Shown: positions 1 to 64,000 of the stretch, one piece after another
How the letters are laid out: each line of letters begins with the position of its first letter
Position numbering within the stretch: position 1 is the first letter of the stretch
Source of the DNA: Owenia fusiformis
Taxonomy: Eukaryota > Annelida > Polychaeta > Sabellida > Oweniidae
DNA length: 64,000 nucleotides
Direction of reading: 5' to 3'
Assembly (NCBI GenBank): GCA_903813345.2
Contig: CAIIXF020000005.1
Coordinates: 35,715,375 to 35,779,374, forward strand
The notes under the pieces: model-generated
What the model was told of the DNA's origin: nothing
The model's database searches: none
Seen by the model: the letters and a program-made list of their open reading frames with translations, nothing else
Translations under genes and position numbers: made by a program

Positions 1-1079
1 TTGACCAAATTCTTTTCTCAAAATTATCGACAAGTCATCAGAAGTTCAAATCTGACTTTAGATTTGAGATTTGACCTTAATTGACCTTCTCAAGGTCCAA
101 AAAGGTCAAAAGGGTATTTTTCAACTTGCTTCAAATTGACCAATCTTTTTTTTCAAAATCATCTACAGGTACAAGTTCTCGACAGTTCAAAGCTGACTTC
201 AATGACATTCTCAAGGTCAAAAAGGCCTTTTTCATATTGCTCCAAATTGACCAATTTTTTCAAAATCATCTACAAGTTCCCAGAAGTTCAAGTCTGACTT
301 TAGATTTGAGATTCTACCTTCAATGACCTTCTCAGGGTAAAAAATTGTATTTTCACAACTTGCTTCAAATTGACCAATTTATTTTTCAAAATCATCTACA
401 ATCTGTCATGTCAATGCCTCGTTTTCTATTTTGATGCACTTTCTTGTGATAAATCTTTCATTTTTAGTTGCGAGATTTGAAGTGTATATGCACGATGATT
501 TCGAATTATTATTGGATGATCAATCAGAGGCTTTTATTGTGAACGAATTCTATCTCCTCGAAGGAGATCTTGTTCCTCATCTACAAGTTCTCAGAAGTTC
601 AAGTCTGACTTTAGATTTGAGATTCCACCCTCAATGACCTTCTCAGGGTCAAAAAACGTATTGTCACAACTTGCTTCAAATTGACATATTTATTTTTCAA
701 AATCATCTACAAGTTCTAAGAAATTCAAATCTGACTAAGATTGAACTCATAATATTGTGAGCAACAAGGTGGTGACATTTTTTAATGCCTTGTTATCTAT
801 TTTGATGCACTTTCTTGTGAAAAGTGAAAAAAGGTCTTTTTTCATATTGCTCCAAATTGACTAATTTTTTCAAAATCATCTTCAAGTTCCCAGAAGTTCA
901 AGTCTGACTTTAGATTTGAGATTCTACCTTCAATGACCTTCTCAGGGTCAAAAAAATGTATTTTCACAACTTGCTTCAAATTGACCAATTTATTTTTCAA
1001 AATCATCTACATTCTGTCATGTTAATGCCTCGTTTTCTATTTTGATGCACTTTCTTGTGATAAATCTTTCGTTTTTTAG
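1..1079. repeat. Intronic repeat array with a 612-bp duplication
   Basis: This stretch is built from repeated AT-rich segments. A recurring block reads TTGACCAA, then TTTTTCAAAATCATCTACAA, then AAGTTCAAGTCTGACTTTAGA. The segment at about 241-579 is repeated at about 846-1190 with high identity and an offset of 612 bp, and includes a copy of the coding exon that begins at 1080. Apart from the duplicated exon (own entry) I see no coding potential. It is probably the last intron of the + strand CLCA gene. Confidence 0.75.
468..579 (+). pseudogene. Duplicated 5' part of the CLCA terminal exon
   Basis: After an intact acceptor (TTTTTAG at 461-467) this segment encodes ARFEVYMHDDFELLLDD and continues to LLEGDLVP, almost identical to the start of the real last exon at 1080. 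The similarity stops abruptly near 579, where the repeat array resumes. The remaining frame ends at a stop at 635-637 without the FN3-like end, membrane helix or tail. The likely origin is local tandem duplication. If spliced, it would give a truncated protein without a membrane anchor. No donor is needed because the frame terminates, so it could also serve as an alternative last exon. Confidence 0.7.
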
Positions 1080-1657
1080 TTGCGAGATTTGAAGTGTATA
1101 TGCACGATGACTTCGAATTATTATTGGATGACCCATCAAATGCTTCTATTGTGAACAAATTCTATCTCATCGAAGGAGATCTTGTTCCTCAGCCCGCAAA
1201 CTCCAGACACAGGATCGTTATTAAACTCCCTAGATCTGGCAAAGACATCGTGTTTGCATTTGTGATGAGAAGTTGGGACGACGCTGGCAAAGCGAGTCCT
1301 TACTCCAATGTTGTCACTGCGTTGATGGAGGACGTCCCTGAAGAGATAAATGTAGAAACAACACCAACGACGACAGATGCTACTACCAGAGAAGAGGCGG
1401 CACCCCAAGATAATTTAACTCTAATTTTTGCCATTATAGGTGTTGTACTCGGTTTTCTGATCCTTATATGCATAGTTATCGCTATTTGTTTGTACAACAG
1501 ACGTACCCAGGCAAGAAAACAGAAAGATGAAGTGTTGGAAACTCCTCCAACTAAAAATGTTGCAAACCTATCCAATGTACATTCCCTTGATAATAATGGA
1601 TACAATCTCCCGAGGTACGTGTACCCAGGGGCTAGTTTCACCACGAATCCCGCATAA
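1080..1657 (+). CDS. CLCA-family protein, terminal exon (gene starts upstream of window)
   Basis: The last exon of a calcium-activated chloride channel regulator (CLCA) homologue. The acceptor is TTTTTTAG just before 1080, and the reading phase (one base carried in) matches that of the last exon of the - strand CLCA gene. It encodes the C-terminal beta-sandwich (ARFEVYMHDDFELLLDD through YSNVVTALME), then a Thr-rich stalk, one strong membrane helix (about LIFAIIGVVLGFLILICIVI) and a ~50-residue cytoplasmic tail that starts with basic residues. The comparable part of the - strand gene reads [16 protein letters not shown] through MSNIVTASS, so the two are paralogues placed tail-to-tail. This copy is a type I membrane protein by prediction. 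The stop codon is TAA, and an AATAAA lies at 2187-2192. Confidence 0.8.
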
Positions 1658-1880
1658 TGATAACCTATTGCTCATTCTCAGCAGTATGACAACAACGTCT
1701 AAACATTGACTGAACCTTGTGAAAATATACTGCATATAATTTCGTATATATTTTAATACTCATATTTAAATATATCTTATATGTTTATCCTCATTTTAGA
1801 ACCTCTTAATTGAGGCTTGTGTGTATACTTTGCTCTCTCTAGTTTTTCATTATCTTTCTTATGTGATTGGGATGTACATA

Positions 1881-2107
1881 CAGGGTGTCCCGAAAGTATG
1901 GGACCCCTCCTAAGCAGACATATACCAATCAATGTCTCCATAGTATATGCCATATATCATTTTAAAGATTATTTAAAGTTACATTGATTTACGAAGTATC
2001 ATGGCTTAACTGACAAATGGTAAAAAGTTACAGGTATTTCACATGTACTATAGGGACATTGGTTTATGTCTCCTAGGGGGAGGGGTCCCATACTCTCGTA
2101 CACCCTG
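1881..2107. mobile_element. 227-bp mariner-like MITE with TA target duplication
   Basis: The ends are inverted repeats of about 40 bp (CAGGGTGT, then GTATGGGACCCCTCC; the other end read on the - strand is the same with small changes). It is flanked by TA at 1879-1880 and 2108-2109. No coding capacity. It lies in the presumed 3' UTR of the + strand CLCA gene, so the transcript would contain the hairpin. Confidence 0.85.
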
Positions 2108-2186
2108 TATGCATACTTGTATTTTTATAAATCACTAGTAAACGATATAACTTCTAAATTGGATTTTATTTTACTATACTTAGCCT

Positions 2187-2227
2187 AATAAAGAATTACA
2201 GGAAAATTTTGTACTGAGTTATTTATT
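2187..2227. terminator. Facing poly(A) signals of two convergent CLCA genes
   Basis: AATAAA on the + strand at 2187-2192 serves the gene ending at 1657. AATAAA on the - strand at 2222-2227 serves the gene ending at 2576; another - strand copy lies at 2165-2170. The two 3' ends therefore meet or overlap by a few tens of bases. Confidence 0.55.
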
Positions 2228-2575
2228 CATATGCTGCCACACAATGAATTCACCCATCTCGTTAGAATGAGTCCTAGGGTCTAAGTCTTAACCATATGCC
2301 TACATGTATTTCTTCTTTAATGAAGACTGCAGTTCGTCACTACATGAGGTAATTCAATATATTTTGTTGTCTTCATACTTATTCGTATGTATTTGAACTT
2401 GCTGGTATTCCTTAAGTCTGAGATGTAATGGGCAGATGAAAAGAGGTCTTATCGAGAGTTAACCACCTATAAAGTCGGATACTGTATATATCCGCGATGC
2501 AACCTCTCATATACAGTACATTGAATAGCAAACGTTACAATTCGCCATCCGACGTACATGTAGAAATGGTATGTC

Positions 2576-2925
2576 TCAAATTACCAACCAAACACCGACA
2601 ACCATTAGCATGAGAGATGTTGTGATGGTGAGAGACGTTGTACCACTCCCTCCAAGACCTAGGTCATCGGTGGAATAGACGGAGGAGGCTGTAACGATAT
2701 TTGACATGTCACCTGTGTTGTTCCGTTCATCAATTGCAACTACGGCGAACGAAAACGTCGACGCGCTCACGCTAGGGAACAGAATGGTGACAACCTCCGT
2801 TTCACCACTCGCTTTGGGAGTCGTCAGATTTCCAGATACGACCAGCATATCGGGCATTGTGGTGTAGTTGACCATGTTGAATAGGTCATCAAAACTCTCC
2901 GCTGCACGTATCTCATAGCGAGTTG
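2576..2925 (-). CDS. CLCA terminal exon with GPI-type hydrophobic tail
   Basis: The last exon of the - strand CLCA gene, entered after TTGTAG. It encodes [16 protein letters not shown] through MSNIVTASS, then a short Gly/Ser/Thr spacer and a final hydrophobic stretch ([20 protein letters not shown]) that ends at the stop codon with no cytoplasmic tail. That arrangement is typical of a GPI-attachment signal. The paralogue at 1080-1657 instead has a membrane helix plus tail. A simple C-terminal membrane anchor is the alternative. Confidence 0.75.
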
Positions 2926-5900
2926 CTACAATTAAAAATTAATGATAAACGTAAAGAAGAATTTACTTATAGATATCTTATTTATAAATTCCTTCTACAT
3001 GAATTAGCTTTTAAAATATTGAAATGTCATATGCATACCAGTCCCCTGGTCCAAATCGTCTCCTACTGCAGTCCACTGCAGCGTTGCTCTACTGGCCACG
3101 TCAGATACTTCAACTACCGCCAAATCGGTGATTCTAGATGGTGCAATAACATCCGACGCAACATAGCCCACGTATGGGAATCCATTGAGTGTGAGGGCTC
3201 CAGCCGATGCTGTTCGACTAAGGTCACTAACGTTTGAGTAAGTGGCATCCATATTACCTTAAATGTATTCGATGTGCACATTGTGGATTTATTTCAACGA
3301 ATATTTCCAGTTCCTTTAATGAGTATTTAGATGATGAGTATTATCACATGAATGAAAGAGTTTGTAAAATCAAGCACCATTTATATGGGTTGAAGATACT
3401 AGATGTTCATACCTTCAAGGCCAACAGAGGCTGCACCTTCAGCCATTCCGGATACTTGGACTTGTGTTCCTTCCTTGTTGGTAACCTGAACCTTAATGCT
3501 GTACCTGCCGTTACTGTTGGCGTCGGTGGCCATGAAGAATGCAGAATAGACACCATCGTTCATAGTAATGTCAGCACCTAAGAATAAGAATTAGAATCCT
3601 CATTATACATACTACTCGCTCTGATTCTAGTCTTCATGTTTATTCTATTGAAGGAATATTGTGGAAGTCAAAGTAAAGTTGAAGGGGCGTTGAATAATGA
3701 TATATATTAAGTGAGTTGTTGCAATGTCGTCCAAATAAGTCATCTTTCCGTAGGAGTTATGCCAAATAAAAATGATGAGGGCCTTTTTGAGTCAGATGGA
3801 GACATGACCAGGTTAATAACAACTATTTATTTGGAGATCATATGGAAGATCAAGTCTAACTTGTTAATCGGATTAAGTTTGAAAAGGTCGTTTTGATGGT
3901 AACTCTAAGTGAAGTCTCAGTTTAGATTCAAAACAGAAACATACCGTGGAGAAATATGGATCATCCAAAAGGACGTACATTGTAGTGAGTTATGCAAACT
4001 CTTATCTATTGTCTTGTAAATAAAAGTCAATACTTAGAATAACTGCTCAATTTAGGATATTAACTTCACCTGCACCATTGTCCTTCAATTGAAGTTTAAC
4101 AACTACATCATTAATTGGGCACTCAATCAATCCTTTCACATTGGCATTCACCACCGGAAAGCCTCCTTGCGTTACCTCGGCGTAGATGCTGAATGTCATG
4201 TTATCGGAGAACGTTGCCGTGGAGCTTGAGATCATAGGTATGGCTGAGATCGCTCCTAGGTCGCTACTGGCGCTCGAGTGAATATTGAGTTGGATCTTGC
4301 TGATTGCATTACCAGCCGTGATGTCGTATCTCCATCGTCCAGGCTGTGTGGTAAATAGAAAAAGACAATACATATATGCGTATTTAAAAGAGCTCCTATA
4401 AAATAAGAAAAGAATACAACAGCGAATCTGTTCCTTAATTAAAATTATGACTATTGTTGTTGAGGGTTTTTTCAAATAAAGCTGTGATGAATCACGAGAC
4501 AACTAGCACTTACGCCAGCCTGAGCAAAGAGAACTCGGAAGACTTTGAACGCGGGATAATGCTGGAACTCTGCGCTGTCGAGGGTGAAATTCTGTCCATC
4601 TGGGGAATACACTATCAGGGAGACAATTGTGTCATACGACAGCGAAATCGACGTGTCCTTTCCTATACTGGAATCCAATGTGAACGTTCCGTTGTAGGTT
4701 TCCATGGCCCCAATGGTGATTGCAGCACTCGCTATCTAAAGTGAAGGAAGAATTTCTGTTGTTATATTATGTCTCGTTCAGTCCAGTAAACGTTACGTTT
4801 ATTTTATTCAGGGACCGGGGATAATGGAACAAGTAAAGTCAGATTCAGTCAATATTTATATACAATGCAAACACCTGTTACTACTCACCACAACTATTCT
4901 ATCGGTTTGGGTGCTGTCTTGCGCCGCACTACTCATGGCATCGTTGAGAGCTGTAGATGATGCGGCACCGGAGTAGAAGTAGGACGCTCCCCCTGTAGCA
5001 GTGGCCAATGCACTCATGTCTGGAGAACAAACAGCAAATATGAAAGACACCGGCTAATACCAGTATGGCACAGACATTGACTTTTTTGATTTTACAAATA
5101 AGATTTAGATAGACACTAGCTCTTGAATTACTGTTTCTAAAAAGCTTAAAACCATCACGATATCAAAACATACTGCAAAACTACAAGTTTCAAGTCTGTA
5201 TATTAAAAAAATGTAGTTAATTATATTTTTGATCCTAGCCATTGTCCTGATGTAAATCTGACTTACTCTATGTAATATGATTTAATGAAAAATATATAAA
5301 TAACAATACATTGTGACAAAAAGGCCTACCAAGATCTGCGGCGGCACTGTACGCTATGACGTCAACCTTTACCCCATTCGACACAAGTATTGGTTGGAGG
5401 TCGGCAATCACGGGGGACCTATTCTCTTCACCGTCACTCAGCAAAAGCATCTCAGCACCACTTGGGTTTCCACCATTTTCTGTCAGAATCTATTGGTACA
5501 TAAGAAATGAGGCTTGACAATGGACTGGTACACCCCCAAAATAAGTGTGACAACTGAGAGTCCCTTACTGGATCTCTTGTTAAAACATGTTTATTTTTGG
5601 CGATTGCACTAAGACTCATATCTTTAATTAAGGATTAAGGATTTACACATTTAAGCAAGACTTCTGGTTGTAAACTTATGAAGGGAAGTGTATTTTATTA
5701 ACTAAAGGGGAGGTCTCCTGGATAGGATAACTGTCTCCCTATTGTGTTTAAATCAGGTCTGATAGGCCAAGCAAATGGGCTCTTAAAAGGCCCAAACATC
5801 CCAAAAATTGCAACAGTTTTTAAATTAGTCTTATATTATGTATTGATATCAGTTGAAAAACATATCAAAAATATAGAAAAATGTATGCAGTGGACAAATA

Positions 5901-8900
5901 TGAAATTTCATTTCCTAGGTACCCCCTACAACCCTACCACAAAATTGAGTATTGGTAGGAAACAATTTTTTCTTCCAAAATTGAATACTTAAGTCAAGTA
6001 TTCAACAAAATAGGCCACATAACAGGCATGCTATCACATATCTATTTAGATATCGTAGGATCAGTTTGTCAGAAAAGCATGAAAAAAATCATGGTGTTAC
6101 ATATTCATATGAACTTCATATTTGGTGAGTGTCAGAATTCTACCCTGTATACTAAGGAAGAAAAAAATTATTTCATTTTCATAGTTTTGCCCCGCCCACT
6201 ATAGGGGAGACTATAGTTTTGATGACTAACTATCACAATGCATCACATTTGTATTAGGGTTGACATTTAAATCATTTGTATAGGCTTGTCATCATCTAAA
6301 ATACAAGTTTTGTGAAGTTTTTTTTCTTATTAGTATAAAAAATAGGAATTACAGTATTAGTTGCACCAGGTGAAATGTTAAGTTGACATCACTTTTATTT
6401 GATGAATAATTACATATCACCACTCTGATATTAGGGTATTTGATAACTGCTCTATAATAGGCTTATCTAAATAATGTAAGTTGTAGTTTCTGTGGAATTT
6501 AATATTGTAGACTCCGGACTATTCTGTAGAAGTGCTCTAGAAATGCATTCTGCTTTTCATGAAAGGTCACACATTCCAACATATTTCAAACAATCTGTAT
6601 GATTGTGCTGGACACTTTCTGGGTAGTTGGACTTTATGTAGGGGTGGCAGAAGGCCCTCAGGCCAATTTATACCCCTTCCCCAACAAAACCTTGGGGGTA
6701 CTTTAATACCACCCAATAAAAATAATACTAATGCATATCAGATATTCATCGCTTTATAGTGGGTATGGCATGCCATGGTTAGTCAGTGCCAGAAATTTCC
6801 AATCTCTGACTTATATGGTTACCAAGGAAACAGTATTTATATCTCACAATCTTCTCAATTTGACCCCGTCCCAAATGTGTCCTTTAGTTCTCAAAGTGAA
6901 ATATTTGCAAATTTGTTTGGATTTTGTGGCTGCTACTTTGTCAAAAGTTGAATTAGTATGTATGTATTCACACTAAAGCACTAAAATCTATATTAAACTA
7001 TCCCATAAATGAATAATACTTATCAAATGTATTCACACACAACTGCGTTTAGGGAATAGTGGGCATGGCACATTTTGGTACTTGTGTTATTGTTGCAGCA
7101 TTAAATGAAAAATACATATTACACTAACAACAATTGACATTTAATTAGCATCTACTAACATTGTGTAACATTGTAATATGTTCATTATCATTATTAGCTA
7201 CTTTAAATATTTTATATAAGTGTTATCATGACCCTTCCCTATCATAGGTCATCAATGGTCAAACCAGAACAACGGCAACGCCAAAGCGTAGCGAATCCCA
7301 TCGAACAGAAATGGCTGGCATTTTTACAAACGAATCGCAAATATCATAAAACAACACACCAGAAAGGCCACCATTTTCAAAATGGTTGCTCACTAGCCAA
7401 GTTGTCATCAGAAGAAATAATATGCTTTTTAGTAGCCACCTCTAAAATTTTTGAAAAATCGCACACGTACTTGTAAAATAACACATATAAAAATGGTGGC
7501 CATTTTTCAAAATGGCCGACTACTCCCTAAAGTTTTATTAGACAATGTGCCATGCTTAAAGTATTCACATATCAAATATGAACAAAATCGCTCTACTACT
7601 TTTCGAGTTATAGTAAAATACGGTAAAATGGCGGCCATTTTTCAAAATTCAGGAGAAAATGATGTTGATTTTCGGAGGAGATGACCGTTTAAGTCCAAAT
7701 GAACTAAAAGCAATTGCATGTGACATACGAGGCATGTATCTTCAAAGAGAAGGAAACTTTTAAACTAGAACTTTCTATCGAGGTGATAATGGCACGCACA
7801 TAAATCACTCAAAATCAATACGATCTATTTCATCTATTAGAATTTTTACGCAAACATGGGAGTAGTGATTTGCGATATTGGCTATATAACATTAGTACAT
7901 ACAGTATAGTTACGTATACTTGATGTTCATCGATCATTCACTATTATATACATTCAATGCAATTTATGTATCCTAATTATTATATATTTATCTCCTATCA
8001 TGGAGGGAAAATAAACATAATAATAATAATAAAGAGCTATGAGTTAAAATTGATTAATACATTTGTCAAGGTATCATTTAGCCATTTTATGCAATTGAAA
8101 AGTAATGAACCGTTCCATCCATTGAGTATGATGTTATCTGATGCTGGTGTGAATTGCATACTAGTAACAGTTATGACTTGGATTAAGTTATATGAACTCA
8201 TTTATCATAAAACATAATACCTCAAAATCATCCTCATATTCATGGCTTTTATCAAGAAGGAGGGGGGGGGTTACAAACAGAGGGCAATGAAAATTTGTAA
8301 CAGAGCAAGGACACTGGTCAGTACCAAGCGAAGGTAATGGCCATAACCTTCGCATCTAAGATGGCGCACTGTAATTGTTGATTTTGATATTTTTAATTTT
8401 CATTGAATTAAACAACTTTAGAGTTGACGTTATGCTTTGCCGTTTGTACCAAATCAGGCGTAATGCATCAAGATGGCCAGACTTCCGGTGATAGATTTTC
8501 TTACGATATGTTGTTTCCCCAATTTAAACCCATTTCTAGGACGAGTTTCTCAATAACCATACACGTTAAGTTAGCACACGATCTGTATTTAAAGAAACTG
8601 TCATTAGTATACATGTAGCCCGGGACATGTAGCACCATCAAGAAGCAAGAAGTTCACGGTTTTAGTTCCTCACTATTGATGCAACAACACCAACCCGAAG
8701 ATGCAACAACACTCCTCTAGATTTGAGCAATGATGCAACAACACCAATTAATAGTATAATTTCAGAAGACCATAAATCTCGAGAGGAACAGATTTTTAAA
8801 TGCTACTATTGCAACACCGGGCCAGTACCCATTTGCGTTCTTCTCAGGCATTCAAAATACGCGTCCTGCGGGCGAAGATTCTTTATACTGTATGTATTTT

Positions 8901-11900
8901 CAAAAATTTATACTTTTAAATATCATAATGTACTGGAAGTTGTTTTATAACATAGTTCAATCGCCTTTAACATTGCAAGCTATAGTAACCCAATCTATTA
9001 TCATAAACCCATGTTCCATAGCTTGATGACCCTGATACCAGTTAGTATCATTCAAAATGGTGGACAAACATCTTTCGTTCTCGGTAAACACGACGAGCTA
9101 TTGGAAATCTTGCACGGCGCACATGTAGAAGTATCGTTCTCTTTTGATTCGTTTTCCCCGATTGAGTAAAAAGGTAGGTAATAGGATTTAGGTCCCGAAA
9201 AGGTAAATTGATAGAGGTACAGTAATCCCAGATTCCCCCTGGGCCCTCGGGAAATATCATAATGTGTCCCGGAATAAAACCAATATTGAATCTCTCTCAG
9301 TAAATATACCTCTATATAATAGCATTGTATAACTGCAATATCATTAAACCAACACTCTAATCACTCTAATCGCTAAATTTGGTGCCCCATGTTAAGTCAA
9401 TGGGAATTTATTTTTTGAAGTGTAAAATACGACATATATACGACCGAGTACAGCTAAATTTAATGAAAGCCTTTAAATGAAAGGTACCTCAAAAGCAATC
9501 TAGCTTCAAAAGGATACAAAAATGTCTAGGTCAAAATCTAGGTCAAATTCAAAGTTTTCCTTATTTTTGTGATTCTGACACTACACTTCAATTATATTCT
9601 TCGAAATTGTGTATATATGTAGCCAAGAGTGTACTAAAAGTGTTAGCCTTTTGCCGTCAGAAAGTATTTTAACCCACTTTTGAGATATGGTGTCCAAAAA
9701 GTAGGTCAAAATAAACAAGGCACAGGACGTGAACGAGATCACACCATCAAATAGGCAGACACTATGAACCAGGAAAACTGTTCTCCTATTATGTTTACAA
9801 ATTTCAAGAACAAGAAAACAAGATGGCCGCCCAAAAGTTAATCAGCTCTAGTACTTGATATCCTCTATCATTTGTGTAAATTTGAAGGAAATCCGATGAG
9901 CGGATTTTCTGAAATGGCGATGACAAGATTTTTCGAAAAATCTTCAAAATGGCTGCCAGAAAACAAGATGGCCGCCCAAAAGTTAATCAGCTCTAGTACT
10001 TGATATCCTCTATCATTTGTGTAAATTTGAAGGAAATCCAATGAGCGGTTTTCCTAAAATGGCGATGACAAGATTTTTCGAAAAACCTTCAAAATGGCCG
10101 CCAGAAAACAAGATGGCCACCCAAAAGTGAATCAGCTCTAGTACTTCAGATGCTCTATCATCTCTGCGAATTTGGAGAAAATCTGATGAGCAGTTTTCCT
10201 TAAACGGCGATGACAAAAAGCGGGACGATCACGATCACGATCACGATCACGACCACGACCAGTATGACGACTATATCCCACCGATGGTTTGATAAAAATT
10301 CTCCAAATTTAACGTTTGAGTTATGAATGAAGAATAGAATTTTCTCAGGAATCAGAATTTGCAAACCAAATTTCGATCCGACTTCCGGTTCGGAAGTTAT
10401 GGCGTTTTGAAATTTCGAGAAAAATCGATCTGATGGTATCCTGATAGAAAGTCAAGAGCAGCGAAGAAAATGTTGAAAAATCCATCCATCCTTCCATCCA
10501 TCCTTCCTATCCTATCCTACTATTCTATCCTATCGTTCCCTCTTATTCTATCCTATCCTTCCTATCCCTTTTATCCCTATCCGTTCCTTCCTATCTATCC
10601 TTCATATCCTTTCCTTCCTTCCTATCTATCTATCCTTCCTATTCTTTCCTTCCTATCCTTCCTATCCTTCCTATTCTTTCCTTCCTATCCTTCCTATCTT
10701 ATCCTTCCTTGCTATTTTATTCTATCCTATCTCTCTTCTCTATTCTCTCCTATCGTTCCATCCTATTCTGTCCTATCCCTCCTTCCTATTTCATCCATCC
10801 ATCCATCTTTTTCTGGATGATTCGGCTTAAAAAAGTCCAGATCTGGAGTCAGAAATTGAACTTGTTCAATTTCCAAAGTCTAGTTATATTAGTTCTTTGT
10901 AAACAATTTCCATACGATACGGTAAATCAAGGGGATTTAATTTAGAAAATGAATAATCTTTATTTTTCAGATCAATATCAATGAGGTTGGCTCCCGGGGA
11001 TTCAATACTTAGCCTATGTATTTAGTTTAACTTGTATATCCTTTTAACTTTGATAAAGACAAATACATTAATTAAGGAACCAAACAAAATACGTTTCATT
11101 CATGAACCACGCACTCACGCGTTTTATTCATGTCCCGACCAACACCTATAAACAGAACATAAAACAGTTTCTCTTGATATTCAAGGATAAATTATATTGG
11201 CGTTTTTGCATCAGCGCATTGGTGTTGTTGCATCATCGATAATAAACAGAGTGGTGTTGTTGCATCAATAGTGAGGAATTAAAACCGCGAATTTCTCGCT
11301 TCTTGATGATGCTTCATGCATACTAATGAGAGTTTTTTAAAATATAGATCATGAACTAACTGCACGTGTATGATTATTGAGCAACTCGTCCTAGAAATGG
11401 GTTTAAATTGGGAAAACAAAATATCGTACGAAAATCTATCACCGGAAGTTTGGCCATCTTGATGCAACAACACGGTGTTGTTGCATCACGATACCCCCCA
11501 GTGACTATGGAGAATGATAATTTTTTCATATATCATGCTTGAGCGCCACAGTTCAACGATATCTCACACAGCTTTAAAAGGGAAGGTAATATTTACTAGT
11601 GAAGGGGATGTAGTAAACACAAATAAATGATAGGTGAAATGTTATGCACTGCCTTAATATATAACTAAGATTTCTTATTTTCTCGGACAAACGGTGTCTC
11701 ACAATTGACTAACTGATTTGATTATCAATACATCAACATCAGGTAATGCAAGCTCTATCCAATGGATTAAAGATAATACTTGATTCCGATATGGCAAAAT
11801 ATATTATTCCATGTATGAATTGCATATTGCATCATTTTGCAGATACTATATGCTGCATTCTTTGACTCATGGTTAACAAGGTTACGGGTATAACTCCTTT

Positions 11901-14900
11901 TAGTATTTCGCAAAATAATGAAATATAAACAATTTACACATTTCTGAAATGCTGTACCTTCAGTGATTCCTTCAATATGGATATTGGTTTGTTATGTTAA
12001 AACTTAAAATAATACCTAAACAAATCTGTTTAGTGTATAATTTAAAGTAAATATGTTAAATATAATAATATCAATTATTATTAGACATATGAATATAAAA
12101 TAAGAAATCTGGTTCTCGTATTCCATTAAAATTGGTTGAATGATTTTGGCACAGTAGAAATGATGGTCATTTAATATTAAAAGCAATATGCCCTTATGCT
12201 GTAGTAACATCAATGGTCCTTTATAATCAGGTATGACTGAAATTGGACAAGATCTTATAAGGTTACAGTTTCCATATAACGTATGTTCCATATTACTCAC
12301 CAAAGGACAATGTGCAATTATTGGCAAATATCCCTATGGTCAAAATGAATCATTCGTAGGTGTAACATGAAGAATAAAATGTCATATAATACTTTGGAAA
12401 ATATTAAAGTGCTCGGACACACATAAGCTGAGATAGGGATCATTTCGTTCGGTAAGGTTGTATTTATAGTGTATTTATTGCATCAATATTCGTAACATTA
12501 ATATCTTCGGTTTTTACCCCACGGAGTAAGTTAAACCGAACATAAACAAAACCAGTTACAACAAATGGTTCCTACTATCCCAAATATAATTGACTGTCTT
12601 ACACAACAAATATGTAAGATGCTTCAAAAGTGTATTCGACCCGATCAAATATAAATTTGATAAGTATTTTAAATATGTGCGATGCCAAGTACCATTCGTA
12701 TTGGGTAAATATATTCATTTGTGCTAAACATATTCATTTGTGGGGTAAGTCACGTGACTTACCGAATGATTTTATTAAACCATTGTTCACTGTTTTGATG
12801 TGGGGTAAGTCACGTGACTTCGACCATGTGACTTGCGCCATCTATATATTCAAAGAGCTCTGGTGTGATTCTCCAATCGCGAAAACGTATTTATGTTAGT
12901 CTCAGCTTCTATTAAGAAAGGATCGCTTATGTAGCCTCATGCCTGTTGTAATGATCTAATAACTTCTCAATTTTGCTCTCTGAATTGTGAATATGAATCG
13001 TATTCAAATTATTTTTCCTCGCTTGTTTCATCCATTTTGAAATTTCTACGTCACTGGTCACGTGATTTACCGAATGGTTTTATGCTACATGCAGCATGTG
13101 TCATTTATGTGGGGTAAGTCACGTGACTTACCCCACATCATTTTATGCGAAACATGTCATTAATTATGTGGGGTAAGTCACTATATGTCCGTGCTATTTT
13201 GTACTCTATGCTTGCTCGGTAAATGAACATTGTTTGGTTCTAAAGTGTATTTGTATTTGATGCGTGTTCTAAATATATGTGTCAACTGTCTTTGTTCGTG
13301 TGTGTAACCTACATGGACTTAAATATGTGATATTTTACCAAACACTGAATAACATAAACCGCATATACAAGTGCATTTACCGCATATATATAGGTACATA
13401 AATCAAATATAAATGTGCAAAAACAAACAAATTTATTACGTGTTTCGAATCATTTTAATAGAGTGGAATATCGAATGGTTGTAATCAAATGCAAAAGTGT
13501 GAAAATCGAATAAAGATGCACAAAAAATTCCATAGTATTGACTTACATGGCGCTGTGCACCATTGACTTAACATGAGGATATCAGCAGATCCCAATAGAG
13601 GCCATTGGTTTCCATTGATTATCACAGAAATACCAAAAATACACTATGACCTGAATCGATTGCAAACTTAATTATTTCACAATACGACATAAATGGTTTA
13701 TCTCATCAAATGTGCAAATATGAAGTTTGCAATTGATTCAGGTCATACTTAAAATTAAAAGATTGTACATTTTTTCATCATTTTTTTCCCTACAAAATGG
13801 CTATAGAAAAATCCTCCAAAAACAACTTTTACACTTATCAAATATCATACAAGTTTGTAAAACCAAAGATTATACTATTATATTTCATTATGTAGTAACA
13901 TATTTGGATAAGATGCAGGGATGCGTAGGATGTAAATGGATTTTGATAGACACAAAAATACTTCCTGGTTTGGAATCTATGCCTCTACACTTCATGATTG
14001 AATTATGACCCTAATAAGTGGCCTATACATCAATACAGTGCTGAATATAGGTCAACGAGATACTAGTGTCCATATAAATGTAATAATTGAAGCAGAATAC
14101 TCATTTTGAAAAATCAGATGAATTATTTTTTTTCCCATGGGGAGATCCTAATGGAGGGTGTATAAGGTCCTTTGTCAAATTCCTTTTAAATACGGTAGAT
14201 TTCGACAGCAAAAAACGGAGATTTTACGGGAGTTATACCAAGAATACGGGAGATTTTACGGGAGTTATACCAGAAAACGGGAGATTTTACGGGAGCTATA
14301 CCAAGAATACGGGAGATTTTACGGGAGTTATACCAGAAAACGGGAGATTTTACGGGAGATTTCAGCAAAAATACGGGAGATTTTACGGCCATATTTTTTA
14401 CAAAAAATTCAATTCAATTTATTTATTTCATAATTCTTATATAATATACACTATAAAAACAAGCCGCTGGACACCCTAGTGGGTGGGTATATGTTGCGGT
14501 TTAACAGAAATCTTTAAAATTACATCTAGACTACATATAAAAGAAAGCACTTATATTATGTTACATGTAGGTAATTACGGGAGAATTTTAGTAGAAATAC
14601 GGTACGGGAGTTTACGGGAGTTTTTACGGGAGAAAACGGTACGGGAGTTTGGTATTTTTTACGGAACAACAAAAAAAATACGGGAGATTCCCGTTAAAAA
14701 AACGGGAGGTTGGCAAGTCTGCACCTTTAATTTCATGGTATGAATTCTGTTTAACGTGCATAACGCCGCTCCCTTGGCAATTAACACAAAGTTTAAGGAA
14801 ACTCTTTTAAGGTTAGTGTTCATACAAAATCTTATCTTAGAATTGCATATATATAGCATATAGAACAACAACCATAGATAGATATCTGGATTTGTATGGC

Positions 14901-17900
14901 AAGTTGAAACCTAGCTAAACTTGTAACAAGTGATTTGATTAGTCACTGCTGACCACTCTGACCCCATTACTGTCACTGGTGGAGATTGCCACAGTTCAAC
15001 GATATGTTTCACGCAGTAAGAAGTTAATAATTACTCGCTGGCACACTTTGCAGCATTCTCAATTGTTTTTGTATCAAGTCCTATAAGAGTTAGTCCTCCA
15101 TCATGTATAATTTCAGCACCGTTAATCATAGATGCATCATCTGACGCCAGATACGCAATTAGCTTAGCAGTCTCCTCAGGAGTACAAGTTTTCTTTAATG
15201 GGGTACATCGCGTTATATCCTTATAAAGTTCATACTGCTCTTCCTTTGTGTTAATCAATCCAGCTTTGATAAAGAAGTCAGTGGGTACCGACCCAGGGCA
15301 TACTACATTTACTCTGACTCCCTCAGAACCATATTCTATCGCCGCACATTTACTAAACTGGTTCAGCGCTGCTTTTGAAACTGGATAAATTGCAATTCCG
15401 AGAGAACTGGGTCTTATTGCACCTACGGTTGATACATTCACAATGTTTCCTTTGTTTTTCTTCAGCTGTGGGAAACATTTCTGCGACAGAAATAAGGGCG
15501 CTTTCAGAGCAACAGTAATCTGCTTGTCAAACTGTTCTTCTGTAACGTTCTCAAATGTGCAGATTTCAGCTGTACATGCATTGTTCACTAGGACATCAAT
15601 GCGCCCAAATGCCTCCATAGCTGTGTCATATAATCGCTGTATCAATGTCTTGTCACTGTTGAAATCTCCCTGAACCATAGGAAACTTGGCAGTCTCTGCA
15701 CCAACTTTCCTGCATTCTTCAACTGTCTCTTCTAGCGTTTTCATGTCCCTTCCATGAATGACAACACTAGCTCCTTCTTTTGCCATCAAAAGGGCAGTCG
15801 CCTTCCCAATACCACTGTTTGAACCAGTAATGATAACTCCTTTGCCAGAAAATCTCATTTTGATGGCAGTATTCAATGTACAACAGAATTACTATGTAAT
15901 GTACGCCTACACCTAAGGTCGGTATGATGAGATCTGTCAGGTAACTAGGTCTATGTTCAGTTGAAAATGGTAGGGTCACTTTAACTTCAAAATATGAATT
16001 AATCGTCTGCTATTCAAAATCAAAAATAGTTTTTGTGTTATGTAGAAAATGGTAGGGTCACTTTAACTTTCAACATATGTTGCTAATACCTTTTAGTCAA
16101 AATCTTTCATGAAAATGGTGGACCTGTCTTCTTGAAGGGATGTTCCATATACCTAAGGCATTCGCATACATGTACAAGGCATCATGCAAAATTTCCCCGT
16201 CTACCATTTGTTAGGCGCCGAACACCTTGCCGCCGTCCACAAAAAAAGTTGAAACATAAAAACCAATCTAGTGTAAGAATTTCAGGACTAATGTAGATGG
16301 AATATATAAAATATACATGTATATGTTTTATGTTTCGCATTGGGTATGTCAACCTCGATGGTAGGAAATTAAGCCAGCTTGTATTACCATTACTCAGACT
16401 TGCCACTCCAAGACTTTTACTCCAAGAAGGATTGGCTCCCATGGTTCACTATCGATACTTTCATAAATAACTTAAAAGTACTTCATTCCCATGATTCAAA
16501 TTGCTTTTCTGCGATCAGTTCGGTATACACATAAGGCCTACATCCGTTCTTATGAGAGCTGTCGGGTAACTAGGTTTATGTTCAGTTGAAAATGTTAGGG
16601 TCATCTTAACTTCAAAATATGAATTCATCGTCTGCTATTTAAAATTACATTTTTTCATGAAACTGGTAAACGTGTTTTCTTGAATGTTCTTGAAGTTCCA
16701 TCTTAAGTCATTAGCATTCATCTACAAGGCATCAACATGCATAATGTCACCGTCTGTCATTTGTTAGTCGCCGAAAACCAACCGCAGTCAACAAAAAAGA
16801 TTCGAGACTTTAAGCAATGCATATAAAATCGAACGGGAAACCTGTACGTATAAATCGCCCATAAAAAATGCATGTAGTTTTCTCACATAAAGCAAACATT
16901 CGGTTACAGTGTTTACTTAGTCCGTTACTTAGACTACACATCATCGCATACAGTGCCATTGATAGTAAGACAGTTGGTTTTCTAGGATACATATTTTAAA
17001 CATGCTCGTTTCTTAAGATATTTGGAGCTAAAACATGTATTGATTGGCATATATCATTTTCTTCAGAAAGCATTACTTTTATACTATGCATCGAAATCAA
17101 AATTGCTAGCATAGTATTCAACAGACACGCGACACAGACAATTATTCCCCTTGCTAATGTAGATGTAACGATATATCATATGTGTTTTATGTTTTCAGTT
17201 GTTAACATGGGGTTAGTTGACCTCTACTTAAGAGAAGTTAAGCCAGCTTGTATTACCATTACTGTACAGTGCGTCCCAAAAAAGGCAACAATCAAAAACA
17301 TTATAAAACCACAAAATGAGTGATCTTTCATAAGATGATAGACACTGGCAATGATTGTGACTTTACTGACTCTACTACTATCACACCAAACTATAGTTCT
17401 CACTACGTTCTCGAAGACGGGCTTCGACCATGTACGCATACCTGCCAACCTACCGTATTTTTACGGGAATCTACCGTAAATGTTTCGTTTTTCCGTAAAA
17501 AAATGACAAACTACCACAAGAAAATGCCATTTTTTCCCTAAAAACGCCCGTAAAAAAATCTACCGTATTTTTCCGAAATCTACCGTAAATTCTTTTTTAA
17601 AAACTCGTTTTTTCCATGGAAACGGCCGTAAAATCTACCGTAATTTTTGAAAATCTACAGTATTTCTGCTAAAATCAACAGTATTTTTGTTCAAACTACC
17701 GTAAAATCTCTCGTTTTTGTTTGGAAATGCTTAAAATTGAAGTCTTTCTGTACTGTCCTTGTAATATTCCTTTACCAAACCGAATATAAGGTATCGGCAG
17801 GATATTGAATCGATTCAAAATTCTAAATCGCATTCCCCGTCCGGGAAAGTCCATGAAGTTCGTAAACAGACCGTAGAACGTTGTAGCTACGTTCATTCAG

Positions 17901-20900
17901 TTCGCACACCGTTTAAAACCGATTCGGCAACGTTTTGAAGAACGCAGTGACAACTGGTTCTGGTGTGATAGCTATTTTTGCTGGTGTGATAGCCAATTTG
18001 AGTTTTTAATACGTTCATCTCGTCTTTATTCCGTCTGCAGTACGTTGGTATCAAGTTTAGATCGGGTTAAATTGTGCGTTCGTCTGGTCTACACAACGTA
18101 ACCAAGCAGTTCAATTAAGTCCTTAATCAGTTTTAACCAGTTGACAATTAGTTGTACCTCGTTCTCAATACGTCCTAATATGTTACTGAATTATCCACCA
18201 AGGGACAAGGTGCAATTATTGGCAAATATCCCTATGGTTAAAATGAATCATTCGTAGGTGTAACATGAAGAATAAAATGTCATATACGAGGGGTGATCAG
18301 GAATTTCTGGACCGTTGGCTCTATTTTTGCCATTTTTATCCTTTCTTAGTGATTTTTTCACACAATATAACTCAAATATAAAGGATCACACCATGAAGAT
18401 TTCACTGTTCTATGAAATCATTATCCTTTTATTTTTGTTACCATGGTAATCGGTGACGCGACAAGGTGGAGCTCAGAAAAATACCAAATTTGAAAATCAA
18501 CAGTCGTTTTATGTGACATTTTTTGACACTGTATTCGTTGCTGAATATGTTACAAACATACTGAAATAGGTTGTATTATATCATTAAGTATATTCATTAT
18601 GGTAACTGTCATTATTCTTCCATCAATTCTAATCCTCCAAAGTAGTTACCAGCATTTTGTAAGCATTTGTTATGCCTTTTCACCTATTTCTGAAAGATGT
18701 GATACAGACCGTCTTTGCCTACAAAATGCGATTGTTTCCAACGGCTGTGGCTGTGTACCACACACACCATTTTCCCAATGCCGTGTACCACACGAACCGT
18801 ATTTCCCAGACTTAGCTGACTGTGATTTCTATCTTTTCCGAACAGTGAAGACCAAATTATGAGGTATCCACTTTGAGGACAGTAATGAGATCATTAAGGA
18901 ATTCACACACCGATGTTACAAAGTAGGCAAACACGGTCTGTATCACGTCTTTCAGGACTGGGTGAAAAGGCGTAACAAATGCTCACAAAGTACTGGTAAC
19001 TACTTTGAAGTATTAGAATTGATGGAAGACAGTTACTTATAGATGAACATTAATGAATATACTTAATGAAATAATATAACCTAGACAGTATGTCACATAT
19101 TCAGCAATGAATATACAGAGTGTCTCAAAAAATGTTACACTTACAAAAAGTTCAATATCTTTCATAATTTTGACTTTTCCCGTAAATATACTTTGGATAC
19201 CAAAAGACCAATCTTTCTCGAATAATTTGACACCATCAGATTCAAAATCTGTCTTTGACTGGCTCCACAGGACAGCTTTTAGTGTCACATAGTAAAATCT
19301 GACTTGCGCCAACTTCTAAGTGATTGGATGGACCAAATGACAAAAGAAGAACTGTTTTTTGAACATTTAACTTTCTTCTGAGCAGAAGCTTGACCTTTAA
19401 TTGAGTCATTCTGTAATTTTCCAATTTGTCTTACATATGGTCATTGGGTCTATCCACATAAACATGTGGTCCCCTCAAAATGTTGAATGTGAAAGCAAAT
19501 CTGAGGATCTGAGGTACCCTTGCCTATGCGATCATGCATTGTAATATCACACTGATTCCATTAATCATTTTTGGAGAAGTTCATTAAGGTCAGTTTGTGA
19601 TGCTGTAAAGCGCTTTCAGAGGCCCCTCAAAAAATCAAGGGTGTAAAGTGTGATGACCCTGGGGGACAATCAATTGGGTAATTCAATTTCTGATTTCCAA
19701 AGAGTTCTACCAAATGATCTCCCACAGGCCTTTGCACCATCCTGTTGCCATCATACATAACGAAATTGAACCTTTGACAATAATGAAATATTGTATTTCT
19801 ATCCAGGAAAGAAACAACTGGATCATTGATCATATCAAGATATCACTGTCCACAGCATTCACACCAAAAAAAAATTGATCACCACATGTCTAACCACTGA
19901 GAAGTTGGTGCAAATCAGATTTCACATGCGTGTATAAAATCTGTCCTGTGCAGCCAATCATGGATGGATTTTGAATCTGATGGTGTGGATTTATTCGAGA
20001 AAGGCTGTTTTTTTGGTATCTAAGTATATGTTAGGGGAAAAGTCAAAATCATGAAAGATATTGAACTTTTTGTAAGTGTAACATTTTTTTTGAGACACAC
20101 TGTAGTGTCCAAACATCATATAAAATTTCTGTTGTTTTTCAAATTTTGTATTTTTTCCGAGCTCCACCTTGTCGCGTCACCAGTTACCATGGTAACAAAA
20201 ATAATAGGATAATGATGTCATAGAACAATGAAATCTTCATGATGTGATCCTATATATTTGGGTTATATTATGTGAAAAAATCAGTAAGAAAGGATAACAA
20301 ATGGCAAAAATAGAGCCAACGGTCCAGAAATTCCTGATCACCCCTCGTAATACTTTGGAAAATATTAAAGTGCTCGGACACACATAAGCTGAGATAGGGA
20401 TCATTTCGTTCAGTAAGGTTGTATTGACTTACATGGGGCTGTGCACCATTGACTTAACATGAGGATATCAGCAGATCCCAATAGAGGCCATTGGTTTCCA
20501 TTGATTATCACAGAAATACCAAAAATACACTATGACCTGAATCGATTGCAAACTTAATAATTTCACAATACGACACAAATGGTTTATCTCTTCAAATGTG
20601 CAAATATGAAGTTTGCAATCGCTTCAGGTCATACTTAAAATTAAAAGATTGTACATTTTTTCATCATTTTTTCCCTACAAAATGGCTATAGAAAAATGCT
20701 CCAAAAACAACTTTTACACTTATCAAATATCATACAAGTTTGTAAAACCAAAGATTATACTATTATATTTCATTATGTAGTAACATATTTGGATAAGATG
20801 CAGGGATGCGTAGGATGTAAATGGATTTTGACAGACACAAAAATACTTCCTGGTTTGGAATCTATGCCTCTACACTTCATGATTGAATTATGACCCTAAC

Positions 20901-23900
20901 AAGTGGCCTATACATCAATACAGTGCTGAATATAGGTCAACAAGATACTAGTGTGCATATAAATGTAATAATTGAAGCAGAATACTCATTTTGAAAAATC
21001 AGATGAATTATTTCTTTCCCATGGGGAGATCCTAATGGAGGGTGTATAAGGTCCTTTCCATAGTTAAGTTTATGGGTCATAATCCCTCATAGTTTTTGAT
21101 GGCAAATGCCTATCCTTGTCTAGAATATGTCATTTTATCAATTTTATAAAATGATGGCTGCCATAGTTACATGAACAATTATACAATTACATGCCCGCCC
21201 CAACACCAAAACTCCATTTTCTCTATCAAATCTTTCTACCTATGCAATGATTCTCTATCTGGCTTCCCCAATTCTCCTTACTGTCAAGCAAACATCTAAA
21301 TAGGGTAGTTCTAGCTATTGCTGTTGTTTTGAAATGTTGACTTTTCTTGGGGAAAAAATTGTTTCAATTCTGATCATTCAATTTATCAATATCCAAACGA
21401 AGGGTTTTAGAAAGTGTGCATTTTGTTTGTGCCTGTATTTTCATCATGTGTACTTAAGACAGCTATATTTATATGTGAATACATTAAAACTTGATACATA
21501 TAATCTTTTGGCAATTTCTCTAGTAAAGTGGCCATTTTGAGAGATATATAGCTTGTACCTTTGTTTGATGCTCAACAAGATGTTTGACTGGATTTGCCTT
21601 TGCCTAATTCATATCTATATACCAAATACGAGAATCAGAGTCTTATTTTACAAAACGGGTGTTCATGGAAGTAGCACTAATTATTACATTATTGCTATAA
21701 ATTGCTGAATTATTGGCATATAAAAGACATATTGCCCGGCGTATTGCCCACCTGGGGATTCTGACAACTTTTGCAACATGTATTACCCTCATCCTATGGG
21801 CTGCTGGCAATACATATTGCAAAAATTATTGAAAGATGAACAGGTATTGCCTTCCTTAGAATGAAATATTTGCTTAATATTTCTTACAGCTGTTTCGGGC
21901 TAAACATCAATTTTGTGATTCTCGTAAACTGAGCAAAGCGCCACCTTTAACATGCAGCTAATTCTCCCATCAAAAGAGCCTCTTTTAATATATCGAAATT
22001 TAAAAATTGCCTCTGATTCAATTTATTCTATCAAATCTAAAATGGTAATACCTTTTTACTGCTTCGAACTTCCTTATATTTTATTCCATAGGAGTAGGAT
22101 GTTTATCTCTTTCAGTTGATGCTTTTACCAGAAACATGGATATCACTAATTGTGATTCATTTTAAAATGGTGTGCATGAATAGACCAGTGTATTTTTACC
22201 TATACCAAATAGAGACACAGCCTAGTTCCCACATCCCTTGTTGACTTTGATCCCATATTTCCTGTGAAGCTGTGGAACATTTCTCTTGTTCTTCACAAAA
22301 TCCCATTTTACTGTAACTCAATGAATAAGGCCAATTCATATCACTGGCTTCCCCAGGTCATTTGAATTCCTTGCAATTTTTAAATCAGTAAAGAATAATG
22401 GGTTAGATTATCACTGAAATAATGAAAAAGTTGCAAATAATGAGCTTTGAAATCTTGCTGAAGTATAGTTTAACTATAGGTTAACAGGCTAAATTCTCAT
22501 TGAGATAATTTTAACGAATCTTAAACATTGACTTATTGTTTCAGTAGTCCTTTTAAAGTCCATGTATACACAATCTGAACAACATCCAGTTTCAAACACA
22601 ATCTGATTATCATCAAGTTTCAAACACAATCTGAACATCAACAAATTCGATGCAAATGCAGTTTTACCTTAATCCAACAGAATGAATATGGTAAATCAAT
22701 AGGCTAAGTGACACATGTCAAGTCAATGGTAAATACTAGTATCTAGCCCAACTAGCACAAGTACTGCCATCTACCTACTAGTACAGTATTAATCCATCTA
22801 TCCATATACATAGCACCTAATGAGGTCACTTCTTCAAGTAAGCTTTTCCCCTGTCTATGGTAAAAAATAAATCAAACAGAAAAGTTAGTTTGACACCATG
22901 GGTGATGCCCACCTTGTATGGTATAGGGATAAAAAGACACTTGCATAAAATATCTCAAGTATCTAATAATGATAATGAACATATTACAGTGCTACACAAT
23001 GTTAGTAGATGAAAATTAAATGTCAATTGTTGTGAGTGTAATATGTATTTTTGACTTAATGCTGCAACAATTACACAAGTACCGAAAAGTGCCACGCCCA
23101 CTTTTCCCTAAAAGTAGTTGTGTGTGACTATATTTGATATATATTATTGATTTATTGGAGCATTATATCAGCTTTTTAGTGCTTTAGTGTGAATATATAC
23201 ATATTTATACAACTTTTGACAAAGTGGTAGCCACAAAATCCAAACAAATTTGCAAATATTTCACTTTGAGGGCTAAGGGACATATTTGGGAGGAGGTCAA
23301 ATTGAGAAGATTTTGATGTATAAATACTGTTTCCATGGTAACCATATAAGTTAGAGATTGGATATTTCTGGCACTGACTAACAATGGTATGCCCTGCCTA
23401 CTATAAAACTATGAATGTATGACATGCATTAGTATTCTTTTTATGAGGTGGTATTAAAGTACCCCCAAGGTTTTCTTGGGGTGGGGGTATAAATTGCCCT
23501 GAGGGCCGTCTGCCACCCCTACATGAAGTCCAACTACCCAGAAAGTACCCAGCATAATCATACAGACTGTTTAAAATATGATGGAATGTGTGACCTTCCA
23601 TGAAAAGTAGAAGTTACAATTATCAGAGTAGTCCACAGTCTATTGTTTAAATTATTAATTATTTAAATTATAATCCGCAATTACAAAATTTGCATATATA
23701 TTTAAATTCATCAGATAAATAAATCATTACATAAGAGTACTATACTATGGAACTATCAATTGGATGTATAATGCTGTAGAAACGAATTTATGGCCATTAA
23801 ACAGAATTTAAACTGACAAAGCACATTTAAATCTCAGATATCTGGGGAGTCTTTCATTAATATAATTTCAGTGCGTAGGAATGATGGTAATTCTGTCTGT

Positions 23901-26900
23901 CAGGTTGGAAAACATTGAGTGTACATGTGCTACAATCAGAATCGGATGCAGATATTGTGATTGTGAAAAATGCAATCCAAAGTGTCCAAACCTCAAATAC
24001 AGTTCTCATACAGATCTCCTTGTGCTTCTCATTTATCATGCACAAAACACAAACTTCAACATTTTCTTCAAACCTGAACCAAAAGCAGCAACCCAAAAAA
24101 CAAAATGTTGGAATATAAATGAAATGAGATTGTCTTTGGGAAAAGTGGTCTGTGACAATATTTTGTTTATCTTTTCTGGGGTGTGACATAGCGTTCAGGT
24201 TATATATGGCATAGACAAGAAGCTATCATTGAGGTAGATAACAAAGAATGAGTTCTTGAGAAAACAAGCGGTTGTTTTTAAATTACCAAAAGCACTGGTG
24301 ATCCGCTCGATAACTGGTCGTTTCGGTAACAAAATGTCTAAACGTCGAAGGTACGATATTTCTTTTTTCCTTTTTTTCACGCGTTGTAGGCAGAATCCCC
24401 ACAACATTGTTATCACAATCGTGTATCAGTATCATATGTTTTAGAAAATGTACATGTTTGCGCAAAAATAGCTCAGAAGACAACAGAATTGTTGATTTAA
24501 TTCCTTAATTAAGTTACATAAACGGTTTGGGTTAAAAGTGCAGATCTTAACTGTTTATCGAAATATCGTTTATGTAATTTAAGTGAGGAATTAAATTGAC
24601 GATTCTGTTGTCCTCTGAACTATTTGTTCGCAAATATGTACATTATTTAAACATATATACAGGTGAGGTCAAGGTCATAATGGCTGTGACAAAGAAAAAT
24701 ATTTTCTGTGCAGATATTTTTGAATAACTCATTACTGACGAGTGTTTTCACACTGTTGGAAGGATATTTGGATATATAAACATGTATACCAGGCAGGTGA
24801 TATAAAATTTATACACATATATAGTGGATTAATGCCAAAAATGAGTTTGAAGTTAGGAAAAATAAATGGATGTGAAAATAAAAGTGCAATATGACTTGCC
24901 AACCCAGTTATACAAATGTAAACAAAGCCAGTAAATACTCAAGATCTATTTCAATGGATTATAATATCATGTGAATATATATGAGACATGTACACAATCG
25001 TTGGTCTGCCCACTGATCATAAATCTGATATCACTGACTATGGCGGAGGCTTCAAAAAGGAAAAAACGCAATAGACAAAGAACTCAATCATCTGAAAATC
25101 TACATCTTGAATATACAAATAAATCAACACAATCAAATGATATGGAACTAAAAACAGAATTACAACTCCTCAAAGAACAGTTTGCTGCTTTTGTGGAAAG
25201 TTCTGAATCCGAACTAAATGATCTTAAATCTACCATTGAAGACCAATCATTGGAGATTGAATCTTTAAAATTAGACAATAATGATGTTAGATCACGATTA
25301 CAGGTTGCAGAAGGACGCGTTGAACGTCTTGAGAAAGAACAGATTGATGTCACTAACGATTTAGTATCCCTACAAGACCGGTCCATGAGAGACAATTTAC
25401 TATTCTTCAAAATCAATGAAGTGAAAGATGAAACCGCAACACAGACTAGGGGTATTTTGAATGAATTTCTCAAAACAAAGCTGAAAATTGAAACCCCAAT
25501 TGGAATAGACCGTGTCCACAGAATCGGCCAACAACGAGATGATCTCTACCCTAGAGCTATCGTGGCAAAGTTTAATCCCTACAGTGGTAAAGAATTGATA
25601 ATGTCAAAGGTCCATCATTTAAAGGGGACTGGTATGTTTATCAGTGAACAACACCCTAAACCAATTCAAGAAAAGAAGAGATACATGCAGGAGACAAGGA
25701 AAGCCCTATCAACATCAAATCCTAATACCAGGTGTACCATTGTGAAAGATAAAATGTATCTCAACGGGAGACAGGCATTTCCGATCCCTGTTCCAGTCTC
25801 TGACAGTGACATTGTCCAAGATACCCTGGATTCTAAAGTCAGAAATGGGCCCATGGTTCAATCTACAGTGGGAGTGAAATATCAAGTTCATATTGCTGAC
25901 GTAGACAATGTAAGTAAAGTGAAACCAATTCTTCTAAAATCCTATATGGATCCTTTCGTTGCAAAAGCCACTTCAAACAGTTATGCCTATGCAATCAAAC
26001 AGGGCTCTGAGGTTTATTATGACTTCGAGGATGATGGTAATGTTGGCATGGGCCGAACAATAAGACAACTTTTGGCAGAAAAAGATCTTACTAATGTATT
26101 GGTGTCAATCTCTACATGGAACAATGGAAAATTTGATAGTGAAAAATGGAAAGTTGTCAAAAAGATGATCTCAGAGAAGTTAGATGTCAATTAGTACATT
26201 TCTCTTCTGAAACTATACTTGCAAGATGCAAGTCAATATTATGTAACCTACACTGGCTATGAACTGTTTGAGAACTTTACTCTATTATTCACCTGATAAC
26301 TTACTAACCTATTTTGGCTTGCTAATTTCCCTATAACTGTTTTACACTTATAGACTAGACTAATTTGAGGTAGGGTAAACCCAATACATAGCATTTTGAA
26401 CTCCTACTTAAATTTTGACAGTGAATATCAACACTTCAGGGCCAGTGTTTTGTTTAGTTTTCTGCCTATTTGGAATGACCAGTTAGGCTGTTCATTTGAT
26501 GGAAACTTTTATAAAGTCAATCCATTGTTTGTTTTTTTTAATATAAAAAGTTGTACATACATGCAATCACTTACATACAGCCAAATCCCAGTGTTCTGCA
26601 TCATGTGCAGAATACTGTGATAGGGCTGATAGTGAGAAAAATTGTTTCCTTCAATTAACTGTACAGGGCTGTTTGGGTAATTGCTGCAAACAAAGTTTTC
26701 ATTCTTCTTTGCCTAGACATAAAATACACAATAACACATTGGCTGAGTTGAAAACCAAATTTTCATTCTACAATTTAGAATTTGTGTACTTGAAACTGGC
26801 AGTCAATTGCTATTTTTCAAGGCCAGTGTTTATTTTTATTTATTTTTGTCTTGTCTGCTGATTGTATACCCAGTCAGGTTGATTCAAGTCCTTATTTAGT

Positions 26901-29900
26901 GCTTCCAATGCACCAGTATACTGGGTATGGGTGTATTGGCATACAATTATTGACAAAACAATAACATAAGCTGATTTTCTATGCTGACAAAACTCTTTGC
27001 ATTTACCAAGGCTATTGAGATTGTTTCAGTAAAGTATGATTTATTTTACTTGGCCTATTGCAGGCTACCTTGATCCATTTTCTTTCGGCAGTGGGATAAC
27101 ACTTGTCAGTCCTTACATCCCACTAATACAACTTGATTTTATGTTTATGTTTCTTTTCATCTTGTTTTTTTGTTGTGTTTTGAGTTTAGAATATAAACAA
27201 TTTCAAAATTGTGGTATATATTATTGTACATTTATTGAAAAATGCAATATGAATTTCATGAAACACTTGTACGACAATGGCTAATTTGCTTGAAGAATTG
27301 CCATTTTTTTCATGTACAAATGTTGAGGTCTTAGATTTAGCATATGACTTACATGTTTATGAAAGTTTAGTATTTAATCCTATGGATTTAAATAGATTAA
27401 TTGGAGAACCTCAAGATAATCCACCTGAAGAGCATACGCCAATGAGAAATATTATTGAACAATGTAATTATTTGAATTTAGACCAGCTTAATATTAACCT
27501 GGATAAAAGTAGTGGTCTTACATTTTTACACTTAAATTCCAGAAGTCTTCCAAAGAATAAGTGGAAGTTTGATCTTATGCAGTCATTAACAAAACATTCC
27601 TTCTCTGTTATTGCTATGTCTGAGACATGGCTTAACACGGAAAATGAAGCCAATTTTCAATTAACAGGATATAATTCTGTTTTTAAATCCAGAGATGGTA
27701 TTAAGGGAGGTGGAGTTTGTATATATATTAAGGAAAATATCATTTTCAAAGAACGTCATGATCTTACAATGAATTTAAATTCCTGTGAAAATGTAACAAT
27801 TGAAATTACTCCACCTAATGGTAAAAATACTTTAGTATCTGCTATTTATAAGCCTCCAAATTCTAATTTGGCTATTTTCAATGATGAATTTAATGAATTC
27901 TTAAATAAAGTCACATCTGAAAAAAAGCCAAGTTATTTATTGGGTGATTTTAACTTAGATCTACTTAAAGCAGATGAACATAACTTGACAAATGATTTTT
28001 TATGCCATCTATATGAGAACAATTTTATGCCCTTAATCTATCGACCAACAAGAGTAACTCATAACAGTGCAACTTTGATTGATAATATATTCACGAATGT
28101 TAATAATGTGACATCATCAGGTGTAATACTTTATGACATCTCTGATCATTTTCCAGTATTCTGCACCTCTTTACTTGAAAAACCATCTTATAAAAAAATC
28201 AAAATAAGTTATCGTTCATATTCTGATAAGAACTTAACCAGATTTAAAGATGAAATATGTCTCATGGAATGGACTGATTTAAAACAACAGGACAATGTCA
28301 ATGAAGCATATTCAATATTTATTAACAAATTTACTGAGGTGTACAATAGATGTCTCCCAATATTAACTAAAACTGTCAAAACTTACTGTAACTTAGAAAG
28401 ACCATGGATATCCCTGGGTATTATTACTTCAGCTAAGAGGAAAAATAAACTATATATTAAGTTTAAAAAATGTCCAACTGATGAAAATAGACTCACTTAC
28501 ACTAATTATAAAAATAGACTTAATCATATTATCAGGAATGCAGAAAAGCTTCATTATAAGAAAAAATTTGAAATTAGCAATGGCAATATAAAAAAGACCT
28601 GGGATGTAATAAACTCTATTTTGAAACGTAAACAACCTAAGAAGATCCTTAATGATAATTTTATCCATGAAGGAAGAAAAATTGATGATGGAAAATCCAT
28701 AGCAGACAATTTTAATAAATTTTTTAGCACAATTGGTGAAAAGCTAGCTAATGAAATTAACTCGGATAAAGACCCACTTGATAATGTTAATAAAATCGAA
28801 CGTAATATTAATTCAATTTTCTTGGCACCTGTTGATGTTAATACTGTCCAAAATCAAATCAAGAACTTAAAGGACTCAGCCGCAGCCATTGATGATATTA
28901 AACCAAAAGTTGTTAAAGTATTACATGATCATATAGCGGATCCTCTTACCTTCATTTATAACCTCTCTATGACCACAGGTATTTTTCCTGAAGAACTTAA
29001 ACTTGCTAAAGTTATTCCAATTTTCAAAAAGGGGGAACATGATAAATTCACAAACTATAGACCAATATCTATTTTAAGTGTATTTGCTAAGATGTTTGAA
29101 AAAATAATGCATGACAAAGTATCTACTTTTTTAGAGAAATATGAATTATTGTATTTACACCAGTACGGCTTTCGGAAACATAGATCAACTTACATGGCAC
29201 TCCTAGAATTTATTGAAAATGTCAGACATTCATTAGATAACAAAGAATATTGTATCGGAATATATTTGGATCTATCAAAAGCTTTTGATACTGTTAATCA
29301 TGCAATATTACTTAAAAAAATGGAACATTATGGTATAAGAGGAATTGCACTTTCATGGTTTTCATCTTATTTATCAAATCGAAAAATGAAAACTGAATAC
29401 TCTAAAAGTTTATCCGAGAAATATTTGTCTGAAGAAGCAATCGTTAACTGTGGAGTACCCCAAGGGTCTGTTCTAGGCCCCCTCCTATTTATCATATTTG
29501 TAAATGACTTCTATCTAGTTTCTGATAAACTCAAACTGGTGATTTATGCGGATGACACTAATATATTATGTAGTGATTCCAATCTTGATAATTTGACCAC
29601 AACTGTAAATTCTGAACTGTGTGACATCAATGATTGGTTGTTGGCCAATAAACTCACTTTAAATGTTAAGAAAACAAAATACATGGTCTTTGGAAATAAA
29701 AGAAATATATCTGTGAACAATGAAATAAAAATTGCAAATTCTAACCTTGAAAAAGTAGATGAGATAGGATTCCTGGGAGTAATTATTGATTCAAAATTAT
29801 CTTGGGCTCCCCATATCAATGCTCTTCATAGAAAAGTTTCAAATGTTATAGGAATGTTATATCGAACAAATTATGCTCATACTTTAAATTCAAAGATGAT

Positions 29901-32900
29901 AATATATAACTCTCTGATTTTTTCTCATCTTAATTACTGTAATATTTTATGGGGAAATGCTTGTAAGAATCTATTAAATAAACTACTGATATTGCAAAAG
30001 AAATTTGTTAGATTAATAACAAATTCAGATAGATTAGCTCACACATTCCCAATTTTTCAAGATCTTAAAATACTTAATATTTATCATATTCACACAATCC
30101 AAACTGTTTCATTCATGAAAAAAGTTATAAGCAAATCTGTACAGTTCCCTTCAAAATTATACGATCACTATTTCAAAACTAGAGAAAACATACATCAACG
30201 TATAACTCGATTTGGTCATAACTTAGATATTCCTAAACATAGAACCAGAATTGGTGAAAATTCTATTAAGGTCCATGGTTCATATATATGGAATTCCCTC
30301 AATGAAGATATTAGAAATAAACCATTAAATTCACTCATATCTCGTTTTAAAATTGACCTCCTGAGTACAGAGTAACCAAAACATTTATTTCATTTCTTTA
30401 TTGTCTCATATTATTGTATTTGTATATTGTATTTATATTATATTATTGTATTGACCTATGTACCACTTTAAATGTTCACAGTTTATCATGTTTATTGTAA
30501 ATTTAATTATGGGCAGTCATACACCCCCTGGGGTGTCATAGCCTGTATAATGTTGTAATTTTTGTAATGAAAACTGAAATAAATTATTTTGAAATTGAAT
30601 TGATATAATACTGATACATGTTTGTGATAACAATGTTGTGTGAATTCTGCCTACAACGTGTGAAATAAGGAAAAAAGAAAAATCATACCTTTGATGTTCC
30701 AACATTTTGTTACGTAATCAAGTCGGAAAACCAGTGAAATGCAAGCAACTCTGTCCTTGCAGAGGAACATGCTCATTTGTCAATTGATGGTGGAAAAATG
30801 GTGAAACCCTAAATGAACTTAGGCTTCAAAAATTCTATTAAAAGAGAGCAGCAAGATCTAAATTATTGCAGCCCCGTGTTCTTCCTCCAACTTCTGATGC
30901 TGCGGAATACTACAGTTAGAGTGTACCATCAGATCCAGGAGTGGGGGGAAATTAACTGCCTCCGTTATAATTGGGCGGGGAAATAAGCAACAAAACTTTT
31001 GTACCAATTGCCTAAATGCAGCTCCCCTCTCTCAGAGATCATCCATCGTGTGTGTAAGGCAGATTGTACTTCTATGAGATGTACTTGCAGAAAAATGTAA
31101 TAACTGTTCTATGGCATGTAAGGTATGCAAAGGCATTTGTGCAAATACCTCTATTACTGATCATGAAAATTATGATGGGGGGCCAACCCAGAAAAAAAAT
31201 TGGGCCCAAATAAGGGCCTTAAGGCCCCGAAAAGTGGGCCTTTTTGGTCATAAGTGGGCCCTTTAAGATGTAGTATGAATGAAATGTACCATGGTCTGGC
31301 TATAGTTTTCTTTATTTGGATAATGGTTTCAGATTTGTGGGGATCTGAGCATTGTTTATTGACACATTAGACTATAGTTTGGAATACTGGGGTTTATTTT
31401 CCTAATGACATGTTGTACCTTTAGATGTTTCATTTTCTTCCTTTGGCACTTGTGCACACATATTTATTTTTATGCTGGCAGTTGGTGACAATGGGCTAAT
31501 CTAAATAAATTAAAGTAAAAGGTTCAACTTACGTCGTATCCCATCTGTAGGACACATCCAATGCATGTCCATCCACCCACTGCATCGGGTACTAGAGCTG
31601 TGAGTTCATCACGCACAGTCTGGTTCGTTATATCCCGCATTGAACTCAGTTTTGTGGCTGATGAACTGAACTTTGCCATACCAATAGACGTCCCATCTGG
31701 GAGGGTGTTCAAATAGTTGAATGCTCCCTGGCGCATCTTCTCTAATCGCTCGCCCTGCAAATGATTTTCCACATACAATGTTTAAACTGTTCGACATATA
31801 CACTATATTGAGTCTGAGGAAAATAATAATTTAGGAAACCCCAAAACCGAAACTTTATACACGTTGAACATTTATCAACCTGAATTGATCAAATCGAAAA
31901 ACAGATGATGTCTGGTACATACACTCATACTTCCTGATACATCCAATAGAAGTACAACTTTTCTTGTAACCGATTGGACAATTTTGAATGTAGGCGTGGT
32001 GTCAGTGGGTTCACTCTCTCCCTCCTCATATTCAGAGTAGTCCACTATAGATGGATTGCTTTCTGAAATGGAAAGCTACTTGTATGCAACTTTTGGTGCC
32101 CACTGACCAGGCAAATATGAAATTCTCTACACAACTATTCATTGATGCTGACCAAAGTTCCATACATGCCTATAAATAGTGTGTATATCCTCTTAACATG
32201 AGTCTGTCACACGATTTAAGTTTGTAAGTTAGGTAGTTTCTGCTTGATATATGGCTTATGTTTCCAAAATTTTCTTATCTTACCATCCTTGAAATCGGTA
32301 TGTTCGAGCATGACATCCCATGAGCTTTTAGAACTGCACAATCTGTTCTGTTTATTAGATGCTCGCGCGTTGTGTTTCACCCCAAGGCTAGTGGAGCTGC
32401 AGAATTCTTCAACCTAGAGTGTGGAGATGAGAAAATAGTTTAAAAACACCTAATATACCTTTACAGTGGGTGAACAATTTCCAATAAACATATTATAGTC
32501 ATCTATTTTATAGATCTGGACGACTATGCGATGGGACCGCACCATACTTATTAGAAGCGCAAGTGTATGTATTGTTGTTGTATTAAACGAAATTGTAATT
32601 ATGTTACGTTACGTTTTGTTGTCATGTCTTGTTAAGATACTTTACGTTACGTTACATTACTAACGTTATACCATGTCGTGTATTTTCACGTTGTCATGCT
32701 TGTTAAGATACTTTACGTTACGTAACATTACTAACGTTATACCATGTCATGTATTTTCACGTTTATATGTTACCTTATGTTATGTTATGTCATGTTACGT
32801 TGTGTTATATTATGTTATGTTGATATGTTGTATTATATTGTGTTATGTCAAGTCATGCCTATCGTTAAAAATGAATCAAAGCTAAAGGAGGGTTACATGC

Positions 32901-35900
32901 ATCGGTTTGAAAACTGACTTAGAATTCTTTTTTGAGGTCCATAGTTTTTGGCGTTTACAGGAACTCACCGAATCAATATATTGCCCATACATGAGACTGG
33001 CTTTTGCCGTGTTGCCTGTCGTAGTTGGGTAGAATCTGCAGTCATCTTCGGGCAGAAATGTGAAAAAGTTGATTTGACATATTCCGCCAGTATTTCTGTT
33101 CTTGGATGTTCCTTGAATGCCTTCCGTACATCTAGGGAAACAAATAAACAATCTGGATAAAATGGTTTTCTAATTTTGAGACCTCGTAGAAATAACCTTA
33201 ACGTTCAGTCATTTTTTGACGAAAAAACTCTTTGTGCACTTGGAAGACCCGAATATTTAACTAGAGGCCCAATTGTTGATTATTCAATGTTGATTCAATT
33301 TGGTTAGAGATAAATGACAATTATGGTGTCGTATTACACAATACCATCGATACTTGCACTTTCATTGTTTTAAGAACATATCAATAAATCGATTGACCGT
33401 CAATGACGATATCGTCAATAACTATAAAAAAAACGTTACTGTGGTGGGATTGAAGGATAGGGGTTACTTGCCTTTTCTTGGTGTATTGAAGAAGCAGAAT
33501 TCAGTCATCAAACAGATCATTATATATTCATTTTTGTAAATATGGTTACCATGTTTGTTTTTCGGAAAATTTGGCATATTTCTCCATTTGAGTTTTTAAT
33601 AACTTCATTAATTGATAACATATTAGGGACCTTTTTGTTTAAATGCTGTTTTGAGATTGTCAGAATACATTGGTAGGTCAGTTGTACGTGTTGCATGCAA
33701 TTTTTTCACCCCTATAAATCTGATTCTGCCTTTAATACAAATACTCATTTAATTAATCGATTAAACAATGTGTTCTTTATGATAATAAGCACATACCTAG
33801 ATGGTCTAAAACCCTCGCCAGTTGAATAAAATGCTTTGTCCCCTTCGGAGGTCTTTGGGTACTCATCAAAAAGTCCCCAACGCAAATGACCCCATTCGTG
33901 CACGATCACCTTTCCTTTAATGAGAATAATAAGTAATTATTTTTCTTTTAGGCCTATATTACACGAACCAGTTGGGTCAAAATTATTCTGCTTAATATTG
34001 TCTTCTCTGAAATTCAGGTATGGAATATTGTAAAACTCAGTTTCAAAGAAGGTAATTTTATTTTATTTAAGTTTCATCTTTTACCACAAGTAGTGACATA
34101 TTGTTATAGTCTCCAACTTTTTTGTGGGCGATATTTGGCGTTAAGCGTCTGTAACAAATGGCAGGTGGGGACATTTTACATGTCAATGCCTTTTTGTTGA
34201 AGTTATAGTCTGTAACCTACCATATGGTCCCCATTGTTGCTGTGAAGTGACTTTGCTTTGAAGGAAATTTGGAGTAAGATGCATGAACTCCCCTCCTTCT
34301 CCGCAGCCAGTCAGTTGTTTTACGTATGGTGCGTCTCCATAAAGAGCATTAGGCCCAGCAATGCGAACATGTGCTAGGTCAAATGTCTCACCAGTTACAG
34401 GAACATATTCAGGCATATTAGACCATTTTTCCGGAACTAGAATCGTGATGTTCCGGAAGAAAGCACGATTATTTGTAGCTCTGAATAGTGAAGCAGATGC
34501 ATCAGTGAACGTTGACTGAAATCACATAAGCTTTAGTTTTACTAACGCTCACCATAAAATGTATACTTAAAAATTGTTAAAAGAATAAACATTAAAAAAC
34601 AGGGGCTGCAGTGTAGACCATTGGGGAACAGAATAATTTGGCATCACTTTTTGAGTATGGAATAAAGTACATTAGATATATAACGCTGATCAATTACTAA
34701 TATCAATTTTTAGTATGTTCATGAATCAATAATTCAATAGATCCACAAACAGCAGATGAACTATTTGGGTCAAGCGCCTTTTGGAAATCGATCTAGAATT
34801 TTGAAATACCTATACGCTGGTTTGATTTTGTTTCTCATAGAAAAATTCAAACGCACTTAACTTTATTGGAAAATCGTTTGATGAAATCATTTACAAATCC
34901 TCGCATTAGATAGTGTGATCTTGTCAAATATCGAAATCGTGCTATCGCCGAGGAGAAAAGCACAACAAGTGAAACGAAACTACAATTAACAAATTTATTT
35001 TGATTGGTCATGAACCGGGTCATGAACATTGCTGAAGGTCCGGAAATGTTAATGTTCAGTTAACAATTGGCCAGGTATAAATGCCCACTAAATATCCAAC
35101 AGAAAACAAATAATGACTTTTGTCAAAGGTAACGTCTGTTTACCTGAATCTTAGAGAGAACCTGCAATTTGATGAAAATGTAACGTTGGGCATACTACAC
35201 AGTGGTCATCAATTGATCGCGTTGTTTAACAGAGGTCTATATGAAGGAAGCCTATGCAGCCATTGGTAAATATAAACCAAAGAAACCTTGATTTTGATTT
35301 CTATGAATAAGAGGATACAAATTAATCCTAATAATAATCCTCATAATGTATGCATACTAAACCGAAAACCCTTGGGCCAAGATTTCGCTTTGTTGCCCTT
35401 TAATGAGGTTATTGCTATATTGAAGAACTATTTGACCCTCTTATTTGCTATGCTGTAAATAGCTTTGTCCAGGCATTTGGAAACAAAGCTCGGTTTTGTG
35501 AAAGGTTTCTATACATACGGGTCATTTAAGAACAAAAATCTACGTAAGGAGTGTGGACTTCAAAATTGATAGTGTAAGGGTGCGAAGGGGCATAGCCGGG
35601 ATTTACAAAAAGTCGAGGCAAATCTGAATTAAAGGTGAAACAATATTATTGCATTACATCATCAGAAATAAAGCTCCACTTTTACAGTTTCAACTGAAAA
35701 AATATCTGCATCATGATTTGTTTGAAAATGAAAATTTTGATGTGCCAGTTGCCTTGTCTGCCTTATGCCTGGCTACTCAAATGAAACGTTTTAAAAATGT
35801 ATTTATTGTCCCTATTTTTTATGTTTTAATAAGAATTCATATATTTTGTTGAATTATAAATTAAGATCGTAGTTATAAACATGCTAACAATGTCATGGTA

Positions 35901-36439
35901 ATAATAAAAATAGGAAATATATACAAAGTAGGTCAAAAATGTTTCATGTATCACATACTTTTATTTCAAGTATATATTGCAATAATTTGTTAATATTTAC
36001 CATATTTTCTGAAATCCCAAAGTTGATAAGCTGTCTAACGAGTTTTTTTACTGTCTGTTTTATATTCTTAAGGATGGTAAAATTAGAAAAATATTAGATT
36101 TCCTAAAGAAAGGCAAAACAGGGTTTAGGGCCAAACATTTAATTTAACATTTAACTCATGAAAGATCATTATATAATTTTGGAATTTACGTACTAATCTC
36201 AAATTGGCATTATTAGCATTCATATTTTTGATTCTAGTTACCTTGATATCATCAATGAGCGTCTGGTTTTCCGCAACATCTGGGTGAATGGCAATAAGAA
36301 GTTCTTCATAGCCATTGCTCACTAGGTCCAACGGCCACTTGTTGGCCACGGAGGCATGACATTCAATTGTGCATACGAAGAGGCATATGGTCCTCAATAT
36401 CCATTGATTTTGACGCATCATTACTTTTGGTGGCGACAC
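2576..36439 (-). CDS. CLCA-family (calcium-activated chloride channel regulator) protein, 14 exons
   Basis: A complete CLCA gene. Exons in transcript order: 36439-36242, 34515-34221, 33914-33797, 33131-32969, 32413-32284, 32062-31923, 31754-31533, 5489-5330, 5019-4889, 4735-4514, 4343-4070, 3577-3413, 3257-3039, 2925-2576. All junctions are AG/GT, all phases agree, and the sum is 2787 nt (928 residues), the normal family length. Visible features are a signal peptide, the CLCA N-terminal block ([10 protein letters not shown], then [12 protein letters not shown]), [14 protein letters not shown] (HExxH at residues 170-174), a VWA domain with MIDAS D342-V-S-G-S346, T411 and D441, then DNGAGAD..DGVYS and a C-terminal hydrophobic tail. 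Family members are secreted or surface self-cleaving zinc metalloproteases that modulate chloride channels. Intron 7 (31532-5490) is about 26 kb. The joins are my inference and need transcript support. Confidence 0.88.
5490..6552. other. Start of 26-kb intron, no gene seen
   Basis: AT-rich non-coding DNA directly upstream of CLCA exon 8. Open frames here are short and have no recognisable domain. I see no tandem repeat or element end. Confidence 0.5.
6553..7225 (+). repeat. Dispersed repeat, left copy of an inverted pair
   Basis: This ~670-bp segment (from TTTTCATGAAAGGTCACACATTCC to ATTATCATTATTAG and about 20 bases beyond) recurs in opposite orientation at about 22935-23625. The conserved part includes a small open frame ([16 protein letters not shown] and [11 protein letters not shown]) that is partly kept in both copies. 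I do not recognise that frame as a known protein. Similarity stops at both edges. Confidence 0.8.
7365..7660. repeat. Degenerate tandem repeat, ~120-140 bp period
   Basis: The core AAAATGGTGGCCATTTTTCA occurs near 7490 and again, with AAAATGGCGGCC, near 7628. A weaker copy (CACCATTTTCAAAATGG) lies near 7370. Open frames through it repeat the peptide KMAAIFQN and are repeat artefacts. The core resembles that of the 145-bp repeat at 9816-10216. Confidence 0.65.
8450..8745 (+). repeat. Left arm of a ~3-kb inverted-repeat element
   Basis: About 230 bp from GCATCAAGATGGCCAGACTT to CCTCACTATTGATGCAACAA recurs in inverse orientation at 11213-11485. The arm ends in three copies of GATGCAACAACAC at about 8675, 8699 and 8730. 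Apparent open frames through the two arms give similar peptides ([20 protein letters not shown]), which only reflects DNA similarity. Confidence 0.75.
9816..10216. repeat. Tandem repeat, 145-bp unit, about 2.7 copies
   Basis: AGATGGCCGCCCAAAAGTTA starts at 9821 and 9966, and a close variant starts at 10112, giving a spacing of 145-146 bp. Units share AATCAGCTCTAGTACTT and AAATGGCGATGACAAGAT. They are more similar to each other than the 7365-7660 repeats, so expansion here is recent. Confidence 0.9.
10220..10262. repeat. Hexanucleotide (GATCAC)n run
   Basis: Seven near-perfect hexamers alternating GATCAC and GACCAC follow directly on the 145-bp tandem array. Simple-sequence DNA with no coding meaning. 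Confidence 0.85.
10483..10806. repeat. Pyrimidine microsatellite (TCCTA/TTCC)n
   Basis: About 320 bp of TCCAT, TCCTA and TTCCTATCC units with strong strand asymmetry (the + strand is almost purine-free apart from A). The Ser/Tyr/Leu/Pro-rich open frame across it is an artefact. Confidence 0.92.
11213..11485 (-). repeat. Right arm of the ~3-kb inverted-repeat element
   Basis: Inverse copy of 8450-8745, with GGTGTTGTTGCATC at about 11221, 11252 and 11479. At the outer edge, 11461-11489 is a perfect 14-bp-arm palindrome (TGATGCAACAACAC, one base, then its complement). The arms bracket about 2.5 kb that contains the 145-bp tandem repeat and the microsatellite. I find no clear target duplication. 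Confidence 0.7.
12465..13534. mobile_element. 1.07-kb inserted element with GTATT target duplication
   Basis: Defined by comparison with the empty site at 20421-20425. GTATT occurs once in copy B but flanks this segment at 12460-12464 and 13535-13539. The two ends, read inward, are similar (TAT, then TTT, then GCATC, then TATTCG within 28 bp), suggesting imperfect terminal inverted repeats. It has no transposase-like frame and carries a cluster of TGGGGTAAGTCACGTGAC motifs. Confidence 0.78.
13107..13138. promoter_or_regulatory. 32-bp perfect palindrome centred on CACGTG
   Basis: Each arm is ATGTGGGGTAAGTCAC or its complement. The core GTCACGTGAC is a strong E-box of the USF/MITF-TFE type. 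Related copies with the same left arm lie at 12741-12760 and 12801-12820, a half copy at about 13167, and GTCACGTGAT at 13058-13067. All are inside the 1.07-kb element, so they may be element structure and not gene regulation. Confidence 0.6.
14193..14722. repeat. ACGGGAG minisatellite element
   Basis: Repeats of ACGGGAGATTTTACGGGAGT, alternating with TATACCAAGAAT and TATACCAGAAA, give a higher-order period of about 70 bp at 14210-14390. A further ACGGGAG-rich part lies at 14576-14722, ending in AACGGGAGGTTGGCA. An inverse relative with the edge TGCCAACCTACCG lies at 17437-17706. Confidence 0.8.
14403..14490 (-). mobile_element. Short 5'-truncated LINE 3' tail
   Basis: Read on the - strand this segment has CACCC..GGTGTC, then TGAAATAAATAAATTGAATTGA. 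It resembles the last 90 bp of the full LINE at 24657-30604 (GGGGTGTC, then TGAAATAAATTATTTTGAAA, then TTGAATTGA). It interrupts the minisatellite. Confidence is limited by its small size. Confidence 0.45.
15031..15876 (-). CDS. Short-chain dehydrogenase/reductase (classical SDR), intronless
   Basis: A single open frame of 281 residues inside CLCA intron 7, on the same strand as CLCA. It shows the complete classical SDR signature: TGSNSGIG at 17-24 for NAD(P) binding, NNAC at 98-101 (normally NNAG), Ser149, YPVSK at 164-168 as the catalytic Tyr and Lys, PG at 194-195, and a C-terminal GAEIIHDGG block. Length and layout fit the FabG/glucose-dehydrogenase-like cytosolic oxidoreductases. Substrate unknown. 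All active-site residues are present and nothing interrupts the frame, so it is probably functional. The lack of introns among heavily split genes suggests a retrocopy or a gene acquired by transfer; the sequence alone cannot decide. Start chosen at the first Met; Met7 is an alternative. Confidence 0.88.
   Translation of the reverse strand: MNTAIKMRFSGKGVIITGSNSGIGKATALLMAKEGASVVIHGRDMKTLEETVEECRKVGAETAKFPMVQGDFNSDKTLIQRLYDTAMEAFGRIDVLVNNACTAEICTFENVTEEQFDKQITVALKAPLFLSQKCFPQLKKNKGNIVNVSTVGAIRPSSLGIAIYPVSKAALNQFSKCAAIEYGSEGVRVNVVCPGSVPTDFFIKAGLINTKEEQYELYKDITRCTPLKKTCTPEETAKLIAYLASDDASMINGAEIIHDGGLTLIGLDTKTIENAAKCASE
15890..17265. repeat. Tandem duplication upstream of the SDR gene
   Basis: About 15890-16410 and 16505-17262 share ordered blocks: CAGGTAACTAGG/CGGGTAACTAGG, TATGTTCAGTTGAAAATG, ACTTCAAAATATGAATT, CATTTGTTAGGCGCCG/CATTTGTTAGTCGCCG, and AAGCCAGCTTGTATTACCAT. 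The duplicated DNA is the 5' flank of the SDR gene, so its promoter region may be present twice. No second SDR coding copy is seen. Confidence 0.75.
17437..17706. repeat. TACCGTAAA minisatellite, inverse relative of 14193-14722
   Basis: Contains many TCTACCGTAAA and CTACCGTATTTT units and begins with CCTGCCAACCTACCG, the complement of the right edge of 14193-14722. The two related repeats bracket the SDR gene with these edges facing inward. Confidence 0.7.
18770..19040 (+). pseudogene. Mariner transposase C-terminal remnant
   Basis: Translation gives [14 protein letters not shown], which matches the mariner block PYSPDLAPSDFYLF that carries the last catalytic Asp. After an in-frame stop at about 18859 comes a frame with [10 protein letters not shown] and [15 protein letters not shown], the usual transposase end. 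The N-terminal DNA-binding region and the first catalytic Asp are not recognisable between the 5' TIR and this point. Inactive. Confidence 0.8.
19116..20102 (-). mobile_element. Second mariner-like element nested in the first
   Basis: The ends are CAGAGTGTCTCAAAAAATGT and an inverse CAGTGTGTCTCAAAAAAAAT. The inverted repeats run about 170 bp, and TA flanks at 19114-19115 and 20103-20104. On the - strand a decayed frame around 19640-19700 reads [16 protein letters not shown], a remnant of the transposase block PPRSPDLTPLDFF. Stops are frequent. Its position inside the mariner makes it the younger insertion. Confidence 0.85.
21057..22568. other. Intronic DNA without a recognised feature
   Basis: AT-rich intron sequence with only short random open frames. 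I see no element ends, tandem repeats or domain-like peptides. Confidence 0.45.
22569..22642. repeat. Short tandem repeat, ~28-bp unit, three copies
   Basis: CACAATCTGA followed by ACAACATCCAGTTTCAAA, ATCATCAAGTTTCAAA and similar: three adjacent diverged units. Confidence 0.7.
22935..23625 (-). repeat. Dispersed repeat, right copy of the inverted pair
   Basis: Inverse copy of 6553-7225. On the - strand it carries the small frame [16 protein letters not shown] and [11 protein letters not shown]. The two copies lie about 15.7 kb apart in opposite orientation within one intron, so the transcript could fold on itself or the interval could invert. Confidence 0.8.
24315..24656. mobile_element. Foldback element copy 1, left part (split by LINE)
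   Basis: Homologous to 42535-43000. It includes the long hairpin arms CAACAGAATTGTTGATTTAA and AATTAAATTGACGATTCTGT around a central GGGTTAAAAGTGCAGATCTT. The right end of this element is found 6 kb away at 30605-30715, on the far side of the LINE. Confidence 0.82.
25040..26194 (+). CDS. LINE ORF1 protein: coiled coil plus L1-type RRM-like domain
   Basis: The frame is open from 24971; I prefer the Met at 25040 ([13 protein letters not shown]), which puts a basic, Lys/Arg-rich segment at the N-terminus as in nucleic-acid-binding ORF1 proteins. A long heptad-patterned coiled coil follows (about residues 35-120 of this start). Then comes [12 protein letters not shown] with [11 protein letters not shown], matching the RRM-like domain of L1 ORF1p-type chaperones. 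The C-terminal ~100 residues (from about [13 protein letters not shown]) I do not recognise. The role in such elements is RNA binding and particle assembly for target-primed reverse transcription. Confidence 0.8.
   Translation: MAEASKRKKRNRQRTQSSENLHLEYTNKSTQSNDMELKTELQLLKEQFAAFVESSESELNDLKSTIEDQSLEIESLKLDNNDVRSRLQVAEGRVERLEKEQIDVTNDLVSLQDRSMRDNLLFFKINEVKDETATQTRGILNEFLKTKLKIETPIGIDRVHRIGQQRDDLYPRAIVAKFNPYSGKELIMSKVHHLKGTGMFISEQHPKPIQEKKRYMQETRKALSTSNPNTRCTIVKDKMYLNGRQAFPIPVPVSDSDIVQDTLDSKVRNGPMVQSTVGVKYQVHIADVDNVSKVKPILLKSYMDPFVAKATSNSYAYAIKQGSEVYYDFEDDGNVGMGRTIRQLLAEKDLTNVLVSISTWNNGKFDSEKWKVVKKMISEKLDVN
26195..27276 (+). other. Spacer between LINE ORF1 and ORF2
   Basis: A 1.08-kb AT-rich stretch with stops in all forward frames and only short open frames. 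Unusually long for an inter-ORF spacer. I see no insertion boundary inside it. Confidence 0.5.
27277..30375 (+). CDS. LINE ORF2: AP endonuclease and reverse transcriptase, 1032 aa, intact
   Basis: The N-terminal exonuclease-endonuclease-phosphatase domain is visible as [45 protein letters not shown]-like [17 protein letters not shown] and ISDHFPVFC. The reverse transcriptase follows with [58 protein letters not shown] and the catalytic YADD. A C-terminal thumb and a linker with RRNIHQR-type basic patches end the protein. It nicks target DNA and primes cDNA synthesis from the nick. No frameshift or stop over 3.1 kb. The initiation site may be upstream or at 27277; translation after ORF1 would need reinitiation. 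Confidence 0.93.
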   Translation: MANLLEELPFFSCTNVEVLDLAYDLHVYESLVFNPMDLNRLIGEPQDNPPEEHTPMRNIIEQCNYLNLDQLNINLDKSSGLTFLHLNSRSLPKNKWKFDLMQSLTKHSFSVIAMSETWLNTENEANFQLTGYNSVFKSRDGIKGGGVCIYIKENIIFKERHDLTMNLNSCENVTIEITPPNGKNTLVSAIYKPPNSNLAIFNDEFNEFLNKVTSEKKPSYLLGDFNLDLLKADEHNLTNDFLCHLYENNFMPLIYRPTRVTHNSATLIDNIFTNVNNVTSSGVILYDISDHFPVFCTSLLEKPSYKKIKISYRSYSDKNLTRFKDEICLMEWTDLKQQDNVNEAYSIFINKFTEVYNRCLPILTKTVKTYCNLERPWISLGIITSAKRKNKLYIKFKKCPTDENRLTYTNYKNRLNHIIRNAEKLHYKKKFEISNGNIKKTWDVINSILKRKQPKKILNDNFIHEGRKIDDGKSIADNFNKFFSTIGEKLANEINSDKDPLDNVNKIERNINSIFLAPVDVNTVQNQIKNLKDSAAAIDDIKPKVVKVLHDHIADPLTFIYNLSMTTGIFPEELKLAKVIPIFKKGEHDKFTNYRPISILSVFAKMFEKIMHDKVSTFLEKYELLYLHQYGFRKHRSTYMALLEFIENVRHSLDNKEYCIGIYLDLSKAFDTVNHAILLKKMEHYGIRGIALSWFSSYLSNRKMKTEYSKSLSEKYLSEEAIVNCGVPQGSVLGPLLFIIFVNDFYLVSDKLKLVIYADDTNILCSDSNLDNLTTTVNSELCDINDWLLANKLTLNVKKTKYMVFGNKRNISVNNEIKIANSNLEKVDEIGFLGVIIDSKLSWAPHINALHRKVSNVIGMLYRTNYAHTLNSKMIIYNSLIFSHLNYCNILWGNACKNLLNKLLILQKKFVRLITNSDRLAHTFPIFQDLKILNIYHIHTIQTVSFMKKVISKSVQFPSKLYDHYFKTRENIHQRITRFGHNLDIPKHRTRIGENSIKVHGSYIWNSLNEDIRNKPLNSLISRFKIDLLSTE
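30605..30715. mobile_element. Foldback element copy 1, right end
   Basis: Begins AATACTGATACATGTTTGTG and ends near TTTTGTTACG. It matches the right end of copy 2 (about 42885-43000), including GAATTCTGCC, CAACGCGTGAAATA-like CAACGTGTGAAATA and AAAAAAGAAAAATC. Confidence 0.8.
30780..31170 (+). pseudogene. Frameshifted Cys-rich protein remnant (CXC/tesmin-like region)
   Basis: Across three forward frames there are coherent pieces: [20 protein letters not shown], then after a shift [10 protein letters not shown], then [20 protein letters not shown] and, after another shift, [14 protein letters not shown]. The order and Cys spacing resemble a Cys-rich (CXC-like) tail found in mobile-element-associated open frames of invertebrates; that association is from memory and not checked. 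Several frameshifts and stops mean it is not a working gene. Confidence 0.5.
31195..31272. repeat. GGGCC-rich dispersed repeat, copy 1
   Basis: Shares AAGTGGGCCTTTTTGGTCAT and flanking AAGGCCCC and GGGCC(C/T)TTTAA with 37330-37402 in the same orientation. Internal GGCC inverted motifs suggest a small structured element. Confidence 0.65.
31533..32062 (-). CDS. CLCA exons 6-7: VWA domain start with MIDAS
   Basis: Exon 6 (32062-31923) encodes an acidic linker ([11 protein letters not shown]) and [14 protein letters not shown], the first MIDAS loop of the VWA domain. Exon 7 (31754-31533) encodes [15 protein letters not shown] through [10 protein letters not shown] and [15 protein letters not shown]. 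The final MIDAS Asp (LLLSDGEEN) is in exon 8 at 5489-5330, 26 kb away. The interrupted domain therefore relies on correct removal of intron 7. Confidence 0.85.
32598..32862. repeat. GTTAC-rich tandem repeat in CLCA intron 5-4 region
   Basis: Two 71-bp units start at 32630 and 32701 (TGTTAAGATACTTTACGTTA, then TAACGTTATACCATGTC). A degenerate TTATG/TTACG run follows to 32862. Confidence 0.85.
33797..33914 (-). CDS. CLCA exon 3: HExxH metalloprotease motif
   Basis: Encodes [20 protein letters not shown]. The family consensus is HEWAHLRWGVFDEY, where the two His and the Glu are the zinc-site and catalytic residues and the downstream Asp/Glu complete the site. All are present; the only change in the core is Ala to Gly. 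I chose the acceptor ATTAAAG before 33914 over the nearer GGAAAG because only it keeps the reading phase with exon 2. Confidence 0.88.
36242..36439 (-). CDS. CLCA exon 1: signal peptide
   Basis: Contains three possible Met starts (36439, 36421, 36418). The last two give a standard signal peptide, [23 protein letters not shown]. The mature N-terminus follows with [18 protein letters not shown] and LIDDIK, matching the family. Ends at AAG|GTAACT, phase 0. Confidence 0.82.
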
Positions 36440-38166
36440 AATGTGACGCTGAAGGATGTATGATCAACAATTTGACAGTCCAATGAATGACGTAGGGAAA
36501 GTCCTATTCATTGCACTTTGGAAACTATTTGGACTTTCGTCACGTGACTTTAATAATAAATTAACAAATATCATTCTAGCATTGGACAAATACCCATTTC
36601 CCGTGTTATTCTGACTTGTATTTGCCATGGAACAATGCGCATTTTGATTGGATAAACGTGTTCCTGCTTTTCAAAACTGTCGTCTTTTCTAGCCTAAAGA
36701 AATAATAAATATTAATGTTTCTTTTGGCAAGTAGTTAACAAACTTTAGTTCTATTTTAAAATTATTCTCCATTTAAACATTTTCTATAGTTATTTGTAAT
36801 GGATATCCTATGATTGATGAATGATATGATTTTTATCCACAATGCATATGGATATAGGAACGAGAACAGTGAAAGTGCAGATGTAAAAATTAAACCATAT
36901 TTACTGGGAATACTAGCCCAAGATATTTCACACCTTCAATTTATTATCCAATTAAATTGGTTTTGACCATATAGGGAATGCTAAAGAGTAAATTTATGAT
37001 AAATCATGCATGTTGCCCTATCAATGTTTTGCGAGAATGTATTGCTAGATCCCCTCTTAAAAATCAATGAAAGATACACTATACAAAAACAACACAACCC
37101 CAATTGCAATAAAACCAATTTTTAAACTTTGAAAAAATCTCACATTTGCTAGTACGTCTTTAAAGTACACTCCCCTCCATTAGTTTGGCAAACGGAAGTA
37201 GTTTTCATAGGATGCACATAATCATAGGCAGTACATCTTTATATTGTTCCTTAATTACAGTTGTTTGGATTTTTGAACAAATTTTATAAAAAAAATCGCA
37301 AAGCACAGACTTAGATATATGATCAAAAACTGGGCCCAAAAATATAAGGCCCCAAAAGTGGGCCTTTTTGGTCATAACTGGGCCTTTTAAGGCCTTATTG
37401 TTTAATTTCAGGCCAAATATTGAAGAAAATGGGCCACAAAATTTCAAAATTTGGGCCCACTTTTGGGTTTTGGGTACCCAAAACCTAGAACGGCCTTGTT
37501 GGTTCCCAGATCCGCCCCTGTATGTTATATCAGGCAAGTGGTATTTGTGTCAATGTTTCTACAAATGAAATATAAAATATATGAGATATTGATAAGACTA
37601 TATGCGAAATTAATGTGATTTGTTAATATTTACTAATAATGTATGATTCCCTTGTACCTTAATAAATCGGGCAATTATTTACTCAGAAGTCGAGAACTAT
37701 CCCTAGATGACCATAATTTTCGCGTGTAAGTTCTCTTTGCCTCGCTATTCTTGCCTTAACGTTAATGCATATTATAACATATTACATAATACATGTAGAC
37801 ATTATACAAAAGTTACTTACAAAATGACACATACATGAGTATAATGTGTAGAAGCAAAGTTACAGTATAAGTAAAAACTGAATTAGGCTTTTGAATTAGT
37901 GAAATGTGATCGCATTGGATATAAGCCAGAGCAACCAAGGAGTTCATCACAAAATGATGATTGATGGTGTACATGTATGTTTAGGTTATCAGCAGATATA
38001 ACTTATAGTATTAGATATAAATTTGACGTAGACGTCCAGTTTCATACTTCAGCATGGGTTCAAAGGACAGCCAGCGATTTCTAGACTTAGATCAACGTAC
38101 GTTCAGACCACCGATGTACGAGTAATAGATTGTATAGACAATTAGCTGTGTCAACAATAACAAACA
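36440..38166. promoter_or_regulatory. Shared intergenic region between divergent CLCA and CRAL-TRIO genes
   Basis: 1.7 kb separates the two divergent start codons. It holds GGGCC repeat copy 2 (37330-37402) and no coding feature. I see no convincing TATA box or initiator that I would assign to either gene. Confidence 0.5.
37330..37402. repeat. GGGCC-rich dispersed repeat, copy 2
   Basis: Matches 31195-31272 over about 70 bp (AAGTGGGCCTTTTTGGTCAT shared exactly). The sequence continues GGGCC-rich to about 37480. Confidence 0.65.
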
Positions 38167-40827
38167 ATGCCCGTGCCTTCAATTGAGGTAAGTATTTACT
38201 ACCATCATTCAGTCGGTGAGTGCCAATAAAGTTTGTACTCTGTACCTCTACAAGTACAATGTCACAAACAGACTTACTTAAGTATTAAGGTTCACATAAA
38301 GGGGGGTTTGACTCCACGTTATTGGAAAGTAATCATTGTAGAATAAAAGGTGAAATTATTATGTTGTGCATTATGCTTACATGATAAAGAATTATACATA
38401 GTTTACCATATTATATAGTAAATCGTCACTTATATCTAGAAATTTTTGTTTTAAATATGGGGTTTCCATGTTATTTACCAGGAAGCTGCTCCAAACGTGC
38501 CGAAGTTAAGAGAAATATTCTTGGCCAAATACGAGGGTAAGGATTTTATAAAATTGCAATTCATTTTCACTTTGTTTCAGCAGTATGAATTAAACCTAAT
38601 TGTATAAAACTCTGAACGCTACAGGGACCGGCCAAAAATGTTGGGAATAGCAGGTGCCACAATATCAAGGTTTCTTTATATGTGATTAAATGGGAACTTG
38701 ATCTCATATCGGTTCTTCCTCCGGTTAAAAACTGGGTATTCCTTGTTGAAAATATGAAAAGTCTCCATTATGAGACAACATACAGGGCAATAAAAGCACA
38801 AAATAATGCTATGTAAACAAAAAGGGTTGATTTAGTCCACCGGGTGTCAGTCACCCCCCCCCCGTGACTGACACGTGATTCCCGGTGATTTAGTCAGACC
38901 AATTGGTCTATATAGGGGGGGGGGTGACCGACACGTGACTCCCCGTGATTTAGTCAGACCAATTGGTCTATATAGGGGGGGGGTGACTGACACGTGACTC
39001 TCCGTGATTTAGTCTAATTTATATCTTCCATGTAAAAATAATTTTATGTAAAGATGGCAGTGCATTCAATCTGTAAAGAAGCTCTACCACTGCTGCCACC
39101 TTTATATAAAGCAGATATTTTCTCTTCAGATGAAATAAAAAAGGAACAGTATTACGACGAAGATATCCAGAGGGTTAAGGAGAGTGATGCGTATATGAGA
39201 TGTTTCCTCCGAACTGTCACTGCCAGCAACGACCCTCACAAAGCTGCAGACGTCATCGATATGGCTCTCAAATGGAGGAAAGAATTCAAAATATATGGTA
39301 CCAATTTAATCTCAAATAATCTTGGTTTAGAAATGAAAACGAACAATATACTCACGCTGAAGCCTATATCTTAATACATGTTGTTTTGTGTTTGTTTTTC
39401 CATATGTTATTCTAGACCTATCTCTGAAGTTATGTATTTTCTTGTTTAATGTTATTCTAGACTTGTCAATGGACACGTTTCCTGAAGAGTTGAGGGAGAA
39501 ATACATGGATAAAGTCATTGGCTACAAGAACCAAGACAAAGAAGGGCACAAAATATGTGAGCTTTGAATATTTTTACAATTCCGACCGGGAATGGCCTTT
39601 TATATTTTTTAAGAAAAAAAGGACGGTGTTTTATTCCAAGCTGAAAATATGTGAGCCTGGAATCTTTTTACTGTTAACAAAACATGTGAAATGATCCAAT
39701 ATCTTTAAGTCTGTTTCATCTTACATTGCTTTCCTTGTAAAATACATTTTCTTGTACCCTGATAATAGCCTCTTTAACCAATTCTCTTATTTTAGTGTAT
39801 TTTGACATATCAGAGAACAACAAAGATCCAGAGGCGATGAAATTCAAGCATCACGCTATCGTGGCAGCGTTCGAATCCCACCACCGACTGACACCAGAGG
39901 AACAAGTCGTTGTCCTTTTTGACTGCTCACGGGCTACTTTGGCAAACAATGTAAGTGGTTCTTAAATGGATGCTATTAGTGCTGCAATTACTAAATAGGC
40001 TCTTCGGCATCATTTGGGTAATTCTGTCAGTGACTATGTATCTCACCCTAGGCGAAGTGATATGCGCGGAACTGAGTTAAGAAAAGATGATCATGCCAAA
40101 ATTAGATAAATGTACAACAATGTTTCCCAACTCGATTCCGCACACATCACTCCGCCAACTGCTCTTGAAAATCATATGCAAGAGCCGGAGCCAGAATGTG
40201 TCAAATATAAAAAGAATTAAAATACAAACTGGGACAATATGTCCAGGGGGGACAATACACGAAGTCTCTTCCAAATGTGGTCTGTGTATTCACGAATATT
40301 TTGTGCTTGAATTTCAGGACATGGATATGCTTAAGTTTGTGATTCAGTGTTTCAAATATTACTTCCCTGCTTTCCTAGGTAAGCATGCAAATAGTTTTTT
40401 CCTACCAAAATCAATATAAACATAATTTGGATTTTTCGGAAACATGTTTAACTCAAACGTATAATAAGAAAATCCATGACTTGGCTCGTATACGTGACAC
40501 GTGATATTGTGATATATTGATACGAGTAATGTGCCGTATTGTCTCTTTCAGATAAAATGATTGTCTACGAAACGCCAAAGGTCCTGAGCTGTAAGTGACT
40601 CATACGATTGCTGTTTTTTTAAAATATTCGAAACATCAAACAAAACTTTAGTTTTTTCGGATCACATACACAAAAATAACTAAAAACTATGATTATTGTT
40701 TTCAGTTATATGGACGATTATCAAGAAGTTTCTGAATGCCGAGCAAGCCAAGAAAGTTGTCTTCTGCAATAAAAATGAGATTAAAAACTATATAAGTGAG
40801 GAAAATCTCTGGGATCACATGCAATAG
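38167..40827 (+). CDS. CRAL-TRIO (Sec14-like) domain protein, 8 exons, 244 aa
   Basis: Exons: 38167-38187, 38482-38536, 39112-39297, 39461-39556, 39796-39950, 40318-40378, 40552-40590, 40706-40827. All junctions are GT-AG, the phases agree, and they total 735 nt. The N-terminal helical part (EDIQRVKESDAYMRCFLR, then ALKWRKEF) is a CRAL-TRIO N domain. The lipid-binding lobe follows with ILYFDIS, VVVLFDCS, DMDMLKFVIQCFKYYFP and KVVFCNKNEIKNYI. The layout is closest in style to the CRAL-TRIO half of MOSPD2, but there is no MSP domain or membrane helix, so it is a small soluble lipid-transfer protein. I used the acceptor at 39111 for exon 3 because the one before 39054 leads to a stop. AATAAA at 40873-40878. 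Confidence 0.85.
38840..39010. repeat. ~67-bp tandem repeat in CRAL-TRIO intron 2
   Basis: Units read GTGATTTAGTCAGACCAATT then GGTCTATATAGGGGGGG then TGAC(T/C)GACACGTGA. Two full units plus a partial, preceded by an inverse GTCAGTCACCCCCCC. AGACCAATTGGTCT is a 14-bp palindrome within each unit. Confidence 0.85.
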
Positions 40828-41291
40828 ATGAGGACAATGACTAGTGATGTGCGTTGTTGGAATACTTTTCAAAATAAAATTTATTGCGTAAATAACTGTA
40901 CAATTGTGATAGCAAGTTTTACCAAAAAGTAATGTTGAAATCACATCTAAGATATTAACAATTTGTGACTAATGTAACCGGCCACAATCCGAATTCAGCA
41001 AGTTATTTCATCATTTGAAGCTATGTAAAATGACTTGAGATTCATTTAACTTGTTTTGATTTCATGATTGAATCACAGGCATGGGCAGACACGTCCCAAA
41101 GTCGTCCCTCTTTGGCCTCAGTATCACATTAGTCAATCATGTTTCACAAATAAATAAATTGAAAGTACTAATATTGTCTCTCTAATTTGTGTATGTATTA
41201 AAGTGTTTCAATTCGTTTGCGCCAGAGAGTGTACATGTAGCAGGCCACTTTTGTTATAAGAACTACTGCAATCCTGTTTTCATAACCCCTA

Positions 41292-41720
41292 TACGTCAGT
41301 TCTTTTTTGCATAACTGGTATACGCCATGTCTTATCATGTCTGTTAAACACCATCACGTTCAACATAACTATTACACGTCAGTCTCGTTTTCATAACTGT
41401 TACACATCAGTGCCGTTTTATGTTGTACGTCAGCACTTTCTGTGTAATGGTTATACGTCAATATTGTTTTACAAATGGTGTGCGCCAGTCTTGATTTCAT
41501 AACTGTAATACGTCAGTGCTATTTCAATAAATATACGCTATTTTTGTTTCTTGTAATGAGTCATAGTTGTATGCATAACTGTTGCAGTACAACAGCGATG
41601 TTTGCACGCAAGTCCTCTTTCCAAATTTGTAATACGTCAGCCTCGTTTTCATATCTGTTATTCGTCTGCACTTTCTGCCTAACCCTTGTAATATGTCAAT
41701 GAAGTTTTTATGTATGTTAT
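41292..41720. repeat. Degenerate array with repeated TACGTCAG motifs
   Basis: Diverged units of roughly 28-33 bp of the form TACGTCAGT..TTTTCATAACTGTTA. TACGTCA or CACGTCA occurs exactly at 41292, 41375, 41426, 41454, 41509 and 41633, with weaker versions between. TGACGTA on the opposite strand is a cAMP-response-element core. It lies just 3' of the Gr last exon and 0.45 kb beyond the CRAL-TRIO gene end. Confidence 0.7.
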
Positions 41721-41942
41721 GTGCCTTTAACTGTCGCCAGTGGTGTTTGCAGATATTATATTTAAGCTTTTACGTATCACACAGACATATAATGTCAGTG
41801 TTCCCTCAACAACAGCTATTCGCTATGTGCTTCTTGGACAACAGCTATCAGTGTCAGTGTTCCTTCGACAACGACTATATACATGTATATGTATCGCTGT
41901 TTCTTCAACACAGCTCTATTCCAGTAACAGGTTCTTCAACAT

Positions 41943-42065
41943 CTATAGGCCAGTACTGTTCATCGCAGTCAAGAGATCAGTCATATTACATGTGCAGTTG
42001 GCAGTTGGTGTTGGCATACGAAACTGAACCATCAAGACAAAGTAGGTCAGCAACATACCCACAAT
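41943..42065 (-). CDS. Gr locus last exon with TYFVLMVQF signature
   Basis: After the acceptor TTTTGTAG the - strand reads IVGMLLTYFVLMVQF and then a 25-residue tail ending in a stop. TY-five hydrophobics-QF is the hallmark of the last membrane helix of insect-type gustatory receptors. Phase 0, matching the exon at 42479-42321. The overlapping + strand open frames are shadows. Confidence 0.85.
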   Translation of the reverse strand: MVGMLLTYFVLMVQFRMPTPTANCTCNMTDLLTAMNSTGL

Positions 42066-45000
42066 CTACAAAATATGCAAACAAGAATCATCCATCCTAA
42101 ATTTGAACCACACCTACCTGATGCATAGCTGAAGATGTAAGAATTTTTCCAAGTATAAGTGTTAGACATATTATACTGATGATTTGTGGAGATGATACGT
42201 TGCTCAAAATATGCATTATTTCTAAAGAATAAGAATAAATTAGGGCTAAGGAATTGAAATTTCATAAAAACGGGTTTAAAGGAAAGAATGATCTATCTAC
42301 AAATGCTGATAACCACCTACTGTTAATATTGTTGGTTTGTTGATGATGAACATGTCAAGGGCGGTGAATCCGATGGAGGTGCCGGTAAGCTTATTCATGA
42401 ACATGTTGATCTGAAGTTGTCGCTCTCCGGAGCAGTTATTCACCCGTATGCTATAGATATCCGCAAGAGGAGCATGGGCCTGAAGACAGAAATGACAAAT
42501 ACAAATAATACATTCACTGGTGATCCACTCGATTACGCTGATTACCGAAACGGAAACATGTCGGAACATAGAAGCTACGATTTTTCTTTTTTCCTTATTT
42601 CACACCTTGTAAGCAGAATTCTCACGACATTTTCGACACAAACGTGTATCAGTAACAAATATTTAAGAAAATGTACACATTTGCGAACAAATAGTTCAGA
42701 AGACAACAGAATCGTCGATTTAATTCCTCACTTAAGTTACAGAAACGGTCTGGGTTAAAAGTGCAGATCTTAACTGTTTTTCGAAATACCATACCGTTTC
42801 TGTAACTAAAGTGAGGAATTAAATCGACGATTCTGTTGTTTTCTGAGCTATTTTTCGCAAACATGTACATTTTCTAAAACATATGATACTGATACAAGTT
42901 TGTGAGAAAAAACGTCATGGGAATTCTGCCAACAACGCGTGAAATAGGGAAAAAAGAAAAATCGTAAATTGGACGTTCCCACAATGTGTTACCGAAACGA
43001 ACTCAAAATTTGATGAATAAAATATGCACCTTTATATATGGATATTCATTCCCCTCGAAATGGTTGGCAGCCTTGACACTCCAGAAGATTGAGTGTTTTG
43101 TTTAGATTTGGATCTTTTCATTTGAATGAGATTGGGATTTATTGAAAAGGAATACATGGAATACTGTAACGATTGTATATAAACATCCCTAAGATCACAT
43201 CGATTTTTGAAAAGGCCAATATCCTTTATCACACTACCCTACCACGTGACCACGTTTAAAAGGGAAACAAGGTACAGTTAAGTTGCAAATGGAGGACGTA
43301 ATTTCTGAACGTAAAATAAATTTTACATTTATTCCTGCTATCTAACAAAAACACCAGTTAACTGTTATTTATACTGCGTGTCATTGTGTTATATGAATAT
43401 ACGTTTTTGTATGTTATTCAACTGTTTTTTTAATCAATTGTTTTTCTAAAATCTTCAGATGAATAAAAAGTCCCAGAAATGTATCTTTACTTTGCCGTGG
43501 GGCAGAAATATTGTAAACAGTTTTTCTCTTGAAAATGGCAGCAATAATCATGTGCGAATTTTTTTAATTTAAATCCATTGTTGCAGCGACCCACCATGTG
43601 TTACGCGGTAAACGTGATACAAATATATGCCATATCCCACAATGAATATGCCATATTCACTTGCCGTGTATTCCAGATTCACCTGCGGTATATGGCATAC
43701 ACACTAACCAATGAGAACGCGATACGGAAGTACGCAATTGTCAATGACATCGATTCAACGAACGTGCTAACGTCTATAAATTATTGTTATAATGTTACAT
43801 GCAAAAACAGACTTCAAGGGAAACAATATGACGCATAAATAAACGAACCTTTTATAACCATATCAAAACCATAACATGTAATAAACGTACTTAATCAATC
43901 CAGGATTCATTTGTATAAGTACTCGAAGAGTTAACTATATATTGGTAATCTAGCGTAGTTTTACATTTAGAATCAATTCTTTCGACCAATCAAATCGAGG
44001 CTTTCTGTATCGCGTTTTCATCTGCGGTATATGGCGTTTTCTGCAGTTGAGTATGCCATATTCAACAGGAGAGTATGACATATTCCGCAGTGGGATATCT
44101 GGTATTCACTGAAATCAATGTATCGCATATTCTCTGCGGAATATGACATACCTGCGGAATATGTCATATACCGCAGGTGAGTATGGCATATTCACCTGTA
44201 TCACAAGTATCGCACAACCATGAATATATGCCATACTCCGCGTAACAGAGATCTCCAACAAGTGATAATAAATACAGTTTAAAAGTTAAAAATGATTTGC
44301 ATTTGAACGTTACATCCCATATTTGGAGCATTTTGACAAATACCCTACAAAACAAAATACAATACAATACAATACAATTTATATCGAAAGCTATCTAATA
44401 TCACACTGCGGGCGTATAGAGGTGCGCAATAAATGTTGACGTAATCAAACACTTTGTACGTTATACGTTATACGGGAATAATAAACATGCTATAGTGAGT
44501 TGCAAATATTCTCTAACGTCATTTCTAAAATAAGTTGTTTGGCATGTTACCATTTTGGGTATATTTGCAAACTTTATGGACGAATTCAAACGGGTAGGTC
44601 CACCAGAACTTATAGCGTGCTCAAAATTTTCTGGCGACCACCAATTGCAAACGGGTTTAAAACTGATTAAAGACGTATAGAAAGACGTATGAAATATAGC
44701 TATCTCACAAAACTAGTTAATGACGTTCTTCAAACGAGATGACCTACTAGACTAGGAACGTAATTGCCGTACTTCGACCCTACTCAGTGGCGTAGGAACA
44801 ATGTACGCCAAAACGCCAGTGCGTAGTGTTGAAAAGTGAGAATAAAAAAGACTTTTTAACTTTCCTATGTTCTTTAGTCATATTTTCTCATTGTTTAAAT
44901 TGTAAAAGTAATCTCGAGCACACTAGCCTAAAGAAATGTTTTGTGGATACCATATCATTATTGGTCTGTCTGGCAAATATCATTTAACAGATTGAATTCC

Positions 45001-47731
45001 CTTACCAACATGCTTTATTTCATGAAAATCGAGCCACTATTGACTGTCTTATAAATACAATTTCGCCAAATATTCGTGAATCGCGTTCTCTTCACGAATT
45101 TGAGAGGAAAGCTGTTTTTTTTTCAAAAACTACTTGATGAATACCTTTGACATTTTTTCTGCATTTTCCGTAATGCTTATGCTAACTATGGTATCATATA
45201 ATTATAATGATGAACCTCTTTAAATTTAGATGTATATTTTTTTTATTCTCCCCTACCCCAATTTTTCAATTTCACTATCGATTTATATTCCGTTGCTATG
45301 CAAAATCATAGACACGAAATTATAGTTAAGTCAACAATTATCTATTTTCTTATTAAATCACTAATTGTTATTGGTAGTACTTTTTGAAATATGGATGTTA
45401 AAGACAAAAACAACTTGAAAATGCTGATTATTCAATTACACGTTCCATTGATTTCAGTTCTAGAAAAGCGATAACCTAGTTTTTTTTCATTTGACAAATA
45501 ATAGATTCTTGTTTTATAACATTTTTTGGCATCCCCTAAGTCACGTTGACCTCGATTTGACCTTTGTGGTGGGTGTATTTATTTGTTTCATTGATCACGA
45601 ATGCGTTTCTTTATATCAATTGATCAAACTAGTTTCTTTAATCTGTACGTATTGTATCGCACGGTACACGATGGAATCCGACAATACTATATATCTTCAG
45701 ATCTTAATTCAATTATTCGAAAATGATTAAAAAATCTCTAATTGTTTTTTTGGAAATTGGTCGTCTCAATCGTTCGAGATATTAGCAAAGTGAGAATGAT
45801 TTGTGTCGAGATTTAAAAGATAGGCTTTCCAAGGTGATTTTAAATGATGAAAATCATTCGAACATTTTAAAGCACATTAAAAAGGTATCGGGGATTTAAA
45901 GCTTGCATATGAAATCGAAACGCCAACCTATACGTATGACCAATCGCCCATACAAATGCATCGCTTAAGTATTTCCGTTCACATTTAGGTTGTGAATATT
46001 GCAAGCTTGAAATCTCTGTTACCATAAAATGACGTTTTACGAGCATAATATAGGCGTTTTGATATAGAATATTGACACAATTGTTTCATATTTTTTTGGC
46101 GGGATTTTTGGCGTAGTGTTGAATTTACACCTTCCTACGCCCCTGCTACTAGAGACGCGTTAACGACGTTGTCCAATCGGCTATCAATTGCAGTACGTGT
46201 ACACACCGACATTGTGCGACCTGAACGAACTGCCAATGAGATGTACGTATTGATGACTGTTTATGAACGAAGTAGCTAATTAGTTTAGACGTAATCCCGA
46301 CCACAGTCAGATTTAGCCCCTTTTAGCCCTTTTGTAGGACTGGAAATAACGGTTGAGAATTAGTTTGGTGTGATAAGGGTGTTATGTTGTGGAGTAATGT
46401 TTCCTGGTCGCATCTGGTTTGGCTTTTACTGTTGTTCCCTGAAGATTTTGAATAAAGAAACATGTTATGAAGTGTTTCATTCTTACCTGATCGTTGACAA
46501 CTGCGCCTATGTACGAAACAACGCATGTCTGAAAGGTAACTGTACCAGCCCAGAGAAAGTTCAAAAGCACTTGGGAAAGGTGAAGATGGCTATAGATCAA
46601 GTTGTATAGAACGATACAAAACAATGGCAAGTTCGTGCAGTAGACATTTGCAATGAACAGTTTATATATACTATCAGAGCGTTCAACCAGTTTACAAATC
46701 TGTTGATGCCGGATTCTAAGTTCTTCCAAATTAGCGCTAAATATTCCATCTTCCCCAATTGCTGCACAGAAGTCATCTTGGACGAGTTTGAATTCTTGAT
46801 AGAGGAGAATACATATCATGAAATACAAACCCCCGGGCAACAAGGAAAGGTTGGAATTGAGATAATGAAAGAATATGTTCATAATTCGAAAAATCTCCGC
46901 ACCAGGCGTGTCCCTTGTGAGAGGGGCGAGTGCCTCGTCAAAATATTCTTGTAATGATGTTGGGCCATAGATTGCAATACAAACGAGAACGACGTTGAAT
47001 ACTGTGAATGCCCAACAATTCAAAAGAACATGCCGCATGATTCCTTTCACTGTTTTTTCGTAGCGTGTAATAGTGGCGTCACCGGTGATGCGGTCCCATT
47101 CGATGAACAAGTCATAGAATTTATCTTTATGGTAGCAACAGTACCACATGTTCCAGGCTTTAATTGAACATTCTAACCACCAGACAATTATGGAACATTT
47201 AAAGAACATAGTATCATCAAGATCTTTCACGTCAGTGAACGCTGAAATGAATCGTAGGAAATTGAACGTTACCACTAAAGCCAAAACTAGACTGTAGATC
47301 TGCATTTTCGTAAACTTGTTCTTAATGTTGCCATTAGCGTCCTTTTTAAACCGTTTAGTGTAAAATATTCCAGCAACATGCAGAGAGAACATGAGAGGTC
47401 GAAGAAGTTTATAGATTCGGGTATCTTGTATCTGCCTATAATCACCATCCATTTTAGATGTGACATTTGCGAAAATTTTAACTGTATTCCATCTTTTCCT
47501 GTTGGTAGGGGATACTGCAGATTTAGGTCGACCATCGGTATCTGCCGCATCACGCAAGTGATCTTTCGCACTTGACTTCCCCTCTTCTTGTATTTTCGGC
47601 TCTTCATCAAAATCCGAGACTTCATCAAGAACAACAACTGGATTTGGTTTGCTGAATCTGTTCTGAACATTTGCTTCGTTCACTAGGATGACTGTGTCAG
47701 ATACTTTGTTGTTCTTCATTTTTGAGTCCAT
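41943..47731 (-). CDS. Gustatory-receptor-like (Gr/GRL) seven-helix protein, isoform A
   Basis: Exons 47731-46487, 42479-42321 and 42065-41943 join in phase 0 to give 508 residues. The long first exon has a ~110-residue cytoplasmic N-terminus, then membrane segments (for example IYSLVLALVVTFNFLRF, CSIIVWWLECSIKAW, VLLNCWAFTVFNVVLVCIAIY, LLNFLWAGTVTFQTCVV). Exon 2 adds ERQLQINMFMNKLTGTSIGFTALDMFIINKPTILT, the usual penultimate Gr region. Exon 3 adds TYFVLMVQF. Insect Grs are ligand-gated cation channels with an inverted seven-helix topology; outside arthropods, homologues have roles other than taste. A foldback element and a hAT-like element sit in intron 1. Confidence 0.83.
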
Positions 47732-50700
47732 GTATGAATATGATTGCTGAATTATCAGTAAGACTTACGTCTCGTTAGACTCTTCTTGAGACGCTTTGAA
47801 CCACGCAGAAAATAAGGCAATGTGCAATTTACATGGATTCGCAATCTCTACTTGTTATGAAAAATTTTGATTCATTGGGTGGGATATAACACTCCAAGAC
47901 AAAAGATATATATGTCTATTGATACAAGTAAAACAATGGACAAATGGAACATCTTTTGTAAACCTTTGATTAATTATGTCGGTTATGCTTTGTAATAGTT
48001 AAGTTATAAAAGTTTTGAAGATATGCTCTATTTTCCTTTAATTGAGCAAAGTATTGTATATCGAGTTATAGAGTGAATGTACGATATGTACCCCCTGTGA
48101 GTATAATTTAGACTTTTTTGTTTATGTTGATTTTAATTCTGACCTTCAGGACTGCCAATAGATGGCGCCATGCAGCAGGTTGTTTTGATACTTCAGTTTC
48201 TTGTCCTTGAAACTGATGTAAAAGATACATCAAAACTAACAAAGATCATATTGATATTGCCAATAAAACATTTAATATTAAATTTAACAGTGAAACGTTT
48301 CATAAGAACAATACTTTTATGAATTTTGATTTTTGGTTTAACCCTTTCCCGACGTGAATATAAGAGGAAAATGTTGGCCCTGGTGACGGATAAGTAAGAG
48401 CAGTTTTTAGGGGAAAACTGAAAATTACCTATGCCCAGGGACCTATACCTTGAATTTTATCACTGAAATACATTTTTTAGTAAGGACTATCGTATTAGAA
48501 CAACTTGTCAAAATTTGGTGTAAAAATACTGAATAGAACTGGAGATATTATAATTTCATCGATGTATATAAATAAAAATTATGGTGCCAAAAGGAGCCTA
48601 TCGTCCTGAAAGGTATTTAACAGATATAAGAAAGACAAAAAACGACTAAGTTGACCATATTTGGAGCCACACCTACAATACCACACCGCACTCGATTGAT
48701 CACGAGATCTATAATGTTCCCGATAATGTTGTCATGAGTGGTGCAATGATTGTTTCTCACCGAAGAATCAATGTTTGTTTGCATGTAACATGAGATATAT
48801 TCACTTGCAATTGTTAACATCATATCGATTGTATTGATTCGAGAGACATGTGTTTTTCAGCACACGGCACTTACTTACCTGAATTAATACAAAAACAATG
48901 CGTAGGGTCAAATGGACGCATATAATCAATCACTTACGTAGTTCGCTGAACTTCATAAATATCTAATTATTATAGAGGATCCGTAAAAGTGTCAACGCTT
49001 TCAATAGAGATCTTTAGATCATTTCGACATATCATAATGATTTTGTTTTGTTTACCACCGATTTCGGTGAGCAATTCCATTTGGGTCGATGCTTTGAATC
49101 ATAGAAAACAGACCCATGTACGTATCCCTCCTCGAGGGAGCCTTTCGTTTTCAAATTTTGTAATGAATTCAACATTTAAAACAAAACGTAAGGGAGGCTG
49201 ATATAAAAATCAACACCGGTCAATTTCATAATTTCAATATAGATCATTATGTTGTGATTTTTGTATTTTTTATTAAGTTATGTATGGTATTGTAAGATGT
49301 TCTCATGATCATTCGACCAAATTCAAATCATTCATTACACACATATCCGTTTGATAAAATCCATGATACATGTATCAGTGATATCAAATCAATAGATGGC
49401 GTAACATGCGTCAGGTTGTTTTGATATTTCCATTTCTTGTCCTTAAAATCCATGATATCAGTGATATCAATTAATCAAATAGGAGGCGATAATCTTAACC
49501 AAACGATGCATGAATGAGTTCAGAATAAACTTCATTTTTAAGAATGGGCAAAACATTATGATAAACCGGTGGGGGTCGACAAGTACAACCACCCTGGCAT
49601 TCTGGATAGACACGGGATGGCACAATTATTGTAATTATTGATCTTTTTCAAGGATATTCACAATAGGATAACTTAATTAAACTCACCATGCTTCCGATTG
49701 ATTATTTGGTGATTTATTATTTCCAAAATTGATCAAATGAGCATGTCGTCTCTATTTATAGACAATGGAATCAAGTGCGTTAGAAATCTTTGGTGCATGG
49801 TTACAGTCATATCTGAAGATTCTTCATTGAAGAAGAAAACGCCCTTCACCGGTATTGTTTCAAAATCCGTACTTTGAGCTTAAACATATATTTTGGCTTG
49901 GGACATAAATTAGCACGACACGGCACCCTTTGATCTCCTCCATAAAATGGCTACCTGGTGATTTTAATAAAAGCCCAGCTTGAAATAATATATCGACGCA
50001 CACTAAATTATAATACTGAAACAATTAGAATTCTATGGAATGAATTCAACGAAAAAGCTCCTTACCGAACGGTGAGTTACCCTACCCCATTTTACTTGAT
50101 CTTCGAAATACATTTTGATAATAAATTAACGAAAAAACATTTTGTAATAACGACTAATCAACGACCTCCAAAACATTACTATTATAAAGACTAGAAAGAT
50201 TAGAAAGAATAAGGATAAATTTAAAGGCCACGTGGTAAATTGATTTGGGATGATGGGTCATCTGCTCATATTTCATAATGCCACTCTTGCCCCTGATTTA
50301 GTATACGGGAAACAATTGTAAAGCTAAAGCAATAAAGAGGAAGCAATTTTGGCCCAAATTTGTCAAATGTGAATGTGAGCCCTGCGGCCCCCTCTAGATT
50401 ATTTTTGAAAAGGTGATCCATTTTGTTATAAAGACTAGCGTTACGTCTTTATAACCAGGTGAGGACTAGCGATATAATCTCCAGTCATCATGATTTCTTA
50501 CACGGGGCCCAGCATATAATAAGCTTAATCAGGCCTTCAAGACTTCCAACAACGCTAACATCAGTTCTGACCTCGCGAACTACGTTCCTTGCACTCCAAC
50601 CACGATTCTAACATCGCTAACGTGAAATCTTTACTTGCGCATTTCCACGCTCCCGAACAAATTTCTCTACTCGCGCACAGAGATCCATGCTCGCGAACAA

Positions 50701-53076
50701 TTTGTACATAGTGCATCCGTGTATTTGGAATTCCGAGTTATATGGAGCTTGAAGATGCTGTTATCTTCAATTATTAGATATGACATGACATGAAAAACTG
50801 AAAATGTATTTCTTCTGAATTTCAAATAAAACACTTCGTTGGAATATTAACTTAAGCATAATAATACAAATAAAATTACTGCCTTTTTTCGATCTGCGGC
50901 CTCATTATCAGTTGGTCGAAAAATTATTATCAGTTGAGCGCAATCGCAGACGCAAAGCAAACGCAAAACAATAGGGACGCAAATTAGCGGACGGGAAGTT
51001 CAAATCGTCCAATTTTAAATACACACACTATCACAATTATAATTCTCTGATTGAATTCTTAGACGTATTCCAAATGAACGCGCGAACTCCTATGCAGTGT
51101 CTCGGTATAGACACATATCACTGCACGGGAGTTCGATGAACGCGTTGTTCGTTGATCATGGCCATAGGTGGACAATGTCTGCGACAATAAACTCATGGTT
51201 ACAGACTGCTAAAGCAAAGAAGCAGCTCAAAATAGAAATGTTTATTTTTAAAAGCTTTAGTACCGAATACAAAGTTGCCTATCTCGATGTACAAGTACCA
51301 CAAGTACAATGGAAAATTCATGAAAAGGATCTGGAAAGATTTGGAAATATTCTCGTTATTGACAGTATTTTTTATTTCCGTTTGAACGTTGCCGGCATCC
51401 ACACCCGGTGAATTTTTTGAGCATGCACAAAACTTTTTCCGTTTGAATAGCGTTAGATCGCGAACGGTGATAGCGGTACGGGAATGGTATAAGAACGATG
51501 CGGCCGTTAAGGACACGTTCGTAGTGCGGTGATGGGACGATGGTTGACGTTGACTCTATCAGTGACTGAAATATTTGTTCACTTGCGTTCAGAAAATCTA
51601 TAATCTTGCGTCAGAACTACGTTGAGTCAAAGTGGTAATATGCTTTTTTGGAAATATACGCGCTGCGATGCGTTCCGTGGCGTTATGCATGCGATTCTGC
51701 GTTGCGATCAACTGATAATGAAGCCTCGTGTGTGTGTTTCGCGAGCACGGATCTCTGTACGTGAGTAGAGAAACATGTTCGGAAGCGAGGAAATGGTGGT
51801 GCGCGAGTAAAGATTTCACGTTCGCGATGTTAGAATCGTGGTTAGAGTGCAAGGAACGTAGTTCGCGAGGTCAGAACTGATGTTCGCGTTGGTGGAAGTC
51901 TTGGAGGCCTGTTAATAGGTTTCTAGAATATGGAATTCAGAGCAATACAAAATTGCATGTGCCTACCTCGTTGTTCACAACAGCGCCTATATAAGATACG
52001 AGGGCTGTCTGGAAAGTCACCGTACCAGCCCAGAGTAAATTAAGCAAGATTTGAGAGATGTGTAGTCCGTTATAAATGAGATTGTACAGAACTATGCAAA
52101 ACAAGGGGATGTTCGTTGTGTAGACGTTGGCAATATAGAGTCCATATATCGAATCCGCTCTTTCCACTAACTTGCAGATTTTCTGATGACGTATTCTCAA
52201 CTCTTCCAAATCATCCGTAAATGTTCCATCATGGCCAATAGCCGAGCAAAAATCTTTATGAATGTATTTGAATTCTTGGTAAAGCAGAAAACATATCATT
52301 ACGTAGAGTCCACCAGGAAAGAGAGCATAATTTGAGTGGATACCGTGGATCACAATGTTCACAGCTCTGAAAAAATCTGCCCCCGGTGATTCACTTGTCA
52401 GTGGGGCAAGCGCAGTATCAAAGTATCGTTGTAACTCTATGGTCGCCCCATAGATGGCGTAGCTAGCACCCACTACATTTAGGACAGTAAAGGCAATACA
52501 ATTTACAATCACATGTTCCATAAGCTTCTTTGCTGGTTTTTCATACTTCTCCTGAGTTTCTGGAAGAGTATTTTTATCCCACTCTATGAAGAATGCGTGA
52601 AATTTATCTTCATTACAGCATGCAAAGTACAAATTCCATCCTTTGATAGAGCACTCTACCCACCAAACAAGAATGGAACACTTGAAAAAGAAAGTATCTC
52701 CCAAACCATCAAATTGTGCAAAAGCTGCCGCAAATCGTAAAAAATTCAGCGTGACAACAGAAGCAATGACAAAGTGGTATATTTGCATCAATGATATCTT
52801 ATTTACTCTCTCGCCATTTTTGTTCCGTTTAAATTTCCTGATGAAGAATATAGCCACCAACCTTTGGCAGATCATAAGGGGCCTCAGTAAGGCATAGAGT
52901 CTCGTCTCTGTTAGGGATTCAAACTCATTTTTGTTTTCACCCACGGGGGTCTCGCATCGTTTCTCTCCTGTATATCCAGTCTCCTCATCAGTTGCTTGGC
53001 CATCCTTCGCTTCTTCAACGTTGATAATATTTCGCACTTTGGCGGAACGTTTTCTAAACAGTTTATTCATCGGCAA
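41943..53076 (-). CDS. Gr-like protein, isoform/paralogue B (first exon 53076-51967)
   Basis: The exon at 53076-51967 (370 codons) is homologous throughout to exon 1 of isoform A: LLRPLMICQ, FFKCSILVWWVECSIKGWN, FFIEWD, NLLWAGTVTFQTALVSYIGA. It ends at the same point (VVNNE|GTAGGC, phase 0; A ends VVNDQ|GTAAGA). It lacks the TY..QF end, and I found no second set of C-terminal exons between 51966 and 47732. The simplest reading is that it splices over exon A to the shared exons at 42479-42321 and 42065-41943, giving 463 residues. The alternative is that its own 3' exons were lost. The first exon is certain as a Gr-type coding exon; the joining is inference. Confidence 0.6.
42321..42479 (-). 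CDS. Gr locus penultimate exon, possibly shared
   Basis: Flanked by CAG before 42479 and GTAGGT after 42321, with both ends in phase 0 (53 codons). Encodes AHAPLADIYSIRVNNCSGER followed by a hydrophobic re-entrant/helix segment. This is the only such exon in the window. A foldback element begins about 55 bp upstream of its acceptor, inside the polypyrimidine/branch-point neighbourhood. Confidence 0.82.
42535..43000. mobile_element. Foldback element copy 2, uninterrupted
   Basis: A ~465-bp inverted-repeat element. The inner arms (AGACAACAGAATCGTCGATT onward, about 50 bp) pair almost perfectly with GAATTAAATCGACGATTCTG onward around a ~55-bp loop. The outer arms continue with ACGATTTTTCTTTTTTCC and its complement, and GTTTCGGTAA-type ends. 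No coding frame. It provides the empty-site reference for the LINE at 24657-30604. Confidence 0.85.
43597..44240. repeat. Inverted-repeat element rich in ATATGCCATA motifs
   Basis: Ends TGTTACGCGG (about 43597) and CCGCGTAACA (about 44236). Inside are many copies of ATATGCCATA, GGTATATGGC and GCGGAATATGACATA on both strands, so that 44015-44240 is internally repetitive. No target duplication is clear. No coding frame. Confidence 0.65.
44785..46145. mobile_element. 1.36-kb element with CAG..CTG ends and CTACT duplication
   Basis: The left end is CAGTGGCGTAGGAA; the right end read inward is CAGGGGCGTAGGAA. Both ends are followed by an ACGCCAAAA motif in subterminal position. CTACT flanks it at 44780-44784 and 46146-46150. 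No transposase is recognised, so it is non-autonomous. The terminal pattern is hAT-like but the duplication is 5 bp. Confidence 0.75.
47732..50524. other. Region between Gr exons, no gene seen
   Basis: AT-rich. A ~60-bp motif (GATGGCG, then CAGGTTGTTTTGATA, then TTTCTTGTCCTT) occurs at about 48158-48217 and 49394-49446 in the same orientation. Searching the - strand here for a second Gr penultimate exon or a TY..QF end gave nothing. Confidence 0.5.
50530..51911. mobile_element. 1.38-kb element with long TIRs and TTAAT duplication
   Basis: The left end is CAGGCCTTCAAGACTTCC; the right end read inward is CAGGCCTCCAAGACTTCC. The inverted repeats extend about 170 bp at high identity (for example ATCAGTTCTGACCTCGCGAA) and resume after a ~200-bp gap in the left arm. 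TTAAT flanks at 50525-50529 and 51912-51916. It lies 55 bp downstream of the donor of Gr exon B. No transposase frame is recognised. Confidence 0.85.
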
Positions 53077-54798
53077 ATAAATGAAGTCAACTTTTGATTA
53101 TCACGCAAATTATTTACCAATGTGATTAAGCTTTGATTGCCTTGTCTCTCTAATAGACATGTATTTTGTTTTGAAACGAAAATCTATTTCTAATTAATTT
53201 CTTCATTATAGCTTATTGTACTCTATAAGAGCATATTATACCTGGTAATGGCATTCAAAGATCGTCAATGATTCGATCAAAAATATTGAACCTGTAGCTC
53301 TTGTATCAGTTGATTTATTACTGCCCAATTATGCTCTGTTGTTCCTATTGAACGACTGTTAAGATCTTATTTGATATACTACCGCAATACATCACGATGT
53401 GTGTGTATTTATGCTAAAAATTGATTGGAAGTTCAAAAATTAACAACATTTATAAGATTATGACGTTTTTCTATATGTTAAAAAAGAGAATCAAATTCCT
53501 CGCAAAACGATACTCAAATATTTTTTTTTTTTAAATCATATAAATATTAATATACTACTGTAACTATTTTAGCAATCATTTATACATGTTTGACGATTGA
53601 ACAATTTTACTCCGACGAATTTGGAAGAAGTTATATTCGTTCTTACGAAATTAAATGACAGACAAAGAGAAAATGTTTATACCGGGAATGCGATCTGTTT
53701 TTTAAAGTTTGCTTATTTTTCAATATCTAATTTGGTATTATTAATTTAATGTTTTGTAATTATATCAATATCAAGGAGTTATAAATAAATTGAAATTGAA
53801 AAAAAAATGTTTAGATCTGAATTGTGGTCCTTTATCGCAGTAGTTCGGAAATTGATGACTTTGATTATTCTTTTTAAATCGCCAAACGTAAACACGCCTT
53901 GATATGATTTAAGTGCTCAAAATGTGAACTCAGGTTGCCAAACTTATCGAGGGGAGTGTAACTTGGTACCAAGCTTGTAGCCTATTTCCTGTGTGTATCC
54001 AAGTAACGATTTGCGATCAATTTTGCTCAATGATTTTGTAATTGCTCTAACAATGAAACGTGGTGTTACAAACATCTTCAACAATATCAATATTGAAATC
54101 ATATTTATTGAAATCTTTATTATATATACATATTCACTGTATCTACATATATTTACAATCAATTCATCAGGGCATGTACTCTGCACTTTGCAGGACAAAC
54201 ATTTAACTTCAGTCATAACAGTCCTTTATGTTTTGACCTGTGTCTAACAAAAAAGTAGTCCATTTATCTCGGAGGATATTTGTAGTTGTTTTACATAAAT
54301 GTACTAAAACATAGTTCGGTAAAAATGTGCGTCGAGCTACTAATTGGTATTTCGGAAAAATATGATATAGCCTCATGCATATGATGGTTGACTCTATAAA
54401 CATTCACCAGCCGTAATACTCCAAAACAAAATGATCCACTCCTAAACATGAGATTCAATGTACGGTAGATGATACTGTGCATGAAAAGTAGTTCCTCATT
54501 TGCGATAATAATGGGGAAAAAGAGCACATGGGATAAAATGTTGATGTTCGAAACATTACCTTACAAAATATATGGCTCTGAATCATAAAACACCATCAGA
54601 CTATAGTAAACCATAGTATAAAACTATGAACATAATGATGAAGGGACGTGTATGGACATCATAATTATTCGGGGATCGCTGTAAACTCAATGCATATGAT
54701 ATTCTGGGTATTACGACCCAGTAGTGACATCTTTTAACAATAACAAGATTTGTTGATTCAATTTTGTAGGTCGTCAATCATAAATATCAAGGTTAAAA
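53077..54798. other. Upstream of Gr exon B, no gene seen
   Basis: AT-rich intergenic DNA between the Gr locus and the DUF442-domain gene. A segment near 53775-53808 (AATAAATTGAAATTGAAAAA) resembles a LINE 3' tail but is too short to assign. Confidence 0.4.
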
Positions 54799-57700
54799 TT
54801 ACATAAATCTCCACAAAAGTTGAAGTGAAAGTATTGATAGAATGGACGGAACGATGGATGAATGTAATGCTTGCTGGCCACTGCTATATTCTCCTATAAG
54901 AACACTTCGCCAGAGGGCCACTTCGGGAGATTTGTCATCGAATGGGACGCCTAACTCTTTAGATCGCTTCATCGCCCAATCTAGTCCAAGGCTATAGTAA
55001 TCTGCAGCAGCAAGTATCGCCCATACGGCTGAAAAGAAAAATTAAAAAAACGTCATTGAACCGCGATCATCAGATAAAAAAGAAGAACTTATTGGTTATC
55101 TCAAAACCTCAAAGACTTCAAGAGTTTTGTCCAAAGTCAATTGGACAGATATGTAGAATGATGATGCTATAAAAAGCGCCCATCGTATGAAAATATATAC
55201 ATTGCAAGTGATCATTCCATGGCGCTGGATTTATTTACAATACCACGAAGCATCGCGCGCCGAACTGGCTACAAATCCAGTGCTACGGAATGATCACTTG
55301 GAAGGAGTGTGCAGCAATTATGTGATTAAATATATTGAAAACAATTACAAACGACTTGATGCAAATAAATTACTGTCCCTAAGATTTAACATTTTGGATT
55401 GGTACCTGCTCGTTTTCCCGTTCTGCAATGATAAAGTACTGGTCCTCTTTGAATGGCTTCCCTGCTGTCAGCTCTGTAGTTGTTCCATGTCTCGTTGGTA
55501 AAGCCAGTTTGGCCAACTGCATTAATATCACAGAAAAGATATAAATAATACATCAATAATCACTCAGTGCAGTGGCTAACATGGATGTAGCCAACAAAAT
55601 CTCATTTTTGTAAACTTTTATTTAGAAATCCGCTATGCCAGGTCAATGTTGAAAGAACAGAGACATATATAAAACACAAAGAATGCAATAAATGTTGGCT
55701 TTTATTTACTGAGATTCAAATGAAGTGCTGGGAGAGGAAATTTCATCTTGAAATTAGAAACATTGACCGTGAATGTCAAATCAAATCAACTAATTTTCTA
55801 AAAAAGTTAACATAAATTATCCAAAATCTAGAGAAATAAAATAGAAAGTTAGAAAGTCTGACTACTTTCTCGGGAATATTCAATGCAAGTCAGAGTAAAT
55901 AGTTCTCTTCTTCACTGAATTATACATAATTTCTCTCGGACTGTACTGAAGGACTATACCTTGCTGAGATCGAGATATCCCACATACCTGTTGGATGATG
56001 GTAGTATTTAACACCAGTGTAGAAATCTTCGAATGTCTTTCTTTCTAGTTCTTCATTGTAACCAATGTCATCTCCAAACTCCAAAAGGTTCTTCATTTCA
56101 TAATTAATGGGTGATAGTCTTGATATATATTGGTTTGAAATATTTGGATCTATTCGCGATGCCTCGAGTCTAGGCGTTGTTTGGCGTCCACCGTCCACAT
56201 AGGTCCCTGTATTGTCTTTGATGTTCAGTAACGTCACCTCTTCTTGTGTTAGTGTTCCATCTAGAGAATATATATATATTATTCAACACGATCAAACAAT
56301 TGCAAGTGATTCCAATGTTGTCTCGTTGGTAAAGCCATTTGCCCAACTACATTAATATCACAGAAAAGACGAATCAGTGCAGTGGTTAACATGGATGTGG
56401 CCAACAGAATCTCATTTTTGTAAACTTTTATTTAGAAATCCGCTATGTCAGGTCAATGTTGAAAGAACAGAGACATATATAAAACACAAAGAATGTAATT
56501 AATGTTGGCTTTTATTTAATGAGATTCAAATGAAGTGCTGGAAGAGGAATTGTAAGACTAACAAGTTAGTTGCCAACACAATGAAAACTAAAGCACTTAT
56601 CTTCAATTCTAAAAGATCATTCAAATTTGAATTTAATGACCAAACTATAGAATGTGTCAAAGAATACAAATATTTAGGTCTCATTTTCACCAACAATAAC
56701 ATTTTGAACACCAAGTACCTTAAAGAACAACCAAAAAAGGCACTTTTTAAGATAAAGCAACAATATAAGAAGTTTAATGATGTACCACCGGATGTGGCTC
56801 TTCATCTGTTTAATGCATTAGTTAGTCCTATTTTATGCTATATGCACGTGAAATATGGTATTATAAAAAGCATATGAAGGCAACTGAGTCAATTCATTTG
56901 TCTTTAAAGTCAACATTAGGTGTTAAATCACAAACTGCAAGCCCTGCTGTATATGGTGACCTTAGTCCTAGGTAGATACCCATTATCAATCAAAATTGAA
57001 TCTTACATTATAAAATACTTGAATGATTGAAAATGTTATGATATATAAGTCAATAAAAGTTTTATATATTACGGTTGATACTGAATTACTGATGGAGTGA
57101 AAGCCTTTATGTGACACGAGCATGGGCATACAGTTTAAATATCATAAGGATAGTACATGGCATCTGGGCATTATTAGTTTTTACCTGGTGCGGTTAGTCC
57201 CTTTCGAACATTGATGATTGAGCGGAAACCAGTGCTGTTTATATTGGCACCTGTGGTTGCGTAGATCTGTCCTGCCATAAAGATGTCCTTGTAGACAGGA
57301 GTCGCGTGCCAATAATGCCACCAGCCCTGACCCATGGGGATATCGGGAACAGTTACGTTGTCCGTCACGTTCCACCCTGTGACTTCAGACACAAGTTCTT
57401 TCAAAGCATTATCGCTGTAGTCAAAGCCGTGGATGGCTCCTATTTCAAACACATCATCTGGCTTGATCTTCGGTGTGAACTCAGGATCGTGTTTAGTTTT
57501 GTTGGCAAAGTAATTAAGAAGAGTAAATGTTGATGAGTATCCAACGCCGCAGTGAACAAGTGTTGGTTTGGGCATTTGGTCAGCGATGGCAGTGAACCGC
57601 TCAACGAGGCTTATGTCCTGCCAACTGTCCCCGGGCGATAACACAACAGCATAGGGCATCCCACATAAATTTTTAGCAATATACATGCACTCATCTGTCG

Positions 57701-57929
57701 TCGGGAATTCTTCAATAGCACTCGATTTTACACCGGCGGTGAAATTGAAGATCGATATGATCGACTTGAAGCCAGCTTCGTAGGTGTACTTTACTTGTCT
57801 GGCCGAGAGACGCCCAGCGGTGTAATAGTCGTCGGTGATGTGGTTAGCCCACCAGGTCTTCCGTTGGGGGAAGTTCCCCATAACCACTGTTACAAAAGCA
57901 CTTAGGCTCAATAGTTTCGTAAAAAGCAT
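54799..57929 (-). CDS. Secreted tandem DUF442/BLH-type phosphatase-like protein, GPI-tail
   Basis: Exons 57929-57185, 56260-55988, 55516-55406 and 55028-54799 join in consistent phase to 1359 nt (452 residues). A signal peptide (LLSLSAFVTVVMG) is followed by two related domains. Domain 1 starts DDYYTAGRLSARQVKYTYEA and has the loop VHCGVGYSS (C127), where the catalytic Arg is replaced by Ser132. Domain 2 starts KDIFMAGQIYATTGANINST and has LYHCRTGKRA (C370, R375), the Cys-x4-Arg loop of beta-lactamase-hydrolase-like phosphatases (PF04273). The C-terminus is hydrophobic (VPSILSILSLQLLWRFM) and ends at the stop, as in GPI-anchored proteins. The substrate is unknown. A pseudo-phosphatase domain fused to an apparently intact one, outside the cell, is unusual. 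Confidence 0.82.
55489..55742. repeat. Duplicated exon-3/intron segment, copy 1
   Basis: Contains the 5' part of exon 3 of the DUF442 gene and 225 bp of adjoining intron. It is repeated in direct orientation at 56315-56551 (shared runs include TTTGTAAACTTTTATTTAGA and GAACAGAGACATATATAAAA). Confidence 0.85.
56315..56551 (-). pseudogene. Broken duplicate of exon 3 plus flank
   Basis: Second copy of 55489-55742, placed in intron 1 of the same gene. GTCTCGTTGGTAAAGCCA is retained, but the rest of the exon (including the HCRTG codons) is absent and the acceptor CTGCATTAATATC has become CTACATTAATATC. It should be skipped by splicing. Confidence 0.72.
56552..56880 (+). pseudogene. LINE reverse transcriptase fragment (C-terminal)
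   Basis: Encodes KTKALIFNSKRSFKFEF, ECVKEYKYLGLIFTNNN and LFNALVSPILCY, the region just after the RT palm where LINE proteins carry KTK..F and YLG motifs. About 110 codons, truncated at both ends, directly adjoining the duplicated exon-3 segment. A decayed frame continues to about 56970. Distinct from the two other LINEs in the window. Confidence 0.75.
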
Positions 57930-59480
57930 GGCGTTCGTTGGTTTTTAAGTGTTTTTTGGTCCCTCTTATCTTGCTACACCTGAAATAATATTAAATTATG
58001 ATTATAATATCACAGTTTTGTGTTATGATAGCCAGTGATGTGAAAACATACCAAACCTCTTATTCAGTATATATAATTTGTTTCTGGCATGCTAGCGTAT
58101 CAAGTTGTGTTCGGAATGAATTTCGGAATGTACATGTATGTGCCAAAAGACCGCACATGCTTATTACTTTTTTGATCTGTTTGAATTTTTTTTTCATCGT
58201 GTTTCGAATATACACTCCCCGCCATAAATATGACAATCTTACGTTTTCATCGGATAACATAAAAGTCTCTCAATGCAATGTTTGCATCTTAGTTTTGTTC
58301 CCTAATTACTTCACGGTAGGGATTGTCATCACCTGACCTTCGCAGTTGATGGTGTCTGAACAAGATGTAAGATTTTCTCGATTAAGCAAGAAAAACGAAT
58401 ATTTTTCATATTTATACTTTGTTAAATGCTTCAAATCTCGCCCCACTTGTGCATACTATCTCAGTCTCTCTAATGAACCTAAATTTACTAACAGTGTTTC
58501 GAAAAATGATGGTGTCCAAACAACTTTAAAATTCTGTATGATGGTGTCTGTACAAATTTTTTTAAATACACTACTTGTATGGTAGTCCTCGTGTTTTCGT
58601 GTTTTAAGATTTTGTAAAACAATGAGTAATCCAAAAAGAAACTTCGGATTGCTAAACTCATGAAGGGGAGTGTATCTCGAGTGAACTATATGAAGGCAAT
58701 TTAAGCTTTCTGATATAAGTCCAAAGAACTAATAATGCGATGATAGATACCAGCACAAATCGATGGCATCAGGATCTTTGGTGAAAATGAATTACCCAAA
58801 CATCCACTCTCTGACCATTTGAAGCTGAGGACGGAGTATGGAAACCACGTTTTAGTTAAAAACATTTTTGTACTCAACTCATCTACTATTAGACTCTTGT
58901 CAATCTATTATGATTCAGTAATCATTGTATATGCAATAACAAACACGATATCAAAATAACACGACATACTTTCATTTATATCTGAACCTCAGATTCAGAG
59001 AGAGAAGACGAATTCGAAACCCTCTTTATTAGAAAAGCGGGATACAACTAATCATCAAAAAAGAACGAAAATCAATACAGTTAAAAAATAGTCAATTTTT
59101 TAAATCGTCAAAAAGAATATACACTTTTCCTCAAATGTTAGATCAGTATATGGAACCATGTTGTGAAATCAGGATTAAACCAATATACGAAAAGGGAAGC
59201 CAAATGTATGTCCTGAAACATCTTCGATTCCCAATGTGAAATTATTAGGAAGTTGAAGTCTTGACTCAAAATGTACAAAACCACACACTTGAATATCAAA
59301 CAAAGGTTTTACAAAAGACCAATTGTTAATTTGTTATTTTAACTAAGAACAATAAAAACATCTTACCTTGTTCGTGCTTGTTTCCAACAAATGAGTTGAC
59401 CTCTAAAATGAATACACGTTACACCCACAACACACTCAATGGACGCTTCTTAAGGAAGTATGACCCGATTATGGCCATCC
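57930..59480 (-). other. Putative 5' UTR intron and promoter side of the DUF442 gene
   Basis: An acceptor (TTATTTCAG before 57979) lies 50 bp upstream of the ATG, and a good donor (CAAG|GTAAGA after 59367) lies 1.4 kb further up. The leader may therefore be split, with a non-coding first exon ending at 59367. No upstream ATG-led gene is seen. Confidence 0.45.
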
Positions 59481-60860
59481 GCCCATGAAACAACATAACG
59501 CCCAGTGAACAACTCACGCAATCAAGCTGTGTAGATCGTGTACTTAAAACGTTTTCATGATCCAAATCCCCGCGGTGACATCGGGTGGACCAGTGATCTT
59601 AGATAAGATGCTTATTACAATCCGTATTATTTCGAGTCTTAAAACATGCGTATAATATTAGGCTTATAAAATAAATAATTTTGATTCTAATTTGGATTCA
59701 GGAGGGGTTTTAACTGATATAGTTTTTATCAATTTTGAATTTTGTTATGGTCACATATTCTCCGATTTTCAGAACGGCACAAGCAGATGAGTATTCTATT
59801 CAAAATTACATTCAGTTTTTTATTTACTCAATACTCATCGGTCAGGCGCCGGTGTTGAAGATAGGAGCAAGACCACGGCATTAATGGCCATCGCCGATTG
59901 ATGACGAAGCGTACAAAGATGATGATAAGATCTAACAACAACGCTTTTTTGAAATGTCTTAATATTAGGATATCCCTAGGATGAAGAAAATACTATTATT
60001 TTTGCATTTTGAACCTTAAATGACTTAACTATTTCATAAGGATGGGGATTTGGGAGAGGTGAATGACATTAGACTTAGGTTACGATTTTGTCACCCCTGT
60101 ATATGTCTCTACCTTTCAATTGGAAAAGTCAAATTGGACACATCTATTGTATTCTAATATTTGGCACATTTGTTTCTGTTACAATAGAAAAACTGAATGT
60201 TATTTTGAACAAAACACTCAATCGGGGAAAATATGACCAACAAAAAGAAGATGATTTTTCTATTTAAAAAAGATCTAGCTATGAACAGACAAACCATGAT
60301 TTACATTTTTCTGTCGGCCTCGTTCCTATGGTGAATCATGGTGTGACACGTCCACTTGATGTTTACATTAAAACGAGTTTGCCGTGTGAAATATTAACGC
60401 TCAGGTGAATTTCACAGCTGTACCTGTGATCACCATTGCATTTGCTTTATTATGTCGCTAAACAGCATTAAAAATTGGCCAGCAAAAGATGATTGCTGAT
60501 TTAACGATGCCTTTGTTGTGGATGATCTTCTGGCATGTAAAATTGATTTCACGTCGTTCACATTGTACCGATTTAAAGCATCCAGAACCCAGAAGTGTTA
60601 CGATTTTACTCCACATTGTAGTGTACCCATTGCCCACACTGTTATAAAAATATGTATACCAATTGGGTTTCCTCAGCCATATGAAATGTCAACAATGCAC
60701 CATCCTCTTAGTGTCTTATATGTTTAATTTTGAAAAATGTCAAGGCTGGGGTTAACAAATGTTGTATTAATCGGATTTACTTCATCTTTGATCTAAAGCA
60801 TACATGTGGTATGTAATACCTATTGATAATGGGATCTTGTTCCTTTGACTAAAATGGTGA
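59481..60860. other. Intergenic DNA without a recognised feature
   Basis: AT-rich, with short open frames only (the longest, 60518-60727, has no domain). Confidence 0.45.
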
Positions 60861-60869
60861 AACAGGTAC

Positions 60870-63800
60870 AAGGTGGAAGTGCGCATGCGTCATTAATGGC
60901 GGATGTTTTCTTCTCTCTTACGAAAATTAAATCATAATTACATCGATTACCTGCGCAATTCTAATTTATTCTCGATAAAACCTCCAGATTTTAATAACTT
61001 ACATAGTTACTTCTAATAATCAACGACATTTAAATTATAGCAGGACCCCCTTTTGGGGATAAATCAGTTTTAATTTTCGTATTTTTCAAACTTCGGTTTT
61101 CGCGGTATTTTTCATATTTTTGCGCGAATTTTCTTATTTTCAGCTTACGGGTTTTACCTACCTCTTCGTCATGGGTTTCCAAGGATATGGATTGCTCCTT
61201 CTCTGCTTTGTTTTCGCAGTCCAGTCATTTTTCTGTGATCATGGAAACCACTTACCTTCAACAGAGTCATACACACAGTTGATGCAACTGCGACGTTTCC
61301 ATAAGATTGTTGGCTCTCGTGGAATCCTTCACAAGAAATCTTCCACACCACTGCTCTTCCTATGTCTTATTCTTAGTGGTGACATCCACCCAAACCCAGG
61401 TCCTGTTAAATTTCCCTGCGGTATGTGCCACAAAGCAGTTGCCAAGAATCATCGCGCCCTTGAATGCGATGAATGCGGTACATGGGTACACATCAAATGT
61501 GGCAATGTTTCCCCTGCTGAGTACAATGTTTTTCTTGAAGCGGGCAGTTTCACTTGGATCTGTCCTGGATGTGCCCTACCTAATTTTTCCAACAGCTTCT
61601 TCAATGACTCCACTCTTTCTCATTCCTCGGTAACAAACTCCTTCAGCGCTCTCTCTGATCTTGACAATTCGTCATCATCATCTGATTCTACCGAATCAGA
61701 ACCACCGAGGCCGACTGCACGAAAGAGGCGAAACCAGGTTCGCCTCATGTCTATCAACTTCCGCAGTCTAATTAGTCATGAGAAGCAACTACACCTTCAA
61801 CAACTAATTGAAACCCACAAGCCAGATGTCATCATAGGCTGTGAGACTCACCTGGACAACACCATCGACAGCAAATGGATATTCGGTCAAGACTACCTTA
61901 GCCCACCTCCATACAGGAAAGACCGAAAGAAAGGTGCTGGCGGGGTCCTAATCGCAGTCAAAAGCGACTTCATATCAGTCGAATATGAAGCGACAGCTGA
62001 TTGCGAAATCATATGGTCCAAAGCATCTCTATCAAATGGGGACATACTGTTTGGATCCTTCTATCGTCAACCAAACAACGATACTGGTGCTTTGGACTCG
62101 CTCCAAACATCCCTCGATAAACTTTATGCTAATGGTAATACACATATGAAAAACATCTTCCTATGTGGTGACTTCAACTTACCAGACATCGATTGGGAGA
62201 ATGGAACTATAAGGCCTAATTCTCAATATTCTAATGATCTTAATGAGAAGATGATTACAATAACTGATGATCATGGCCTAACCCAACTAGTCAAGGAACC
62301 AACTAGACAAAATAACATCCTTGACTTAGTATTCACTACATGCCCAAACCTCGCAGAAAGAATCTCGGTGGTTCCGGGCATGAGTGATCACGAGGCAGTC
62401 CTATGTGATATAAACCTAAAAATGAAAATTCAGAAAAAGAAGCCTCGTAAGGTCCACATATACAAGCGGGCAGAATGGACTGGACTTAAAGAGACTCTAC
62501 GATCTAAGTTCAGCGAATTCAAAGAGAACTGTGAAAGTAGATCAGTTGAAGACAACTGGTCCTCCTTCAAATCTACATTAATATCGTCAATCAATGAGCA
62601 TATTCCAATTAAAACTCTAAGTGGGAAATTCAAAGTACCCTGGATTACCACCAGGATACTGAGAATGATCCGACAGACACAAAGACGATATAATGTTGCC
62701 AAACGTTCAAATGAACCTCATCATTGGCATAAATACAAATCACTACGGAAATTAATCCATAGTGAAATTCGTAAAGAACATCAGCGCTACATCAACGATC
62801 TGCTTGACATTGATGAAAGCGAAATCATAAATGAGAATGTTCAGCACAAAGGCATTACCAAACGCTTCTGGAGCTATATAAAGTCTAAACGCAAAGATGC
62901 ATCAGATATCAGCGTGCTGCGTAACAAAGATGGCGACGAAATAACAGACGCCGCCCAGAAAGCAAACATCCTCAATGACCAATACAATTCTGTATTCACA
63001 GATGAGGATGCCACTCTACCGACAATGGTACCTAGTCAAATTCCTGAAATGCCAAATATCAAAATTTCGACAAAAGGAATTCACAAATTGCTAACTGGCC
63101 TAAATCCATCAAAAGCCACTGGACCCGATCTTATTCCGACTAGGGTCCTGAAGGAATGCAGTGACAGAATATCACCATTCCTTCAAATAATTTTTCAACA
63201 GTCTATCGATGAAGGCTTAGTGCCTTTGGACTGGAAACATGCCAATGTTACTGCTATCTACAAAAAGGGACGAAGAGATGAGGCTGTGAATTACAGGCCT
63301 GTATCTCTGACGTCAGTTCCATGTAAAATAATGGAACATATTATATTCCATCATGTTATGGCCCACTTTGACCTCTATGAAATTCTAGTAAAATTCCAAC
63401 ATGGATTCAGGTCAAAGCACTCATGTGAAACACAACTTGTCAATACAATAGAGAATATAGCTCGGGCCCTCGACAACAATAAACAAACAGACATGTTGGT
63501 ATTAGACTTTTCCAAAGCGTTTGACACGGTGGCTCACGAACGCCTCTTGCTCAAACTCGACTATTATGGAATTCGCAATAATAACTTGAACTGGTTCAGA
63601 TCCTGGCTTGTGGGAAGATCACAACAGGTAGTGCTCGATGGTGAATCAAGTTCAAAAACTCCAGTAAAATCAGGAGTTCCTCAAGGAACAGTTCTTGGAC
63701 CACTCTGTTTCCTTGTTTATATCAATGATATGGGCAATAACCTATCATCCTCAGCCAGTCTTAAGCTTTTTGCCGACGACAGCCTTTTATTCATGACAGT

Positions 63801-64000
63801 CGAAACAAGCAAGATGCATTAACACTACAGGAGAATCTTGATAAACTGGTCTCCTGGGCATCAACATGGCAAATGAAATTCCATCCATCAAAATGCTATG
63901 TGCTAAATATTCACAAAGGTAAATCCCCTATCATGCACAATTACACCATGCTAGAGGAAAACCTTAAGTCGGTAACACACATCCCATACCTAGGAATTGA
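60870..64000 (+). mobile_element. PHD-type non-LTR retrotransposon, 3' end beyond window
   Basis: The 5' untranslated part probably begins near GTGCGCATGCGTCATTAATG (about 60878). A single long ORF covers a 2A-like motif, PHD finger, endonuclease and RT. Of a different family from the 24657-30604 element: much higher GC, a PHD finger in place of a coiled-coil ORF1. Its length is unknown because it runs off the window. Confidence 0.85.
61120..63822 (+). pseudogene. LINE ORF: 2A-like motif, PHD finger, endonuclease, RT; frameshifted
   Basis: Residues 80-95 read FLCLILSGDIHPNPGP, a 2A-like NPGP motif with the usual Glu replaced by His. A C4HC3 PHD finger follows (C100, C103, C116, C119, H124, C127, C148, C151). 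The endonuclease has RLMSINFRSL, VIIGCETHLD, NIFLCGDFNLPDIDW and MSDHEAVLCD. The RT has NYRPVSLTSVPCKIMEHI, LDFSKAFDTVAHE, GVPQGTVLGPL and FADD. Shortly after FADD the frame ends at 63822, but the protein clearly continues one frame over from about 63810 (QDALTLQENLDKLVSWAS through HIPYLGI at the window end). That is a one-base deletion near 63810, so this copy cannot make a full RT. Confidence 0.87.

Follow-up and report, generated by a model that had tools for sequence, protein, structure and literature searches.

A taste-receptor-like locus with two putative alternative first exons and a single C-terminal exon set in a presumptive annelid

Insect Gr and Or loci in which tandem long first exons are followed by shared short 3' exons are known, as set out in the available portions of three papers (PMC6080948, PMC3011837, PMC6720082), and they allow an insect to obtain several taste or odour receptors from a single locus. 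In Drosophila Gr39a, for example, alternative long N-terminal exons, for which alternative splicing was hypothesised, stand before a single set of short C-terminal exons, three in number, according to the portion of PMC3011837 available to us. The firebrat Thermobia provides a parallel among the insect ORs, where the Or15, Or24, Or27 and Or31 loci combine long first exons in tandem with a common set of four short exons; in the accessible part of PMC6080948 these models are mostly without RNA support, one is backed by a comparable locus in another species, and the authors left out a comparable first exon lying upstream of Orco because it had no RNA support. The accessible sections of the Daphnia paper describe introns, but not alternative splicing (PMC2680840). 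Mention of splicing is confined to Hox and Dscam in the Strigamia paper, again in its available portion, and no word starting with 'splic' occurs in the main texts of the Platynereis paper or of Benton and Himmel.

We describe here a taste-receptor-like gene on the minus strand of contig C5, contained in a stretch of 64 kb (the window), in which two long first exons are accompanied by one C-terminal exon set. Among the literature matches listed there is no description of the same architecture outside arthropods; an earlier report is possible, for example in Robertson 2015, reportedly the survey likeliest to contain one. That the host is not an insect, as a first-pass annotation of this DNA had proposed, is supported by the erythrocruorin-linker domain PF16915 (Eryth_link_C), which scores above the cut-off at three places on C6 and which we take to mark annelids; a genome search for the cuticle family PF00379 returned nothing, and that search's controls were likewise silent. 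Mitochondrial COX1, sought as a further marker of the animal, gave no match. A layout known in insects apparently appears here in a new phylum, with two first exons and two shared exons where Gr39a has three shared exons and the Thermobia loci have four, and with first exons that were apparently duplicated within the locus, independently of insects. What interests us most is that such first-exon tandems apparently arose twice, independently, in two loci of this genome.

Exon anatomy, family membership and a proposed mechanism

Exons A and B each run from the N terminus to a point before TM7. Exon A (window positions 46487-47731, minus strand) has 415 codons and ends at the phase-0 donor AACGATCAG/GTAAGA, the slash marking the exon boundary; exon B (51967-53070, same strand) has 368 codons counted from its ATG at 53070, and ends at the phase-0 donor AACAACGAG/GTAGGC. 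Both are GT donors occupying the same alignment position, after VVNDQ in A and VVNNE in B, and a genome comparison with exon A as the query finds B at 61% identity (E 5.5e-133). The first-pass annotation had picked out this pair, and its intact, homologous minus-strand exons with phase-0 donors stand; the start it gave for B, at 53076, is however a TTG, and the ~2.8 kb it placed between the first exons is in fact an interval of 4,235 bases (47732-51966), in which no C-terminal exon was detected. Downstream on the same strand lie a single penultimate exon (42321-42479; 53 codons, AHAPLADIYS...PTILT), which encodes the segment before TM7 and is in phase 0 at both ends (TCTTCAG/GCC ... ACA/GTAGGT), and a single last exon (41943-42065; phase 0, from TTGTAG/ATT to a TAG stop codon), which carries TM7 with the sequence TYFVLMVQF. 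Spliced to these common exons, the frames amount to 508 aa with A and 461 aa with B, and neither contains an internal stop. The locus combines homologous first exons with one C-terminal set, on one strand and in compatible phases, and it has two phase-0 introns, as does a relative on C6 described below; a further relative, on C9, has three as modelled.

The Pfam family 7tm_7 (PF08395) recognises exon A with an E-value of 1.9e-9 (37.7 bits, above the cut-off of 26.6), while exon B alone (E 1.1e-4, 22.1 bits) and the penultimate open reading frame alone (18.1 bits) fall below that cut-off; across the 498 Mb genome the same model finds seven places, which include A and do not include B. The last exon carries the TYhhhhhQF motif of TM7, in the form given in the available portions of PMC2680840 and PMC11100771. 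Modelling exon A in AlphaFold with B as the sole alignment partner gave a pLDDT of 37.1, too low for a usable fold, the best PDB profile match is to OR28 (E 0.044, a weak value), and a crude hydropathy profile gives seven peaks in A and eight in B, some of them overlapping, with the last one straddling the start of the final exon. The locus is related to the insect taste receptors, and we consider it quite probable, jointly with the alternative-first-exon reading that follows, that it is one GR-like (7TMIC) receptor gene.

With good though incomplete confidence, we propose that B and A would serve as alternative first exons, each presumably with its own promoter, spliced to one shared penultimate and last exon. 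With transcription from two separate promoters, either first exon would join the single penultimate exon through its homologous phase-0 donor, and transcripts beginning at B would skip A. The products would be two channel subunits, of 461 aa from B and 508 aa from A. They would diverge over the region equivalent to S0-S6, where an insect GR binds its ligand, and would have the stretch preceding TM7 and the S7 pore helix in common. In the BmGr9 structure, as presented in the accessible part of PMC11100771, the ligand pocket is formed by S0-S6 and the pore is lined by S7b with its TYhhhhhQF motif. By homology, A and B would cover the part before TM7, and the shared exons the segment before TM7 together with TM7 itself, so that alternative first exons would swap the sensor and keep the pore. 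Two front halves with one set of end pieces would therefore most likely give a pair of receptors whose sensors differ and whose pore is the same, and the A and B products may respond to different ligands. Such a locus would offer a compact test of the exchangeability of sensor and pore halves in these channels. It may also matter for annotation, where a gene predictor could easily report A alone and treat B as a fragment.

A second 2:1 locus and the other GR-like genes

Exon A returns 19 rows when compared with the genome, which we read as 18 first exons, the row at C10:8332854 being apparently another part of the C10 gene beside it; the comparison across loci covers this one genome. The closest relative, a gene on C6 at 24.37-24.39 Mb that was examined over 30 kb (C6:24366001-24396000), repeats the layout of the window. 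Two intact first exons, distal (C6:24369248-24370378, 377 codons) and proximal (C6:24377570-24378925, 452 codons), are followed by a single penultimate exon (C6:24380528-24380686) and a single last exon (from C6:24389394). Between the two first exons the best penultimate match scores 3.8 bits, with 142 of 200 shuffles as good, and the best last-exon match 5.3 bits, with 90 of 200 as good; a 9-residue last-exon-like match at 24386627, between the penultimate and last exons (11.0 bits, or 7.8 with the later profile), is taken for chance. In both of these loci the proximal first exon is found by the genome-wide 7tm_7 search, and the distal one (B, or the exon at C6:24369248) is missing from it.

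The other GR-like genes of this genome (C9, C1 and C10b, and the clusters on C2, C6b, C7, C10a and C10c) resemble the window locus in their homologous first exons and, where one was found, in their TM7 exon, and the phase-0 intron position after the first exon is common to the window locus, C9, C2 and C10a/b. They differ in that each first exon has a penultimate exon of its own. Setting aside the window locus and its C6 relative, such an exon was found downstream on the same strand for every one of the 14 remaining first exons, five tandem or adjacent clusters (C2, C6b, C7, C10a, C10c) among them, and it was recovered even for genes only ~21-25% identical to A; the two weakest matches, those of the C10c pair (13.9 and 12.3 bits), were accepted on a conserved VEKLNGGIGFTGWKL stretch. 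TM7-type last exons were located for eight of the 14 (C9, C1, C6b1, C6b3, both C2 and both C7). Because the C6 relative repeats the pattern and the other first exons each have their own penultimate exon, the 2:1 layout is placed in both loci of a small clade and is absent from the other groups examined.

Elsewhere on C6, a TM7 exon at 28154857-28154910 (VFGLLLSYFFLMFSF) has no GR-like first exon within the ~12 kb read upstream of it, and the sole penultimate match nearby is one of 9 residues (7.7 bits) at 28154533. This is a partial or decayed gene, and fragments do occur in the GR-like family of this genome. The window and C6 loci are 79% identical in their shared exons and 38% in their first exons. 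Excess conservation of the shared exons was considered as a test of sharing and dropped, since C9, with its single first exon, shows a similar tilt (58% vs 28%).

A C-terminal set hidden between B and A was sought with two profiles, one for the penultimate exon (30 positions) and one for the last exon, both built from GR-like C-terminal exons in this genome and run over all three reading frames of the introns on the coding strand, with 200 dinucleotide shuffles as the control. In the B-A interval the penultimate profile reached 2.6 bits at best, a score equalled or bettered by 149 of 200 shuffles, and the last-exon profile 2.2 bits (163 of 200); an earlier penultimate profile of 53 positions reached 4.6 bits. 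The penultimate profile recovered all three positive controls (47.6, 51.3 and 59.2 bits), a power that is not independent because the profile was built from those exons, and the last-exon profile recovered two of three (39.2 and 41.2 bits), missing C10c at 2.8 bits. Neither the window nor the C6 locus contains a single N base, exon B alone is without a TM7, and the sole convincing TM7 exon in the 64 kb is the common last exon. The single visible penultimate exon and single TYFVLMVQF exon reported in the first-pass annotation are borne out in this way: the profile scores of the interval lie within the shuffled controls, and a second penultimate exon, looked for between the first exons, does not appear there above shuffle level. 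The shared-C-terminus reading offered at the same time, with its splicing inferred, is well supported by the anatomy of the locus, by the 2:1 layout of the C6 sister and by the own penultimate exon of each of the 14 other first exons.

Selection on the first exons and other readings of exon B

The alignment of A with B spans 309 codons, with differing sites at proportions of 0.31, 0.19 and 0.63 for codon positions 1, 2 and 3. The dN is 0.30, and dS is not computable, the synonymous sites being saturated (NG86); branches are saturated in the IQ-TREE codon model also. Relative-rate tests with either C6 exon as the outgroup divide the unique changes evenly between A and B (21 v 21, 24 v 24), and nearly evenly between the two C6 first exons (28 v 30, 27 v 29). 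Given equal rates, a dN of 0.30 and saturated synonymous sites, B is not an old relic. Nor, given a simple neutral simulation of 300 runs, is it long dead, since the share of runs in which B acquired no stop fell from 14.7% at 0.05 changes per site to 2.3% at 0.1, and to 0 of 300 at 0.2. We take selection on both first exons to be shown, at the level of sequence.

These results bear on an account, unlikely in our view, in which B, and independently the distal C6 exon, descends from a full tandem gene whose C-terminal exons were recently lost, which would make B a young, stop-free pseudogene. The partial gene in another cluster (last exon C6:28154857), the foldback-like element immediately behind the B donor, and the lower 7tm_7 scores of the distal exons at both loci would all fit such a history. 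At the same time, B has evolved at the same rate as A and retains a usable donor at the homologous place, a stop-free B would require that the orphaning took place within ~0.1 neutral changes per site, and the same accident would be needed twice, with the proximal copy retaining the C-terminal exons on each occasion. That B belongs instead to a separate gene, whose own C-terminal exons escape detection through their divergence or small size, we judge very unlikely. Such exons are indeed short, C10c, a divergent control, escaped the last-exon profile at 2.8 bits, and last exons were located for only eight of the 14 other first exons. Nonetheless, B is 61% identical to A, and its own C-terminal exons should therefore be conspicuous; penultimate exons are detectable even in genes ~21-25% identical to A, and the B-A interval scores no higher than shuffled DNA.

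Least likely of the readings considered is that B is spliced into A, or ends within its intron, which would yield a double-length or a pore-less protein. An AG located 15 bases before the start codon of A (window 47731-47748) is in frame with the B donor, so that a B-A fusion transcript would stay open, and short open extensions follow both donors. However, only 11 of the 20 bases before that AG are pyrimidines, against 16 of 20 at the shared acceptor, and we know of no GR that has such a double-length form; a product ending in the intron would be truncated and without the pore motif. Two alternative first exons with one C-terminal set remain our preferred reading of the locus.

History of the tandem first exons and repeats of the locus

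The tree of first exons comprised 16 of the 18, the C10c pair being excluded (one frame has stops and the other ends early). Its support values are 98/98 for A with B and 99/98 for the two C6 first exons together; these four group at 93/96, and the addition of C9, the next relative and one with a single first exon, gives a group of five at 99/97. Pairings across the loci, of A or B with either C6 exon, were named for the AU tests after inspection of the tree and were rejected in four cases of four (AU p <= 2.63e-15). Quartet sites favour the within-locus pairs by 23:3:0, and the three dissenting sites all lie at one end of the 309-codon alignment, among its first 34 codons.

Since each locus keeps its own pair of first exons together in the tree, the window and C6 tandems most likely reflect separate duplications. 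Independent first-exon duplication is the simplest account and, as judged from these comparisons, the most likely; gene conversion that homogenised an older pair of first exons is a less likely one. Deep homology would call for first exons that predate the divergence of the two loci, which is not what the tree recovers, and under either history the layout does not look inherited from an ancestor shared with insects. Deep conservation and convergence had both been entertained in the first-pass annotation. The within-locus pairing, the rejection of the cross-locus pairs and the single first exon of C9 speak against deep conservation.

The old feature is an intron in phase 0, which allows such exons to be exchanged for one another. 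Three phase-0 introns common to all insect chemoreceptor lineages are described in the available part of the Daphnia paper, as is one gene with an intron just before the TYhhhhhQF exon (PMC2680840). What we see here would thus most likely represent parallel evolution on an old phase-0 intron, rather than an insect architecture inherited. We lean, with some reserve, toward a broader proposal, in which interchangeable first exons with one pore tail would have arisen at least twice, and separately from those of insects, in one annelid clade of GR-like genes, since a first exon duplicated ahead of the old phase-0 intron can be used at once; this would be a recurrent route across protostomes by which the sensor is changed and the pore is fixed. 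The occurrence of the layout twice, through separate duplications, in a presumptive annelid would suggest the old intron position, and not insect history, as its cause.

The introns of the window locus are crowded by repeats. A foldback-like element with long inverted repeats (50530-51911) occupies part of the B-A interval, starting 55 bases after the B donor. Its terminal inverted repeats consist of 112 bases that are 95% complementary and a further 58 bases at 88%, and its internal ~183 bases and its arms recur on many contigs (at least 57 pieces among the matches listed); a second full-length copy was not present among the best 40 of 813 candidates scored. A near-palindromic, MITE-like repeat of 425 bases (42559-42983) lies 79 bases upstream of the shared acceptor, and its hairpin might influence splicing. 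This repeat is present in high copy, the best 40 of 2,259 candidates all being full-length or nearly so and, apart from the window's own, 89-90% identical. Among the matches listed, those of the two elements taken together are spread over C1 to C12 and one small contig. The intron between A and the penultimate exon also holds degenerate TGAATATGCCATATTCA-like repeats, arrayed in both direct and inverted orientation (43643-44206). Elsewhere in the window, at 57174-57944, an open frame of 256 aa has a signal-like start and the string HCGVGYSS, and no Pfam match at E 0.01; our impression is that HCGVGYSS resembles a phosphatase loop.
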